Assembly: GCA_001789695.1 (NCBI GenBank) | Contig: MGAI01000006.1 | Span: forward strand, 1 to 60,396 | Direction of reading: 5' to 3' | DNA: 60,396 nt | Source: Candidatus Roizmanbacteria bacterium RIFCSPLOWO2_01_FULL_37_16 | Lineage (GTDB): Bacteria > Patescibacteriota > Microgenomatia > UBA1406 > GWC2-37-13 | Part shown: positions 1 to 60,396 of the stretch, piece after piece | Position numbering within the stretch: the first letter of the stretch is position 1 | Layout of the letters: every line of letters starts with the position of its first letter | Translations under genes and position numbers: made by a program | Notes under the pieces: generated by a model | Told to the model about the DNA's origin: nothing | The model's database searches: none | What the model saw: only the letters and a program-made list of their open reading frames with translations

Positions 1-165
1 TAATATTTTTAATAGTTCCACCCAGATTGAGGAACGACTTGGATTTGCTTGAGATGTGGTTTGTGGAATTGTTGGAGTTTGAGCGGCTGTTTTTGAAGGA
101 AGAAAAGCGTAGGAAAATAAAAAAAGTAAAACTGAGGTGTTGACAATCAATAAAAATTTCTTCAT
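1..165 (-). CDS. Secreted protein, N-terminal part only (runs off left edge)
   Basis: Reading the minus strand from an ATG at 165 gives 55 codons without a stop up to the window edge. The product starts MKKFLLIVNTSVLLFLFSYA, a lysine-plus-hydrophobic signal peptide, followed by a Thr/Pro/Gln-rich stretch (TAAQTPTIPQTTSQ). This looks like the beginning of an exported or lipid-anchored protein with a disordered linker. It is divergent from clpC and its start lies inside the clpC promoter. The family cannot be told from this fragment. Confidence 0.6.
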   Translation of the reverse strand, partial: MKKFLLIVNTSVLLFLFSYAFLPSKTAAQTPTIPQTTSQANPSRSSIWVELLKIL

Positions 166-168
166 AAT
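140..168 (+). promoter_or_regulatory. Predicted clpC promoter (TTGACA-17-CATAAT)
   Basis: A perfect -35 TTGACA lies at 140-145. After a 17-nt spacer comes CATAAT at 163-168, which matches the -10 consensus at 5 of 6 bases. Transcription would begin about position 175, only a few bases before ATG 179. This favours 179 over the upstream GTG at 137 and predicts an almost leaderless mRNA. Confidence 0.6.
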
Positions 169-178
169 GTTATTTGTT

Positions 179-3100
179 ATGGCCTTACTCGATTTTATTA
201 AAAAACCCAAGCAAAAATCAAGCGCAAACAATCAAGTTCCATCTCAAAATACAACTACAACCCACAATCAAGTTGTTGAGACAACTCAACCAACTCAATC
301 AACTGGCCCACAATCATATAGTGGGATAGGTAATCCTCCAGGCGGCCAGGCTTATTCAGGCATTGGTCCTCCTCCCCAACCCCATGTTGAAAGCGCACAA
401 TCTACAACCACGGTGACTAAAACCACAAGTTCACCATCAGTAGCCGTCCCAACAGCTCCGACTACTAATGTAAGAGGCGAAGAAAAGAAGCGTGAAGAGA
501 TTGATCTGATGACGCATCTGACCCAAAGATCCAATAGAGTATTTTTGTCGGCTCAAAATAAAACTAGGGAATTAAACCTAGAGTTTGTCGATAGTGAGCA
601 TCTTTTACATGGACTTTTATCAGACAGCGAGATTTACAATCTTTTTATTGAACTTAAAATTCACCCACAACTTATCGAGGAGGAATTAAAAAAAATTTAT
701 AAAAAAGGAACAAGTCAAAAGTTGCCTCAACTATCCCCCCGAGTCAAACGAATTCTAGGTCTTTCTCTAACAGTTGCCCGGAAGCTTCGTTTTGAATTTA
801 TATCACCAGAACACATTCTTTTGGCTCTATATGAAGAAGGAGAAGGGGCAGGAGCTAAAATATTGTCAAAACTTGGGTTAAAAAAACAGGATCTTAATAA
901 AAAAATTATCGGCAAAAAAGAAGGGCTTGAACAGACCGAAAAAGCTGAAGAAGCCAAAAAAAGCACGGTTGAGCGATTTACAATCGATCTGACAGCAAGG
1001 GCTGCCCAAGGACTTTTGGATCCGGTTGTTGAGAGGTCAGACGTAATCGAAAGAGTCATCCACATCTTGTCAAGAAGAACTAAAAATAATCCTGCTTTGG
1101 TAGGGGAGGCGGGCGTTGGTAAAACAGCTATAGTTGAGGGACTAGCGCAAAAAATTGTTAGCAAAAACGTCCCTGAGTCACTTCTTAACAAAAAAGTTTT
1201 GCAGCTTGACTTAATGAGTATGGTAGCTGGAGCTTCGCATAGGGGTGAATTTGAGGAAAGGATGAAAGAGTTGATCGATCAGGTTCAGGGGAGCAAAGGT
1301 CAGATTATTCTTTTCATAGATGAGATTCACAATATTGTGGGTGCGGGCTCGTCCGGCGAGAATGCCATGGACGCGTCAAATTTCTTAAAACCCGCCCTTG
1401 CCAGAGGCGAGCTTCAGCTCATTGGTGCAACTACGCTTACTGAATATCGCAAATACATAGAAAAAGATCCGGCCCTAGAGCGAAGATTTCAACCGGTTTT
1501 GGTACAAGAGCCAACCATTGAACAAGCCATAAAAATGCTTAAAGCGATAAAAGATAAGTATGAAGCATTTCATAGAGTTAAGATTCCTGACGAGGCTGTA
1601 GATGCCGCGGTAAAGCTTTCAAAAAGATATGTAGGGGATCGATTTCTACCAGATAAAGCAGTTGATCTAATTGATGAGGCAGCCTCAGCGGTGCGACTAC
1701 CTTTGATATCTCTTCCTGAGGAGATTAAATCGATTGAGACGCGGATCGCTGAATTAAATCAGGAAGTTCAGGAGTCGGAAAAATCCGCAGATAAAGTAAA
1801 GGTACGAATTCTTCGCTCTAAAATCGATGACATCGAAGCTACGCTAAAAGAGAAAAAGGCAGAATTTGATATGAGAAAAGCCCAGACAACCTCGGCCGTG
1901 AGTGGGGAAATTATAAAAGATATTGTTTCACGTTGGACCGGCATCCCAATCTCCAAAATCAGTGAGTCAGAAGTTGAGCGTTTAGCCCAACTTGAGAAAA
2001 TTATGCACCAGCGGTTGATTGATCAAAATATTGCAGTTGAGGCTGTGGCACAAGCTGTAAGAAGAGGAAGAGCAGGATTAAAATCTACACAAAGACCAAT
2101 CGGGAGCTTTGTCTTTTTAGGGCCAACTGGTGTTGGTAAGACAGAACTTGCAAAAACATTGGCAGAAGTTCTATTTGGTCAAGAGGAAGCAATGGCACGT
2201 TTTGACATGACAGAATATATGGAGAGGCACGAAGTTGCAAAGCTTCTTGGTGCGCCACCGGGATATGTTGGATATGAGGAGGGAGGAAAGTTGACTGAGG
2301 TGGTTAGAAGAAAACCATATTCGGTTGTCCTTTTTGACGAAGTGGAAAAAGCCCACCCGGATATTTTTAATATTCTGCTTCAGATTCTTGACGATGGCAG
2401 GTTGACAGACAATAAAGGTCATGTGATTTCGTTTAAAAACACAGTTGTGATCTGCACATCTAACATCGGAACACAGCTTATCCAGGATGAGCTTTTGAAA
2501 AATGGCAAAATTGAGATAGAAGAGCCCCCATTTTTATCTACCTACACATTCTCACCCAGAGGCAGAGAGATTTTGACCATCGGGACAAAATATTTTGAGA
2601 GAGAACGTATTAATCAGGCAACGCAGAATGGTAGCTTCAAAACAGAGGAAGATAGTAAGCCTGGTGAGAGTTCTTGGAAAGAGGGCATGCTTTTGGATTA
2701 TTTTGCCGGCCAAGAGATAAAAAGTGATGATAAATCCGTCCTTCCTGCCGGTCCGGATGTTAAGCCTGGAAAGTCAAAATCTGACTTCCCTGTTTCAGGA
2801 TTTGACAGCCATACAATTTCATTCAAAGGAGAGGAGTTAATAAGCAAGGGTAGCACTGTATATGTTAGAACTTCGACTACGGCAAAGATCTGGAATACCA
2901 CAACTCTTATAGATTATTTCAAAGACGGTATTGTTGTGAATGCTCTACCCGATGAACCAGAAGAACAGCTTCCAACCGTAAAGTTGAAGACGCATGCTTT
3001 TACTCCTGATGAAAAAGAGATAGTCAGTTTTAAAGATCGCTTTTGGGTACGCAAGGAAGGATCTAATGATTGGCAGACCGGCCATTTGAAAGATTATTTT

Positions 3101-4156
3101 GCCGGAGCAGAAATTCAAGAGGTAAAAAGTCAAGAACCTGCCAAACAGGAGCAAAACCTAAATAATGGAAGTCAAGCTAAAAGCAAAACCAGTCAAGATG
3201 ATGAAAAAAAGGAGGTTAAAGAAACTACTAAAACATTTCCTACCGCCTATTGGGATATCCATACCTTCTCACCCTTAGGTAAAGAAATAATAATTTGCGG
3301 AGACACTGCCTGGTTTAGAGATGACAGTAAAAATATCTGGCAGACTCAGTCGCTTAACGAATATTTTGGCAAGGATTTTCCCCTAGAGAAAGAACTTGAG
3401 GAAAAAAGAAAGATTGATGAAGAAATAGATAACAAGAAATACGGTTTAATAAAAAGCAAAGTCAGCACAGAGCTGCGAAAATTCTTTAAACCCGAACTTC
3501 TCAACAGATTTGACGAGGTAATAATTTTTGAGCCACTTAAGTTTACCCACATGATGCAGATAGTCAGATTACAGCTTAAGGCCATTGGAAAATTACTCGA
3601 AGATCAAGATATAGGATTTATTTATACAGAGGCGGCTGTAAAAGAGATAGTGCGAGAAGGGTTTGATCCTATCTATGGTGCCAGACCCCTTCGTCGGGCT
3701 ATTCAAAAGCTGATTGAAAATCCCATTTCAACGCTTATTATTGAGAAAAAAGTCAAAGCTGGAAATCAGATACAGGCCGATTTTGACGGTGAGAGCTTTA
3801 TTTTCAATATAGAAAAGGTAGAGCTGGTACCGGAGGAAAAGTTGAAAAAAAAGACGATAAAAAACTTTTTCTGCGAAGCTTGCGGTCACAATTTTAAAAC
3901 GATGGTAGTAAAAAATTCTACTGTTATCTGTAGTAGATGCGCCTCGACGAAAGTCCAAGAACTCATCGAGTCACCCGATGTGGTTTCTTTAGAGGAGAAA
4001 TCTCCTAGCCAAAAAGATGGAAAGCCCTCCTTCGCTAAAGCTTCGGAGGGTGAAGAAGAAAAAACTAAATTATCAAACGACGGAAAATTAAGTGGCGAAG
4101 AAGTTGATAAGCATGATTCTTCTCTAAAAAACAGTTTTCAGGCATCCCCTGCATAA
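179..4156 (+). CDS. clpC: ClpC-type AAA+ unfoldase with a repeat insertion in D2
   Basis: This is a two-ring Clp/Hsp100 ATPase that unfolds proteins, normally for ClpP. From ATG 179 it has about 1325 residues, where typical ClpC has about 810-850. Order: Thr/Gln/Pro-rich disordered N-terminus; Clp-N repeats (~115-255); D1 with Walker A GEAGVGKT (~309) and Walker B LFIDEIHN (~378); a short ClpC-like middle coil (~520-575); D2 with GPTGVGKT (~648), LFDEVEK (~718) and sensor-1 TSN (~761). A Lys/Glu/Ser-rich insertion of about 310 residues with four repeats (nt ~2500-3430) then precedes the Arg-finger segment PELLNR (nt ~3500). After D2 come a zinc ribbon, CEAC...CSRC (nt ~3868-3945), and a charged tail. 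The insertion sits where ClpA and ClpC carry the IGL/VGF ClpP-docking loop, and no clear VGF is left. The extended 137 GTG start is unlikely because the promoter lies downstream of it. Confidence 0.9.
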   Translation: MALLDFIKKPKQKSSANNQVPSQNTTTTHNQVVETTQPTQSTGPQSYSGIGNPPGGQAYSGIGPPPQPHVESAQSTTTVTKTTSSPSVAVPTAPTTNVRGEEKKREEIDLMTHLTQRSNRVFLSAQNKTRELNLEFVDSEHLLHGLLSDSEIYNLFIELKIHPQLIEEELKKIYKKGTSQKLPQLSPRVKRILGLSLTVARKLRFEFISPEHILLALYEEGEGAGAKILSKLGLKKQDLNKKIIGKKEGLEQTEKAEEAKKSTVERFTIDLTARAAQGLLDPVVERSDVIERVIHILSRRTKNNPALVGEAGVGKTAIVEGLAQKIVSKNVPESLLNKKVLQLDLMSMVAGASHRGEFEERMKELIDQVQGSKGQIILFIDEIHNIVGAGSSGENAMDASNFLKPALARGELQLIGATTLTEYRKYIEKDPALERRFQPVLVQEPTIEQAIKMLKAIKDKYEAFHRVKIPDEAVDAAVKLSKRYVGDRFLPDKAVDLIDEAASAVRLPLISLPEEIKSIETRIAELNQEVQESEKSADKVKVRILRSKIDDIEATLKEKKAEFDMRKAQTTSAVSGEIIKDIVSRWTGIPISKISESEVERLAQLEKIMHQRLIDQNIAVEAVAQAVRRGRAGLKSTQRPIGSFVFLGPTGVGKTELAKTLAEVLFGQEEAMARFDMTEYMERHEVAKLLGAPPGYVGYEEGGKLTEVVRRKPYSVVLFDEVEKAHPDIFNILLQILDDGRLTDNKGHVISFKNTVVICTSNIGTQLIQDELLKNGKIEIEEPPFLSTYTFSPRGREILTIGTKYFERERINQATQNGSFKTEEDSKPGESSWKEGMLLDYFAGQEIKSDDKSVLPAGPDVKPGKSKSDFPVSGFDSHTISFKGEELISKGSTVYVRTSTTAKIWNTTTLIDYFKDGIVVNALPDEPEEQLPTVKLKTHAFTPDEKEIVSFKDRFWVRKEGSNDWQTGHLKDYFAGAEIQEVKSQEPAKQEQNLNNGSQAKSKTSQDDEKKEVKETTKTFPTAYWDIHTFSPLGKEIIICGDTAWFRDDSKNIWQTQSLNEYFGKDFPLEKELEEKRKIDEEIDNKKYGLIKSKVSTELRKFFKPELLNRFDEVIIFEPLKFTHMMQIVRLQLKAIGKLLEDQDIGFIYTEAAVKEIVREGFDPIYGARPLRRAIQKLIENPISTLIIEKKVKAGNQIQADFDGESFIFNIEKVELVPEEKLKKKTIKNFFCEACGHNFKTMVVKNSTVICSRCASTKVQELIESPDVVSLEEKSPSQKDGKPSFAKASEGEEEKTKLSNDGKLSGEEVDKHDSSLKNSFQASPA
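4025..4050. repeat. Palindromic repeat inside the clpC 3' end
   Basis: The segment runs from CCCTCC to GGAGGG around a TTCG/CTTCGG core, and is read in frame as PSFAKASEG within the disordered tail of ClpC. GC-rich palindromes that code for a bland peptide fit a small mobile palindromic element rather than a functional domain. The core resembles the CTTCGGCGAAGG hairpin in the repeat at 11286-11425. Confidence 0.5.
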
Positions 4157-4159
4157 GAG

Positions 4160-4480
4160 ATGGATACTAGATACTTAGCACAACAAGTTTGTATTGGTGG
4201 ACAATGTGTAACGGGAGCTCTTGATCCTAGTATTAAGACTGTGGCAGATTTGGTAAATAGGATTGTCCAGTTTCTTATTCCTCTAGCTGCCCTCATTCTT
4301 TTACTGGTTTTCATCTGGGGAGGTTATGATTATATGATGTCGCAAGGAAGTCCTGAAAAACTAAAAAGTGCTCAGGCAAAACTAACCACAGGAATTATTG
4401 GCTTTATATTGCTACTTCTTGCTTTTATAATAGTGAGGTTGATAAGTCAAATATTTGGATTAGGTGGTGGGATTATCTGA
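4160..4480 (+). CDS. VirB2/TrbC-like type IV secretion pilin family protein
   Basis: A 106-residue protein starting 4 nt after the clpC stop. It has a short extracellular-type N-terminus with two cysteines (CIGGQC) and two hydrophobic segments (~35-56 and ~80-102), separated by the small loop WGGYDYMMSQGSPEKLKSAQ. This TM-loop-TM pattern with a GSPEKLK hinge is that of the T4SS_pilin (VirB2/TrbC-like) family, common in CPR genomes as a lone small gene. The role is uncertain: it may be a pilus or secretion-channel subunit, or an unrelated small membrane protein. It is convergent with pyrH and the two coding regions overlap by 21 nt. Confidence 0.65.
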   Translation: MDTRYLAQQVCIGGQCVTGALDPSIKTVADLVNRIVQFLIPLAALILLLVFIWGGYDYMMSQGSPEKLKSAQAKLTTGIIGFILLLLAFIIVRLISQIFGLGGGII

Positions 4481-5197
4481 AATTAATGTACCGATCGATT
4501 CTCCCTCTATTATTTTTTCAAGATTTTCCCTTCGTTCAAAATTGAAGATTATAATTGGCATTTTTCTACTCTGGCATAGGGCAAAAGCTGTGCTATCCAT
4601 AACTTTTAAACCTTTTTCTAAAGCAGTTTGGTAATCAACTTTTCCAATTTTTTTTGCATCAGGAAATTTTTTAGGATCTTTATCATAAATATCATCAATA
4701 TCGGAGGCTTTAAGAAGTACAGCGCATTTTAATTCAATAGCTCGTAAAGCAGCAGCCGAATCAGTGGTGAAGTACGGATTACCAGTCCCACCTGCCAAAA
4801 TGACAATTCTTCCTTTTTCCATATGTCTAAGTGCCCTTCTTCTGATAAACAGTTCACACACTGTTGGAATTGAGATTGATGACATGACTCTGGTAGAGTT
4901 GCCTAGTCTTTCCATCTCTTCCTGAAGAGCAAGAGCATTCATTACCGTCCCCAACATTCCGATCTGATCAGCTACAACATGATCGATTTTTGTACCATCA
5001 ACGTATCTACCTCTAAAGAGATTGCCTGCACCTATAACTATTGCTATTTGTACGCCAGTTTTACGATGGACATTTTTAATAATAGAAGCTACCTTACAAA
5101 CCTCATTGAAATCTAAACCTTGTTTTTCAGTTCCGAATACTCTACCAGATAGTTTAAGCAGAACTCTCTTATAAGGAAGCGATGTGCCCTTACTCAT
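4460..5197 (-). CDS. pyrH: UMP kinase
   Basis: Phosphorylates UMP to UDP in pyrimidine synthesis, in the cytoplasm; an amino-acid-kinase fold hexamer unrelated to eukaryotic UMP/CMP kinases. The 245-residue length is normal. Visible motifs: KLSGRVFG (~15-22), GAGNLFRG (56-63), the nucleotide-binding stretch with AGGTGNPYFTTDSAA (135-149), and DIYDKDPK (169-176), the counterpart of the usual GVYDxDPK. The operon-like partners frr and tsf are not adjacent here. Its start is preceded by an extended -10 only 6 nt away. Confidence 0.95.
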   Translation of the reverse strand: MSKGTSLPYKRVLLKLSGRVFGTEKQGLDFNEVCKVASIIKNVHRKTGVQIAIVIGAGNLFRGRYVDGTKIDHVVADQIGMLGTVMNALALQEEMERLGNSTRVMSSISIPTVCELFIRRRALRHMEKGRIVILAGGTGNPYFTTDSAAALRAIELKCAVLLKASDIDDIYDKDPKKFPDAKKIGKVDYQTALEKGLKVMDSTAFALCQSRKMPIIIFNFERRENLEKIIEGESIGTLISDNPTT

Positions 5198-5203
5198 AGA
5201 AGT

Positions 5204-5212
5204 ATTGTAACA
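5204..5212 (-). promoter_or_regulatory. Predicted extended -10 of pyrH (TGTTACAAT)
   Basis: Read on the minus strand, TG-T-TACAAT ends 6 nt before the pyrH ATG at 5197. No good -35 is present, but the TGn extension can substitute for it. The predicted transcription start coincides with the start codon. Confidence 0.5.
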
Positions 5213-5224
5213 TAATAGTGATAC

Positions 5225-5301
5225 GAATGATGCGAATCTTTAAGTATATGCTGCGAATTATTCTAATCCAGATTATATTTGCATAATTAGCATCATTTGC
5301 A
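5225..5301. repeat. Imperfect inverted repeat between pyrH and recF
   Basis: The left arm around CGAATGATGCGAAT is repeated in reverse as ATTAGCATCATTTGC near 5287-5301. Further ATGCTGCGAATTATT and TTGCATAATTAGCATC copies lie between them. The region has no coding potential. It looks like an AT-rich dispersed repeat; an origin-like role cannot be excluded because recF follows, but no DnaA-box cluster is obvious. Confidence 0.4.
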
Positions 5302-5328
5302 TATTATTTGAAGATTGGCATTATTAAT

Positions 5329-6393
5329 ATGATTTTAAAGCAAGTTATTTTAAAAAATCTTCGAAATTTTAGCCTCGAAAAGTTCGAATTCAACCCATTT
5401 CTTACTATTATATTAGGTGAGAACTCAAAAGGGAAGACAAATCTACTGGAGGCAATTCATTTGATTATACACGGAAGTGGCTTTCGAGAGACTAGAGAAG
5501 GTGAGTTGATCAGATTTGAAGAAAATGAGGCGGGAATTCAAGGAGTTTTTGGCGTGGAAGATGAAAATTTTATTTTTGAAGTAATTCTTAAGAAAAAACT
5601 ATTAGCTTCCGCGTCAAACGTAGCTAGCGTTGAAAAAATCTTTACTATTAATAAGTCAAAAAAGAAGTATTTACAATATCTAAGAGAAACGCCAAAGATA
5701 GTACTTTTTCAACCAGAGCAGATAGAGATAATTACCGGTTCACCTGAAAAAAGAAGAAGGTATTTTGACAATTTTCTCACGTCTTTCGATTTAGTCTACA
5801 AAAAAAGGTTAATAAATTATGAAAATGCGATTAGACAAAGAAATAAAATATTAGAAAAATATAGGAACGAGTTAGATTTGCGTGACGAGCTGACATTTTG
5901 GAATAAATATCTTGAGGAGCAGGGGACTTATCTTACGCAAAATAGAAAATTATATACGGATTTTCTAAATTCTCACGAAAAAATTGACAATAAAGAATTT
6001 TCAATTGAATATTTGAAAAATGAATTTAACCAAAAACGTCTGGAGGAAAATTTCGATCTGGAAAGAAGATACAGGAAAACTATAATAGGACCACAGAAAG
6101 ATGATTTTCAGATAAGTCAAAAAGATAGGTTAGTAAAAAATCTTCACCATTTCGGGTCTCGTAGCGAGCAGCGGCTTGGAGTTTTCTGGCTAAAATTTAA
6201 TGAGATAAAATTTATTGAAGATAGATTGAAGATTAAACCAATTTTACTTTTGGATGATATTTTTTCCGAACTTGATTTAAAAAATAAAAAATTAGTCATT
6301 GATTTAGTTAGAAAATATCAGACGATAGTAACGACAACGGAGATTGAGTTATTAGAGTTAGCAGATATGCCAAAGAGTATTATTAAATTATGA
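5329..6393 (+). CDS. recF: DNA replication/repair protein RecF
   Basis: An SMC/ABC-type ATPase that helps load RecA at gaps in damaged DNA, together with RecO and RecR. From ATG 5329 (MILKQVILKNLRNF) it has 354 residues, close to the family norm; this start matches the usual RecF N-terminus better than the ATG seven codons upstream. Walker A is GENSKGKTN (30-38), the signature region is GSRSEQRLG (~275), and Walker B is LLLDDIFSELD (~306-316). dnaA and dnaN are not adjacent, so this is not the classical origin cluster. Confidence 0.9.
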   Translation: MILKQVILKNLRNFSLEKFEFNPFLTIILGENSKGKTNLLEAIHLIIHGSGFRETREGELIRFEENEAGIQGVFGVEDENFIFEVILKKKLLASASNVASVEKIFTINKSKKKYLQYLRETPKIVLFQPEQIEIITGSPEKRRRYFDNFLTSFDLVYKKRLINYENAIRQRNKILEKYRNELDLRDELTFWNKYLEEQGTYLTQNRKLYTDFLNSHEKIDNKEFSIEYLKNEFNQKRLEENFDLERRYRKTIIGPQKDDFQISQKDRLVKNLHHFGSRSEQRLGVFWLKFNEIKFIEDRLKIKPILLLDDIFSELDLKNKKLVIDLVRKYQTIVTTTEIELLELADMPKSIIKL

Positions 6394-6417
6394 TTTGGTA
6401 AAATTGGAGGTGGAGTT

Positions 6418-6499
6418 GGAGGGTTGGCAGAACGGTATTGCGCCGGTTTCGAAAACCGGTGGGCGCAAGCCCTTAGAGGTTCGAATCCTCTACCCTCCG
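6418..6499 (+). tRNA. tRNA-Ser (anticodon CGA)
   Basis: A class II cloverleaf can be drawn by eye. The acceptor stem GGAGGGT (6418-6424) pairs with ACCCTCC (6492-6498), and G6499 is the discriminator. The anticodon stem CCGGT/ACCGG encloses TTCGAAA, with anticodon CGA at 6450-6452, reading UCG. The long variable arm is GGGC-GCAA-GCCC, and the T arm is AGAGG-TTCGAAT-CCTCT. No CCA is encoded. A TAAAAT -10-like sequence at 6399-6404 lies at a suitable distance. Confidence 0.93.
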
Positions 6500-6520
6500 C
6501 TCTAAAAAAAATAAATAATA

Positions 6521-7024
6521 ATGCCCAAAAAAAATTTTGATTTTAATCTTGAAAATCCTTCCGGTGAAGATTCCGAGATAGTAACTTTTCTCAAAGAACA
6601 CTGGGGATCAAAGCATATTGTATCTCGTGGCAAAAAAGTTAATGCAGCGTTATTACCTCGCGTAGTCGCCAGACGTAGGAATTATAAGCTTATTGGATTA
6701 GCAATATATCAGATAAATGAACAAGATAATTCGTGTGAATTGATTTCGATTGATGCCGTAATTCGAGGACAAGGAACAGGAACTCAATTGCTTAATACAG
6801 TAGAGCAGGAGGCAAGAAAATCTGGATGTACGCGAATCTGGCTTATCACAGTTAACGATAATCCAGAAGCCGCGGTTTTTTACGTTAAACGGGGATATCG
6901 GTTGGTTAAAGTTCATCTCAACGCGCTTGAAATATCTCGTAAACTAAAACCAGAGATTCCCAAGATAGGAAATCACGGTATCCCAATAATGGATGAATGG
7001 GAATTCGAAAAGAAACTTAAATGA
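6521..7024 (+). CDS. GNAT-family N-acetyltransferase
   Basis: A 167-residue cytoplasmic protein. The acetyl-CoA binding motif A is seen as ISIDAVIRGQGTGTQLLN (~83-100, with RGQGTG matching the R/Q-x-x-G-x-G/A signature), followed by the typical FYVKRGYR strand-helix near 127-134. The substrate cannot be predicted. It follows the tRNA gene by 21 nt and could share its transcript. Confidence 0.8.
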   Translation: MPKKNFDFNLENPSGEDSEIVTFLKEHWGSKHIVSRGKKVNAALLPRVVARRRNYKLIGLAIYQINEQDNSCELISIDAVIRGQGTGTQLLNTVEQEARKSGCTRIWLITVNDNPEAAVFYVKRGYRLVKVHLNALEISRKLKPEIPKIGNHGIPIMDEWEFEKKLK

Positions 7025-7097
7025 TCTGGTATAAAATAATTTATCCTGTTATTTAAAGATAATCCAGTCTTTTTGTAGCATATAGTCCATTGACCAG

Positions 7098-7123
7098 ACT
7101 CCAATTATTTAAATAATTGGAGT
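7098..7123. promoter_or_regulatory. Perfect 26-bp palindrome before the TrpR-like gene
   Basis: The half-site ACTCCAATTATTT (7098-7110) is followed directly by its exact reverse complement (7111-7123). It ends 1 nt before the ATG at 7125, and the right arm contains the only SD-like GGAG. It shares the core CCAATTATT/AATAATTGG with the palindrome at 7564-7599. It may be an operator for the downstream regulator or an RNA hairpin hiding the ribosome site. Confidence 0.6.
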
Positions 7124-7124
7124 T

Positions 7125-7565
7125 ATGGTACAGATTTCAAGAAAAAAACTTCCTAAAGAACTACTTTCCAAATTACTGCTTCTTTTCTTTGAGGTGGTAG
7201 GTAAGAAAAATAAAAACGATGAATTCGAAAAAATAATTAACGATTTATTCTCTGAGACCGAGAGAATAATGGTTATAAAACGAATTGCGATTATGTATTT
7301 ACTGATGAAACAGATTCAGCCAGTGATTATTGCAGATGTTTTAAGTGTTTCTCTTTCCACGGTTGCGAAATTCTCAATCTTAATGGAAAAAAGTGAAGGG
7401 GTTGTTCCTTATCTAAAAAAATTATTACAAAAAGAAAAAATTGCTGATTTTTTCGAAGATGTTTTTGATGAGCTTTTTAATTATCCAGGAAGATATGGAA
7501 CAAATTGGAGTCAAGCGTGGAAGTCCAAGATAGAAAAAGAAAATAGAAGAAGGATTGGTGTTTAA
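7125..7565 (+). CDS. TrpR/YerC-family DNA-binding regulator
   Basis: A 146-residue all-helical protein resembling the Trp-repressor superfamily, especially the YerC/YecD type: ETERIMVIKRIAIMYLL (~43-59) is followed by a helix-turn-helix QPVIIADVLSVSLSTVAKFS (~65-84). The family binds palindromic operators as a dimer; no tryptophan pathway gene is near, so the ligand is unknown. The C-terminal half (~90-146) is charged and not part of the core domain. The gene is bracketed by two related palindromes, suggesting autoregulation, possibly together with radC. Confidence 0.75.
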   Translation: MVQISRKKLPKELLSKLLLLFFEVVGKKNKNDEFEKIINDLFSETERIMVIKRIAIMYLLMKQIQPVIIADVLSVSLSTVAKFSILMEKSEGVVPYLKKLLQKEKIADFFEDVFDELFNYPGRYGTNWSQAWKSKIEKENRRRIGV

Positions 7566-7599
7566 TTCCAATTATTCAAATATTCGAATAATTGGAATT
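7564..7599. promoter_or_regulatory. Second palindrome, between TrpR-like gene and radC
   Basis: 14-nt perfect arms, AATTCCAATTATTC (7564-7577) and GAATAATTGGAATT (7586-7599), flank an 8-nt centre. It overlaps the stop codon of the upstream gene and ends 6 nt before the radC ATG at 7606. It carries the same CCAATTATT core as the 7098-7123 site. No T-run follows it, so it is not a normal terminator. Confidence 0.6.
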
Positions 7600-7605
7600 T
7601 CAGTT

Positions 7606-8268
7606 ATGAAAATTAAGGATATACCTAAAGTTGATAGGCCGAGGGAAAAGATAATGAAGTATGGAGCGGAAAAATTGAGTAATTCAGAATTATTAGCGAT
7701 CCTTTTAGGTAAGGGAATAAAAGGTAAAAATGCAGTCGAGATGGCAAGAAGTTTATTGAAGAAATTTCCTGAAGAAAAATTAGTAAACATTCAGCTTAAT
7801 GATTTAAAAAATTTCACAGGAATTGGGTCAACAAAAGCTTGTCAGATTATTGCTTGTGTTGAGTTAGGAAAGCGTTTACTTAAAGGAAAAAAGTCTATAA
7901 TTATCATGTCAGCAAAACAAATATGGGATGAAATGAAAGATATAAGGAACAGTAAGAAAGAACACTGTTTTATTTTTTATTTAGACGTCAGAAATCAAAT
8001 TATCAAGCGAGAGCTTATTTCGATCGGCACGCTTAATGCAAGTCTTATCCACCCGCGAGAAATATTCGAACCCGCAATTAGATTTACTGCGGCTCAAATG
8101 ATAATTTCTCATAATCATCCATCTGGCGACCCAAGCGCTTCGGAAGAAGATATAAAATTAACGAGGCAGCTTATCGAGGCGGGAAAGATTTTAGGTATAG
8201 ACATTATTGATCATATCATAGTCTCTGAAAAAGGATTCGTCAGCATGAAAGAGAAGGCTTTGATGTAA
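7606..8268 (+). CDS. radC: RadC-family JAB/MPN domain protein
   Basis: 220 residues from ATG 7606 (MKIKDIPKVDRPREK), which is the standard RadC N-terminus; the reading frame is open further upstream but only through the palindrome. An N-terminal HhH-like domain (~20-95, FTGIGSTKA) is followed by the JAMM metalloprotease-like motif SHNHPSGDPSASEED (~168-182), with both His, the Ser and the Asp conserved. RadC was linked to DNA repair and recombination, but its biochemical role is not settled. The neighbours nth and recF fit a DNA-repair context. Confidence 0.9.
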   Translation: MKIKDIPKVDRPREKIMKYGAEKLSNSELLAILLGKGIKGKNAVEMARSLLKKFPEEKLVNIQLNDLKNFTGIGSTKACQIIACVELGKRLLKGKKSIIIMSAKQIWDEMKDIRNSKKEHCFIFYLDVRNQIIKRELISIGTLNASLIHPREIFEPAIRFTAAQMIISHNHPSGDPSASEEDIKLTRQLIEAGKILGIDIIDHIIVSEKGFVSMKEKALM

Positions 8269-8282
8269 AATGGGATTTGTCC

Positions 8283-8367
8283 GTCATTCTGGGTCCCGAT
8301 TGAATCGGGACAGAATCTAAACAACGATTCCGGACAAGGAACGTCTGACGTTCCAAGCCGGAATGAC
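8283..8367. repeat. GTCAT...ATGAC palindromic repeat element
   Basis: The element begins GTCATTC and ends GAATGAC, with inner hairpins (TCCCGATTGAATCGGGA, and AACGTCTGACGTT). It fills the radC-nth gap. It belongs to the same family as those at 21239, 45771, 51218, 54647, 56308, 57080 and 59726. Confidence 0.7.
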
Positions 8368-8376
8368 GAGAAAAAG

Positions 8377-9015
8377 ATGAAGAATATCGAGAAAAGAAAA
8401 AAATTAGCCAAAAAAATAATTGATAAACTGAAGAATCTTTTCCCAGATGCAAAGATAATACTTAAATATTCGAACAACTGGGAGCTTTTGGTTGCGGTGA
8501 TTTTGTCTGCTCAATGTACAGATAAGATGGTAAATAGGGTAACGGAAGAATTATTCGAAAAATATAGAACACTGGACGATTATGTAAATACAAAACCAAA
8601 AGAATTCGAAAACGATATTAGATCAACTGGTTTTTTTCGCAATAAGACAAAAAATATTTTGGCCTCGGCAAAAATTATTAAAGAAAAATTTCAAGGAGAA
8701 GTTCCAAATACAATGAAAGATTTATTAACCTTACCTGGCGTTGCCAGAAAGACAGCTAATGTTGTTTTAGGCAATGCGTTTGGCATTTATGAAGGAGTAG
8801 CAGTTGATACTCATGTACGCAGGCTGGCAAAATTATATGGCTTAACCGATAAAGACAATCCGGATAAGATTGAGCAGGATTTGCTGAAAATAGTTCCAAA
8901 AAAAGACTGGTTTAAGTTTACTTATTTGATGATTGATTACGGAAGAAAATACTGCCTGGCCAAGAAACACAATCACAAGAAATGCCCACTGACAACAATA
9001 GTAGAAAGTAGTTAG
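8377..9015 (+). CDS. nth: Endonuclease III with an incomplete Fe-S ligand set
   Basis: A base-excision repair glycosylase/AP lyase for oxidised pyrimidines. It has 212 residues, the usual size. The HhH motif LPGVARKTANVVLG carries the catalytic Lys125, and the catalytic Asp144 is in VDTHVRRL. The C-terminal [4Fe-4S] pattern C-x6-C-x2-C-x5-C is altered: C193, H200, C203 and V209. The cluster is therefore probably absent or unusual. The start at 8377 lies just after the repeat element. Confidence 0.9.
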   Translation: MKNIEKRKKLAKKIIDKLKNLFPDAKIILKYSNNWELLVAVILSAQCTDKMVNRVTEELFEKYRTLDDYVNTKPKEFENDIRSTGFFRNKTKNILASAKIIKEKFQGEVPNTMKDLLTLPGVARKTANVVLGNAFGIYEGVAVDTHVRRLAKLYGLTDKDNPDKIEQDLLKIVPKKDWFKFTYLMIDYGRKYCLAKKHNHKKCPLTTIVESS

Positions 9016-9064
9016 TAGCTAGTAGTTAAGAAGCTAAAATTGATAAGGACTTTTTATTTTTTCT

Positions 9065-10318
9065 TTAATTCTCATACAAGTCCTCCAGTTCCTTTACTCC
9101 GCCGAAGGCGATACGGTCGATGGCCAGGTCTTTCATCCCGAGCATTAGAGCCGGAGTGATGACGAAGTCACCGTATTTGTCGTTGATGGCATCCAAGGCA
9201 GCAGAAACTTTTCTTTCTTTATCTTGGGGAACGTCGAATAAACTTATCTGGGATTTTTTTGACGGGATAAGATCGTAGCAGCTGATACTTAATTTTGCCA
9301 CAATTTTTCTTTCCGGTTGCTGATTGAAGACGTAGAGGGCTTTTCGATAAAGTTCCCAGGTAGTTATCATCTCTGTTTGAAATTTTCTACCCCTGTGCCA
9401 AAAAGTTCCGTCCCGATATAAACAGGCAACGTGTATTCCTAGAGCTGCTTTTTCGGCTTTTCTAAGTCGCCTTCCCATCTTCTCGCATAATTTCATCATA
9501 ATTTGAGCTAATTCGTGAGGATCGCTGGTTGGTTTTCCTAGAGCGTAGTCTTGGCCATAGCTTTTTCGAGCATATATTACATCATCTATCTCCCAGCCAC
9601 GTAGTCTCAGATACCAGTAATAGCCAACAACGCTTTGAAAAACTTGGTTTTTAAGAAGAGGTAAGGGAGAATCTAAGAATTCAATCGGCGTAAATATTCC
9701 AGAGGAATTAAGTCTTGCCTCAAACCTTTTATTAATGCCGCAAAGATCGATTAAAGTAAGTTTTTGATAGACATCTCTTAGGTTATTGTGTGTTATTACC
9801 TCAAGACCGTCTGGTTTTTTTAAGGAAGCAGCGGTTTTTGCTAAGAATCGGTTGGTGCCGATGCCTATACTGCAGGATATCCACTCGCCGATTTCATTTC
9901 TCAACCTTTGTTTTATCTCTTTTCCGATTTCGCCAAGAGTACGGTTGAGATAATTTTCCATGCCGCTAAAATCGATGATTGCCTCGTCGATTGATCGCGG
10001 ATAGACGTTGGGAGAGTAATCTTTGAAAATTTTTTTGAATTTGATATGAACGTCTCTGACAAGGGGTGGATCGGGAGTTCGGACGATTACGTCTTTATAT
10101 AACAACCTAGCGTCTCTTACGGTCATACCAACTTTTATTCCGTATCGTTTGGCTTCAATCGAAGGTGAGACTACGCAGCCGCTGGGCGTCGCATATGCCG
10201 CTACTACCAGGGGTTTTCCTCTAAGATGCATATTGGCCTGTTGCTCAACTGTGGCAAAACAGGAGTTTAGATCGATATGCATGATCATCGGGCTGTTTTT
10301 ATTAATCGGCAGTTCCAT
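9065..10318 (-). CDS. Y-family DNA polymerase (DinB/UmuC-like)
   Basis: A translesion polymerase of about 417 residues. The start at 10318 (MELPINKN) is supported by GGAGG 9 nt upstream. Motifs: MHIDLNSCFATVEQ with the metal-binding Asp and the steric-gate Phe before Ala; SIDEAIIDFSG with the second Asp-Glu pair; an HhH region (LCGINKRFEARL); and a little-finger domain. A canonical sliding-clamp motif QISLF lies near the C-terminus. It is last in the SRAP-unknown-polymerase operon and probably under LexA control. It could be Pol IV or a Pol V/UmuC homologue; the NSCFA motif leans towards UmuC or ImuB-like clades, but the catalytic residues are intact. Confidence 0.9.
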   Translation of the reverse strand: MELPINKNSPMIMHIDLNSCFATVEQQANMHLRGKPLVVAAYATPSGCVVSPSIEAKRYGIKVGMTVRDARLLYKDVIVRTPDPPLVRDVHIKFKKIFKDYSPNVYPRSIDEAIIDFSGMENYLNRTLGEIGKEIKQRLRNEIGEWISCSIGIGTNRFLAKTAASLKKPDGLEVITHNNLRDVYQKLTLIDLCGINKRFEARLNSSGIFTPIEFLDSPLPLLKNQVFQSVVGYYWYLRLRGWEIDDVIYARKSYGQDYALGKPTSDPHELAQIMMKLCEKMGRRLRKAEKAALGIHVACLYRDGTFWHRGRKFQTEMITTWELYRKALYVFNQQPERKIVAKLSISCYDLIPSKKSQISLFDVPQDKERKVSAALDAINDKYGDFVITPALMLGMKDLAIDRIAFGGVKELEDLYEN

Positions 10319-10562
10319 CGGTAATTTCCTCCAACGTCCAATGGAGCGTTTCGCTGTCCATCCGCAGTCTAAAATCCATATTACCGTCGGTGACATGGAA
10401 AATGTGCTGGATATTTCTACCTAGTCTTACGCGGTGATAATAGGCAAGTTTTTTGATGAAGAAATCCTTTCCCTGCCAATGTAAGCGAAGAGGAATAACA
10501 AGACCTTTTATTCTGTCGTATTTTGTGACGACGCTGATTTTTTCGTTGATGATTTCTAGCAT
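10302..10562 (-). CDS. Small unknown protein of the SOS cassette
   Basis: 86 residues from ATG 10562 (MLEIINEKISVVTKYD). It lies between the SRAP gene (14-nt gap) and the polymerase gene (17-nt overlap), so it is translationally linked to the polymerase. The visible pattern is IPLRLHWQGKDFFIKKLAYYHRVR, then HIFHVTDGNMDFRLRMD. A strand-rich 'W-x-G-+-x-a' pattern of this sort recalls the small proteins (DUF6504-like) found next to ImuB/DnaE2 polymerases, but I cannot confirm this. A polymerase accessory or nucleic-acid-binding role is inferred from context only. Confidence 0.7.
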   Translation of the reverse strand: MLEIINEKISVVTKYDRIKGLVIPLRLHWQGKDFFIKKLAYYHRVRLGRNIQHIFHVTDGNMDFRLRMDSETLHWTLEEITDGTAD

Positions 10563-10575
10563 AAAAGTGGACAAA

Positions 10576-11247
10576 TTACAACGGTTTTATAACGTCCGGG
10601 TCATTGTTAAAGGGATTATTTACTTTTTTGGAAACAGCGATTTTTTCCATACCTTGATTGGGATAAGGCCGTAGAAATTCCCTAATATTTTCTATCTCGA
10701 CCATATCGGGATTGAGCCAGGCGTCTTCATCCTTTTGCCTGAGGATGACTGGCATTCGGTTGTGAACTTTTTCCAGTAGTTCATTAGGTGAGGTGGTGAT
10801 GATTGCATAGGTTTTTATTTGTTCACCGGTTCTGGGGTGTTTCCAATCTGTGTATAGTCCGGCAAACGAGAAATATGTTTGATTTTTAAGTTTGAAATGG
10901 TAGGGCATTTTGCCTTCCGGCGTATAACTCCACTCGAAAAATCCCGAAGCAGGAACAAGACAACGTTGGAATTGAAGATATTTGTACGCCCACTTTTTAA
11001 CCAAGATGGTATCGTCTCTTAAGTTAATCAATCCTGTGGGTTTTTCGGTTTTTTCCCAAAAGGGGATAAGTCCCCAGAGCATAATCTCTAGAAGATTTGG
11101 ACTATGCGCAGTAATTACAGGTTGTTTTTGGCCGGGAGCAATGTTGTAGCTTGTTTTTAGTTTGTTTTCCGGCAACCTATTGGATATTTTGAATCTATTT
11201 GTAAATTCTCTTGGGTCGGAAAAGTCGAGATTATATCTTCCGCACAT
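10576..11247 (-). CDS. SRAP-domain abasic-site protein (YedK/HMCES-like)
   Basis: Shields abasic sites in single-stranded DNA by covalently linking through its N-terminal cysteine. It has 223 residues, the normal length. After removal of Met, Cys2 (MCGRYN) is the nucleophile. The other active-site residues are present: Asn in YNIAPGQ, Glu in SGFFEW, and His in VHNRMPVIL. SRAP genes are often linked to SOS genes, which fits its position between lexA and a Y-family polymerase. Confidence 0.92.
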   Translation of the reverse strand: MCGRYNLDFSDPREFTNRFKISNRLPENKLKTSYNIAPGQKQPVITAHSPNLLEIMLWGLIPFWEKTEKPTGLINLRDDTILVKKWAYKYLQFQRCLVPASGFFEWSYTPEGKMPYHFKLKNQTYFSFAGLYTDWKHPRTGEQIKTYAIITTSPNELLEKVHNRMPVILRQKDEDAWLNPDMVEIENIREFLRPYPNQGMEKIAVSKKVNNPFNNDPDVIKPL

Positions 11248-11285
11248 AAGCTTAAAGTTTTAAGTTTAAATTTATAATTTATTTT

Positions 11286-11425
11286 GATGGGCCCTGTCTC
11301 GATTTCATTCGCCTCCTTCGCCGAAGTAGCTTCGGCTACGAAGGCCGAGCCGCCAGTGCTCGAACCAGCGTCAGGCTGGAAAAATTCTGCGCGCTGGCGG
11401 GAACCCTTTCATCTCGACACCCATC
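11286..11425. repeat. GC-rich multi-hairpin element between lexA and SRAP
   Basis: The ends are an imperfect inverted repeat (GATGGGCCCTGTCTCGAT and CATCTCGACACCCATC). Inside are two stacked hairpins: a TTCG-rich one (GCCTTCG/CGAAGG with CCGAAG/CTTCGG) and a nested CCGCCAG...CTGGCGG pair enclosing CCAGC/GCTGG. It is far more GC-rich than its surroundings. It may be a mobile palindromic element; it could also slow transcription from lexA into the SRAP operon. Confidence 0.6.
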
Positions 11426-11428
11426 TTT

Positions 11429-11989
11429 TTAATTGAATTTACGAATCACGGCTTTCACGACTCCAAATATTTGTAATTCCTGCCTGGGATAGAAAGGTGG
11501 ATACTTTGGATTGGCTGATTCGAGATAGGCCCGTATTCCATCTTTTTTTAGAATCTTAAGCGTCCACTCTCTATCGATTTGGGCAAGGACAATATCGCCT
11601 GCGGTTGCTTGCTTCTTGCGTTCTATAATTACGATGTCTCCATCAAAGATGCCAAGGCCGATTAAAGAATCTCCGCTGACTTTGAGTAAAAATGCAGATT
11701 GAGGGTCATCAATGAGATATTCGTCTAATGTCAGATACTCTCTATTTTCTTCTGCCAGAATTGGAAATCCCGCTTTAACTAAGCCAACAAGAGGAAGAGA
11801 AAAGAATTTTGAGGTGGGAGCAAGTTTACTGCCTTCTTTTTTTAAAAACCCCGACTCAATAAATTTTTGGATGATTTTGAAAACTGCATTCTTTGAGGAA
11901 AAATTGAAAAGCTTAAGCATTTCTGAATAAGAGGGTAGGCGTCTATGCTTTTTATAAAATGTTTTGATTTTTGTTAAACGATCGTTCAT
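11429..11989 (-). CDS. lexA: LexA SOS repressor
   Basis: A 186-residue self-cleaving repressor (family norm about 200). The N-terminal winged helix (~1-58) contains YSEMLKLFNFSSKNAVFKII as the recognition region. The cleavage site is Ala73-Gly74 (VKAGFP). The S24 peptidase dyad is Ser108 (VSGDSL) and Lys145 (TLKIL). It lies at the head of the SRAP-unknown-polymerase cluster, though a repeat element separates them. A LexA-box-like site sits in its own promoter, so it is very likely autoregulated. Confidence 0.95.
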   Translation of the reverse strand: MNDRLTKIKTFYKKHRRLPSYSEMLKLFNFSSKNAVFKIIQKFIESGFLKKEGSKLAPTSKFFSLPLVGLVKAGFPILAEENREYLTLDEYLIDDPQSAFLLKVSGDSLIGLGIFDGDIVIIERKKQATAGDIVLAQIDREWTLKILKKDGIRAYLESANPKYPPFYPRQELQIFGVVKAVIRKFN

Positions 11990-12002
11990 AAGTATGTTTC
12001 AA

Positions 12003-12031
12003 GTATAGTAAACATTCGTTCACTTTGTCAA
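12003..12031 (-). promoter_or_regulatory. lexA promoter with embedded LexA box
   Basis: On the minus strand: TTGACA (12031-12026), a 17-nt spacer, then TATACT (12008-12003). The spacer contains GAACGAATGTTT (12021-12010), which matches the Gram-positive-type LexA site GAAC-RNRY-GTTC at all but the last base. Bound LexA would sit exactly between the -35 and -10. The leader would be only about 7 nt. Confidence 0.8.
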
Positions 12032-12057
12032 GCGAATTTTTATTAAAAATTCGCGCA

Positions 12058-12103
12058 CCCGCCAAAAAAACGCTCCCCGCTTAGCGGGGTAAGTTTAGGC
12101 GGG
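12058..12103. repeat. Nested GC hairpin upstream of mscS
   Basis: CCCGCC (12058-12063) pairs with GGCGGG (12098-12103), and inside it CCCCGC-TTA-GCGGGG forms a second stem. It lies in the divergent lexA-mscS spacer. No T-run follows. It may be another palindromic repeat rather than a terminator. Confidence 0.5.
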
Positions 12104-12117
12104 AAAGGGTAAATAAA

Positions 12118-12126
12118 TGTTATAAT
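12118..12126 (+). promoter_or_regulatory. Extended -10 of mscS (TGTTATAAT)
   Basis: A perfect TATAAT at 12121-12126 has a TGn extension and ends 8 nt before ATG 12135 (4 nt before an out-of-frame ATG at 12131). It predicts a transcript that begins at or just before the start codon. Confidence 0.6.
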
Positions 12127-12134
12127 ATAAATGT

Positions 12135-12656
12135 ATGTCCGATATACTTGGAGCGGCTGATTTTTATTTAAATAGATTATTTTTTTCAGCAGGAGCACTA
12201 GCGGTTACTCTTTTGCTTTCTTATTTTCTTAAAAAAAGTATTGATTTAGTTTTTACAGGTGTCAAAAGAAAAGTTGCTGACAACTATGTTTTGGCTAAAA
12301 CCAGGACAATCAGATCTTTATTGAAAAATATCATCGACGTAGCTTTATTTTTAGTTGCCATTTTGATAATTCTTTCTGATTGGGGTATAAATATAGCTCC
12401 GATTCTCACCGGTGCAGGCATTTTAGGATTAGCTTTTTCATTTGGAGCGCAAACTTTGGTAAAAGATCTTATCGCGGGATTTTTTATCGTGGCTGAAAAT
12501 CAATTTAATATCGGAGATAAAATCCAGATAGGGAAGTTAGAAGGAGAAGTAAATAAAATGACCTTGAGATTGACGGTACTTAAAGATAAGAGTGGAAATC
12601 TTATCTATATCCCGAATTCCCAAATAACTACCGTTATTAAATTGAATAAAACATAA
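12135..12656 (+). CDS. Small MscS-type mechanosensitive channel
   Basis: 173 residues with three hydrophobic segments (~10-30, ~58-80, ~88-120). The pore helix and beta-domain signature is seen in TGAGILGLAFSFGAQTLVKD (~95-114) and the following IVAENQFNIGDKIQIGKLEG. It relieves osmotic pressure in the inner membrane. Compared with E. coli MscS (286 aa) it lacks most of the C-terminal alpha/beta vestibule, ending soon after IYIPNSQITTVIKL. Short MscS proteins of this kind occur in small genomes. Confidence 0.85.
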   Translation: MSDILGAADFYLNRLFFSAGALAVTLLLSYFLKKSIDLVFTGVKRKVADNYVLAKTRTIRSLLKNIIDVALFLVAILIILSDWGINIAPILTGAGILGLAFSFGAQTLVKDLIAGFFIVAENQFNIGDKIQIGKLEGEVNKMTLRLTVLKDKSGNLIYIPNSQITTVIKLNKT

Positions 12657-12663
12657 TGTCAGT

Positions 12664-13146
12664 ATGATTACCTGCGCATTTGAGAATAACAATAAAGCTT
12701 ATTTGCGTCATGTAACAGTGAATGCAATAGTTACTAAAAATAAAAAAGTTTTACTTGGAGAAAGAGGAACTTTAGACGGAAAACCGATTTTAGAATCAGG
12801 AAAATGGGCACTACTAGGTGGATTTTTTGGTCGTGACGAAAATCTAATCCAGGCTGTGAAACGTGAAGTTTTAGAGGAAAGTGGATGGGAAATAGACGAA
12901 TTACAACTTTTAAGAATTAATGATAATCCAGATAGACCTAAAGAAGACAGGCAAAACGTAGACATAATTTTCTTTGCTAAAGCTGTCAAACAAATTAAGT
13001 CAGCCGATGAAGAGGTAAAAAAGTTACAATGGTTTGATTTAGATAAAATACCCCCCAGAGATCAAATTGCTTTTGATCACGGAGATGATTTAGAGTTATT
13101 TATGAAGTATATAAAAGAGAAATTTCCTATACCTGTATTAGGATAA
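12664..13146 (+). CDS. NUDIX hydrolase
   Basis: 160 residues with a complete Nudix box G53-x5-E59-x7-R67-E-V-L-E-E-S-G-W75, which binds the metal for hydrolysing a nucleoside diphosphate linked to some group X. The substrate is unknown. It lies 7 nt after mscS. The 3' half (from 12911) is copied again at 13356-13591 by the 445-bp tandem duplication, but this copy is intact. Confidence 0.9.
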   Translation: MITCAFENNNKAYLRHVTVNAIVTKNKKVLLGERGTLDGKPILESGKWALLGGFFGRDENLIQAVKREVLEESGWEIDELQLLRINDNPDRPKEDRQNVDIIFFAKAVKQIKSADEEVKKLQWFDLDKIPPRDQIAFDHGDDLELFMKYIKEKFPIPVLG

Positions 13147-13155
13147 AAATTTAAG

Positions 13156-13355
13156 CTAATCGTACCATTCTTCTTTTGGGATAATTTTTTCGTCATCGAT
13201 CAAAAGATATTTTGCCACACCGTTTTCTATGAAGCCAGTGTTGATAAATTGACTTTTCAAATCAATTTCTGCCCAATGTGAATGACCACAAACTAATATT
13301 TCATTTTTATTGGAATTTTTTTTATTTATTCTTTTCATAATTTTATTGGCTCTTT
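13156..13355 (-). pseudogene. 3' fragment of the metallophosphoesterase gene (duplicate)
   Basis: Encodes the last ~66 residues of the downstream phosphoesterase (ending ...IIPKEEWYD), including the GHSHW metal motif, but has lost the N-terminal metal-binding part. It arose from the 445-bp duplication. A frame continues into antisense NUDIX sequence, giving an open chimeric reading frame that is unlikely to be meaningful. Confidence 0.85.
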
Positions 13356-13591
13356 TAAGAATAAATGATAATCCAGATAGACCTAAAGAAGACAGGCAAA
13401 ACGTAGACATAATTTTCTTTGCTAAAGCTGTCAAACAAATTAAGTCAGCCGATGAAGAGGTAAAAAAGTTACAATGGTTTGATTTAGATAAAATACCCCC
13501 CAGAGATCAAATTGCTTTTGATCACGGAGATGATTTAGAGTTATTTATGAAGTATATAAAAGAGAAATTTCCTATACCTGTATTAGGATAA
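13356..13591 (+). pseudogene. 3' fragment of the NUDIX gene (duplicate)
   Basis: Identical in sequence to the last ~78 residues of the NUDIX protein (LRINDNPDRPKEDRQ... to FPIPVLG). It lacks the Nudix box and any proper start. It is a by-product of the tandem duplication. Confidence 0.85.
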
Positions 13592-13600
13592 AAATTTAAG

Positions 13601-14239
13601 CTAATCGTACCATTCTTCTTTTGGGATAATTTTTTCGTCATCGATCAAAAGATATTTTGCCACACCGTTTTCTATGAAGCCAGTGTTGATAAATTGACTT
13701 TTCAAATCAATTTCTGCCCAATGTGAATGACCACAAACTAATATTTCATTTTTATTGGAATTTTTTTTATTTATTCTTTTCATAATTTTATTGGCTCTTT
13801 TAAGAATAAATTTAAGCGAAGAAAAACGCTCCAACAGAAAACCAATAATGATTGTATTTAGTTTGTTGATTGAACGAGGCAGTTTTTCATCTAAAAGAGG
13901 ATGTAGATTATTACCGTGTTCAAACTTAAATGTTTTTCCATTTAGTTTTAAACGATAAGAATATGTTTGAAGATCGGAAAATAGATCTGCGTTTTTATCC
14001 ATATAAGATTTTCGATCATGATTACCATAGAGATAAACCGTTTTTTTCGCTTTTAGAAGAGGAAAAAGTTTACTCCAACCTGAAGAAATAAAACGATCGA
14101 AAGTTGTAAGATAACCGTCCCAAAAATCTCCGTTAATAACTACTTGATCAGCTTGTCGTATGATTTTCTTTAAGAAATTGAATTTTTTTTCCTCAAATTT
14201 TTCTGTAAGATGACTATCCGAGAAAACAAGAATTTTCAT
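13601..14239 (-). CDS. Calcineurin-like metallophosphoesterase
   Basis: 212 residues with the full set of dimetal motifs: DSH (8-10), GDFWD (37-41), GNHD (72-75) and GHSHW (~171). The size and motif spacing resemble the UDP-2,3-diacylglucosamine hydrolase/YfcE-like group, but the substrate cannot be assigned. It starts within the last codons of fusA (4-nt overlap), so it is probably the last gene of the str operon transcript. The 3' end is duplicated upstream at 13156-13355. Confidence 0.85.
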   Translation of the reverse strand: MKILVFSDSHLTEKFEEKKFNFLKKIIRQADQVVINGDFWDGYLTTFDRFISSGWSKLFPLLKAKKTVYLYGNHDRKSYMDKNADLFSDLQTYSYRLKLNGKTFKFEHGNNLHPLLDEKLPRSINKLNTIIIGFLLERFSSLKFILKRANKIMKRINKKNSNKNEILVCGHSHWAEIDLKSQFINTGFIENGVAKYLLIDDEKIIPKEEWYD

Positions 14240-16332
14240 TTATTTATCATTGCCTGAATAATGTTTCGGGGGACTTCTTCGTAGTGGGAAGGTTCCATGT
14301 AGAAAAATCCTCTGCCTTCGGTAAGTGAGCGGATGACTGTTGCGTAGCCTGACATTTCAGCCAGAGGAACGTAGGCTTTTATTATAACCGCACGGCTTCT
14401 TTTTTCAGTACCAATAATTTTACCTCTTTTCGCTGATATATCGCCTATTACTACCCCCATGAAGTTTTCAGGCACTGTTACTTCAAGTTTCATTATGGGT
14501 TCAATAAGTGTAAGTCCGGCTCTTTTGGCGGCAGCTTGAAGAGCCATAGATCCGGCAATCTTAAAGGCGATGTCTGACGAATCTACATCATGATAGCTAC
14601 CATCATAGAGCGTAGCTTGAAGATCGGTTAGGGGAAATCCTAAAAGGACTCCTTTTTCCATTGCTTCAATTATTCCTTTCTCAACTGGCGGAATAAATTC
14701 TGAGGGAATAGCGCCTCCTTTAATTTTATTAACAAATTTGAAACCGCTGTTGCGAGGTAACGGTTCAATTTTAATCAAACAGTGACCGTATTGACCATGT
14801 CCGCCGGTCTGTTTAATATATTTTCCTTCAGCTTCGGTAAGGCGAGTAATAGTTTCTTTATAGGCAACCTGCGGTTTACCTACATTTACCTGCATCCCCA
14901 TCTCGCGCTTCATGCGGTCAACCAGAATTTCTAAGTGAAGCTCGCCCATTCCAGACATGATTGTCTGACCGGTTTCGTGGTTTATTTTTACTTTAAAGGT
15001 AGGATCTTCCTCAGCCAAGCGCTGAAGAGTGTAAGACAGTTTTTCTTGATCAGCTTTAGTTTTTGGCTCAATAGCAAGAGAAATGACAGGTTCAGGAAAC
15101 GAGATTTTTTCTAAAAGAATGGGGCTATTTTGGTCTGCCAGGGTATCGCCGGTTTTTGTATCTTTGGGTCCTACCAAAGCGACAATTTCTCCAGCGAAGG
15201 CTTTATCGATTTCTTCTCGATGATTGGCGTGCATAATTAGTACTCGGCTTACTCTTTCCTGATTATTTCGTGTTATATTGTAAATGTAAGAGCCAGATTG
15301 CAAAACTCCAGAATAGATTCTAGTATAGGTTAACTTTCCAACATGTGGGTCGAGCTGAATTTTAAAAGCTAGAGCGGTAAATTTTTCTTCATTTGCTAAA
15401 AGTCTTTTTTCAACTTTTTCCGTTTTTGGATTTATTCCTTTAATTTCCTTAAGATCTGTGGGAGAAGGAAGGTAATCCACAATAGCATCAAGTATAGGCT
15501 GAACTCCTTTGTTTCTAAGTGAGGAACCCGCAAATACAGGAATTAATTTGTACGAGATAACAGCCTTTCTTAAGGATTTTTTAAGTTGATCAAATGACAA
15601 TTCTTCATTATTGAGATATTGATGTAGGAGACCATCATCAGTTTCTGCAATTTGTTCAATTAATTTAGCTCTTGCTTTTATTATTTTTTCTTTTATTTCC
15701 GACGGAAGATTATCATTTATCGAATATTGAGTCCCTTGAGCGTCTTTATCCCAAATTAGCGATTTTAAGGTCAGAAGATCCACAACACCTCTAAATTCTT
15801 GTTCCTTACCTATGGGATATACCGTTACAGCAGGTTTTGCACCTAAGCGTTCCTCAATCTCTTTTACAGTTGCTTCAAAGTCAGCTCCTAGCTTATCCAT
15901 TTTATTTATAAAGCAAATTCGAGGCACCTTATATTTGTCCGCCTGTCTCCAGACTGTTTCAGACTGACTCTGTACTCCTTCTTCAGCGTCAAAAATAACT
16001 ACACCGCCATCTAAGACACGAAGAGACCTCTCAACCTCTGCCGTGAAGTCAACATGTCCTGGGGTATCGATGATATTGATTCTAACGCCTTTCCAAAAAG
16101 TTGTTGTCGCTGCAGAGACAATGGTAATACCTCTTTCTCTTTCTTGCGGCATCCAATCCATCTGAGTTGTTCCCTTATCGATATCTCCTATTTTGTAGGT
16201 CCTTCCAGTATAAAAAAGAATACGCTCGGTTGTGGTGGTTTTACCAGAATCGATATGAGCAATGATTCCTACGTTTCGAATTTTATCTAGAGGGACAATG
16301 CGATTTTTTGTGACAATTGATTGTTGAGCCAT
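14236..16332 (-). CDS. fusA: Translation elongation factor G
   Basis: The GTPase that translocates tRNAs and mRNA on the ribosome. 698 residues, full length. The P-loop is AHIDSGKT (25-32; the usual Ala is Ser), switch regions include ERERGITI and DTPGHVDF, and the base-recognition motif is NKMDK. Domains II-V follow, with GGHGQYGHC in domain IV. It is part of rpoB-rpoC-rpsL-rpsG-fusA; no tuf follows. Confidence 0.97.
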   Translation of the reverse strand: MAQQSIVTKNRIVPLDKIRNVGIIAHIDSGKTTTTERILFYTGRTYKIGDIDKGTTQMDWMPQERERGITIVSAATTTFWKGVRINIIDTPGHVDFTAEVERSLRVLDGGVVIFDAEEGVQSQSETVWRQADKYKVPRICFINKMDKLGADFEATVKEIEERLGAKPAVTVYPIGKEQEFRGVVDLLTLKSLIWDKDAQGTQYSINDNLPSEIKEKIIKARAKLIEQIAETDDGLLHQYLNNEELSFDQLKKSLRKAVISYKLIPVFAGSSLRNKGVQPILDAIVDYLPSPTDLKEIKGINPKTEKVEKRLLANEEKFTALAFKIQLDPHVGKLTYTRIYSGVLQSGSYIYNITRNNQERVSRVLIMHANHREEIDKAFAGEIVALVGPKDTKTGDTLADQNSPILLEKISFPEPVISLAIEPKTKADQEKLSYTLQRLAEEDPTFKVKINHETGQTIMSGMGELHLEILVDRMKREMGMQVNVGKPQVAYKETITRLTEAEGKYIKQTGGHGQYGHCLIKIEPLPRNSGFKFVNKIKGGAIPSEFIPPVEKGIIEAMEKGVLLGFPLTDLQATLYDGSYHDVDSSDIAFKIAGSMALQAAAKRAGLTLIEPIMKLEVTVPENFMGVVIGDISAKRGKIIGTEKRSRAVIIKAYVPLAEMSGYATVIRSLTEGRGFFYMEPSHYEEVPRNIIQAMINK

Positions 16333-16344
16333 AGTATTGATTAA

Positions 16345-16473
16345 ATTTTGACAGTAGAGGGTAGAAAATAGAGATTAGAATTTGAGGCTAGATGGTAGAA
16401 GATAGAAAATTTCTATTTTCTAACTTCCATCATCAATTTCCAGCTTCTACCTTCTATCATCTATCGTCAATTA
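16345..16473. repeat. AT-rich inverted repeat spacer before fusA
   Basis: Variants of TAGAAGATAGAAAAT recur and the halves are complementary (GATGGTAGAAGATAGAAA versus TTTCTATTTTC...CTTCCATC). It is non-coding, in the rpsG-fusA gap, with the look of a low-complexity dispersed repeat. Confidence 0.45.
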
Positions 16474-16478
16474 CTTTT

Positions 16479-16952
16479 TTACCATTTTAAGTGAGCGAAT
16501 GCTTTGTTGGCCTCTGCTAGCTTCTCAGTCTGTATTCTTTTATTTACTGCCTGGCCTTGATTATTAGAAGCATCTAGAAGCTCAGTTAATAATTTATTGG
16601 TAAATGTTTTAAATTCTTTATTAGATTTGGCGTTAGCTGCTTGGATAATCCAGTTTAACGCTAAAAAGAGTCGTCGCTCTCTACGAACTTCGGTGGGAAC
16701 AAGATATGATGCTCCCCCTAGTCTTCTCGGTTTAACCTCAAAATTAGGAGCCACATGTTGTATGGCTAGATTTAATACCTTTAAGGGATCTTGTTTTTGT
16801 TTTGTTAATTCATTAAATACTTGATAGACAATATTCTGGGCAACTTCCTTTTCCCCATCTTTCATAATATAGTTAATTAGTTTGGTAACTTCAGAACTGT
16901 TATAAACAGGTTCAGGTTTAACTATGCGTTTTTTATACGGGCGACGTGGCAT
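16479..16952 (-). CDS. rpsG: 30S ribosomal protein S7
   Basis: Binds the 3' major domain of 16S rRNA and shapes the E site. 157 residues from ATG 16952 (MPRRPYKKR); an upstream in-frame start would add an AT-rich-repeat-encoded, hydrophobic extension and is rejected. The conserved stretch RRLGGASYLVPTEVRRERR is present, as is the HLKW-type end. Confidence 0.96.
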   Translation of the reverse strand: MPRRPYKKRIVKPEPVYNSSEVTKLINYIMKDGEKEVAQNIVYQVFNELTKQKQDPLKVLNLAIQHVAPNFEVKPRRLGGASYLVPTEVRRERRLFLALNWIIQAANAKSNKEFKTFTNKLLTELLDASNNQGQAVNKRIQTEKLAEANKAFAHLKW

Positions 16953-16956
16953 AATA

Positions 16957-17060
16957 GCAATATCAAATATTAAATATAAAAAATTAAATATACATAGCAA
17001 AAATTAAAAATATTTGATATTTAATATGTATATTTTATATTTAATCTTTAATTTTTAATA
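16957..17060. repeat. AT-rich inverted repeat spacer between rpsL and rpsG
   Basis: The stretch is built from TATCAAATATTAAATAT-like words and their reverse complements (ATATTTGATATTTAATAT), with flanking TTAATTTTTAATATT. It could fold into a long AU hairpin in the operon mRNA. It is a different family from the GTCAT elements. Confidence 0.5.
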
Positions 17061-17486
17061 TTATGAAGTTGTTTTCGCTTGATCTAACTTAGTTCCATAC
17101 TTTGACCGAGAAGATTTTCTGTCGGCAACTCCTGCAGTATCGAATTTTCCTCTTACAATGTGATATTTGACTCCAGGGAGATCTTTTACCCTTCCTCCTC
17201 TGACTAAGACAATAGAGTGCTCTGCTAAGTTATGGCCAATTCCCTGTATATAAGCTGTTACTTCCATTTTATTAGATAGTCTGACTCTGGCTACTTTTCG
17301 CAGGGCAGAATTAGGTTTTTTTGGAGTCATCGTCCTAACCACCGTACATACGCCACGTTTCATAGGGTTGTCGCTGCCGGTGTACTTTCTTTTTAAGGCA
17401 TTAAAAGAGAACTTTAACCCAGCTGCGCGGGTTTTTTTAATTCTCTTTTTCCTCTTTTTTTTGATTAGTTGGCTTATCGTAGGCAT
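17061..17486 (-). CDS. rpsL: 30S ribosomal protein S12
   Basis: A decoding-centre protein. 141 residues, somewhat longer than the 124 of E. coli because of a basic insertion after residue ~16. The conserved [17 protein letters not shown] and [14 protein letters not shown] are intact, including the lysines whose change gives streptomycin resistance. Its start lies inside the rpoC end: the two genes share 50 nt in different frames. No other start fits the conserved MPTISQL. Confidence 0.96.
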
Positions 17487-20400
17487 ATTTACTTAAAAAT
17501 CTACCGTAATATTTTTCAATTAATTCGGCTGTGACAGGTATAAGTCTTCCTATTATAACATTTTCTTTTAATCCCAACAAATAATCAATTTTGCCTTTAA
17601 TGGCGGCAGAGCTTAGGACATTGGTTGTTTGTTCAAATGAAGCAGCCGAAAGCCAAGAATCAGTATAGATAGCAGCACGCGTAATGCCTAAGATTGATAC
17701 TTTTCCAACTGATGGTTTTCCGCCTTGAGTAAGAATCTTTTTATTTTCTTCTTCAAAGCGAATCCTGGAAACAACCTCATCTTTGATAAACGAAGTATCA
17801 CCCTCATCTTCTATTGTTACTTTGTCACTCATTTTTCGTATGACAACCTCAAAATGTTTATCGTGAATATTAATACCCTGAGATTCATAAACTTTTTGAA
17901 TTTCATCTAAAAGATAAAATTGAGCCGCTCGAAGACCTTTGATTGTCAAAATGTCATCGACATCCAAGTAGCCTTCTGATAGAGGTGTGCCGATTGTGAC
18001 TAGTTCACCGTCTTTTATTTTAAGTTTTTGTGACAGGGGAATTATAAACTCTTGTTCTTGCGGCTTGGTTTTGTCAGTAGAAACGACCTTTACTATGTAA
18101 ACCTCTTTTTCGGTATCTTCTTGGACAGAGACCCTTCCGTCGATTTCGACAATAGGTGAGACAATTTTTGGCGTTCTTGTCTCAAAAAGTTCTTCTACTC
18201 TTGGCAGACCTTGAGTCACATCTGCAATTACAATCCCTCCGAAATGTCTAACTCTCATGGTGAGTTGAGTTCCTGGTTCACCGATCGATTGAGCAGCAAT
18301 GACTCCAACCGGGACGCCAATGTCAACAAGGTTATTATTGGAAAGATCAATCCCATAACAGTATTGGCAGACGCCATATTTTGATTGGCAATAGAGGGGA
18401 GATCTGACGATAATTTTTTTAGTTCCTGCTTTCTGAAGAAGTTGTATTTTTTCCTCATCGATGAGCTCATTTGCTTTGATAATGGGCTGTTTACTTTCGG
18501 AATATAGATCTTTAGCTGTAAAACGTCCTTTTATTCTGTCACTGAATTTTTCTCCACGCACATCTCTCTCACTAATAGTGATACCGTCTGTTACACCACA
18601 ATTTTCTTCTCTAACTATCATGTCGTGAGCTACGTCAACTAGCCGACGCGTCAGGTAACCTGCGTCTGCAGTTTTCAATGCAGAATCGGTGAGACCTTTT
18701 CGTGCGCCACGTGCAGAAATGACATATTCAAAAATCGACAATCCCTCACGGTAGTTTGATTTGGTTGGGACCTCAATAATTTTGCCTAGAGGATCAACCA
18801 CAAGTCCTTTAATGGCAGAAAGTTGTTTTAATTGCTCGCGTGATGCCCTTGGACCCTCTGATTTAATGGCAATTTTGACTGGATTTTCTTCATCAAGCGC
18901 CCCCCACGTCAGATCGGCCAACTTCTCAGTTAGTTCAATCCAAAGTTTATTTGTGTAACGTTTTTTTTCTTCAAGGGTAAGGAGTCCTTGACGATAATTT
19001 TTTTCAACCTTTTCTACCTCTTTTTCAACCTGTTTTAACATTTCTTCCTTTTCTTTGATGATGAGACAATCAAATACCGAAAAGGAAAGACCGCCTGCAA
19101 CTGTTGCACCCCAGAATCCAATCTCTTTGAGACGATCGATGCTATTGCCAACTTCTTGATTATCGACGACCTTCATAGCCTTCATAACTATTTGTTTGAG
19201 TGTGGAGGCTTTTACTTCTTGGTTTATGAACCGCAGCTCCTGAGGGAGCGATTGATTAAAAATAATTCGACCAATTGTTGTTCTCAACAGCTGATTTTTA
19301 ATTTTGACAAGTATTAGCTGCCTTAGAGATATTTTTTCAAATTGATAAGCAGTCGTAGCTTCATCTTCGTTGGCAAAATATTTCAATTCTTCGTCTTTTA
19401 AGGACTGGTAGGAGGGATCCAAGGTTGTAATATGATAACAACCCAAGGCCATTTCTTTATTTGGTAGAACTATGGGAGTACCATCGGCAGGTTTTAAAAG
19501 ATTGTGATGGGGGAACATACGATTTTTTACTTCTTCGATTGCCTTTTTGGAAAGGGGTAAAAATACACCCATGGCATCGCCATCAAAATCAGCATTGTAT
19601 CCAGCGCATACGGTAGGATGAAGTTTTATAGCATAGGAATCAGTCAACACCGGATAAAATCCCAAGATAGATAATTTATGGAGCGTAGGTGCGCGGTTGA
19701 GTAAAACTGGGTGTTCTTTAGATATTTCTTCTAAGATGTCATAGACTATTGGTTCTTTCTTTTCTAGAAAATTTTTGGCACTTTTTATATTTGGGGCAAG
19801 TCCTCTAACTATTATTTCATGCAGGAGAAACGGTTTAAAAAGTTCAAGAGCCATCTCCTTAGGAAGACCACATTGGTATAGTTTCAGTTCAGGTCCTACA
19901 ATAATAGTTGATCTGCCTGAGTAGTCAACTCTTTTTCCCAAAAGATTTTGTCTGAAACGGCCTTGTTTACCCCGCAAAATGTCAGACAACGATTTTTGAA
20001 TCTTTGAAGCAGCTCCTTGTGTTCTGACTCTTCCTCTAGATTTCTGAAGATCTATCAGAGAATCAACTGCTTCCTGAAGCATCCTTTTTTCATTTCTTAG
20101 AATTATCTCGGGCGCACCTAAGTCTATCAGTTGTTTGAGACGGTTATTTCTATTTATTACTCTTCGATAAAAATCGTTAAGATCTGATGTGGCAAATTTT
20201 CCTCCTGGTAGTTGAACAACCGGCCTAAGATCTGGTGGGATAACGGGTAAAACTGTCAAAATTATCCATTTAGGTAGGATATTTGCTTTGGCAAAAGATT
20301 CAAGCAGCCTGACTTTTTTGAGCAGTTTATTTCTTCTTTCACCCTTTACCTCATTGAGTTCTTTTAATGCTTCTGCATATTTCTTATTTACATCAAATGA

Positions 20401-21228
20401 TGATAAGATTTCATAGATTACTTCTGAACCCATACTGGTCTCTATGAATTGTTCGGCTCTTTTCTCTTTAAGATAAAGATAATCATCTTCTTCGATAGTA
20501 TCTAAGGTTTTTAGTGATTTGACAACTTTTAAAAGTCGATCAAAAAAAGAGACCTTCTTATTTTTTTGTTCAATAAATTTATCTGAAAGTAGTTTAAGTT
20601 GTTCTCGTAGTTTAAACTCAATTTCCTGTTCGGCAATCTCTCTTTGTTCCTTATTGGTAATTTTTTTAACCAGGTCTTCTTTTTGTTTCTTAAAATCATT
20701 CTCTATCTTTTTCTGATCGTTTCGAAGTTCTTTTTGTAGGCCATCTAATTCTTTTTTTTCCTCATCATCTAAAATCTTAATAGACTGCTTTTGTTTATCT
20801 TTATCAATAGTTTTAACTAAATACAAAGCATAGTAAATTATACGCTCCATTGACTGGGGCGGTATGTCGAGAATGGTACTAAGAACCGAAGATGGGCCTT
20901 TAAAATACCAAATATGAGCAATAGGAGAGGCGAGTTTGATGTGACCCATTCGTTCTCGGCGTACGGCAGAAGTAGTAATTTCGACTCCACATCGATCGCA
21001 AACGATTCCTTTATATCGTATTCTTTTGTACTTACCACAATAACATTCATAGTCTTTGGTAGGTCCAAAGATACGCTCATCGAAAAGACCGTCTTTTTCT
21101 GCTCTAAAAGTTCGATAGTTAATTGTTTCCGGCTTTGTTATTTCACCATGACTCCAACTCATTATCGCTTCAGGAGAGGCGAGGCTAATACGAAGACCGG
21201 AAAAATCAATAGGTTCGTGATTATCCAT
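17437..21228 (-). CDS. rpoC: RNA polymerase subunit beta'
   Basis: About 1263 residues from ATG 21228 (MDNHEPIDF). The zinc site is [19 protein letters not shown] near the N-terminus, the active-site triad is in [14 protein letters not shown], and a second zinc cluster is [12 protein letters not shown] charged coiled-coil insertion (~150-245, many KKE/EQE) lies in the N-terminal region. An ATG five codons further up belongs to the repeat element and is not chosen. It is the second gene of the rpoB-led operon and overlaps rpsL at its end. Confidence 0.97.
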
Positions 21229-21238
21229 AATATCAAAC

Positions 21239-21347
21239 GTCATTCCGAGCGTAGTCGAGGAATCTCTGTTTTCGTATTTATACGTTTATTGAGATCCTTC
21301 GACTCCCCTTCGACTCGCTTCGCTCGCTCAGGGTTGCTCAGGATGAC
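21239..21347. repeat. GTCAT...ATGAC element between rpoB and rpoC
   Basis: Starts GTCATTCCGAGCG and ends AGGATGAC, with inner complementary pieces (GAGCGTAGTCGAGG and CTTCGACTCGCTTCGCTCGC). It fills the gap between rpoB (ends 21374) and rpoC (starts 21228), so it is transcribed in the rpoBC mRNA. Confidence 0.7.
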
Positions 21348-21373
21348 TCCGGTTGAATTTTGTAATATCGGAG

Positions 21374-24300
21374 TCATTTTATATAATCTATTGCTAGCCC
21401 AAGTGCATTTAGCTCTTTCATTAAAACGTGAAAGGATTCAGGCACGTTTGATTGGGGTATATCGATTTTCTTGATGATTGATTCAAATGCCTTGGTTCTA
21501 CCTCTTACATCGTCACTTTTTATAGTAAGCATCTCTTGAAGAGTGTAGGGAACTCGATGTGTCTCAAGTGCCCAGACTTCCATCTCTCCAAATCGTTGTC
21601 CACCCATTTGAGATTTACCACCTAACGGTTGTTGAGTAACCAGAGAGTAAGGACCCACAGAGCGAGCATGAAATTTGTCCTCAACCATATGAATAAGCTT
21701 CATAATGTAGCCTACTCCAACGAAGACTTTTTTGTCATAAGGTTGGCCTGTTTGACTGTCAAAAAGTTTTACTTTTCCGTCAACTGGTAATCCAAGTTTT
21801 TTTAGTTCAGAGCTGATGAATTGTTCTTTAATTTTTTCAAAAACAGGAACAGAGATAGAAGTCTTTCTATGCTTTGCAATAAGTCCAAGAAGAGTCTCAA
21901 AGAGTTGTCCAAGATTCATACGCGATAATATTGATAAAGGAGAAAGGATAACATCAACAGGTGTTCCATCTTCTAAATAGGGCATATCCCATTCAGGTAA
22001 GATTTTAGAGATTACACCTTTATTGCCGTGTCGACCTGCGAGTTTGTCGCCAACCGATATTTTTCTAAGTTGAGCCGCGGTAACAATAATTCTTTTTAAT
22101 ACACTTGGTTCTAGTTCGTTTGGATCTTTTTTAGAATCAATTATTTCCAAATTCACGATAATTCCACGCTTGCCATATGGCATTCGTAGGGAAGTGTCTT
22201 TTACATCTTTTGCCTTTTCGCCAAATATAGCTCTTAAAAGCCTTTCTTCGGCTGTGAGTTCTTTTTCACCTTTAGGAGCCAATTTCCCAACCAATATATC
22301 TCCGCCCGAAACCTCAGTCCCGATAATAACAAGTCCATCTTTATCTAAATTCTGTAAAACTTCTTCTCGGACGTTTGGAATATCACGTGTCAATTCTTCA
22401 GGTCCGAGCTTAGTATCAACCAGATCAGCAGTAAATTCTTCTGAGGTTACAGAAGTTAATAAGTCTTCTTTTATCAACCTTTCCGAGATGACAAAACCAT
22501 CCTCGTAGCCTAAGCCATTAAGAGACGTGTAGGCAACAACCAAATTTTGTCCTAAAGCAAGTTTACCGTTGTCGGTTGCTGGACCATCCGCAATTACTTG
22601 ACCTTTTTTTACTTTCTCACGTGACGCAACTCTCGGTTTTTGATCAAAAATCACATCTTTGTTTGTTTTGATAAATCTATCTAGATTATAAGTAAATTCC
22701 TTACCAGATTTCCCCTTGATAATTATTTTTTTTGCGTCGACGTAAACTATTACTCCATCTTCTGGAGAAGTAATGGTTCTATTTAGTGCTGAGCTAATTT
22801 TACTTTCTAAACCAGTACCTACGATTGGAGCTTGAGGTTTAATTAGCGGGACAGCTTGGCATTGCATATGTGTACCCATCAGGGCTCGGCTTGCATCATC
22901 ATTTTGTAAGAAGGGAATTAATGCCGCAGAAGCTCCGACGACTTGTCTTGGTGAAATATCGATAAAATCTAATTTATCAGCCGGGACCTCAACGATTTCT
23001 CCTCCGTGTCGACAGACAACATGTTCCTCCAGTATAAAATTATTTTTGTCAATATTAATATTATTTGAGGTTATGTAGTATTTCTCTTCATCATCTGCCT
23101 GAAGATAGGCAATTTCGTCTGAGAGTCTTACCTTTATTTCAATACCGTGTTTTTCTTGAGCAAGCTTTCGGTATGGCGTCTCAAGAAAACCATATTTATT
23201 TACTCTGGCATACAAAGCCATATAGGTAACGACACCGATATTTGGTCCTTCAGGAGATCGAATTGGGCAGATTCTTCCATACTGAGACGAAGATATATCA
23301 CGTATCGAGAATGATGCTCTTTCTTTCTCAATTCCACCTGGACCTCCCACAGTGACTCTTCTTAAGTTATCGAGTTCAGATAAAGGATTGGTTTGGTCCA
23401 CTATAGTAGAAAGTTGACTCGTTCGAAAGAACGAATTGATTGCAACTATCAGGGGTTTAGAGTTGACGATCTGGGATGGGGAGGTGTGGGATTCACTAGT
23501 TATTAAACTCATTCTTTCTTTAATTTCTCTCTCAACCCTAACCATTCCTACGCGTATACCATACATACTTACTAATTCTCCCACTGTTCGCAAACGACGG
23601 TTGCCTAGATGGTCGATGTCATCGAAGCTTCCAATAGCTTTAGTTAAATTTACTAGATATTTAACCGTTTCAACAATGTCCTTTTTGGTTAAAAGATGGT
23701 TTTCTTTTGTAATTTCAAGACCAAGTTTTAATTTTTTATTTATTTTGTATCTACCAACGTTAGCCAAAGAGTAACGACGGTGACTGAAGAATAAGTTTTG
23801 CAATGTCTCGTAGGCATTATCCAAAATCAAAGGCTCACCCGGTCTAACTTTACGATATATCTCGAGTACTGCAGCGTCTTTATCCTTTGTTTGATCTTTC
23901 TTTAAAGTGGGCGCAATATATTTTTCAATCAGCTCCTTATCAAGGTCTTGAAAAAGGGACATAATTTGAGTATTGTTATCACCTTCAAAAGCCCTTAAAA
24001 GAACAGTGGCTAAAAATTTTCTTTTTTTATTAACCTTCATCTCGATAAGGTTATTTTTATTGAGTGTGATATCAAGCCAAGCACCGATATATGGACGAAT
24101 CTCTGCATTATATAAGGTTAGTCCTGTCGTTTTGTCAATTTCAGCTGTGAAGTATAAGCCTGGAGATCGTACGATTTGATTAATAATTGCCCTCTCGATG
24201 CCATTTATGATAAATGTACCGCGACTTGTCATTTTTGGTAAATTAAAGAAGTACACTTCCTGCTGGCGTTCAATTCCTGTTTTCTTGTTGACGAGTCTTA

Positions 24301-24589
24301 ATTTTAGGTAAACAGGAGTATCATAGGTTAACTTTTTTTGAACACAAAGTTCTAAAGGGTAACGAGGATCTCCAAAGAAAATATCTTCAAAAAATAAAAT
24401 AAATTTTTTTTTCGTATAATCTTCGATAGGAAAGAATTCATTAATAATCTCTTTTAACTCTATCTTGATAAATTTCTCCCATGATTCCTTTTGGATTTCG
24501 ATAAGGTCAAATTTTTCTAGTTCTTTATCTTCTTTGCCGAGAAGTATTTTTTTTTGAGATGAAAGATTAGATAATTTATTTTGAGGCAT
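21374..24589 (-). CDS. rpoB: RNA polymerase subunit beta
   Basis: 1071 residues, on the short side for RpoB (E. coli 1342), lacking lineage-specific insertions. Conserved blocks: GPGGIEKERASFSIRD, YGRICPIRSPEGPNIG, AVPLIKPQAPIVGTG, KLAGRHGNKGV, and a C-terminal SQMGGQRFGEMEVWALE. In the rifampicin pocket, E. coli positions Q513, H526, S531 and L533 correspond to T, N, T and G here. It heads the rpoBC-str operon, behind a strong promoter at 24665-24693. Confidence 0.97.
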   Translation of the reverse strand: MPQNKLSNLSSQKKILLGKEDKELEKFDLIEIQKESWEKFIKIELKEIINEFFPIEDYTKKKFILFFEDIFFGDPRYPLELCVQKKLTYDTPVYLKLRLVNKKTGIERQQEVYFFNLPKMTSRGTFIINGIERAIINQIVRSPGLYFTAEIDKTTGLTLYNAEIRPYIGAWLDITLNKNNLIEMKVNKKRKFLATVLLRAFEGDNNTQIMSLFQDLDKELIEKYIAPTLKKDQTKDKDAAVLEIYRKVRPGEPLILDNAYETLQNLFFSHRRYSLANVGRYKINKKLKLGLEITKENHLLTKKDIVETVKYLVNLTKAIGSFDDIDHLGNRRLRTVGELVSMYGIRVGMVRVEREIKERMSLITSESHTSPSQIVNSKPLIVAINSFFRTSQLSTIVDQTNPLSELDNLRRVTVGGPGGIEKERASFSIRDISSSQYGRICPIRSPEGPNIGVVTYMALYARVNKYGFLETPYRKLAQEKHGIEIKVRLSDEIAYLQADDEEKYYITSNNINIDKNNFILEEHVVCRHGGEIVEVPADKLDFIDISPRQVVGASAALIPFLQNDDASRALMGTHMQCQAVPLIKPQAPIVGTGLESKISSALNRTITSPEDGVIVYVDAKKIIIKGKSGKEFTYNLDRFIKTNKDVIFDQKPRVASREKVKKGQVIADGPATDNGKLALGQNLVVAYTSLNGLGYEDGFVISERLIKEDLLTSVTSEEFTADLVDTKLGPEELTRDIPNVREEVLQNLDKDGLVIIGTEVSGGDILVGKLAPKGEKELTAEERLLRAIFGEKAKDVKDTSLRMPYGKRGIIVNLEIIDSKKDPNELEPSVLKRIIVTAAQLRKISVGDKLAGRHGNKGVISKILPEWDMPYLEDGTPVDVILSPLSILSRMNLGQLFETLLGLIAKHRKTSISVPVFEKIKEQFISSELKKLGLPVDGKVKLFDSQTGQPYDKKVFVGVGYIMKLIHMVEDKFHARSVGPYSLVTQQPLGGKSQMGGQRFGEMEVWALETHRVPYTLQEMLTIKSDDVRGRTKAFESIIKKIDIPQSNVPESFHVLMKELNALGLAIDYIK

Positions 24590-24620
24590 CTCTGAGGACG
24601 GCTAATTTTTTTATAACAAT

Positions 24621-24645
24621 AAAAAAACCCTTCTAATAAAAAGGG
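24621..24645 (-). terminator. Hairpin plus T-run in the rpoB leader
   Basis: Minus strand: CCCTT, an 8-9 nt loop, AAGGG, then seven T. It looks like a weak intrinsic terminator. It lies downstream of the predicted rpoB promoter and upstream of the rpoB ATG, so it could act as an attenuator or as a backstop for transcription from the upstream membrane-protein genes. The stem is only 5 bp. Confidence 0.45.
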
Positions 24646-24664
24646 GATCGGAAAAAGATAATAA

Positions 24665-24693
24665 ACTATACATGACAAAGGTGAAAATGTCAA
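24665..24693 (-). promoter_or_regulatory. rpoB promoter (TTGACA-17-TATAGT)
   Basis: Minus strand: TTGACA (24693-24688), 17 nt, TATAGT (24670-24665). It is preceded by AAATTCGC, giving the same 14-nt string AAATTCGCTTGACA found at the lexA promoter. Expected transcription start is about 24658, leaving a ~70-nt leader before rpoB. Confidence 0.75.
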
Positions 24694-24749
24694 GCGAATT
24701 TAATATCTGTTACTTTATCCAGGATTAATCCTAAAAGTTATAGACTGGA

Positions 24750-25043
24750 TCAATTTCTTAGACTTTTCATTTTATCAAGAAGGGTGCCTAGGATGGGTTT
24801 TTCTTGTTTTACTTCATGAAGCTCTTTTGCTTTGTCTACGAATGTCTCTTCAATTTCTTCAACAATCGCAAGAGCGTTTTCTTCTAGGTTTTCTGATAAT
24901 TCCAACAGTTTTTTGAGTATTTGCCGCCCTTTATTTGTTCCAAAGAGAAATGCCACTGTCGTTGCAGCAAGAGCACCAAAAGCAAATCCTAACCAGAGAT
25001 TCGAACTTTTGTTATGATTTTGACTTTGCATTTTTTTTAGCAT
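24750..25043 (-). CDS. YtxH-like membrane/coiled-coil protein
   Basis: About 97 residues from ATG 25043 (25031 is an alternative). A short polar N-terminus is followed by one glycine/alanine-rich membrane segment (LWLGFAFGALAATTVAFLFG), then a G-R-x-x-x-K boundary and an acidic amphipathic helix, the layout of YtxH-domain proteins. The start overlaps the end of the DUF948-like gene; these two families are often neighbours in Firmicutes. Role unknown; envelope stress has been proposed for the family. Confidence 0.65.
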   Translation of the reverse strand: MLKKMQSQNHNKSSNLWLGFAFGALAATTVAFLFGTNKGRQILKKLLELSENLEENALAIVEEIEETFVDKAKELHEVKQEKPILGTLLDKMKSLRN

Positions 25044-25278
25044 GGATGAGGTCAATAACTTTAAAGATCGTTTTCAAACCTGAGACAAATCCAGTTATTT
25101 CAGAAAAACTATGTTCAACAGACATGCCTACTTTTTCAAAGTTTTCGAAAATTCCGTTGACTTTTTTGAGAGTCTTTCGCAACTCTTTGAGGACAAATAT
25201 AAGCTGTATTCCAACCAAAATCAGAAGAACAGTTGTTACCGAGAGTACTACAGTCAAAAGTAGTTGTGTGCTATCCAT
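25012..25278 (-). CDS. DUF948-like small membrane protein
   Basis: 88 residues: an N-terminal membrane helix (TVVLSVTTVLLILVGIQLIFVL) followed by a soluble amphipathic helix with LRKTLKKVNGIFENFEKVG, as in DUF948 proteins. It is co-transcribed with the YtxH-like gene (32-nt overlap). Function unknown; probably anchored in the cytoplasmic membrane with a coiled-coil tail. Confidence 0.6.
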   Translation of the reverse strand: MDSTQLLLTVVLSVTTVLLILVGIQLIFVLKELRKTLKKVNGIFENFEKVGMSVEHSFSEITGFVSGLKTIFKVIDLIHAKKNAKSKS

Positions 25279-25286
25279 ATAATATT

Positions 25287-25315
25287 ATTCTGGAATAAAA
25301 ATTACTAAATGTCAA
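25287..25315 (-). promoter_or_regulatory. Predicted promoter of the DUF948-like gene
   Basis: Minus strand: TTGACA (25315-25310), 17-nt spacer, CAGAAT (25292-25287; 4 of 6). The -10 ends 8 nt before ATG 25278. Confidence 0.45.
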
Positions 25316-25334
25316 TCAAAATTAAATAATTAGA

Positions 25335-26075
25335 TTACAGTTCGCCCTTTTTTACTTTTTCCGCAACCAGATTATTTGCTCGCAGGAGTTCATCGTAGGA
25401 GGCACCTGCATCGATCCACCAATTAAGAAATTCACATATTAAAGTTCCCTCTCTGACATAAGAATTATTAAGATCTGTCACCTCTAGTTCGCCTCGCGCA
25501 GATGGTTTTAACCCGCTAATAAAATCAAATACTCTTTCGTCATAAATATATATCCCCGTTTGAGCTATATTTGACTTTGGATGTTCGGGTTTTTCCTCGA
25601 TTGACAGAACTTTACCATGAGCGTCAATTTCCACAACACCGTATTGTTTAGATTCTGTTGGCATTTCTACACCAAAAATCAATGCCCCTTTCTTAATATT
25701 TTTGAATTTTATAACTGCAGATTTCAATTTTTTAGCATCAAAGATATTATCTCCCAGTATGACTAGAAGTTTATCGCCTCTGGCAAATTCTTTTGCTAAA
25801 GAGATTGCGTCTGCTATACCTCCTTTAGGATTTTGTTGAACAACGTAATATAATTTTAGTCCAAACTCTTGACCATCTTTGAGAAGATTGGCGAAGTCTC
25901 CTGAATGGTCAGGAGAGGTGGAAAGTAGGACTTCTTTTAGACCAGCTTTAACCATCGATTCAATCGCATAAAAAATCATCGGTTTATTATAGACTGGTAA
26001 GAGATGCTTGTTTGTTACTAAAGTTAATGGTCGAAGCCTTGTTGCAAGTCCGCCAGCGAGAATCATTCCCTTCAT
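25335..26075 (-). CDS. Sugar-nucleotide transferase (RmlA-like)
   Basis: 246 residues. GGLATRLRPLT (8-18) is the nucleotide-binding signature and the EKP of IEEKPEHPKS is present; the overall sequence is closest to glucose-1-phosphate thymidylyltransferase (HLLPVYNKPMIFYAIE). It is about 45 residues shorter than E. coli RmlA at the C-terminus, lacking the allosteric tail. It would make dTDP- or UDP-activated sugar for surface glycans; no rmlB, rmlC or rmlD is seen in the window. Confidence 0.85.
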   Translation of the reverse strand: MKGMILAGGLATRLRPLTLVTNKHLLPVYNKPMIFYAIESMVKAGLKEVLLSTSPDHSGDFANLLKDGQEFGLKLYYVVQQNPKGGIADAISLAKEFARGDKLLVILGDNIFDAKKLKSAVIKFKNIKKGALIFGVEMPTESKQYGVVEIDAHGKVLSIEEKPEHPKSNIAQTGIYIYDERVFDFISGLKPSARGELEVTDLNNSYVREGTLICEFLNWWIDAGASYDELLRANNLVAEKVKKGEL

Positions 26076-26076
26076 A

Positions 26077-26361
26077 TTAACCAGGTAGGATGATAATCTT
26101 TAATAGAAACATAAGTGTAAAAGCAATGAGAATATATTCTACCACAGTCTTTAAATGTAGGCTATCTTCAATAATATGATGGTAAATTCCCCAGATAATA
26201 TAAAAAGAAATAAAAATAAGAAGAATAATGAATTCTAATAATCGCTCTCCTTTAAAAATATTAAGTGAAATTAAGAATAAGACTCCTGCAGTAAAAAGTA
26301 AGAGATAGTCAAACAGATTTTTTTTTATTTCTTTCCGAATGTGGACAACTAAATATTTCAT
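26077..26361 (-). CDS. Small three-helix membrane protein
   Basis: 94 residues with hydrophobic segments at ~18-33, ~42-60 and ~75-92. I do not recognise the family. It ends 1 nt before the RmlA-like gene begins and has its own -10 box overlapping the stop of the CAP gene, so it may be both read through and separately transcribed. Confidence 0.6.
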   Translation of the reverse strand: MKYLVVHIRKEIKKNLFDYLLLFTAGVLFLISLNIFKGERLLEFIILLIFISFYIIWGIYHHIIEDSLHLKTVVEYILIAFTLMFLLKIIILPG

Positions 26362-26367
26362 GATTTA

Positions 26368-26373
26368 ATTATA
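26368..26373 (-). promoter_or_regulatory. TATAAT 6 nt before the small membrane protein
   Basis: A perfect -10 hexamer on the minus strand lies across the CAP-gene stop codon. The 6-nt distance to the ATG at 26361 predicts a leaderless mRNA. Confidence 0.5.
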
Positions 26374-27286
26374 ATACTGACCCTTTGGTTAATATTAATA
26401 AGCCGATGAAAATAAAGCTAATGAAAATCAAGTGGGCAAGACTTTTCCCTGACACTCTAATTATGCGTAGTTTGGTGGCAAAATATAAGTCCAGAATTAT
26501 GGCTAAGATTAAAAAGGATAGAAAAATAAGATTTGAATTAAAAATTAGTTGCGTGGTATTCTTAATTTCTGGTGAAGTTTTTTGGGCTAAAATAGCTGGC
26601 TGTTTTTGGATAAGCGGATTTTTTTCTACTATAGGAATTGAAGCATCAACTTCTTCTGTAATTGGAGCTAATTCTTTTTCTGCGAGATTCTGGCTTACTT
26701 GAGCAAGTGGAGTTGTGAGAGGTTTACCAAATAATTGAACTACGAGAGTTGTTTCTTCCCCGTTTAAGATACCATTAACAACGGCGAAACCTACCTCTGT
26801 ATATTCTTTTCTTAAAATATTATCTCTGTGGGATGACGAATTCATCCAGGCATCTATTACTCCTTGACCAAATAAGAAATTTTTAGCCAAATTCTCACCA
26901 GCAAACTCATAGCGGTAACCGGAATCTAGTATAAAATCCCAGGGGGTTAGCCCATCTGGGCTATAGTGTGACCAATAGTTTTTAGCAAACATATCTGATG
27001 CTTTTTTTTGGGCCGCCAAAGCCAAGTGTTCATTAGATTCCAAGGGCGGCAGTTGATTATCGAGTCTTAGATTATTGGTTAGTTGATACAGCTTATCTAC
27101 TGTTATGTCTGTTGCGAAACCCAATACGTCACCAGATCTTGCATACAGTGTTTTAAACCCGAAACTTAAAAAAAGAGCGAAAAGTAGATAGTAAGTTAAG
27201 AAGTCGATATGAAGAGCTTTAGCTCGATAATTATTTCCTTCGTGAGGAATAAATAAATGATGGATAATTTTTTTTATTGATTGCAT
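26369..27286 (-). CDS. CAP/SCP-domain surface protein
   Basis: 305 residues. A membrane segment at ~30-48 precedes an extracellular CAP domain (~62-190) with NNLRLDNQLPPL, SHYSPDG, GENLA and HRDNILRKEYTEVGFAV, all typical of the bacterial YkwD group, including the cavity His residues. A linker and two C-terminal hydrophobic segments (~245-265, ~280-300) follow. Bacterial CAP proteins are cell-surface or secreted, with unclear activity. It lies in a run of envelope genes (LTD, VanZ, CAP, small membrane protein, RmlA-like). Confidence 0.85.
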   Translation of the reverse strand: MQSIKKIIHHLFIPHEGNNYRAKALHIDFLTYYLLFALFLSFGFKTLYARSGDVLGFATDITVDKLYQLTNNLRLDNQLPPLESNEHLALAAQKKASDMFAKNYWSHYSPDGLTPWDFILDSGYRYEFAGENLAKNFLFGQGVIDAWMNSSSHRDNILRKEYTEVGFAVVNGILNGEETTLVVQLFGKPLTTPLAQVSQNLAEKELAPITEEVDASIPIVEKNPLIQKQPAILAQKTSPEIKNTTQLIFNSNLIFLSFLILAIILDLYFATKLRIIRVSGKSLAHLIFISFIFIGLLILTKGSVL

Positions 27287-27297
27287 AGTGTTTAGGA

Positions 27298-27696
27298 TTA
27301 CAAATATTTTTTTAGCGTGGTAATCTTGTTCTTAATATAAATATACATCAGAATTATTCCAGCTGTATCGATAATTACGTCGCGAATCTTTCCTTCACGA
27401 GTAGGAACTAAAGTTTGATGAAATTCATCTAAAGCAGCATAAAGAATAGAGATAATAATGGAAAATAAATATTTATTATTGATGGTAAAATGTTGGCTAT
27501 TAATTGAGTATAGGGCCCGAAAAAGGAGAAAATAGAGTATTGCGTACTCAACCATGTGGAGCATTTTAAAAATTAAAAAATCAAAAAGAAATTCTCCGGT
27601 TACGGAGGTTCGCAGCCTGGATGAGAGATAAAAAATAAATGTCATCCAGACAATCGGTGGCAACCAATATAGTATTGTGCGATAAAATTTACCCAT
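27298..27696 (-). CDS. VanZ-like membrane protein
   Basis: 132 residues with about four hydrophobic segments. The family pattern is seen in KMLHMVEYAILYFLLFRAL and in DEFHQTLVPTREGKIRDVIID near the C-terminus. VanZ family proteins affect sensitivity to lipoglycopeptides in some bacteria; the molecular role is unknown. It is placed between the LTD and CAP genes on the same strand. Confidence 0.85.
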   Translation of the reverse strand: MGKFYRTILYWLPPIVWMTFIFYLSSRLRTSVTGEFLFDFLIFKMLHMVEYAILYFLLFRALYSINSQHFTINNKYLFSIIISILYAALDEFHQTLVPTREGKIRDVIIDTAGIILMYIYIKNKITTLKKYL

Positions 27697-27715
27697 AAAT
27701 AAGATATTACAATAT

Positions 27716-29032
27716 TTATGAATTTATTTTTGTTTTGTAAATAATTGAGATAATTGATAAAGCAGAAAAAGAAAAAGAGATAAAAGAAAGCGATGAAAGT
27801 AAAGCTCTTGTTTTTGACCCGATCTTTATTTGTTTTTGTGTGGTTATACCTAAAATATTGTTTTTTTCAAGCCTAGAGTTAGGATCTGTAAGGTTAGGGC
27901 TATTTTGAGAGCCAAAAAAATATCTTGTTGGCTTGCTGACAGTAATAGTTATTACTTTAAGAGTGGGAGAAACGATGGATGTTGGTGTTTTAATAGGAGT
28001 TAAAGATGAGACTGATGACGATTGAGAAGTGGTGGAAGATGTGGGGTTAAGACATGAATTATTAACCGTCTCTTTTGAAGGTTCTTGAAGACAGAATATG
28101 TCACTACTAAAACTTGTTCGACCTAAGGTTTTTCCCTTTTCCGAAGATTGATATTGAAAACTATCTAGTTCTTTTTGATTAAAATCCAATAATCTTACAC
28201 TATCTCCATCGTTATTGAAAATAGAATTAGAAAGGTTAAAAACAGCATAACTTTTAGAATATATAGTGATTGAAAATTTTTTAGGAGTGCTTCCAGCACT
28301 TTCAACGTCATCAATGTACCAATTATCCATCGAAACAGCAAAACCATTGTCGTTATAGAGCTCAATCCATTCATTGACCTCACTTTCTGGGTAAGTCATG
28401 ACCTCAGAAAGATAGATGTTAGCGTAAGATTGAAAAGTCAGCGATGGTAATGTTGTTTCTGAAATAGCTATCGTCGGAGTAAGTGTAGTGGTAGTTAAAA
28501 AAGAAGGAATAGGTAAAGAAGTCGGAGTGGGATTAATGCAAGTAGCGTCAGAATTTTTTTGACTCCCATCATTAGGCCCATCTTTTGTAGAGTTATTGAT
28601 TACTTTCCAGCTGCCTAACCCATCAATCAATCTCGCTCCGAATTCACCAGGTTCAAGTTTCTTTAGGTCTATTTCATTCTTACCTTCACATTTTTTACCT
28701 GCTCCGTCGCCATAACTAACACAATCCACCGTATTGTTTTCATTTTTTAGAATTATTAAATCCCCATCATTATTTAGGGTATTATTCCAGTTGATAATGG
28801 TAAATCCTTTAGGTGTCAATAGGCAGGAAAAATTTTTTGTATTTGTTGATCCGTCATAAAGCGTGTATAAAAGAAGATTAATAGGTGCGTCAGAGTTATT
28901 ATAAAGCTCAACCCAGTCTTCACTAGAAATAGCTGAGCTAAATTCGTTTATAACTACTTCGGCAAACGTTGTTTTGACAATATGAGGAATAAAACAAAAT
29001 ACAATAGCTAGAGTCAATAATTTTCTAAACAT
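27716..29032 (-). CDS. Secreted protein with two lamin-tail domains
   Basis: 438 residues. Signal peptide (~1-24), first LTD domain (~25-150) with VVINEFSS, DWVELYNNSD and NNDGDLIILKN, a Thr/Pro/Ser linker, a second LTD domain (~205-330) with IYLSEVMTYP, EWIELYND and NNDGDSVRLLD, another Ser/Thr-rich linker, and a C-terminal membrane helix (~412-432). Bacterial lamin-tail domains are Ig-like and usually extracellular, often next to nucleases or on surface proteins. Likely a cell-wall-spanning or surface-displayed adhesin-like protein. Confidence 0.85.
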   Translation of the reverse strand: MFRKLLTLAIVFCFIPHIVKTTFAEVVINEFSSAISSEDWVELYNNSDAPINLLLYTLYDGSTNTKNFSCLLTPKGFTIINWNNTLNNDGDLIILKNENNTVDCVSYGDGAGKKCEGKNEIDLKKLEPGEFGARLIDGLGSWKVINNSTKDGPNDGSQKNSDATCINPTPTSLPIPSFLTTTTLTPTIAISETTLPSLTFQSYANIYLSEVMTYPESEVNEWIELYNDNGFAVSMDNWYIDDVESAGSTPKKFSITIYSKSYAVFNLSNSIFNNDGDSVRLLDFNQKELDSFQYQSSEKGKTLGRTSFSSDIFCLQEPSKETVNNSCLNPTSSTTSQSSSVSSLTPIKTPTSIVSPTLKVITITVSKPTRYFFGSQNSPNLTDPNSRLEKNNILGITTQKQIKIGSKTRALLSSLSFISFSFSALSIISIIYKTKINS

Positions 29033-29376
29033 ATATTCAAGTTATTGAGTACAAGATATGAAGTCAATGGATTATAGTCGACATATTTAATTAATTTCTG
29101 CTTTACAATGATTTTTTTAATATAAAGTTCAAACTTAAAAGATATTTAAACGATACATACCTGTACCTGCTAATTTTACCGTTATTTATTGAGAGATGGT
29201 TATTTATTAATATGAAAAAGGAATTTCCCTAATGTTTATATCAATAAAGTTTATGAAAATATTACCGACTAGCTTTGTATTTTTAATCTTCCTAAGTAGT
29301 GTTGTTAGACCACGTTTGTGATATAAAGCTAAAAATTCAATAGAAATTTTAACGCTGGTTTTATATACTATAGGTT
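29033..29376. other. 344-bp AT-rich intergenic region
   Basis: Divergent spacer between the LTD gene and the HAD-PRTase gene. No credible reading frame or structured RNA is visible. It holds a TTGACT -35-like site for the LTD gene (29067-29062, minus strand), the word TATAATCCATTGA read on the minus strand (29076-29064), and the TATACT box of the PRTase gene at its right end. Confidence 0.5.
29364..29369 (+). promoter_or_regulatory. TATACT 7 nt before the HAD-PRTase gene
   Basis: A good -10 hexamer ending 7 nt before ATG 29377. No clear -35. It predicts a leaderless transcript covering the fusion gene and the kinase. Confidence 0.5.
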
Positions 29377-31614
29377 ATGGTAAACGAACATCCAAATGTA
29401 TGGGAAGGATCTCCTATAAGAGAGCCTCTGTTTCCTCATTCAAGTGAAATTAATTATCTAAAAAGACGTGATTATAAAATGAGAGAAATTGCTGTGGCGA
29501 TTATGGCTTTAGACCATCTACATCTTTCATTTGATTATCATTATACACTTACAGAAATTGGAACAAAGTATATTCCCCAAGACAGCGTTGAAGAGTTAAA
29601 ATGCGCTATTTCTAGACTTCAGATTATATTAGGAAATAAATTATCTTATGTTATAAATACTGCTGGAACAGAAGAAAATATCTTAACCGATTTAGGCATG
29701 CCGATTATTGAAAGGAACGGAACGATTTATCGAGAAAGGCCAAAAGCAAATCCAAAAAAACTAGCCCAACGGGATCAATTTACCCAATTTGAACAAACTG
29801 GACTGAAGGTTGGTAAAAGAAGTAGAGAGTTAGGACTGGAAACAATAATTGTGAGCGACGATTATTTTTATGTAGATCTTCCATTTGATTCTTCAATCTC
29901 TGCAGATGAACTAGTTGCCCAAATTTTAACTAGAGAAGAAGCTCAAAATTTGGTTGTCTGGATTGACTTTAAAAGAAATCGAATTGGTTTTTATCCGAGA
30001 TCATTCAAGGAACAAGGCAATATCAAATACTTAAATCTAAAAGGGATAGATCCAAAAAGTACAGCAATAATCCATTTTGGTGATGATTTCATAGATATTC
30101 CAACAGAAGGCGTAACAACATCAACAGGTGCATATATATTTGTTGTTCCAAATAATGCAGAGGCTATAGCAAAAAAGCATGCTTCATATCTCTCTGAAAA
30201 AAATTCGCCAGACATGGTTATAGATTTTCTTAATAGGTTGAGTTTTAATCTTAGCGTACTTAAATTAACGCAATATTTAAAAACGGGTATTGACAATATT
30301 GAGGTTAAAAGTGATCTTATTAGAATTTTTAAAGCTGCTGTCCGGAGAGCAACCGTACGTTTTAGGGTTGCTCCAACTTTGGAGATTACTTTCCAAGAAT
30401 TAGAACGTATTTTCGGATTCACGTTAAAGGAATGGCATAGGCAAAAGATCATTAAAGCTATTGGATTAGATCCTGATCAAGATATAGATAGTCAGATTAT
30501 GGTTATGGGTGGTATTAATCCAGAATCATTTGGAAAAACTTGGATGAGGGGTAATTTTGGCGACCATCCTCTTAGTGCTAAGGGTGTGACTTTTATGGCA
30601 AATAGGATAGAGGGAAATGCTGGCGAGATACCTAATCCTGTAATTTTTGATAGAAAAGAATATGAACAAGCGCTTTTGGAGAGTGCAGGTCTCACAATAA
30701 GATTAGCAGATTTGATTAGGAAAGAGTTTGGAAATGAATCAAACCTTGTTTTATTAAGCCTTTATCGAGGTGGAATTTATCCGGCTATAGGAATCCAATT
30801 TGCATACAGGCATGGTCATGGAATTGATTTACCTCATTATAGTATTGTTCCGAATAAACATAAAGAACCTATATCAATATTTTCTAGAGAAGATCCTCTA
30901 CCAAATACAATTGCAGGCGAAACACTTGCTTATTTATTATCCAACCACCCAAAAGGAATATTTTTAATAGTAGACGGATGGGTAGGAAGCGGAGAGATTT
31001 TAAAAAGTCTTAAAAAATTCTTCAGCGAACTTAAAACTCGAAGAGGATTAAACTTCAAGTTACGCACTGCGACTTTATTAGATCCAATTGGCGTAAGTGA
31101 CTTTACTGCAACAAGAGAAGATACTATGCTAGGTTGGAATCTATTACCCAAGAATGATGACACTCATGCCTTCCATCCTTCAAAGACAGGTGATGGACGT
31201 AGAATGCCCTTAATTTCACCTAATCCTGATGCATATTCTACAGCAAGATTAAGATTAGAGGCGTGGTTCGAAATGTTGTCAAAAGCATCTTCTAGCAATA
31301 TTGATTTAAACGAACCTACACTTAGCTTAAATGAAAGTGGATATATAGAAAGAGCATTAAGCGCAATGGGTTTTTCGCCAGCACAGTTTGATAGAAGATT
31401 GTTCAAATTCGGAATAAATGAAGCATATATGAGGCTTCATAACGACGAAAGTGAAATTTGGAAATTTTTAGTCATAAATCCACAAGCAAAGGCAACACTT
31501 GGGATGAAAAAGTTACTTGAATTGGCAAGACTTAGGAGTGTTGAAATAACAGAAAGTAACTCATTACCATGTCAGGCGGCTCTTTCTATACAAAGACCAT
31601 TTATAAATCTTTAA
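29377..31614 (+). CDS. HAD + PRTase (StiP-like) + PELOTA-like fusion protein
   Basis: 745 residues, apparently three modules. (1) HAD-like phosphatase (~45-285): motif I FDYHYTLT (D53-x-H55-x-T57, second Asp replaced by His), motif II INT (93-95), Lys222, motif IV GDDFID (235-240). (2) After a helical linker, a phosphoribosyltransferase of the StiP/PRTase_1 type (~385-640): SLYRGGIYPAIGI, LPHYSI, a PRPP-loop-like FLIVDGWVGSGEI (529-541) and ATREDTMLGWNLL. (3) A C-terminal segment (~675-740), KFGINEAY...LLELARLRSVEI...LP, which resembles the PELOTA_1 RNA-binding domain. In the published Ter stress-response gene sets, PRTase-PELOTA proteins and HAD enzymes are predicted to make a nucleoside-like metabolite. 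No Ter genes are in the window. Family assignment is from motif memory, not a search. Confidence 0.65.
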   Translation: MVNEHPNVWEGSPIREPLFPHSSEINYLKRRDYKMREIAVAIMALDHLHLSFDYHYTLTEIGTKYIPQDSVEELKCAISRLQIILGNKLSYVINTAGTEENILTDLGMPIIERNGTIYRERPKANPKKLAQRDQFTQFEQTGLKVGKRSRELGLETIIVSDDYFYVDLPFDSSISADELVAQILTREEAQNLVVWIDFKRNRIGFYPRSFKEQGNIKYLNLKGIDPKSTAIIHFGDDFIDIPTEGVTTSTGAYIFVVPNNAEAIAKKHASYLSEKNSPDMVIDFLNRLSFNLSVLKLTQYLKTGIDNIEVKSDLIRIFKAAVRRATVRFRVAPTLEITFQELERIFGFTLKEWHRQKIIKAIGLDPDQDIDSQIMVMGGINPESFGKTWMRGNFGDHPLSAKGVTFMANRIEGNAGEIPNPVIFDRKEYEQALLESAGLTIRLADLIRKEFGNESNLVLLSLYRGGIYPAIGIQFAYRHGHGIDLPHYSIVPNKHKEPISIFSREDPLPNTIAGETLAYLLSNHPKGIFLIVDGWVGSGEILKSLKKFFSELKTRRGLNFKLRTATLLDPIGVSDFTATREDTMLGWNLLPKNDDTHAFHPSKTGDGRRMPLISPNPDAYSTARLRLEAWFEMLSKASSSNIDLNEPTLSLNESGYIERALSAMGFSPAQFDRRLFKFGINEAYMRLHNDESEIWKFLVINPQAKATLGMKKLLELARLRSVEITESNSLPCQAALSIQRPFINL

Positions 31615-31621
31615 TTTAAAT

Positions 31622-32428
31622 ATGAATAAAGAAGCAGGCTTATTTGACATTTTATCAGCTGCCGGAATACTGTCTCAGCTTCCAAGCAGAATGAAAGGTG
31701 GAGAACTTTATACTACAACGCTCGCTAATCATCCGGTGCTTAAGAGAGTGAGAGATCCATTTCAATTTGATGCTGAGGTTGAGGCATTAATTAAGTTAAC
31801 TACAGCATGGAGTAGTCAGAGTTTACCTCCTTTTGCCCCACTTCTATGTTTTGATCCTTTAGATAGATCTCTGGTATTAAGACATGTTGACGGAATTCAT
31901 TTAAAGCATTTTTATTACAGTGAAGGTGTTAAACTTGAAAATCAAGTACCAGTTGCCTTACGATTGATTGCTGCAGTTGAATTTATAAATTCTCAGGGAG
32001 TGGCTCATCTTGATTTACACGGAGAGAATATTTTAGTCAGTACGACAGGGAACGTGTTTTTGACAGACTTTGGTTTAAGTGCTATCGGTGAAGATATAAA
32101 TATAGTAAGACAAAAAAAGACAAGAAGTAAGAAATATAGATATTGGAAACCGCCTGAAACAGTTACAGAGATGGAATTCAATGGTGCACTGGCCGATAGA
32201 TATTCTTTAGCCAGTCAATTGATTTGTTTATTTTTCAATCCAGTATTTTTTGAGCTTAACCAAAGTATGACCCTCGGCGATCAAATAAGTTTATTACAGA
32301 AATTAAATCCTAATATACCAGATGAGGTAACAAATCTTTTAATCACCAATATGCGAAAAGATCCCGAAGAAAGAACGAATTTATTAGATAAACTTAAGGA
32401 TACAATTCAGATTTTAATTAAAAACTAA
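31622..32428 (+). CDS. Eukaryotic-like Ser/Thr protein kinase
   Basis: 268 residues. The ATP lysine is probably K41 (PVLKRV), paired with Glu52 or Glu54. The catalytic loop is HLDLHGEN (129-136, with Asp131 and Asn136), and DFGL is at 149-152, followed by a basic activation segment (KKTRSKKYRYWKPPE). No membrane segment and no glycine-rich loop of standard form. It is 7 nt after the HAD-PRTase gene, so co-transcribed; it may modify that enzyme or act as a small-molecule kinase in the same pathway (inference). Confidence 0.8.
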   Translation: MNKEAGLFDILSAAGILSQLPSRMKGGELYTTTLANHPVLKRVRDPFQFDAEVEALIKLTTAWSSQSLPPFAPLLCFDPLDRSLVLRHVDGIHLKHFYYSEGVKLENQVPVALRLIAAVEFINSQGVAHLDLHGENILVSTTGNVFLTDFGLSAIGEDINIVRQKKTRSKKYRYWKPPETVTEMEFNGALADRYSLASQLICLFFNPVFFELNQSMTLGDQISLLQKLNPNIPDEVTNLLITNMRKDPEERTNLLDKLKDTIQILIKN

Positions 32429-32484
32429 AATAAACATCAAACTTCGCAATTTGAAATTAAATAAAATTAAATACTTAATTTAAA

Positions 32485-33657
32485 CTATAAAGAATAAACA
32501 TGTAGGTAGAAAGTGACAATATTAGAGTCTTTATGGACTAGTTTAACATAGGGTAGGGCACAGCCAACAGAGTAGCTGCCGCGGTAAAGTTCTCCGTCGG
32601 CCACGGCTAGAGCGTTATTTGACGCGCCGTTGATATCAAGACCGTTATGAAAACTATAAATTCTTCCTACCCAAGAATTTCTGACAGCCCAAGTGCTACC
32701 ATATCCCTGTTCAAGCTCAATTGCAGGATTGAGCGGCCAATCCCAACTTCCGGTTGGATTGAATGGGTCTCCGTCTGAAGAACCACAGGCTGAACCTGAA
32801 CAGTTACTGTAACCCACAGTTTTTAGATAGTTAAATGGATTTGTCACAGTGCCATTTTCCTGGACGATAAAGTGAAGGTGTCCCCCCGAGGAGTTGCAGG
32901 AAGAACCAGGAATTACTAAGGCGATATTTTCGCCTTTTCTCACCTCTTTTAATTTAGTTTCGGTACCTGCACCAGAGATGATTCCCTGAATAGCCGCATA
33001 TTCTGCTCTTGCCTGTTCCAGTAAACGTTGATAGATCTTTTCGTCATTTTTAGTTACATTAAGCAGGTTTTGTTTTGCAGCTTTTTGATTGTTGAGATCT
33101 GCTTTTTGATTATTTAGCTGGGCTTCTAATTTGGCCAATTCTATGGTTTTTTCTTCTCTTAAATTTTTTTGTTCTTCGAAGTTGAGTTTAGTTTCCTGTA
33201 CTTGAACAAGAAGCTTGTGATTATTTTCTTGAGTTGTTTTAAGGTATTTAACCCTGCTGATAAAGTCATTCGCGTTTTGACTATCAAAAAGAATATCAAA
33301 AAAAGATAAAGGTTTATTTTTATAGCTCTCAACCATCTTATTTAATAACAGTTTTGAAAGGTAATTAAGAGCGTTGTCAAGGCCTTTGATTCTGGAGGAG
33401 AGAATCTCTATCTCTCTTTGAGTGGAGACTATTTTTTCCTCAGTTTCCTGGATTTTTAAGGTAGTTAGATTGATTTGCAGAGTCATATACTGAATCTCAG
33501 AGGAAAGAGTGTCTCTTTGTCTGGTTAACGCATTAAGCTTCTGTTGATATTCTTCAATTCTTTTTGCCACATCACTGGCGCTTTGTTGAGCAAAAATACC
33601 CTGAGCAGAAAAGAGAATGAGGATAAAAATAAGTGAGAAGACCAGTTTTTTAGCCAT
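32485..33657 (-). CDS. Secreted coiled-coil M23-type peptidoglycan hydrolase
   Basis: 390 residues: signal peptide (~1-23), long coiled coil (~25-225) as in CwlO, EnvC and PcsB, then an M23-like region. HLHF and FHNGLDINGASNNALAVADG supply metal-binding His/Asp positions, and the protein stops at FYLHVYSL, where a late HxH motif is expected, so the last His may be missing or the domain minimal. FtsEX-controlled hydrolases have this layout, and ftsX and ftsE lie directly upstream in the same direction. The HLHF motif appears before, not after, the HNGLDI motif, an unusual order. Confidence 0.8.
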   Translation of the reverse strand: MAKKLVFSLIFILILFSAQGIFAQQSASDVAKRIEEYQQKLNALTRQRDTLSSEIQYMTLQINLTTLKIQETEEKIVSTQREIEILSSRIKGLDNALNYLSKLLLNKMVESYKNKPLSFFDILFDSQNANDFISRVKYLKTTQENNHKLLVQVQETKLNFEEQKNLREEKTIELAKLEAQLNNQKADLNNQKAAKQNLLNVTKNDEKIYQRLLEQARAEYAAIQGIISGAGTETKLKEVRKGENIALVIPGSSCNSSGGHLHFIVQENGTVTNPFNYLKTVGYSNCSGSACGSSDGDPFNPTGSWDWPLNPAIELEQGYGSTWAVRNSWVGRIYSFHNGLDINGASNNALAVADGELYRGSYSVGCALPYVKLVHKDSNIVTFYLHVYSL

Positions 33658-33663
33658 ATATTA

Positions 33664-33669
33664 ATTATA
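33664..33669 (-). promoter_or_regulatory. TATAAT 6 nt before the M23 hydrolase gene
   Basis: A perfect -10 on the minus strand ending 6 nt before ATG 33657. It suggests separate, leaderless transcription of the hydrolase besides read-through from ftsX. Confidence 0.5.
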
Positions 33670-33708
33670 ATCAATCAGACAGCGCGAAGACAGACGGTTT
33701 TTTATTTT

Positions 33709-34605
33709 TTAAATCTTTAAATATTTTTGTGTAGCAAGCAGGGAGGATAAGACCGCGATACTTACACCAAAAAATAAAGAAAGGAAAAAAGATAACAATA
33801 AAAAAGCTATATTAAGGGGCCAAACGGTTATTTGAGTAATAAAGATCGAAAGCGTAAGATTAGTTATCCCGCTTAAATAAGAATCAAGGAACGGTTTGAG
33901 ATAAAGCAAAAAGATCAAGATGATTAAGAAGGATCCGATAGACGCAGAAAGGCCAAATAAGGTCGCCTCAAGGATAAATGGCTTTTTAATATAATAGTTA
34001 CTAGCTCCCAACAGGCGTAAGAGCTCTATTTCATCTTTCTTTAAAGCAATCTTAAAAAGAATAGTTGTGAAGAGCACTAAAATAGATAAAAAGAAAAGAA
34101 AGATGAAAAAAGTAATTGTTGTTTTACGCAAGATATTTGTTAAGGTAAGCAGGCGATCGAGAATGTCTTTTTGAAAATTAACCTCATCAACACCAGGCTG
34201 TTTTTTTAGAAAATCTGCAAGTTCTTGAAGAAAGACAGGCTTTTTAGCAAATATCTCCAAAGAAGCGGGCAAGATATCCGATGTCACCATCTCAAGAAGA
34301 AGGGGGTTGTCTTTATTTAAGTCTTTATAGATTTTATAGGCATCATCTTTAGAAATGTATTTAATTGATAAAACTTTTCCCGAATTCATCAGTCTGTCGC
34401 GTAACTTAATAATAGAGTTTTCGGATGTGTTGGTTTGGAAATAGACGATGACTTGTGGCCGGGTTTCTACATATCCTAGAAGGCCATATAAAAAACTCAT
34501 CGAGATAAACATAATCGATGATAAAAAAAGTGTAAAAAACAAAATCAAAAAAGCGGCTAAAGATTGATAAGGAGCTCTTCGAATAGATATAACTATTTCT
34601 TTCAT
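33709..34605 (-). CDS. ftsX: Cell-division ABC permease FtsX
   Basis: 298 residues with four membrane helices (~18-42, ~170-195, ~218-240, ~265-288) and the extracellular loop (~45-165) that in other bacteria activates peptidoglycan hydrolases. LLGASNYYIKKPF is the conserved cytoplasmic coupling segment. It overlaps ftsE by 4 nt and has a textbook AAGGAGGTT 8 nt before its start. Confidence 0.93.
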   Translation of the reverse strand: MKEIVISIRRAPYQSLAAFLILFFTLFLSSIMFISMSFLYGLLGYVETRPQVIVYFQTNTSENSIIKLRDRLMNSGKVLSIKYISKDDAYKIYKDLNKDNPLLLEMVTSDILPASLEIFAKKPVFLQELADFLKKQPGVDEVNFQKDILDRLLTLTNILRKTTITFFIFLFFLSILVLFTTILFKIALKKDEIELLRLLGASNYYIKKPFILEATLFGLSASIGSFLIILIFLLYLKPFLDSYLSGITNLTLSIFITQITVWPLNIAFLLLSFFLSLFFGVSIAVLSSLLATQKYLKI

Positions 34606-35279
34606 AATTCGTAACCTCCTTTTCTCTGATCTTTTATTAGTTTACCTTGTTTTAGGACTAAGACTCTTTTTTGCAAACTATTAACTACATCGGTATTGTG
34701 AGTTGCAAAAAGGACAGTTTTTTCCCCTTCTAATTTTTTAAAGATTTTCATGATTTCCCAGGTGGTTTTAGGATCTAGATTACCAGTGGGTTCGTCAGCT
34801 AAAATAATATCTCTGTCACCGACTATGGCTCTGGCTATAGCAACCCTTTGAATCTCTCCTGCTGAGAGTTGGATTGGAAATGCATTTTCTTTTTTAGCTA
34901 AATCTACGAGATTTAATCCATTTCTAACCTCTTTTTTGATTTGATCGTCAGACAATCCAATCACTTTTAGACTTAGTGCAACATTTTCATATACGTTTTT
35001 ATCAAAAAGAATCTTAAAATCTTGGAAGATCATGCCGATTTTTCTTCTCAAAATCTCTACCTGACTGAATGATCTTGAGGCGATATCAAAGTCGTCAACT
35101 AATATTGAACCAGTGGTGGGAAGATATTCTCGTAAGAGAAGTTTAAGAATGGTAGTTTTTCCTGCACCTGAGGGACCCACGATAAAAACAAACTCCTCAT
35201 CGTCTATTTCGAAAGAGAGTTCGTCAAGTGCAAGATTTCCCAAAGGGAATTTTTTTGTAACATTTTCAAATTTAATCAT
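34602..35279 (-). CDS. ftsE: Cell-division ABC ATPase FtsE
   Basis: 225 residues, standard size. Walker A GPSGAGKT (35-42), signature LSAGEIQRVAIARA, Walker B DIILADEPTGNLDP, and the switch His in FATHNTD. It energises FtsX so that septal or side-wall hydrolases act at the right time. Overlaps both neighbours by 4 nt, which implies translational coupling. Confidence 0.95.
   Translation of the reverse strand: MIKFENVTKKFPLGNLALDELSFEIDDEEFVFIVGPSGAGKTTILKLLLREYLPTTGSILVDDFDIASRSFSQVEILRRKIGMIFQDFKILFDKNVYENVALSLKVIGLSDDQIKKEVRNGLNLVDLAKKENAFPIQLSAGEIQRVAIARAIVGDRDIILADEPTGNLDPKTTWEIMKIFKKLEGEKTVLFATHNTDVVNSLQKRVLVLKQGKLIKDQRKGGYEL
34613..34623 (-). promoter_or_regulatory. Strong Shine-Dalgarno of ftsX
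   Basis: AAAAGGAGGTT on the minus strand, 7-8 nt before the ftsX ATG. It shows the organism keeps anti-SD-dependent initiation for internal operon genes, in contrast with the leaderless-type starts. Confidence 0.8.
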
Positions 35280-35725
35280 TGGAGTACTTCAACAAGACCA
35301 ACATCCATTAACCACCCGGCTTTTTCAGCTTGGAATGTTTCACCCCAGACGCGAATTTTTTTATCAAGATATTGCGTTAAATCCACTGTGGTTGAAGTTA
35401 GATAGACGTTTTGAGATTCGCCTCCAGGGCGTTCAAGATGAAAGTTGCCTTCACCATCAACACCGCCTTCTTTTAATATGCCTTCAGCTTTGTCTTTAAA
35501 GGTTTTTTTGTCGGCAATTCCTGCTGTCTTTTCTACTTTTGTCTTAGACCTTTGGGTGATACTGATTGACGATTTTTTTGTCAAACTAAACATAAAGCCA
35601 ACGATCAAACCAGCGACGACAGCCAAGGTCAAAAAAAAGAAAAATTTAGGAAATGTAAAGGCAGTTTGATTAGTTTTGGAGTCTAAATCGTGGATGATTT
35701 TTTCAGTGTTTATTGGCTCTTGCAT
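35276..35725 (-). CDS. Unknown membrane-anchored protein before ftsE
   Basis: 149 residues: cytoplasmic N-terminus, one membrane helix (~25-47), then a soluble ~100-residue part with KTKVEKTAGIADKK and a strand-rich end (VYLTSTTVDLTQYLDKKIRVWGETF...LVEVLQ), which has the look of a small OB-like fold domain. Family not recognised. It overlaps ftsE by 4 nt, so it may work with FtsEX in the envelope. Confidence 0.7.
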   Translation of the reverse strand: MQEPINTEKIIHDLDSKTNQTAFTFPKFFFFLTLAVVAGLIVGFMFSLTKKSSISITQRSKTKVEKTAGIADKKTFKDKAEGILKEGGVDGEGNFHLERPGGESQNVYLTSTTVDLTQYLDKKIRVWGETFQAEKAGWLMDVGLVEVLQ

Positions 35726-35761
35726 AGAAAAAGCTTAGCAAGAAACTTAGCAAAAAACAAC

Positions 35762-36769
35762 CTATTCACTTTTTTTTAAGTAGGCTTCGATGAATCCGTC
35801 AAGCTCGCCAGATAAGACCGACTCGACATTGGATTGTTCATAATCGGTGCGAAGATCTTTGATTAACTTATATGGGTGAAGCACATATGACCTGATTTGT
35901 TTTCCCCAAGATGCAATTTTTACTTTTTTAAATGACTCTATCTTATTATGTTTCTTTTCCTGTTCTAATTGCCAGAGTTTGGCTCGAAGGAGTTTTAGGG
36001 CATTTTCCCTGTTGGCGCCTTGATATCTCTCTTCTTGACTTGAGATCGTTATTCCGGTTGGTTTGTGTGTTAGTCGGACTGCTGTAGCAACTTTATTTAC
36101 GTTTTGCCCGCCCTTACCGCCGCTTCTAAAAAATTGCCAAACGACATCTTCTTCCTTGAGGTGAATTTCTTTATCTTCAATAATCGGCAGTACCTCAACA
36201 AGGGCGAAGGACGTCTGTCTTAGTTTATCTGCGTTAAAGGGCGATTGTCTGACCAGGCGGTGGACTCCGGCTTCGGCTTTAAGATGCCCATAGGTAAAAG
36301 GTCCGTAGACATTCATGGTTGTACTTTTTATACCTGCTTCATCTCCAGGGACTCGTTCAAATTCCTCAAATCGCCAGCCTTTTTTTTCAAAGTAGCGCGT
36401 GTACATACGAAAAAGCATTTCCGTCCAGTCCATCGCCTCGGTTCCTCCCTGACCGGCATGAATTGAGAATATGGCGTCACCTTTGTCATAGGGACCTGAT
36501 AAAAAGAGCAGCACTTCGTATTTATTAATTAATTTCTTGGCTTCTTTTAAATCTCCTTCCTCAAAAGTAAATTGCATCATCTCTACATCTTCGATTTCTT
36601 TTTTTAGTTCGTTTATCTTTTTCATAACTTCGCTAGCTTTTTTATTATCTTGCCAGAAAGTCGATTCGTAAGTATTTTTCTCCAATAACGATAGTTCTTC
36701 CTTTTTTGCAGGTAGGTTAGCTTTTGAAACAATACTATCCAATTTTTTCTTTAATTCTTCTTTTTCCAT
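35762..36769 (-). CDS. prfB: Peptide chain release factor 2
   Basis: Recognises UAA and UGA and triggers peptide release. 335 residues. SPF recognition tripeptide (QSPFNAD), catalytic GGQ in [14 protein letters not shown]. It is read in one frame from ATG 36769, so the programmed +1 frameshift known in E. coli prfB is not seen. Its presence agrees with UGA being a stop here, unlike in the CPR lineages that read UGA as glycine. Confidence 0.95.
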
Positions 36770-36778
36770 TGTTTTGAT

Positions 36779-36784
36779 ATTATA
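36779..36784 (-). promoter_or_regulatory. TATAAT 9 nt before prfB
   Basis: A perfect -10 hexamer on the minus strand; the transcript would start 2-3 nt before the prfB ATG at 36769. Confidence 0.5.
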
Positions 36785-36846
36785 CTAGAAGGTAGTTTTC
36801 GTTATTAAATTTATGAAATTAAATTTATTTAGATACGGATTATCAT

Positions 36847-36884
36847 ACCAACCACATGTCAACCGCTTCGGTTGACCATTTGGT
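36847..36884. repeat. Long hairpin between PilM/LytR_C gene and prfB
   Basis: An inner stem GTCAACCG-CTT-CGGTTGAC (36858-36876) is extended by ACCAA (near 36847) and TTGGT (36880-36884). Located right after the minus-strand stop at 36897. No T-run follows on the minus strand, so a processing or pause signal or a palindromic repeat is as likely as a terminator. Confidence 0.5.
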
Positions 36885-36896
36885 TTTATGAATGGA

Positions 36897-38348
36897 TTAT
36901 TTAAAGTCAGAACCGATAATTAATATTATGTCTGCTGCTTCGTCTTCATCTAAAGTAGATTCTTTAAAAGAAGTTAAGTTTTCTTTTAAATCGTTTTTTA
37001 CGGTTGAAGTGACCGACGCTTTTGATTTTTTAACTTGAATCTCCGTTTGCTGATAATCAAAGCTATCTGCATTACCAGTCAAAATTTCTTGGTAACCTTT
37101 TTCTTTTAAAAGATCCTTTACTTCACTTGCCTTTCCCTTTATTCCCGAACCATTGAGCACTTTTATTTTAAGCTGGCTTTTATTAACTTTTGGGAGAGGA
37201 GTAGAAGTTAACTTAGGCGTGGGTTTTGTTGGCATTACTGTAGGCGTAGGTTTTACTCTGGTTTGAAGGAAAGCAAAATTAAAATCAAATTTGTATTGCG
37301 ATACTAGCATAAATAAAATGAAAGATCCAATAAAAGAACCTAAAAAAATTATCAACTCTTTTTTTATAAAATTAACTTTGGGCAAAGTAAAAAATCTGCC
37401 ACCCCTTCTTTTAGCATTATTTAAGAGCGAGAAGTTTTTATGTTGTTCGTGAAAAATAAAGCCACCAACACAGGCTTCATAAGAGAGTACAGAAAATGGC
37501 TTATTGGACGAACTTATAAGCAACTTCAGATATTCCTGATAAAATTCCGGAATTATACGCTTTAGAGGATTAGTCCAAACGCCAATTTCTTTAGTGAAGG
37601 TATCCTGTCTTACTTTTTCAGATTGGGTACCTGCCAAGATTAGGCGGTTTAATTTTACCCCTTTTTGCTCCAATTCAAGAGTTTTTTGTTTTAAAGCCTC
37701 TTCAACCTTTTTATCATCCAGCTGGACCATCCATTTTTCAGAAGACGTTTGACCATATGAATCGTAAAGAATTCCAGTTAACTTATTTTCGTCATAAGTA
37801 ACATAGAGGATATTTTCTTTTTTGTCTTTTCTTAGGGTTTTTTGGAATAATTTAAAATAGGTTACAGTCTCTGGTAAGATTACACGCAACTTTAGTTCAA
37901 TCAGTTGAAGAGCTTCCTTATATTTAGTTAAAGACGTGTTTTCTATGGCAAAAAAATGAATATATTTTCCCGACGTTCCTTCTTCGAGAAAATAGTCATA
38001 TGAATATTCGTCCAAGTTAATAGGCAGATTTGATCTGGCCTTATCTTTAACAAAGGAGGAAATAGCTGAAGTGGCAATATCCGATGGGACTTGGATACGC
38101 AAAAACGAGTAACTTTCTTGAGGTAAGATTAAAAGAGTGTCTCTATCTTTTATTTCGCGCTCTGAAAGAGATTGAAGAGCTTCCTTTACTGCCGATGCTA
38201 CAAAATCAATGTTTACGATTTTACCCTGTTCAAGTAAATTAGATGACTGGTAAGTTTTTGAGAAGACTAGCGTTTCATATTGACCCAGTATAGATTTTTT
38301 AAGATGTAAGGCTTTAATACGATTCTTATCAATAAACAAATACAGCAT
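36897..38348 (-). CDS. PilM-like ATPase-fold protein fused to LytR_C domain
   Basis: 483 residues. The N-terminal ~310 residues have the features of the actin-like PilM fold that organises type IV pilus machines (LLILPQESYSFLRIQVP; ILYVTYDENKLTGILYD; RLILAGTQSEKV). One membrane helix (~325-345) follows, then a Pro/Thr linker, then a LytR_C-type domain (~390-483, IKVLNGSGIKGKASEVKDLL...ADIILIIGSDF). It would bring a pilus-type cytoplasmic platform and a wall-side domain into one protein. The divergent neighbour is dnaG. Confidence 0.7.
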   Translation of the reverse strand: MLYLFIDKNRIKALHLKKSILGQYETLVFSKTYQSSNLLEQGKIVNIDFVASAVKEALQSLSEREIKDRDTLLILPQESYSFLRIQVPSDIATSAISSFVKDKARSNLPINLDEYSYDYFLEEGTSGKYIHFFAIENTSLTKYKEALQLIELKLRVILPETVTYFKLFQKTLRKDKKENILYVTYDENKLTGILYDSYGQTSSEKWMVQLDDKKVEEALKQKTLELEQKGVKLNRLILAGTQSEKVRQDTFTKEIGVWTNPLKRIIPEFYQEYLKLLISSSNKPFSVLSYEACVGGFIFHEQHKNFSLLNNAKRRGGRFFTLPKVNFIKKELIIFLGSFIGSFILFMLVSQYKFDFNFAFLQTRVKPTPTVMPTKPTPKLTSTPLPKVNKSQLKIKVLNGSGIKGKASEVKDLLKEKGYQEILTGNADSFDYQQTEIQVKKSKASVTSTVKNDLKENLTSFKESTLDEDEAADIILIIGSDFK

Positions 38349-38358
38349 ATTTATGTAA

Positions 38359-38364
38359 ATTATA
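38359..38364 (-). promoter_or_regulatory. TATAAT 10 nt before the PilM-like gene
   Basis: A perfect hexamer on the minus strand; predicted leader 3-4 nt before ATG 38348. It faces the dnaG -10 in the same 66-bp divergent spacer. Confidence 0.5.
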
Positions 38365-38398
38365 GAGTACTTTTATGAAAAAAAACAAGGCTTTCTAG

Positions 38399-38407
38399 TG
38401 GTAGAAT
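38399..38407 (+). promoter_or_regulatory. Extended -10 of dnaG (TGGTAGAAT)
   Basis: TG-G-TAGAAT ends 7 nt before ATG 38415; no -35 is evident. It predicts a leaderless dnaG-rpoD transcript. Confidence 0.5.
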
Positions 38408-38414
38408 ATAACCG

Positions 38415-40184
38415 ATGAATAACACAATAGAAGAAATTAAAAATAAGCTAGACATAGTAACTTTCATAAATTCCTTTATTCCTATTAAAAAGTTTGGGAG
38501 GAATTATAAGGGCTTATGTCCATTTCATCAAGAGCGTACACCCTCCTTTGTGGTCTCACCTGAACGGCAGATATGGCATTGTTTCGGAGCATGTCAGGAA
38601 GGAGGAGATCTGATTAGATTTTTGATGAAATGGGAAAATATTACCTTTATTGAAGCTCTGAGGGAATTAGCAGATAAGGCAGGAGTGAAATTAACTAAAG
38701 TGAGTTTTGAAGACAAGCTTTGGAAAAAGAAGGAAAGGATGATAGGTATAAATTTGCTTGCCTCAGAATTTTTTGAATTCGTTCTCCATAAAACACAAAT
38801 TGGAGAAAAAGCCCGTGATTATTTGAAGAAGCGGTCACTAGAAACAAAATTTATAAAAAAATTTCAACTTGGATATGCGCCTTTGTCTTGGGATTCACTA
38901 CTTAAGTTCTTTAAAAAGAAAAAATATGAAGAATCTGAATTATTAGATAGTGGCCTGTTGGTAAAAAGTGTTAGAGGAGGCTTGTATGATCGTTTCAGAG
39001 GACGATTGATGTTCCCAATAAAAAATGCAAGAAGTAACATCATTGGTTTTTCAGGTAGGATTCTGGATGAGAATGTAAAAGAAGCTAAGTATATTAATAC
39101 TCCAGAGACTCTTTTATATCACAAGAGAGAATCTCTTTTTGGTATTAATCTCGCAAAGGAAGCAGTAAAAAAAGAAAATAATATTTTTTTAGTTGAGGGT
39201 GAATTTGATGTAATTTCCCCCCACAAATTAGGAATTGAAAATATCGTGGCAATCAAAGGTTCTGCTCTTACCAGAGAGCAGCTGATGCTTTTAAAAAAGT
39301 TCACCAATAAAATTACTTTAGCTTTTGATAGCGATACAGCGGGTGAGGAAGCAATGAAGAAAGGTGTAGAAGAAGCAGAAAATTTTGAGTTCGATGTAAA
39401 TATTGTTAATCTAGATTTCGCCAAAGATCCAGATGAGGCAATTCATAGAGATCCAATCAAATTTAAAAAAGCAATGGAAAATTCAGTTCCTTTTTATGAT
39501 TTTCTTATTGAAATTGCCCAAAATAAAAATCCCAAAAACGACCCTTATAGTAAAAAACATATTGCTGAAGAGGTGATTGTTTTTATAGAAAAAATCAAGA
39601 ATCCGATTGTGCAATCTCACTACATCAAAAAAATTGCTGCAATTTTAGATGTTTCTGAAGCAAGTATCCAAGTTTTGATGAGTAAGTTAAAAAGAAAAAG
39701 ACTGCAAAGATTTACTTTACCCAGCCAAAAAAAGACGGTAACAGAGATGATGAGAGAGATTATCATCCAGAAATATCTTTTAAGTCTAATTTTTCAAAGT
39801 CAAGACCCTTACCGATTAGCTGAAGAGATCTTTAAAACTTTTACTATCGAGGATCTATCGGTTCCAGCCTTTAAAAAAATTTGTAATTTGTTTCTAAAAT
39901 ATAAAGAGAAACAAGAGCGTTTTTATCTCAACCGTTTTATAGAAACACTCCCAAGCGAACTGAAATCGGTATTTGATGAGTTATTCCTTTTTGCCTCGAC
40001 TGAAATTGAAGCAAAAAATGAAAAAATTGAAAAGTTAATCTACGAGGCTAAGCGTTTTAGTCTTAAACGTAGAATATCACAACTATTATCTTCCGAAAGC
40101 TCTGATGATAACGAAATGAAAGAAAGCTTAAGACGAACAAATCAAGAGTTAACTCTTGTGGAAAAAAAGATTATAGCGTTATAG
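38415..40184 (+). CDS. dnaG: DNA primase
   Basis: Makes RNA primers at the replication fork. 589 residues. CHC2 zinc domain with C35, H38, C56 and C60: the second pair is spaced C-x3-C (CFGAC) instead of the common C-x2-C. The catalytic core has a TOPRIM domain with VEGEFDVI and AFDSDTAGEEA. A helical C-terminal part for helicase contact follows. It stands 18 nt before rpoD, the classical macromolecular-synthesis pair, but rpsU is absent. Confidence 0.95.
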   Translation: MNNTIEEIKNKLDIVTFINSFIPIKKFGRNYKGLCPFHQERTPSFVVSPERQIWHCFGACQEGGDLIRFLMKWENITFIEALRELADKAGVKLTKVSFEDKLWKKKERMIGINLLASEFFEFVLHKTQIGEKARDYLKKRSLETKFIKKFQLGYAPLSWDSLLKFFKKKKYEESELLDSGLLVKSVRGGLYDRFRGRLMFPIKNARSNIIGFSGRILDENVKEAKYINTPETLLYHKRESLFGINLAKEAVKKENNIFLVEGEFDVISPHKLGIENIVAIKGSALTREQLMLLKKFTNKITLAFDSDTAGEEAMKKGVEEAENFEFDVNIVNLDFAKDPDEAIHRDPIKFKKAMENSVPFYDFLIEIAQNKNPKNDPYSKKHIAEEVIVFIEKIKNPIVQSHYIKKIAAILDVSEASIQVLMSKLKRKRLQRFTLPSQKKTVTEMMREIIIQKYLLSLIFQSQDPYRLAEEIFKTFTIEDLSVPAFKKICNLFLKYKEKQERFYLNRFIETLPSELKSVFDELFLFASTEIEAKNEKIEKLIYEAKRFSLKRRISQLLSSESSDDNEMKESLRRTNQELTLVEKKIIAL

Positions 40185-40202
40185 AATAAGCTATGAAGTG
40201 AT

Positions 40203-41294
40203 ATGACAAAGCATAAATTACCTAAAACACTAAATGAACTTTTAAGACAAGGCGAGAGTGACGGTTTTTTAGTTCAGGATGACATTCTTCTTGTCTATCC
40301 TGAACCAGAGAAACATATAAATGAAATAGATATGTTTTTCGACCACGCACTTGAAAGCGGAATTGATATTTTTGAAACAATTTCAACCAGAGATGAAGAG
40401 GATGCTAAAAAAACCGCTGAAGAACTGGAGAAAGAACTGGAGCAGTTAGTGGTCCTAAAACATGGAGAGTCACTTGATCCAATTAAGATGTATTTGAAAG
40501 AGATAGGCAAAACCCCGCTTTTGACGTTTGAGGAGGAAATAGCCTTAGCAAAAAGGTACGAAAAAAATGATCTTAAAGCCAAAGAAAAACTGATCAAGGC
40601 AAATCTAAGACTTGTTGTTTCTATTGCAAAAAAATACTTAGGCAGACGTCTTTCATTTTTAGATCTTATTCAGGAGGGTAACAGAGGATTAATCCGTGGT
40701 GTAGAAAAATACGATTGGCGGCGGGGATTTAAATTTTCGACATATGCAACTTGGTGGATCAGGCAGGCTATAACTAGAGCCATAGCCGACCAATCGCGTA
40801 CCATTAGGATTCCAGTGCATATGGTCGATCATATAAACCGCTACTATAAAGCACAGCGTAGATTAACACAGAAGATGGGCCGTGAGCCAACAGTAAGAGA
40901 AGTTGCGAAAGAGATGATGATGTCAGTTGACGAGGTAGAAAACCTAATGAGGATTTCACAACAGCCTAAATCATTATCTACTCCAGTTGGAGACGATAGA
41001 GAAGCAACTCTTGAGCAGTTTGTAGCAGATCAAAATCAACCAACCCTCTATGATAAAGTATCTAAGGAACTTCTTAAAGATGCCCTGGGAAAAGTATTAG
41101 AAACCCTATCTCCTCGTGAACGAAAAGTTTTGATCATGCGGTTTGGCTTAGAAAACAGTAAGCCAAAAACATTAGAAGAGGTAGGAAGAGAATTCAAAGT
41201 TACACGAGAACGTATTCGTCAAATAGAAGCTAAAGCTATTCGAAAATTAAAACATCCTACACGAGCACGTAAACTAAAAGACTTTCTCGAATAA
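40203..41294 (+). CDS. rpoD: Primary RNA polymerase sigma factor
   Basis: 363 residues, a compact housekeeping sigma-70. Region 1.2 [17 protein letters not shown], region 2 with [18 protein letters not shown], then [17 protein letters not shown] (core and -10 binding), region 3, and region 4.2 [20 protein letters not shown] (-35 binding). The acidic N-terminus (~1-95) stands in for region 1.1. In region 2.2 the usual QEGNLGLMRAVEK reads [13 protein letters not shown]. Consistent with the TTGACA/TATAAT promoters seen here. Confidence 0.95.
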
Positions 41295-41415
41295 AGTATA
41301 TTATAATCCACATAATCATTAAAATAATACTCAGCGCTTTGATGGTGCAATTGAATTATTTTGTAGATTATAGTCCATCGACAATCAATACTATATTAAT
41401 TATCTTAACTTTAAC

Positions 41416-41637
41416 ATGGGGCGCGGAAATTTCTTCTATCAGAGATTAGGAAAGGGAATTATAAATAGCAGAAAGAAAAGAAAACTTTCTCAAGAACAGT
41501 TAGCCTTATTATCCGATATCGACAGGACATATTTAGCCCGAATCGAGGAAGGTAAAGCTAATCCAACAATCAAGGTTTTGAATAAATTATCCCGAGTTTT
41601 AAAGACGCGTGTTTCCTTTTTACTTAAAGGCGTATAA
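41416..41637 (+). CDS. XRE-family small DNA-binding protein
   Basis: 73 residues that are essentially one helix-turn-helix: LSQEQLALLSDIDRTYLARI and EEGKANPTIKVLNKLSRVL are the standard Cro/C1-type pattern. No effector domain. It precedes a CPBP membrane protease by 42 nt and may regulate it. The 121-bp spacer in front carries two TATARTCCA words (41308 and 41369). Confidence 0.85.
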   Translation: MGRGNFFYQRLGKGIINSRKKRKLSQEQLALLSDIDRTYLARIEEGKANPTIKVLNKLSRVLKTRVSFLLKGV

Positions 41638-41679
41638 AGCCTTATTGATTTATTTAAAAAAAGAGAGTAAATTTTTAAA

Positions 41680-42336
41680 ATGAGGTCAAAAGTCACTCCA
41701 ATCCAGCGATCGCTTAATCTTTGGGCGGTCATTCTTATTATCTGGGCTATTTATAGGGCAAAGTTTAGATTTCCGGAGTGGATCGATGAATTTATTGCCA
41801 AACCCGCCGTTTTTATATTCCCAGTCTATTATTACATTAAAAAAATTGAGAAAAAACCTTTTTTCTCTTCAATCGGTCTTAAGTTCAAATTTTCGTTTTT
41901 AGATTTTTTAATAGTTATTATAGTTGGAGGGATTTTTACATTAAGCGCTGTGATGGCTAATATAGTTAAATTTAAAGAGTTTATATTTTTAAAACAGCCA
42001 TTTAGTTTAGAAAATCTCGCTTTTATTGCTGTCTTAGCTTTAGCTACTGGGATTTCAGAAGAAATACTGTCGCGGGGTTTTATACTTAAACGTCTTTATG
42101 AAGAATCAAAAAATATCTACACATCATCTTTTTTTGCGAGTATATTATTTTTCTTTCTTCATGTTCCTATTCTATTTACCAATGTGAAACTTACAGGTAA
42201 CACCCTTTTAATGGTTTTGACGACCGATATGATATTGAGTTTAGTCAATTCTTTTGCTTTTTTAGAAAGAAGAAATCTAATCGTTCCAATTCTAATTCAT
42301 ACTTTTTATAATCTTTCAATAATTTTATTCATCTGA
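41680..42336 (+). CDS. CPBP-family intramembrane metalloprotease
   Basis: 218 residues with about six hydrophobic segments. The three motifs of the Rce1/CAAX-protease-like family are present: EEILSRGF (E-E-x3-R), FFFLHV (F-x3-H) and HTFYN (H-x3-N). Members process prenylated proteins or bacteriocin-related peptides; the substrate is unknown here. Confidence 0.85.
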   Translation: MRSKVTPIQRSLNLWAVILIIWAIYRAKFRFPEWIDEFIAKPAVFIFPVYYYIKKIEKKPFFSSIGLKFKFSFLDFLIVIIVGGIFTLSAVMANIVKFKEFIFLKQPFSLENLAFIAVLALATGISEEILSRGFILKRLYEESKNIYTSSFFASILFFFLHVPILFTNVKLTGNTLLMVLTTDMILSLVNSFAFLERRNLIVPILIHTFYNLSIILFI

Positions 42337-42337
42337 G

Positions 42338-42393
42338 CGTGGGACATAATTCCCACGTTCATCCTGAGCGAGCGTAGCGAGTCGAAAGATCTC
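42338..42393. repeat. Hairpin plus partial palindromic element
   Basis: GCGTGGG...CCCACG (42338-42358) forms a stem directly after the CPBP stop. It is followed by a partial GTCAT-family sequence (TCATCCTGAGCGAGCGTAGC). It separates convergent genes and may serve as a two-way transcription end, though T-runs are poor. Confidence 0.5.
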
Positions 42394-42394
42394 A

Positions 42395-44014
42395 TTAGTT
42401 TACCTCATATATCCAGAAAATTTCTTCTGTGCCGACTTTAATTTTTTTTATCTTGTTTAGTACCTCTTGGCTGGTATCATTAAAACCTTCCGGATACCCT
42501 ATAAATACAGATCTTCTTAATTTCGGATCGAATTTAAAGTTAAATTCGAATTTGTCAAATTTTCCAATCTGTCCGAATCCGTACTCGTCAGGTGCAGATA
42601 TTTTTGCTTGTTTTTGATAGCCGGTAGGATCAAAAGGCCAGAAATAAAGAAAGAATATATAGGGTTGTCCGTGTCTATCCGTAATATAAAATTTGTCATA
42701 TTTGTCGTAGTTTTGCTTTACATAGTCGACAAGTTCTTTGTAACCACACTGCCAGGATCTTATCGTCATAGCTCTTTTTGGATAATGGTTGAAGTACAGA
42801 TCCCAAACATTTAATTTAAAAAAAGCAAATATTAGAAATAAGAATAGCAACAATGATTTTTGGAGTTTCCAATGGGAAGATAATAGATATATATGAAATA
42901 TTCCGTAGGCAATAATCAGAAGAATTGGAAATAAAATTATATATGTCCTGATAAGAGAAGCGTCTTGCCAGGTTAGAGCGTTGTTGATTGGAGAAATAAA
43001 AAAAATAAATAAAAGTAGAAGGCGAAATTTTTCCTTATTTTTAAATAGATAATATAATCCAATAAAAAAGAATATATATTCTAGAGGTGTTATTAGTCCT
43101 AAATTAGAAAAACCAAATCTCCAGTTACTGTCCCCAGAAACCGCCAAAAATTCAGGCGAGAGTTGAAGGATATACCTTTTAAATATTTCTTGGGCAGATT
43201 CTACTAATTTATTGTGAAGCAATCGATTTGGATGTTCAGCAAGGTATTCGGTAAGACGGAGTTGAAATCCCGAGCTTTTGAAAAAGGCTAAGTTTTGGAT
43301 TCTGTTTAGGCTATATCGAATATCCGGATAGATTGCAATAATTCCAATAATTCCCAAAAAAGCAAGGTAACCGAAATACTTTTTTACTGACTTACCCGAA
43401 TCTTTTTTCCAGAGAAGAACGACTTCATATAAAATAATGAAAAACAGATAGACTCTTCCATTTTGATATGAGTACGAAGATCCCAATAAACTCAAATTTG
43501 CAAATAAAAAATAGTATATTGAGTTAGTTTTTATATATTTAACCAAGAATAAAAGCATAAGTAGGATAAAAAAAGCACTTAGAACTCCTTCATGTGCATG
43601 TCTGGATAAGATATATATACCAGGACTTAAAGAAGTTAAAAAAGATGAAAGGAGGGCAATTTTCTCATTATTAAATAGTTCTTTTGTAATAAAGAATATG
43701 AGAGGAATGAAACTGATGCCGATTACAATATTTAACGCCCTGGTTGAGAAATCATTTAGCCCAAACAAGGCCACAAACGGGACCGATAGATAAGTATACA
43801 AAGGTAGCTTATAGTCTTCAAAAGACTTAAATCGAAGCGGTAAAAATGCTCCATACTCATCTTTTCCTGTCTTTAAGATAGAATAGGCATTGTAGCCAAA
43901 AGCTGCTTCATCAGCGTTGATACAGGGCGGAATTTGATTAATCCTATAAAAATGTAAAAAAACAGAAATCAGAGTGAATATGGCCAAAAGTGTAGCAATA
44001 ATTTTTTTATTCAT
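42395..44014 (-). CDS. GT-C membrane glycosyltransferase (GT39/ArnT-like)
   Basis: 539 residues with about eleven membrane helices. The first outer loop has NADEAAFGYNAYSILKTGKD, the acidic (D-E) catalytic-type motif of polyprenyl-phosphate-sugar transferases, followed by DYKLPLYTYLSVPF and the FSTRALN segment. It adds a sugar from a lipid carrier on the outer side of the membrane; acceptor unknown. Last gene of a six-gene minus-strand operon with 4-nt overlaps. Confidence 0.8.
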   Translation of the reverse strand: MNKKIIATLLAIFTLISVFLHFYRINQIPPCINADEAAFGYNAYSILKTGKDEYGAFLPLRFKSFEDYKLPLYTYLSVPFVALFGLNDFSTRALNIVIGISFIPLIFFITKELFNNEKIALLSSFLTSLSPGIYILSRHAHEGVLSAFFILLMLLFLVKYIKTNSIYYFLFANLSLLGSSYSYQNGRVYLFFIILYEVVLLWKKDSGKSVKKYFGYLAFLGIIGIIAIYPDIRYSLNRIQNLAFFKSSGFQLRLTEYLAEHPNRLLHNKLVESAQEIFKRYILQLSPEFLAVSGDSNWRFGFSNLGLITPLEYIFFFIGLYYLFKNKEKFRLLLLFIFFISPINNALTWQDASLIRTYIILFPILLIIAYGIFHIYLLSSHWKLQKSLLLFLFLIFAFFKLNVWDLYFNHYPKRAMTIRSWQCGYKELVDYVKQNYDKYDKFYITDRHGQPYIFFLYFWPFDPTGYQKQAKISAPDEYGFGQIGKFDKFEFNFKFDPKLRRSVFIGYPEGFNDTSQEVLNKIKKIKVGTEEIFWIYEVN

Positions 44015-44910
44015 AGGGAGAAAGAAGCTAAAATTTTTTTATCTCTCTCTTTTCTATCTTTGTTAGTTAGTTTGCGTCTCGTGATTATTGCCGGTAAATC
44101 CTTTACAGCCTGGAAAAATCCTCTCAGAAAATTTGACTGTCTTTTTACTATAGAATAATACAGCAAATTATAAAAAAGAAGCAAAAAATGCTTTAGTAAC
44201 AAGTTAAGGTCGCTAATATTTTTCCAGACAAAAATAAATTGATTTCTAAAAGCAATGGTTTGAATAAATTTCCTAGAAAAATATTTTCCAATTGTTGATT
44301 CATGGTGATGTTCTACAAGAATTTTGGGATCGAATAAGATTTTAAAACCTTTTATCCAAGCCTGATAGGAAAGATCAATGTCTTCCCAGTAGAAAGGAGC
44401 ATAGATCGGGTCGAAACCTCCAAGCTGCAAAAATTTGTTTTTATCAATTAAGCAAGCACCACCTTCTGCCCAAGCAGAATAGCCGAATTTCAAATTCTTA
44501 GCTTTTGCGTGAAATATCAGTCCCCTTTTCCAATAAAGTATGTTTTTTCCAACGATAGAGTTATCTTTTTCCTTTTGGGCAAAACTCACCGCGAATAGCA
44601 ATGGATATTTTTCAAAAAGATAAGTGGCCTTTTTGAAACTGTCATCAAGAAGTAATACATCGTCATTTATTAACATTACATATTTTTTTGTTGCCATTCT
44701 CACTCCTTTATTTATACTTTGAGCGAAACCAAGATTGCTGTTGTTTTCTAATAGTCTTATATTTTTAAATTCTTTTAGATCGTTTTTTAGGCTTTCTTTA
44801 GGATTGTCATTTACAATTATTACTTCACATCCACTGAAAAATTTTATATTCATTCGAGTATTGCTTAAAAATTGTTTATTCATATAGGTCGGAATGATGA
44901 TTGAGATCAT
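44011..44910 (-). CDS. GT2 glycosyltransferase (rhamnosyltransferase-like)
   Basis: 299 residues, GT-A fold. N-terminal ISIIIPTYM, nucleotide-sugar site ending INDDV (DxD-type), and the acceptor region WEDIDLSYQAWIKGF. The WEDID motif and length fit the rhamnosyltransferase-like wbbL group. A clear AAAGGAGA lies 9 nt before its start. Cytoplasmic face, building a glycan on a lipid carrier. Confidence 0.85.
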   Translation of the reverse strand: MISIIIPTYMNKQFLSNTRMNIKFFSGCEVIIVNDNPKESLKNDLKEFKNIRLLENNSNLGFAQSINKGVRMATKKYVMLINDDVLLLDDSFKKATYLFEKYPLLFAVSFAQKEKDNSIVGKNILYWKRGLIFHAKAKNLKFGYSAWAEGGACLIDKNKFLQLGGFDPIYAPFYWEDIDLSYQAWIKGFKILFDPKILVEHHHESTIGKYFSRKFIQTIAFRNQFIFVWKNISDLNLLLKHFLLLFYNLLYYSIVKRQSNFLRGFFQAVKDLPAIITRRKLTNKDRKERDKKILASFSL

Positions 44911-46070
44911 AAAATTATCTCCTTTACTCTTTTCTTAAATACTTTATAACTAAAATTATCCAGCACAAACTGTTTGGCGCGTCTTTTAATTTGAGTTTGG
45001 AGAGTTGTATTTGAGAGAATAGAGGATAGTTTAGCCATAAGTTCTTCTTGAGAATTAAAAAGGAATCCAGTGCTACCATCGCTCACTATCTCTTTCAAAC
45101 CTCCGGCGTTGTAGCAAAATGTCAGGCAGCCACTTGCCATAGCCTCAAGTGGGGCAATTCCTAGATGTTCGACTTGTTCTGGATTTTTATTTTCGTCAAC
45201 GCCAAACCCTGTCATATGTACATAGATTAAAGATTTACGATAAAGATTTAATAATTCAGTATAGGTAACATTTGTTTTAAGTATCACTCCAGAATTACTT
45301 TCAATCGTAGACTTAAGTTTGTAAAAGTATGCTTTATCCTCTTGTTTTAGTCCACCGGCAATAATTAGTCTAAAGTTTTTGAACTTATGATTAACTTGTT
45401 TTAATTTGTTGAACAAATCTATAAGGATAGATTGTTTTTTTGAATGAAGTTGGTTATAAAATCTTCCAACACTCAAAATGATATTTTCTTTGATTAAATC
45501 CTTTAAATCTATATCGATAAAATCATGATTTAGGTAAGGATATATAACTTCAGATTCGATACCCCATTTTTTTAACCAACTCTGAGTATAGTAAGAATTT
45601 GAGATAAAGCGAAAGTTAGCTGTTTTTAATTTATTAAAGAGAGATCTTTGATAAAGATTTATATTTGGAACCATACAAAAGACAAAATTTTTCTTAGCCG
45701 ATGAAAAAAAATAACTTCCGTCTGTTACGTAAAAGAAAATATCAAAATTTTTAAGTATTTTTAACACATTGTCATTTCGAACAAAGTGAGAAATCCAGCG
45801 ACCAAAGGGAGCGTAAAAGCGCTTCGCTAGATTTCTCGGTCGCTTCGCTTCCTCGAAATGACTAGTAGGCGTGAAGAAATCGGGTAAAAACTTTAATTTA
45901 TTAATATATTGAAGTCGGAAACGATTTTCTATTTGATTTTGCAGGTTTTTGTTCCAAAAAATATTTATTTCAAATCCTTCATCTTCTAAAGCTTTTAAAA
46001 TTGAAAGAAGGTGTTTTTCGCCACCACCAAGAGTATCAAGATAAGGGTCGTATAGAGCGACTTTTTTCAT
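44907..46070 (-). CDS. GT4-type glycosyltransferase
   Basis: 387 residues, GT-B fold. GGGEKHLLSIL near the N-terminus, and the donor-binding EHLGIAPLEAMASGC in the second half. A palindromic repeat (45771-45862) is inserted in frame, adding about 30 residues (TSHFEEAKRP...SHFVRNDN) between the N-terminal strands. Overlaps its neighbours by 35 nt and 4 nt. Confidence 0.85.
   Translation of the reverse strand: MKKVALYDPYLDTLGGGEKHLLSILKALEDEGFEINIFWNKNLQNQIENRFRLQYINKLKFLPDFFTPTSHFEEAKRPRNLAKRFYAPFGRWISHFVRNDNVLKILKNFDIFFYVTDGSYFFSSAKKNFVFCMVPNINLYQRSLFNKLKTANFRFISNSYYTQSWLKKWGIESEVIYPYLNHDFIDIDLKDLIKENIILSVGRFYNQLHSKKQSILIDLFNKLKQVNHKFKNFRLIIAGGLKQEDKAYFYKLKSTIESNSGVILKTNVTYTELLNLYRKSLIYVHMTGFGVDENKNPEQVEHLGIAPLEAMASGCLTFCYNAGGLKEIVSDGSTGFLFNSQEELMAKLSSILSNTTLQTQIKRRAKQFVLDNFSYKVFKKRVKEIIL
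45771..45862. repeat. Palindromic element inserted in the GT4 gene
   Basis: Perfect 10-bp ends GTCATTTCGA and TCGAAATGAC, with internal AGCGCTTCGCT-type symmetry. The reading frame passes through without a stop. Confidence 0.8.
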
Positions 46071-46845
46071 ATAGATAAATATATGTTATTGTTTTGGAGA
46101 AAGCTTGATAGATAGATTCAATTATACCAAGTTCGCCATCTATAAATCCTAAATTCTTAATAAGCCTTCTATTTAATTCTCCCAAAAATTTTCTAAAAAA
46201 AGTCATAGTTGAAACATTTTTATGAAACTTAAGAAGTAAATCTGACTCAATGTCTTCAAAAATGATTGTTTTTTTAACCATTGATTCCAAATCACCGTGG
46301 AAATAGTGAATAAGTGGATTTTTTAAATATCCCGTTTTTCCAGTGAAAAGAGGAGTAGAGTGGATTTCCTTTGGCCAGGATTTAAAACAATTTTTATTGA
46401 TTAATCGTATTTGATAATCAGGCCACCATCCTCCGTATTTCAACCACTTAATTTTACCAAAGATATTCTTTCGAGGAATTTTAAATGCAGTGATATTAGA
46501 TACTGGATACTGGATATTGGATTTTTTTTGACTATTATCTAATATCGAATATCTAATTTCCTGACTTAGTTCTGGCGTTACTCTCTCATCAGCGTCTAGT
46601 ATCAAGACCCATTCAGTCTCAGCTTTTCTAATTCCAAATTCTCTGGTGGGTTCAACATATCTTGTAAAAGTAAAACTATAAACAATCACCCCCATTTTTT
46701 TAGCCAGAGAAACTGTTTGATCAGTGCTTTTCATATCAACGAGAACTATCTCTGAAGTCAATGATTTAAGAGATTCAATGCAAGCTTGAATATTTTTTTC
46801 TTCATTATGAGTGTAGATGATTACTGTTAATTTTTGCTTATTCAT
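46036..46845 (-). CDS. GT2 glycosyltransferase (WaaE/KdtX-like)
   Basis: 269 residues. YTHNEEKNIQACIESL and ILDADERVTPEL (donor and metal site) with GWWPDYQIRLINK are the marks of the LPS core glucosyltransferase-like subfamily. An in-frame AT-rich repeat (46493-46560) adds QKKSNIQYPVSN. The truncated gene at the right edge of the window is a relative (RWWPDYQLRLFKK). Confidence 0.85.
   Translation of the reverse strand: MNKQKLTVIIYTHNEEKNIQACIESLKSLTSEIVLVDMKSTDQTVSLAKKMGVIVYSFTFTRYVEPTREFGIRKAETEWVLILDADERVTPELSQEIRYSILDNSQKKSNIQYPVSNITAFKIPRKNIFGKIKWLKYGGWWPDYQIRLINKNCFKSWPKEIHSTPLFTGKTGYLKNPLIHYFHGDLESMVKKTIIFEDIESDLLLKFHKNVSTMTFFRKFLGELNRRLIKNLGFIDGELGIIESIYQAFSKTITYIYLYEKSRSIRPLS
46493..46560. 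repeat. AT-rich repeat inserted in the GT2 gene
   Basis: Tandem GATACTGGATACTGGATATTGG words followed, after a T-run, by CTAATATCGAATATCTAA, which is a palindrome. It is translated in frame within a loop of the enzyme. Confidence 0.5.
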
Positions 46846-48260
46846 ATTTTTTTAATCTTATACAAAATTATATCTCCGATTTTGTATTTTTGTCTTTTAT
46901 TAAAATATTGTTTACCAAATTGATCTATCTCCCAACTATTCAACTTTGTAATATCTAGGTCGTTAAGTTCAGAAAAAATTAGGAGTATACCCGATGTATT
47001 GTATTCAAATTCAGATTTAGGTAAAAATTTATTTTTAACAAAAAAGAAACGATACTCATGACCGATGGGTACATATATTTTATATTCTTTTGAGTACTGG
47101 ATTATATTAAAAGAATCGTTTTTTTGTACTATTTTATTATCAATAATAAAGTTTACTGCTTTTTCATACTTTTCCGATTTTCTTGGAGAGGTATTGTAGA
47201 TAGTTTTAGGAAAAGAAGATAATTCAAGAAGTAAGACAACTACAAGTAACCATTTATTTTTAGTATTGAGTAGAGTAATAATTGCGATAAAGACAATAAA
47301 AAGAGAAAAGGGAAATAAATAATGTTGTCCAAACTGATAGCGTAGGATTAAAGAATAAATTAGGAATAAAACCAAGATTGACATTATAAAAAACTTCAAT
47401 CTTGTTTCTTTGAGTCTTGGCCAAAGAAGAATAAATAAAGAAAAATAAATTAAAATATTAACGCCTGTCTGTGAAGAAAGATGTTTACCCACAAAGAAGA
47501 TATTTTTTAAAAAGTTTTTATTTCCGGATACTGCATAGGGAATGTTTTTATTTTCAATAAAACTTTGATATGAGCCGATGATGAATGTATTTTTTAACAT
47601 AATGAAATTGTGTCTAAATTCAAAAGCTATAAGCGGTAACAAAGCAACTAAAACTCCAAGGGCTAAATAAATTAAACGGTATCGATTGTGGTTAAATTTA
47701 AGAAAATATAAGAAAGCAATAATAAGTATAGGCAAGTTGACTAAATGAATAGTAATGATTGCTCCCCCCCAAATACCTAGAAGAAATAAACCAATACTTT
47801 TGAAATTTTGAAAATAAAGTAAAGTAAGGAAAATCAAAAGAAGGGGTAAATAGGTTGATCCATTCCAGGGACTTCGGGAAAAAATAAGATAAATTGGTAT
47901 AAATGTAAGAACGAGTACAGCTAATATTGCTGAAATTAAGTCAAATTTTTTACTTGCATAAATGAAGTAAACAAGTAACGCAGCAATAAAAATTAGAAGG
48001 TTAAAAATAAGTAGAGAGTCAATATTTAATTTGGTTAAATAAAAAATTGGTACGAACAAATAGTAATAATAGGGACCTGAATAAATTCCACCAAAACTAA
48101 ATTTTGGACCAATTAAAGTCAATTTGCCTCGAATAATTGTCAGCATATCATAAATATCTCGGGCAAAATCAGGATGAAAATTAAAAGAAGAGAACAATTT
48201 ATAAGAATAGATTAAAGATATTGATAAAAAAATTAAGATAGGAAATATATATTTTTTCAA
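46842..48260 (-). CDS. GT-C-like multipass membrane protein
   Basis: 472 residues, about eleven membrane helices. The first loop reads HPDFARDIYDMLTIIRGKLT followed by GIYSGPYYYYLF, a pattern shared with the next gene upstream (YDQGRDFLKAAEII...GAWYYYLL), so the two are paralogues. The (Y)DxxRD site takes the place of the D-E motif of GT39-type enzymes. Likely a lipid-linked-sugar transferase of the outer membrane face. Confidence 0.7.
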   Translation of the reverse strand: MKKYIFPILIFLSISLIYSYKLFSSFNFHPDFARDIYDMLTIIRGKLTLIGPKFSFGGIYSGPYYYYLFVPIFYLTKLNIDSLLIFNLLIFIAALLVYFIYASKKFDLISAILAVLVLTFIPIYLIFSRSPWNGSTYLPLLLIFLTLLYFQNFKSIGLFLLGIWGGAIITIHLVNLPILIIAFLYFLKFNHNRYRLIYLALGVLVALLPLIAFEFRHNFIMLKNTFIIGSYQSFIENKNIPYAVSGNKNFLKNIFFVGKHLSSQTGVNILIYFSLFILLWPRLKETRLKFFIMSILVLFLIYSLILRYQFGQHYLFPFSLFIVFIAIITLLNTKNKWLLVVVLLLELSSFPKTIYNTSPRKSEKYEKAVNFIIDNKIVQKNDSFNIIQYSKEYKIYVPIGHEYRFFFVKNKFLPKSEFEYNTSGILLIFSELNDLDITKLNSWEIDQFGKQYFNKRQKYKIGDIILYKIKKI

Positions 48261-49753
48261 TTGAGTTCGAAAAGGACAACTTCAATATCATCAATCACAG
48301 TTTCCTTGGCTGTTTTTGCCAGTCTAGGTATATTTTTATTTAACCACTGCGCGCGTCTTTCTTTATTATCGTCGGGTTCAATGATAAACCAACATTTCTC
48401 ATTAACCCAATCTGATTGGGGGGTTGGGATATTTTTAGAAAGTTTTTCATAAAGAAATAAATAATTATACGTATATGGAATAACTGGCGGTGTATAAACT
48501 TTCACACAATAGTTACTCTTTTTGTTTTCGTTTGAATGAATAAAGTAAATTATTTGAGAAAGTTGCTTGAGAGTTCCAAACGAATTAGGTTTAACTTTAA
48601 AATCCTTTAATATACTATTTAGGCTTATAATAAGCAAAATTATAAGTAGATTAATTTTTGCAAAATTAAAAAGAAAGAGATTAATCTTTATATCTATAGT
48701 TAAAGCTAAAGCCAATATTAAAAGGATTAGATATTGAATTCCTTCATAATAATTTTCCCAAAAAAAATCTGTTCTACTTAGGGATGAAAGAAAAAAAAGT
48801 AATGCCGACAACAAAATAAAGAAATGAATAGATTGATAATATTTTTTGATTCTAAATTCAGAGAAAAAGTAAATAAGTAGAATAAAAAAAATGAGGAAAA
48901 CCTTTAAGGCCGTATCATTTAAAAACAAACTATTAAAATATCCATAAAAAAGATTGACCCGTTCTTGCAGTATTTGGCCAAAAGAACGAGAGATTTGAGT
49001 ATTCAAACTCGTTAGGTAAATGAAAAAATTTCTTGTCTGCATGAAATTATTTTTTAATTCAAAAAGAAGGCGAGGAATAAATGGAATTATCAACCCAATT
49101 AAAGCAAACAAAAAATTCTTTTTTTGAAAATATATGCTTCTTAATTTTTTCAAAAAAATGATAAATAAAAGATAAGAAGGAATTAAAAAAAGACCGAAGG
49201 CGAGCTCAAATTCTGTTATAAATCCAACTAGTAGACCGGAAATCAGTAAAAAAAGTTTAAATTTATTAACCTTATCTTCAATTAATAAAAAATTTACAAG
49301 TAAAAAAGCTAAAAAAAAGGGAAGTACAAAAATATTGTTGCCGATGAAAGTCGAAGTAAAAATAAAATACGGCGAGGTAGAAACAATAACAGAAATTATC
49401 AAAGCGACAAGGGGGCCAAAAAATTTTTTAAGAAAATAAGCAAAAAAAAGAAAAGATAAAAGTTGAATAAAAAAGTTAAAATAATAAAATCCTATTGGAG
49501 AGGCCTTAAATATAATAAAGGGGATAAGAAGCAGGTAATAATACCAAGCTCCATGAAAGAGACCTTGAATTCCGGTGGTTGGGCCGATAAAGGTGATGTT
49601 TTTATCGAGGATTATTTCAGCGGCCTTGAGAAAATCCCTGCCTTGGTCATAAGTGTAGCCAACTGTTTGAAAATAAAGAGGTTTTAATCTAAAATAACAG
49701 AAAAGAAAAATGACAAAAGTGAAAAGAGTGGCTCCAATTATCTTTTTGAGCAT
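48257..49753 (-). CDS. GT-C-like multipass membrane protein
   Basis: 498 residues, about twelve membrane helices, paralogous to the following gene. The TYDQGRDFLKAAEIILDKNI loop is the probable catalytic site. First gene of the six-gene operon. Its start region overlaps by 44 nt the start of the divergent gene at 49710; a later start in one of them (for instance GTG 49728 in the other) may be the real arrangement. Confidence 0.7.
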   Translation of the reverse strand: MLKKIIGATLFTFVIFLFCYFRLKPLYFQTVGYTYDQGRDFLKAAEIILDKNITFIGPTTGIQGLFHGAWYYYLLLIPFIIFKASPIGFYYFNFFIQLLSFLFFAYFLKKFFGPLVALIISVIVSTSPYFIFTSTFIGNNIFVLPFFLAFLLVNFLLIEDKVNKFKLFLLISGLLVGFITEFELAFGLFLIPSYLLFIIFLKKLRSIYFQKKNFLFALIGLIIPFIPRLLFELKNNFMQTRNFFIYLTSLNTQISRSFGQILQERVNLFYGYFNSLFLNDTALKVFLIFFILLIYFFSEFRIKKYYQSIHFFILLSALLFFLSSLSRTDFFWENYYEGIQYLILLILALALTIDIKINLFLFNFAKINLLIILLIISLNSILKDFKVKPNSFGTLKQLSQIIYFIHSNENKKSNYCVKVYTPPVIPYTYNYLFLYEKLSKNIPTPQSDWVNEKCWFIIEPDDNKERRAQWLNKNIPRLAKTAKETVIDDIEVVLFELN

Positions 49754-51167
49754 ATTATTTGCATATATCTTCTTTTATCGGTTAGATTATAACACACTCG
49801 AAAGCTTCGATGAGGCTTGGTACGCGTCGATTGCTAGAGAAATTGCAAAAACCGGTGATTTCATGAATTTGGTTTGGAACGGTAAGCCATATTATGACCA
49901 TCCTCCTATGGGATTCTGGCTGATGGCTATTTCTTATAAACTTTTTGGAGTAAATGAATTCGCCACGCGTTTTCCGTCAGCAATTTTGGGTTTGTTTTCG
50001 ATTTATTTAGTTTATAAAATTGGCAGTGAACTCCTGGGAAAGAAAACGTTAGGATTTGCATCCAGTTTAATACTTGGTACGTCGGTTTGGTATGTAATAC
50101 GCGTAAGATCGGGTAATCTTGAATCGGCTTTCATGTTTTTTTATCTTTTGACTCTTTTTCTATCCTTAAAAGCGAAAAAAAATTTTAACTTCTTTCCCTT
50201 AACATTATTAATTTTTGGTGCCCTGATATTAACAAAAACATTAATTGGTTTTTCGGCAGGATTTTTTATTTTGTTTTTTAATATCAGGGAGATACTGAAT
50301 ATTAAGAAAAATTTTGTACTAATTTTTATAGGGTTTTTTTTATTTACCTTATTAGTAGTACCTTGGTACCGTTTACATCTAGAGAAATATCCTGATTTTT
50401 ATCAGTATCATTTTATTCATAAAGGCGCAAGAGATAAAACTTTAAATTCCTATTTTCAACTTAAATTAGAGCAACCCTTGTTTTATATTCATATGGGTAT
50501 GAGAAAGTGGTATAGGTTGTGGCAGATTAGTTTGCCTCTTGTAATTTTTAATTGCTTACTCATTTTTTTTAAAAAAAAGAAAAAACAGGCAAGAGAATTA
50601 CTTAAAATTAATATCTTTCTAATTCTTTGGAATTTTATTATCCTTTACCCTTTTCTTACTTCAGAACAAACAGAGCTTTGGCACTTAATTCCCACCTACT
50701 TACCTATGGCTTTTTTAATTCCCCAAGGTTTCTACTATTCGGGTCAGACTTTTTTTGACTTGATTTTTAAAAAAACTAAATATGAATTTATCTTTAACAT
50801 ATTTTTTTTACTAGGAGTAATATATTTAGCCGGTGTTCAAATCTTTAATTTTCGGAAAGAAGTATTTCCCCAATCAAAATATGAAACAGATCAAGTCGAT
50901 ATCGTCAGGAAAGTATTAAAATACAATAAAAAGATCTTCTTAGATATAGATTATTTACCTGTTGCGGTTTTTTATTCTGGGAGAAAAATAGAGACATTGA
51001 TATATGAAGCAAGCGGAGAGGCAACATTTGCAAGATTATTCGAGACGGATGGCGGAAATGTGGTAGGAATAACAAAAAATTGGGTAATAGAAGATTTAGA
51101 AAAAAAGAAATTCCCTTTTAAACTATTAGAAAAAAATAATACCTATTCGATAATCTCAAAACTATAA
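49710..51167 (+). CDS. GT39-type dolichol-phosphate-sugar transferase family protein
   Basis: 485 residues, about ten membrane helices. SFDEAWYASIAREIAKTGDF and YYDHPPMGFWL are the diagnostic PMT/ArnT loop motifs. Likely transfers a sugar from an undecaprenyl or dolichyl carrier to a lipid or protein. Divergent from the operon to its left, with overlapping starts. Confidence 0.85.
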   Translation: MTKVKRVAPIIFLSILFAYIFFYRLDYNTLESFDEAWYASIAREIAKTGDFMNLVWNGKPYYDHPPMGFWLMAISYKLFGVNEFATRFPSAILGLFSIYLVYKIGSELLGKKTLGFASSLILGTSVWYVIRVRSGNLESAFMFFYLLTLFLSLKAKKNFNFFPLTLLIFGALILTKTLIGFSAGFFILFFNIREILNIKKNFVLIFIGFFLFTLLVVPWYRLHLEKYPDFYQYHFIHKGARDKTLNSYFQLKLEQPLFYIHMGMRKWYRLWQISLPLVIFNCLLIFFKKKKKQARELLKINIFLILWNFIILYPFLTSEQTELWHLIPTYLPMAFLIPQGFYYSGQTFFDLIFKKTKYEFIFNIFFLLGVIYLAGVQIFNFRKEVFPQSKYETDQVDIVRKVLKYNKKIFLDIDYLPVAVFYSGRKIETLIYEASGEATFARLFETDGGNVVGITKNWVIEDLEKKKFPFKLLEKNNTYSIISKL

Positions 51168-51217
51168 GCAAAGCTTGAAGTTTTTTCAAAACTATAAGCA
51201 GGAATTTCGCACCTTTT

Positions 51218-51304
51218 GTCATCCTGAATCCGTTCGCTATCGCTCAGGACTATAGCTCGTTTCAGGATCTGATCCCGATTAAATCGGGATAAATTCAACA
51301 TGAC
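51218..51304. repeat. GTCAT...ATGAC palindromic element
   Basis: Starts GTCATCCTGAATCC and ends ATTCAACATGAC, with an inner TCCCGATTAAATCGGGA hairpin. Fills the gap between two glycosyltransferase genes and ends 12 nt before ATG 51317. Confidence 0.7.
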
Positions 51305-51316
51305 AGTCTAAGTTAT

Positions 51317-52402
51317 ATGATAGCACTTTATTACTTTCTTCTTTTTATCTTGAGTATCTATTCGTATGCACTTGTTGACCCAAACCTAACTTTAGTTTCG
51401 TCTGATTGGTGGGCGATATTCAGACTAAAGATGGTTGAATTGGGATATTATAGAAGAGATATATCCTGGCTAATTTATTTAGTGATAATCATACTTCTTT
51501 TTGTATTTAATTACTTCTTTATTCAAAAATATAAACATTTAAGCGTAATTAAAATAGCAATTTTTACAGGTTTGATTCTGCTTTTTTCTTATCCATTCCT
51601 CTCGCATGATTTTTTTAACTATATGTTTGATGCCAAGATCGCAACTTTTTACCATCAAAATCCTTATTTTTATAAAGCGCTTGATTTTCCGTCAGATCCT
51701 TGGCTTCGTTTTCTGCAATGGACTCATAGAACTTACCCTTATGGTCCCGTATTTCTTTTAATAACTCTCGCCCCGTCTTTTTTGAGTTTGGGAAAATTTA
51801 TTTTAAGCTTTTTGTTTTTTAAATTAACTTTTGTATTTTTTTATTTTCTGGCGGTTTTTTATTTAAATAAAATTAATAAAAAGTATGCAATAGCTTTAGC
51901 TACCAATCCTTTAGTTATTGTTGAAGGGTTAGTTAATTCTCATAATGATTTTATTGCGGTTTCCTTAGGTATCGTCGGAGTTTATTTTCTCCTAAGGAGT
52001 AGAAGTAAGATATTCAGATTGTTTTTTTTACTATCGGCCGGTATAAAATACATTTCTTTTCCATTGATATTTTTAACTCGAAATAATAAAAAATGGAATA
52101 AAATTATTTTCGCCTGGTTATTTAGTGTGCTAATCTATTTATCATTTAAATCAGAAATTCAACCTTGGTATTTTCTCAATTTATTTATATTTTTACCCTT
52201 ATTTATCCAATCGATTAATCGATTGGACTTATTTTTCTTCGGACTTTTGGTATCTTATTACCCGTATATTAGATTGGGTGGTTGGGATAAAGCTGAAAAA
52301 ATTTCACTCAAACATTGGATAATAGCTATTGCCCTGATCCTTAATGTAGTCTATTTATTAATCCTCAGGATAAAAAAAAGTGAAAAGAAAAACGTTGCCT
52401 GA
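51317..52402 (+). CDS. GT-C mannosyltransferase-like protein (GT87/MptB-like)
   Basis: 361 residues, about ten membrane helices. LSHDFFNYMFDAKIATFYHQ, NPYFY, and TYPYGPVFLL are typical of polyprenyl-phosphate-mannose-dependent alpha-mannosyltransferases, as is the later NSHNDFIAV. Sugar specificity is an inference. Overlaps the next gene by 23 nt. Confidence 0.75.
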   Translation: MIALYYFLLFILSIYSYALVDPNLTLVSSDWWAIFRLKMVELGYYRRDISWLIYLVIIILLFVFNYFFIQKYKHLSVIKIAIFTGLILLFSYPFLSHDFFNYMFDAKIATFYHQNPYFYKALDFPSDPWLRFLQWTHRTYPYGPVFLLITLAPSFLSLGKFILSFLFFKLTFVFFYFLAVFYLNKINKKYAIALATNPLVIVEGLVNSHNDFIAVSLGIVGVYFLLRSRSKIFRLFFLLSAGIKYISFPLIFLTRNNKKWNKIIFAWLFSVLIYLSFKSEIQPWYFLNLFIFLPLFIQSINRLDLFFFGLLVSYYPYIRLGGWDKAEKISLKHWIIAIALILNVVYLLILRIKKSEKKNVA

Positions 52403-54011
52403 AATTATTTTATTCTTAATCATTTTTTTAATTTTTTTTATTAATACAACTTATGTTACTTATCCTGATGAGTTTGTAAATCTTTTAGCGGGTAAATTTA
52501 TCAATTCAGGAAAAATCCCCTACAAAGAATTTTTTGACCACCATCTGCCTTTTGCCTGGTATTTTGCAGCGGTTCTTTTAAAATTTTCATCTGGATCTTA
52601 CCTATTATTTAGATATTTATGGTCGGTTTTTTCATTTATTGTTCTTTTATCGACTGGTTTGTGGATTCGGAAATATTATAGAAGTATTTACTTGTATTAT
52701 CTAATATTTTTTGCTTTTTATCCGCTCGTATCTGTCTACTTTTGGTTGCATTTATTTTTGGCTGATAGCTTGGCGACACTTTTTTTTGTTTTAGTTTTTT
52801 GGATTTTAATTTGTCAGACTTTTGATAAAAAAATAAGTTTTAGAATAATCTTAATTTGTTCACTTTTGACTTTCTTATTAATCTTTTCATCACTTACTTA
52901 TCTTTATTTGGGTTTAGCTCTTTACCTTTGGCAGTTTTATCTTGTAGGTTTTCGTAGTAAAAGGTTTTTAATCCTTTTCGTCATAATTATTTTGCCATAT
53001 TTTTTATATCTGATTTATCTCTTATTTTATAAATCATTAGATGATTTTTACTTAGCAAATATAGAATATAATACCTCGCTTTACATTGATATACCAAACT
53101 ACGTTAGAGGAAGGTTTTTTAATCCGCTAAAATTCGGATTTACTTTGATTTTTAATTTCTGGGAAGGATTTTTACCACGCTTAGCCACAGTAAAAGATTT
53201 AAGTCTTTATTTGCCGATCTCGACAGTTACAGTTTTGGGTAGTTTTATACTTCTAATTTTATTTTTGTTTAGGAATGTTTTAATAGCGGCAATATTTTTC
53301 TTTCTGGTGTCCTTTTCTGCTCCAAGAAGCAATTTGCAGAAAGCAATGTTCGAGACCGACTATCAAACGGGTTTATTTATCATGTTGGGAATTGTTTCAT
53401 CTTTAGTTGCAGTTTATCTTCTTAGAAAATTAGAGATAAAAGATACTTTAACAAATGATATTCGAAGGTTGAGTCAGCTTTTGCTAAGTATTCTTTTACT
53501 TTTTACTTTTGTTTTTCTAGTTAAAAATACCTATGATAAATGGTTTTATCGCTATACGCAAAAAATGCCGTCAATTTATGATAAGGCAGATACAGCCGTT
53601 TTTTTGGATGAAGTTCTTGAAGAGGACGACTATTATTGGATAGGGCCTTATGAGCCACACGAGATTTTTTTTGTTAAAAAAGGGAGACTGTCAGGTAAAT
53701 ATATTTCAGTTATGCCGCAATTTAAAGAAAATGAAAAAATTAAAAGAAGTTTTATCGAACAATTTGAAAGAAACCAACCTAAAATAATTATCTTTAAGTG
53801 GAATACAGGTGTTTTCGGGACGCCGGCTGATCAATTTGCCGATTTTTTTTTAGAATGGCTGAAGGATAAATATACGCGGCTTGATAAAATAAAAGATATT
53901 AAAGTCCTTAAAAGCCCTTCCTCGTTTTATTTGAATACTAACCTTTTTCTTTTAAATAATCATCAAGATGAAATTCTTAGGAGCTTAAGAATAAATAGAT
54001 ATATTCAATAA
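52380..54011 (+). CDS. GT-C-like multipass membrane protein
   Basis: 543 residues, about twelve membrane helices. PDEFVNLLAGKFINSGKIPY and FFDHHLPFAWY correspond to the D-E and H-P loops of GT39-type enzymes; a soluble C-terminal part (~385-543) follows. Convergent with the next gene (7-nt overlap). Confidence 0.75.
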   Translation: MKRKTLPEIILFLIIFLIFFINTTYVTYPDEFVNLLAGKFINSGKIPYKEFFDHHLPFAWYFAAVLLKFSSGSYLLFRYLWSVFSFIVLLSTGLWIRKYYRSIYLYYLIFFAFYPLVSVYFWLHLFLADSLATLFFVLVFWILICQTFDKKISFRIILICSLLTFLLIFSSLTYLYLGLALYLWQFYLVGFRSKRFLILFVIIILPYFLYLIYLLFYKSLDDFYLANIEYNTSLYIDIPNYVRGRFFNPLKFGFTLIFNFWEGFLPRLATVKDLSLYLPISTVTVLGSFILLILFLFRNVLIAAIFFFLVSFSAPRSNLQKAMFETDYQTGLFIMLGIVSSLVAVYLLRKLEIKDTLTNDIRRLSQLLLSILLLFTFVFLVKNTYDKWFYRYTQKMPSIYDKADTAVFLDEVLEEDDYYWIGPYEPHEIFFVKKGRLSGKYISVMPQFKENEKIKRSFIEQFERNQPKIIIFKWNTGVFGTPADQFADFFLEWLKDKYTRLDKIKDIKVLKSPSSFYLNTNLFLLNNHQDEILRSLRINRYIQ

Positions 54012-55444
54012 TTTTTGGATTCCGATTTAAAAAATCTTAACAATAGTAAAAAATAAAAAATCAATAATCCTATTGTTAAAACATTAATAACAAAATCTGT
54101 CGACAGTAATTTCTGAAGATAAAAGAAGTTCGGTGACCACCAATTGTGATACATATTTAAGAAATTAAATAAAGAAATATAAATATAAGTAACTAACAAA
54201 AATTTGTTATTGATGGTTAATAATAAAAGAAAGGGTAGAGTAACGATTAGGTGTCTCTCGTGGATTTTGGTTAAGAATATAAAGGAAGTTAAAGGGATAA
54301 GAAATCCGGCGTAGAAAAAATTTCTTATATAGTTATTTTGGGAACGAATACATAACCTAAATAAAATAAGAAAGCTTATTATTCCTGTAACTAAATACCC
54401 CAATATTTCATAAGAAATATTGAAAATAAACTTGGATGACGCTAGAGTTGTTCGAGAACCAGTCAATAAATACCAAAAGTTGAAGGCGTGATTAGAAGTG
54501 AATGGCAGACCTGAAACCAGAATAATTTTATTCAAGTAAGTTGTTAGTGGAAAAAGAAGGGGATTACCATTCTGATAAAAAGGAAGAAAAAAAAGCCAAA
54601 AAATAATAAACGTGACTAAAGAAACAATAATAAAACTTCTCAAACTGTCATTTCGAAGGAGCGAAGTGACTGAGAAATCTAGCGAAGGAACGTTTGACAT
54701 TCCGAAGCGTAATTTACGCTTACCGCCAGCTGGCGGATCGCTAGATTCCTCCCCTTCGACAAGCTCAGGGTCGGAATGACGAGAGAGATTGGAGAGATGA
54801 AAAAGAACAATTAGGTAAAGAGGAATAAATATAATAATTGTTTGCTTCGATAGAAGACCAAGAGTGAAAAGAATTGCAGAAGTAAGAAATTTTTTCTGAT
54901 AGATAAGAATATAAAATGAAACTAAAAGAAAAAAAAGCGGAATTGAATCAGTTTGACCCCAATAAGCGCTGTTGTAAAAATAAGCGGGATTGAAAAGAAT
55001 AAATAAAGTTATTAGTTTATTAGTTACTTGGTTTTTAACTCTAATTTTATTTAAAAAAAGATAACTAATATACGCGATTCCAATATCAGCAAATATTGCT
55101 GGAAGTTTAAGAAGGTAAGGGTAATAATCAAATTCTTTGAGTAAAAAAATTAAATTAGAAGGGAAAATCGGAAAACGTAAATTTAAAAACCAAGCTATTT
55201 GATAAATCCAATTTTTGATTAGATAAAGAAAAGCAAAAATGAGAATGGTTAAAGGAGGATAATTAGGTGAGGTATGACCGTACAATTTTTCAAAGTTTCT
55301 CTCATAAAGTCCTTGCAAACCTTGATCTACTGCATCTTTGCCCCAAATTATGTGGTTGGATACGTCGCCGCTATAGGTACGAAAGCTTATTGCTATTCTG
55401 AATATTAATCCAGTAAGAAGTAAAACATATATATATTTTTTCAT
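54005..55444 (-). CDS. GT-C glycosyltransferase with an in-frame palindromic insertion
   Basis: About 479 residues from ATG 55444 (MKKYIYVLLL); a longer upstream start would include palindrome-encoded residues. SGDVSNHIIWGKDAVDQGL, NYPPLTIL, AYWGQTDSIPLFF and FLTKIHERH are those of the ALG6/PMT-like GT-C group. Between the membrane helices ending ~LIVLFHLS and beginning ~SLRSFIIVSL lie some 40 polar residues coded by the element at 54647-54780 (HSDPELVEGEE...SLLRND). The frame is kept, so the product could still work. Confidence 0.8.
   Translation of the reverse strand: MKKYIYVLLLTGLIFRIAISFRTYSGDVSNHIIWGKDAVDQGLQGLYERNFEKLYGHTSPNYPPLTILIFAFLYLIKNWIYQIAWFLNLRFPIFPSNLIFLLKEFDYYPYLLKLPAIFADIGIAYISYLFLNKIRVKNQVTNKLITLFILFNPAYFYNSAYWGQTDSIPLFFLLVSFYILIYQKKFLTSAILFTLGLLSKQTIIIFIPLYLIVLFHLSNLSRHSDPELVEGEESSDPPAGGKRKLRFGMSNVPSLDFSVTSLLRNDSLRSFIIVSLVTFIIFWLFFLPFYQNGNPLLFPLTTYLNKIILVSGLPFTSNHAFNFWYLLTGSRTTLASSKFIFNISYEILGYLVTGIISFLILFRLCIRSQNNYIRNFFYAGFLIPLTSFIFLTKIHERHLIVTLPFLLLLTINNKFLLVTYIYISLFNFLNMYHNWWSPNFFYLQKLLSTDFVINVLTIGLLIFYFLLLLRFFKSESKNY
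54647..54780. repeat. Palindromic element inserted in a GT-C gene
   Basis: Starts GTCATTTCGAAGGAGC and ends GGTCGGAATGAC, with an inner CCGCCAGCTGGCGG palindrome. It is much more GC-rich than the gene. No stop is introduced. Confidence 0.8.
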
Positions 55445-55451
55445 CCTTTTT

Positions 55452-55494
55452 ACACCCTCAGGGTGTTTCTCAATGACCAGCACCCTGAGGGTGT
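55452..55494. repeat. Twin GC palindromes at a gene junction
   Basis: ACACCCT-C-AGGGTGT (55452-55466) and CACCCT-G-AGGGTG (55481-55493) are each palindromic and are complementary to each other. They straddle the stop of the upstream GT2 gene and the start of the GT-C gene, and code for the last residues of the GT2 protein. Confidence 0.6.
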
Positions 55495-56312
55495 ATGAAA
55501 TCTAGAAAATAATTTTTTATCAGGTGCAGTTTAGTTTTAATGGGAGCATATTTTAAACCGAAACGAAGTCTATTTATTCTCTGATATTTTTGCTGCAGTT
55601 TTGAGCCGGATCCACCGGTAGATTGGGCATTTTTGTGCCAGATAATGATTGACGGATCATAGAATAACTTAACGCCGGCTTTTTTTGCCCGAACACAAAA
55701 GTCAGCATCCTCAAAATAGAGAAAATAGCTCTCGTCCCAAAAACCTACTTTATCAATTACCAACTTATCAAATAGCATAAGAGCTCCATTTACGAAGTCA
55801 ATCTCTTTAAAATTGTCGTATTGTCCATGATCGATTTCATCGACTCCGACGTGGGGAGTTAATGCATGATCCCAATCAATTTTTCCACCTGTGTACCAGA
55901 TGACTTTTCCTATATCGGATTTTGTATATCTTTCCTTGTGGTATTCAAAACCAGGCGCGTAATAGATTTTTCCGCCGATAATGGAAGATGGATGGTTGAG
56001 GATAGACCTGAAAGCATTAATTGTAAAATCTTCTTTAAAATAAACATCATTATTAATTACGCAAAAGTATTTGTAACCGTCATTGAGAGCATTTTTTAAA
56101 CCAATGTTCACTCCATAGGAATAGCCTTTATTTACTTCAGCGATAATGGTTGATTGCTTAGTCTTTTCTATTTTTTCTTTATTTTTGGATAAATCAACGA
56201 TAAAAAGATGAAAGTTTTTATTGATTTGATCACGAAGACTTCCTAAGAAGTCGGTAAGTACAGTATAATTCTCGTAGATTACCGTAATTAATGCTAGTTT
56301 ATTTTTTGTCAT
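55470..56312 (-). CDS. GT2 glycosyltransferase
   Basis: 280 residues. LITVIYENYTVLTDFLGSL at the N-terminus, INNDVYF (DxD-like), and FEDADFCVRAKKAG in the acceptor part. The start codon ATGAC is formed by the end of the palindromic element at 56308-56371, and the C-terminal HPQGAGH by the palindromes at 55452-55494, so both ends of the gene touch repeats. Confidence 0.85.
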   Translation of the reverse strand: MTKNKLALITVIYENYTVLTDFLGSLRDQINKNFHLFIVDLSKNKEKIEKTKQSTIIAEVNKGYSYGVNIGLKNALNDGYKYFCVINNDVYFKEDFTINAFRSILNHPSSIIGGKIYYAPGFEYHKERYTKSDIGKVIWYTGGKIDWDHALTPHVGVDEIDHGQYDNFKEIDFVNGALMLFDKLVIDKVGFWDESYFLYFEDADFCVRAKKAGVKLFYDPSIIIWHKNAQSTGGSGSKLQQKYQRINRLRFGLKYAPIKTKLHLIKNYFLDFIHPQGAGH

Positions 56313-56371
56313 GCTGAACTAGTTTCAGCATCTGATTTTAGAACCAGATTCCGAAACGAGTTCGGAATGAC
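56308..56371. repeat. 64-bp palindromic element at a start codon
   Basis: From GTCATGCTGAACTAG to GTTCGGAATGAC. Two hairpins: TGCTGAACTAGTTTCAGCA and GATTCCGAAACGAGTTCGGAAT. Identical to the element at 59726-59789. Confidence 0.85.
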
Positions 56372-56383
56372 ACGAAAGTCATT

Positions 56384-58135
56384 ATGAGATCTGTATTTGA
56401 TTATATCAGAAAGCACAAAGTCTTACTTTTAATTATCCTGCCAGCCTTTTTTCTTTATATGCTTCTTATTTTTCCTAGCGGCACGTTTTTTTGTTTTAAG
56501 GAAGCCTGCGGTATAAATTTCTGGGGAGTACATGGACACGATGCCATCTGGCATCTAGCAATTGCTAACGTTTCTTTCAGTAAATTTCCCTTTATCGCTC
56601 CAACTTTTTCAGGTGAAAATCTTTATGGTTATAACTATTTATTGGATTATTTTATTTTTTTACTTACAAAGTTGGGTATTCCATCTATAGTTACATATTT
56701 TAAGTTGTTTCCTATTTTTTGGTTTATTGTTTTTACTTTTCTTCTTGTTATTCTAGGTAGAAAAATAAAAGATACGTTTTTATTTGTTGGTTTATTCCTT
56801 TTTTTAAATTATTTTGCCGGATCGTTTTCTTATTTATTAACACTTATGCACGATAAAACTATAAATGGATCTTCAACTTTGCTTCCTCAACCTGTGATGC
56901 ATATGATGTCGAACTTGCCTTATGCTTTTTCTTTACTTCCGCTTCTAACCATTTTGATTTTGCTGAAGGAAAAAAATCTTAGTCTAAAAAATGTATTAAT
57001 AATGGGTTTATGTATTTTTTTGATTATGGGACTAAAGTTTTACGGGGGAGTGATAAGTGTTTTTATGGTTGTGATTTTTGTCATCCTGAATTCATTTCAG
57101 GATCTATTATCGGAAAATCAGATTCCGAAACAAGTTCGGAATGACAAAGTAAAGGATAGCATAATTAAATTATCTATCATTTCAGGATTTGTCTTTTCGG
57201 GATTATTTCTATTTTATGATCCAATAAGATCGATTAAGACCGGTTCGATTTTCGGTTGGGCGCCATTTTCTTTAGTTCATAAGATTACAGAGGAACCAAA
57301 TCAGTTTTATCTTAGAGATTTGACTGATGCTAGATACTACATCATGGCGCAGGGAAAAATTGGGCCAAGACTGATCGCTATAGAGACAATAAACTTACTT
57401 TTATTTTTGTTTTTTTATCTGGGGACAAGATTTTTTGCTTTTTTGTATATAGCTTTTTTAGCTATAAAAAGAAAGTTAGATAAATTTGATTTAACAATTA
57501 TTTTGACAATTTTCTTTTCAATTTTATTGACTGTGACTTTGGTGCAAAAGGCAGAATGGTGGAACACAATACAGTTTTTCTTCTACACAATTTTTCTTTT
57601 AACTATATATCTCACAAAATGCTTATATTATCTAATAAAATCCAAAAAAATAATTTTCGCTTTATTGGCGACTTTTATAGCTTTAGCTTCAATTCCTACC
57701 TCTTTAGATTTGGTAAGACTTTTTATGGTTGCACCCGGAGCCACATATTTATCAGTTGATGAGATAAGAGCGCTTCAATTTTTAAAAAAACAACCAGACG
57801 GAATTGTTTTAACTTCTCTTTATAATAAAGAGTTGAAGAGTTACCAAAAACCGAATCCTTTATATGCTTATGAAGACACAGCTTATGTTTCTGCTTTTTC
57901 CGGTAAACAAACATATTTTGCCAATATATTACAGCTTAGATTAACCGGGGTAGAATATGAAAAAAGACTTGATCTATTAAAGCAAGCTGATTGTAATCTG
58001 TTGAATAAAGTTGATTATGTCTATGAAATTAGAAGACTAGTAGATAAAGAAAAAATTATGGTTCAATGCAAACCGAAAAAAGCAAAAAAAATATTTGAAA
58101 ATAAATCAATAAATATTTATTCGATGACAAAATAA
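56384..58135 (+). CDS. Multipass membrane protein of the glycan locus
   Basis: 583 residues, about twelve membrane helices. HGHDAIWHLAIANVSFSKFPF and GENLYGYNYLLDYFIFLL suggest a GT-C-like loop with an H-D pair, but I cannot place it in a named family. A palindromic element (57080-57145) is inserted in frame after VFMVVIFVILN, giving SFQDLLSENQIPKQVRND. Convergent with the next gene (19-nt overlap). Confidence 0.7.
   Translation: MRSVFDYIRKHKVLLLIILPAFFLYMLLIFPSGTFFCFKEACGINFWGVHGHDAIWHLAIANVSFSKFPFIAPTFSGENLYGYNYLLDYFIFLLTKLGIPSIVTYFKLFPIFWFIVFTFLLVILGRKIKDTFLFVGLFLFLNYFAGSFSYLLTLMHDKTINGSSTLLPQPVMHMMSNLPYAFSLLPLLTILILLKEKNLSLKNVLIMGLCIFLIMGLKFYGGVISVFMVVIFVILNSFQDLLSENQIPKQVRNDKVKDSIIKLSIISGFVFSGLFLFYDPIRSIKTGSIFGWAPFSLVHKITEEPNQFYLRDLTDARYYIMAQGKIGPRLIAIETINLLLFLFFYLGTRFFAFLYIAFLAIKRKLDKFDLTIILTIFFSILLTVTLVQKAEWWNTIQFFFYTIFLLTIYLTKCLYYLIKSKKIIFALLATFIALASIPTSLDLVRLFMVAPGATYLSVDEIRALQFLKKQPDGIVLTSLYNKELKSYQKPNPLYAYEDTAYVSAFSGKQTYFANILQLRLTGVEYEKRLDLLKQADCNLLNKVDYVYEIRRLVDKEKIMVQCKPKKAKKIFENKSINIYSMTK
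57080..57145. repeat. 66-bp palindromic element inside a coding region
   Basis: GTCATCCTGAATTC at the left and GTTCGGAATGAC at the right; closely similar to the 64-bp intergenic copies. Its length of 66 bp (22 codons) keeps the frame. Confidence 0.85.
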
Positions 58136-59730
58136 GCAGTTTTTTGCGAAAAATCTTGATAAGGAATTCTCAATGCAACTTTTTTATTATTAATATCATT
58201 GAGAATTTCATAGGTTTCATTTTCCAAACACAGATCATGAATAATCGTATTTTTTACGCTTAAATAATCAATTTTGTGGTTACAATTAAAGAAGATTAAA
58301 TTATCATAAGCATAATTTTTACTCTTAAGATTTTTTTGGACTTTATTCATACTTAGATTTTTTTGAAAAAATAAGTAGCTTAATAACATATCTTGTGCTG
58401 ATTGATGGTATATGGTGTAATTTTTGTCGCTTTTGATTAAAAAATTAGACAGTTGTCTTTCGTTTTCTTTGAAAAGTTCTCCAACTGTTATTGGCCTTCT
58501 GAAATAATATCCATAGATAAAATAAGACAGATTGATAAAAAAAATCAAGATAACTGGAGTTATCAGATAAATTTTAAATTTATTACCTTTTAATAACTGA
58601 ATAAAAAAAATAATTCCAAGCGAAATAAGATAGCTAAACCCAAGAGATGATAAAACTCCTCTTATAGAAAAAGAAAGACCATGGGTACTTAGAACTGCCG
58701 GAATCATACCAAGAGGAATAAAACCCAAAATGTAAAAGTCATATCTATTGCTTTTTCTCCCAAGGAAAATAATGCCGATAAAATAAAAAATAATATAAAT
58801 AAAAAGAAATTGACCGGTCACAGCATTGGCATTTATTGCGCTATAGTCTCCACTTTTAAAAAGATAACTTATATCAAAACCTTTACTTAGATTAAGAACT
58901 ACCTCGTCAAAGGCTGAAGTAATTTTATTATCAAAAAATCTACTTACCAAAAGAGGAGCAATACTTGTTCTTCGCTTGAAATCAACAGTTTGCGAAATTT
59001 TTTTAAAATCAAATAAGATTATTTCAGACAAGCGGTTTTTACTGATAGTTGGTTCAATCAAGTTGGCAAGCGTGATTATCGAAATAAAAAAGCAGAGATT
59101 TATAAACGAACTAAAAAAGAATGATCTCCATGATTTTTGTTTGATTAAAAAAAATAATTCTAAGTAAATCAAAAGAAATGGAATGAGAAGTCTTGAACCT
59201 TGGTAAGTAAAAGCTGTGAGAAAAAATAGAATGAGAGCGAGAAATTTTTTTTTCTGAAGGTAAAGCAGAATTCCTCCAAAAAGAAAAACCAGCGCAAGAG
59301 GAATATCAAGGGCAAGTCTGGTAATATGGAATATCCAGGGATTAAAACATAATACAGCTGTAGTTATCAGCGACTTTTTATCATCTCCGGTAATAAACTT
59401 AACAAGTTTAAAGCATATAAATACGATGAGTGCTGATATTAAAAGAAATGGAAGTCGCGCAAAGAATACTGACTTTAAAGGTACAAATAAAAACCAAAGG
59501 GCTGCAAAATATATAGCAATGAGTGGATTGTTGGGACTTATATTTTCAAAAACCAATGGGAATGGTTTGCCAAAAAGGTCTTTACCGGTTCTTGCTATAG
59601 ACCAGCCGGATAATACTATGTCTCTTTCGTCATGGAGGAGGTTAATTTGATCAAGAAAAGGAAGACGGATTAAAATAAATAGAATAAAAAGTAAAAAAAG
59701 AATTCTTTTAGTGTTAAATAATTTTGTCAT
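58117..59730 (-). CDS. GT-C glycosyltransferase (GT39-type)
   Basis: 537 residues, about eleven membrane helices. LLHDERDIVLSGWSIARTGKD (first outer loop with acidic pair) and SPNNPLIAIYFAALW are the family marks. The start codon ATGAC comes from the repeat element at 59726-59789, as in the GT2 gene at 56312. Confidence 0.8.
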   Translation of the reverse strand: MTKLFNTKRILFLLFILFILIRLPFLDQINLLHDERDIVLSGWSIARTGKDLFGKPFPLVFENISPNNPLIAIYFAALWFLFVPLKSVFFARLPFLLISALIVFICFKLVKFITGDDKKSLITTAVLCFNPWIFHITRLALDIPLALVFLFGGILLYLQKKKFLALILFFLTAFTYQGSRLLIPFLLIYLELFFLIKQKSWRSFFFSSFINLCFFISIITLANLIEPTISKNRLSEIILFDFKKISQTVDFKRRTSIAPLLVSRFFDNKITSAFDEVVLNLSKGFDISYLFKSGDYSAINANAVTGQFLFIYIIFYFIGIIFLGRKSNRYDFYILGFIPLGMIPAVLSTHGLSFSIRGVLSSLGFSYLISLGIIFFIQLLKGNKFKIYLITPVILIFFINLSYFIYGYYFRRPITVGELFKENERQLSNFLIKSDKNYTIYHQSAQDMLLSYLFFQKNLSMNKVQKNLKSKNYAYDNLIFFNCNHKIDYLSVKNTIIHDLCLENETYEILNDINNKKVALRIPYQDFSQKTAYFVIE

Positions 59731-59789
59731 GCTGAACTAGTTTCAGCATCTGATTTTAGAACCAGATTCCGAAACGAGTTCGGAATGAC
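59726..59789. repeat. 64-bp palindromic element, identical second copy
   Basis: The same 64 bp as at 56308-56371 by eye, again with its end forming the start codon of a minus-strand glycosyltransferase gene. Confidence 0.85.
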
Positions 59790-59790
59790 G

Positions 59791-60396
59791 CTATTGTCCG
59801 AATAATTTTAGAACTTTGTTCTGGATTTTGAGTTTTATTTTTTCTGTTGCTGAAACCAAATTTTTTTTGCTTAGCCAGAAGTTAGTTTCAAAGTGCAAGT
59901 TGCGAGCAAAACTCTGGAAGTGTTGAGGGGTATTTTTTTCTAAATTTGGATATTTTTTCATCTCCCAAAAGTAGAAATAAACTAGAAAGTAATAAAACAT
60001 CTGAAGTACTGATAAAACAAAGCCATGTAGACCATCTTTGTAGCCGTCAAGTGCGAAAAAACGACTGATAAATTCGGATGTTGACTGGCGTAGCACCTCT
60101 GAAAGAGTGTATTCTTTATTCTGTTTAAATTTCAAATTTGCTTCGGCTTTTGCATATCTTACGGCTTTTTGGAGATATTGATCCAGCGTGTCATAATTAT
60201 AGTGTAGAATTGCATTTTCAACTCTAGCTTCAAATCTGTATTCTTTACCTTTTCCTTTTGGAGTGGGATGTAATTCTTTGGGCCAATTTACAGCATTTTT
60301 TTTGAATAATCGGAGTTGATAGTCGGGCCACCAGCGGGAATGCTGTATCCATTTACCGAAGATAATGTTTTTGCGGGGAAATAAAAAGAAATCATA
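59791..60396 (-). CDS. GT2 glycosyltransferase, C-terminal part (runs off right edge)
   Basis: The minus-strand frame is open from the window edge to a stop at 59791, about 201 residues. The visible part starts YDFFLFPRKNIIFGKWIQ and includes RWWPDYQLRLFKK and HPTPKGKGKEYRFEA, matching the WaaE-like GT2 at 46036-46845. N-terminal nucleotide-binding part is outside the window. The C-terminal region (~100-201) has a hydrophobic stretch (HGFVLSVLQMFYYFLVYFYF) that suggests membrane association. Confidence 0.8.
   Translation of the reverse strand, partial: YDFFLFPRKNIIFGKWIQHSRWWPDYQLRLFKKNAVNWPKELHPTPKGKGKEYRFEARVENAILHYNYDTLDQYLQKAVRYAKAEANLKFKQNKEYTLSEVLRQSTSEFISRFFALDGYKDGLHGFVLSVLQMFYYFLVYFYFWEMKKYPNLEKNTPQHFQSFARNLHFETNFWLSKKNLVSATEKIKLKIQNKVLKLFGQ

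Follow-up and report, generated by a model that had tools for sequence, protein, structure and literature searches.

Clp unfoldases are textbook components of bacterial proteolysis. Hsp100 proteins of the ClpC/ClpE type from S. aureus and B. subtilis contain an N-domain, a D1 module, a short M-domain and a D2 module in this order, together with a VGF loop. It has been demonstrated that ClpC, ClpX and ClpE dock ClpP via a VGF-type loop of AAA2, and mutation of the VGF in ClpE abolishes docking (PMC13125188). ClpP-independent Hsp100s are known to release unfolded substrates for refolding (PMC8129007). The disaggregases ClpB, ClpG and ClpL are two-ring Hsp100s which have no ClpP-docking motif, and ClpB has in addition a long M-domain and binds DnaK. 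These disaggregases merely lack the docking loop; to our knowledge none of them carries a folded domain at that place.

The window analysed here is a stretch of 60,396 nucleotides from Candidatus Roizmanbacteria bacterium RIFCSPLOWO2_01_FULL_37_16. It encodes a ClpC with the same domain order and the same catalytic motifs as the S. aureus and B. subtilis type. However, a propeller of about 300 aa lies where those proteins have the VGF loop, the genome is without canonical ClpP, and an N-terminal tail and a C-terminal zinc-ribbon are added. Like ClpB, ClpG and ClpL it lacks the docking motif, but its M-domain is ClpC-length and the place of the docking loop is taken by a folded domain.

Domain organisation of the window ClpC

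The clpC-like gene is a complete ORF of ~1325 aa (179..4156, ATG at 179, with a GTG at 137 as alternative start) and codes for a full-length ClpC-type double-AAA+ ATPase; it lies on the + strand, as do all features given below. Clp_N, AAA (D1), AAA_lid_9, AAA_2 (D2) and ClpB_D2-small domains were recognised, and the top solved relatives are the ClpC proteins of S. aureus and B. subtilis (E 2e-231). Alignment with S. aureus ClpC (6em8) covers window residues 111-771 and then 1083-1211, numbered from the codon at nt 182. The first block runs without a large gap, showing that the middle domain is of ClpC and not of ClpB length.

The protein starts with a Ser/Thr/Pro-rich tail of ~110 aa bearing two YSGIG motifs (179..511), followed by the Clp N-domain (512..922), which aligns to the ClpC N-domains 3wdb, 7aa4 and 6cn8. 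The D1 AAA+ module with the middle domain (968..1948) has Walker A GEAGVGKT at 1103 and Walker B ILFIDE at 1307. The first part of the D2 module (1949..2494) contains Walker A GPTGVGKT (2120), the pore loop GYVGY (2261), Walker B VVLFDE (2324) and sensor 1 TSN (2456); the Arg finger LLNR (3497) and the D2-small domain follow at 3497..3775, with sensor 2 GARPLRR at 3677. Thus Walker A/B, sensor 1, Arg finger, sensor 2 and pore loops are all intact. A zinc-ribbon-like CxxC...CxxC appendage (3866..3967; Zn_ribbon_8 at E 3e-4, which falls under the curated cut-off) and a charged tail end the protein. The appendage occurs in insert-free relatives too, and YSGIG-like motifs are also present in the insert-free relative L111. 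The anatomy is firm, and the function is inferred.

A predicted beta-propeller in place of the ClpP-docking loop

An earlier note on this DNA had placed ~310 extra residues between the TSN and LLNR motifs of D2, at the ClpP-docking position, and this was borne out by the alignment break against S. aureus ClpC. In this interval 311 residues (2495..3427) stand against 8 in S. aureus ClpC, a net insertion of ~303 aa which replaces the short docking loop. The four repeats described in the note were found within a few bases of the places it gave, namely at 2534..2719, 2801..2941, 2984..3115 and 3251..3379. Similarity from repeat to repeat beats that of 2000 shuffles in all six pairs (p <= 0.007; p <= 0.0005 in four of them, z up to 13.5). 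The four-repeat pattern thus stands, while the unit length of ~43 residues does not hold for repeat 1, which measures 62 aa owing to an extra disordered linker that most relatives are without. Interblade linkers are long and variable, from 17 to more than 100 aa. The blade 2-3 connector NALPDxPxEQLPT (2942..2983) is strongly conserved, with N, L and P invariant and most other positions at >= 90% (alignments A3, A5).

Template-free AlphaFold2 runs on monomers predicted four E-E-E-E-H units for the insert (pLDDT 84, pTM 0.80), and Foldseek matched this model to the four-bladed hemopexin-fold beta-propeller (probability 1.00, target TM 0.65-0.73). By prediction and fold comparison each blade consists of four antiparallel strands and a short helix, the architecture of hemopexin, the hemopexin domains of MMPs, vitronectin and plant 2S-type albumins. 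On these models the repeats are the four blades of a single hemopexin-type propeller and not free-standing units. A WD40/PD40-like propeller, first guessed from SPDG-like motifs, was less favoured by the Foldseek comparison. A model of D2 plus insert, of moderate confidence (pLDDT 77, pTM 0.66), predicts a 34-residue helix (3383..3484; helix 479-512 of the model) as a stalk leading from the propeller back into D2.

The window propeller differs from the known hemopexin-fold proteins in being intracellular, in residing within an AAA+ ATPase and in having disordered linkers between its blades. No sequence match to hemopexin (PF00045) was obtained in Pfam or in a profile search of PDB sequences, so the propeller family is an undescribed one. 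The earlier note did not recognise the repeat family. Searches of Pfam, NCBIfam and PDB sequences with the insert and with a repeat-level profile gave no credible match (those to NF033828, N_BRCA1_IG and YopN are noise), but kin were found in secreted CPR proteins. The DUF2961 enzyme L131 matches the repeat HMM at E 1.2e-22 (hhalign E 1.6e-13) and has four repeats. Propellers homologous to the insert, again of four repeats, also occur in L132 (dockerin, Glyco_hydro_42-like) and L141 (single-pass membrane/secreted). These are exported enzymes or surface proteins and not ATPases. Inspection of two weak matches from the phylum showed G648 to be a secreted protein related to these, and G671 looks unrelated. 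A viral origin of the insert was discarded, as it has no relatives among viral contigs. The viral fold matches are insect-virus metalloproteases sharing the hemopexin fold, a structural likeness only.

Search for ClpP and distribution of the insertion

The earlier note had seen no docking tripeptide, and none of the form [LIVMF]G[FL] was found in the loop that leads from D2 sensor 1 to the Arg finger. In a wider scan of the insert region for [LIVMFYW]G[FLYIM] the sole match is YGL, which opens the post-insert helix and lies outside the loop. The genome check which the note had called for gave no ClpP (PF00574) above cut-off in the window's genome (92.6% complete; best E 3.4) or in five genomes of the same genus. 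No HslV/20S proteasome (PF00227) match was obtained at E <= 1e-5 in the window's genome; the family is present in 2 of 57 relatives. The second ClpA/B/C-type ATPase of the genome also has no docking motif. ClpP is rare throughout the class and commoner in the phylum sample, being present at E <= 1e-10 in 19 of 350 class-sample genomes vs 318 of 380 genomes of the phylum sample. Eleven of the 19 class matches are canonical in strength (families f5, f20 and f32), and none of the canonical ones in the class sample is from an insert-bearing family (f1, f2, f3, f4, f21, f25).

In classes of the phylum that have ClpP, the short docking loop of ClpC keeps [LIVMF]GF at the usual place, whereas none of the 50 rows of the class ClpC clade (SH-aLRT 100) has this motif. 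The docking motif seems to have been lost before the propeller was gained. The insertion is present in 34 of 57 relatives and also in other orders of the class; its occurrence in more than 30 independent genomes rules out an assembly artefact. Across families the blades are conserved and the linkers vary freely.

Possible roles of a proposed propeller ring

The presence of a propeller at the docking site of ClpP, in a large lineage of tiny, uncultured bacteria without ClpP, suggests that a degradation machine has been converted to another job. We consider it probable that the window ClpC is a ClpP-independent unfoldase in which a ring of six propellers round the exit pore serves as a platform for binding a partner or the product. 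An ancestor within the class of Patescibacteria that includes Candidatus Roizmanbacteria would have lost both ClpP and the [LIV]GF motif for docking it. A four-bladed propeller, from a family also carried by secreted enzymes of these bacteria, would later have been inserted in the vacated loop. Six such propellers, each on its helical stalk, could then surround the exit of the D2 pore in the hexamer. Because all catalytic motifs are intact, the ATPase is proposed to unfold and thread substrates still. The ring would most likely bind a partner or the emerging polypeptide, and substrates may be released or passed on rather than fed to ClpP. Of the roles put forward in the earlier note, those of a substitute platform for partner binding or of a non-proteolytic unfoldase agree with all tests that were run, and those of tethered adaptor or cap are possible. 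It is a more tentative proposal that in a whole Hsp100 lineage the loop for docking the peptidase gave way to an exit ring of six propellers, which recruits a new class of downstream partners such as the M50-like membrane protease linked to clpC, or a factor for refolding or export. This would be a type of bacterial unfoldase not yet described.

ClpP seems to be missing from most of this large bacterial class, and many of its members retain ClpC. In a subset the exit face of ClpC has been rebuilt with a fold familiar above all from the matrix proteases of animals and the seed proteins of plants. This is a natural case of an AAA+ protease losing its protease, and it raises the testable question of what receives the substrates of a Clp motor when the peptidase is absent. 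It also points to an undescribed propeller family that has moved between exported enzymes and a motor inside the cell.

The machine could still be proteolytic if the propeller docks a different protease, an M50B-like polytopic membrane protein being the candidate. M50 proteases and Clp ATPases work in series in regulated proteolysis (RseP/ClpXP). An M50B-like gene with HExxH and an invariant Asp adjoins clpC in many relatives (family f1, one f2 genome and family f25, on either strand), and all 28 of its products compared share H58, E59, H62, D98 and D155 without exception; in Pfam they match M50B/M50 only weakly (E 0.004-0.014), under the curated cut-off. However, the gene also adjoins insert-free clpC genes and is not adjacent to clpC in the window or in four congeners (L064-L067). 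It therefore does not track the propeller, and we regard this reading as unlikely. The propeller might instead mainly close or regulate the exit pore, or mediate ring-ring assembly, and not bind partners. Six domains ~45-50 A wide would roughly fill the radius at which the docking loops lie, and the stalk is a long predicted helix. Judged by sequence, the long variable linkers and the strong conservation of the blade 2-3 face would suit a binding domain better than a tightly packed plug, which leaves this role with a rather small chance. Docking of the exit face to a membrane channel for the extrusion of proteins, as by Hsp101 in the Plasmodium PTEX translocon, would agree with the membrane-protein gene often found beside clpC, with the N-terminal membrane helices of the second Clp ATPase and with the related propellers on exported proteins. 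But the insert-bearing ClpC has no membrane anchor and no candidate translocon partner was identified, so this is improbable.

Two further readings have still less to recommend them. Partnership with ClpP could have been kept if a cryptic element docks a divergent ClpP. Divergent PF00574 proteins exist in G011, G039, G030 and G072 (E about 1e-19 to 1e-21 in the insert-bearing G011, G039 and G072), and VGF, LGF or IGF triplets occur in 3 of 36 homologous inserts. However, no PF00574 match was obtained in the window's own genus, the triplets sit in variable linkers and never at a constant position, and in the classes with ClpP the docking loop is short and has [LIVMF]GF at the usual place. This reading was already disfavoured and is given almost no weight. 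It is also very improbable that the insertion is near-neutral and was tolerated after the loss of ClpP. The propeller was lost in several relatives of the same family (L045-L047, L051, L052, L057, L105), where well-supported branches force at least 3 changes, so that some ClpC proteins of the clade can do without it, and the rate of evolution of the insert is 2-4 times that of the D2 body. On the other hand, insert dN/dS is 0.02-0.13 where dS is unsaturated, indicating purifying selection. Nearly all copies hold four blades, with W/Y/F/G/E/R positions invariant across orders, and in G040 (L100) the insert is retained in a gene whose ATPase domain is degenerate.

The insertion in the second AAA+ module and its predicted fold

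The clpC-type ORF at nt 179-4156 (+) encodes a ClpC-type Hsp100 ATPase with intact ATPase motifs. S. aureus ClpC aligns to the window protein at residues 111-771 and then at residues 1083-1211, so that 311 residues of the window protein stand opposite 8 in S. aureus ClpC, and the break falls inside the second AAA+ module (D2), past sensor 1 (nt 2456) and ahead of the Arg finger (nt 3497). This D2 loop carries the VGF-type ClpP-binding motif in ClpC, ClpE and ClpX (PMC13125188). No VGF-like tripeptide was found in the docking loop of the window ClpC. On the basis of similarity between repeats, four units were located on the + strand (nt 2534-2719, 2801-2941, 2984-3115 and 3251-3379), every pair of which scores above shuffled sequences. 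The earlier note, which had described a four-repeat insertion at the ClpP-docking position and had seen no VGF in it, was right in all essentials. The same protein has a Ser/Thr/Pro-rich N-terminal tail with YSGIG motifs (nt 179-511), also found in an insert-free relative (L111), and a zinc-ribbon-like CxxC...CxxC appendage past the D2-small domain (nt 3866-3967), degenerate in some relatives (L060).

With 33 natural homologues as input, AlphaFold2 models the insert (pLDDT 84 overall, with most of blades 2 and 3 above 95; pTM 0.80) as a strand-strand-strand-strand-helix unit repeated four times, with disordered linkers between units. The best Foldseek matches in the PDB are hemopexin-fold four-bladed propellers, all at probability 1.00: hemopexin (1qjs, E 6.9e-7), MMP14 (3c7x, target TM 0.71), MMP9 (1itv, 0.70), vitronectin (0.69-0.73) and plant albumins (0.65-0.69). 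In a viral structure library the insert matches insect-virus matrix metalloproteases, which likewise have the hemopexin fold. Because hemopexin gave no match to the insert at the sequence level, the insert is predicted to be an undescribed family with a hemopexin fold. In the D2 plus insert model (pLDDT 77, pTM 0.66), monomeric like the first, a 34-residue helix follows the propeller and continues into the normal D2 helix ahead of the Arg finger; this helix is the predicted stalk of the propeller. No description of such a ClpC insertion was found in the openly licensed literature searched.

ClpP and the docking motif

No above-cut-off match to ClpP (PF00574) was found in the window's own genome, which is 92.6% complete, or in the genus. 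ClpP is common in the phylum, where 318 of the 380 sampled genomes have it, whereas canonical-strength ClpP (E <= 1e-44) is nearly absent from the class (11 of 350 genomes, in families f5, f20 and f32). PF00574 matches occur in 19 of the 350, the others being divergent proteins that resemble ClpP (E 1e-18 to 1e-24), and no canonical ClpP was found in any family of the class sample with an insert-bearing ClpC. In ClpP-bearing classes the ClpC loop, which measures 49-62 residues between sensor 1 and the Arg finger, retains [LIVMF]GF; motif-free short loops also occur among these sequences and look like ClpB-type paralogues. The [LIVMF]GF motif is missing from the ClpC of the class, insert-bearing and insert-free alike. 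The own genome also has a second ClpA/B/C-type ATPase, a 775-aa ORF (L103, G000:C4:39000-43500) that lacks a ClpP-docking motif and whose N-terminal segments are hydrophobic and probably span the membrane; most relatives have similar proteins.

Distribution and origin of the propeller

The ClpC insert is present in 34 of 57 relatives, and the named genomes carrying it are nearly all labelled Candidatus Roizmanbacteria or simply Patescibacteria. Of 373 class genomes examined, 47 have the insert, two of them (G105, G231) in secreted proteins, not ClpC; in the phylum-wide sample (380 genomes) the ClpC insert is restricted to the own family. Most inserts have four blades. In L091:1-2220 a second propeller is apparently nested within blade 1 of the first. 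A 353-aa ORF at L100:1165-2223, possibly a propeller protein from a decayed clpC, retains four repeats beside a degenerate D2 ATPase domain (GPTGPAKT).

In a tree built on the D2 body with the insert left out, the class ClpCs form one clade (SH-aLRT 100). Its earliest branches are motif-free, insert-free forms, which suggests that the docking motif was lost before the propeller was gained, the deep branches being weakly supported. The tree requires a minimum of 8 insert changes, at least 3 of them forced by strongly supported branches; a single early gain followed by several losses is the likely history. Outside ClpC, a repeat-level HMM detected four repeats in a DUF2961 protein (L131:3-2372, E 1.2e-22), and weaker matches in a dockerin-bearing, Glyco_hydro_42-like protein (L132:1636-4035, -) and in a 257-aa protein that is secreted or spans the membrane once (L141:1129-1899, -). 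The ClpC propeller profile matches the L131 propeller at E 1.6e-13 (hhalign). The ClpC domain therefore belongs to a mobile propeller family, seen elsewhere on exported proteins.

Possible function and gene neighbours

In the hexamer, six propellers would surround the D2 exit pore, and the motor would release threaded substrates or hand them on, because ClpP could not dock. Propellers are most often binding platforms; here the binding face is most likely the connector NALPDxPxEQLPT, conserved between blades 2 and 3. A less likely reading is that the propeller is a neutral insertion; across the inserts, blades are conserved and linkers are not, and dN/dS is 0.02-0.13 in the insert versus 0.01-0.04 in the surrounding D2 body, in comparisons with unsaturated synonymous changes. 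These values point to purifying selection on the insert. Other, likewise less likely explanations are that the region is a cryptic ClpP dock, that the propeller is an exit plug or assembly element, that it docks on a membrane channel, or that it serves a different protease partner.

In many relatives clpC is adjoined by a gene whose product, about 230 aa long, is a polytopic membrane protein with weak similarity to M50B proteases (L070:7727-8410, with about 27 further distinct copies, for example in L087, L097, L099, L111, L112, L133 and L136), in which HExxH and further Asp residues are invariant in 28 of 28. It is a candidate functional partner in the lineage. The gene does not track the propeller: it adjoins clpC with or without the insert, running the same way as clpC in family f1 and towards it in f25, and is not beside clpC in the window's own genus (the window and four congeners). 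There clpC is directly followed by a gene for a T4SS-pilin-like small membrane protein (window nt 4160-4480; PF18895, E 5e-10); 24 of 36 loci have a homologue of it close to clpC.
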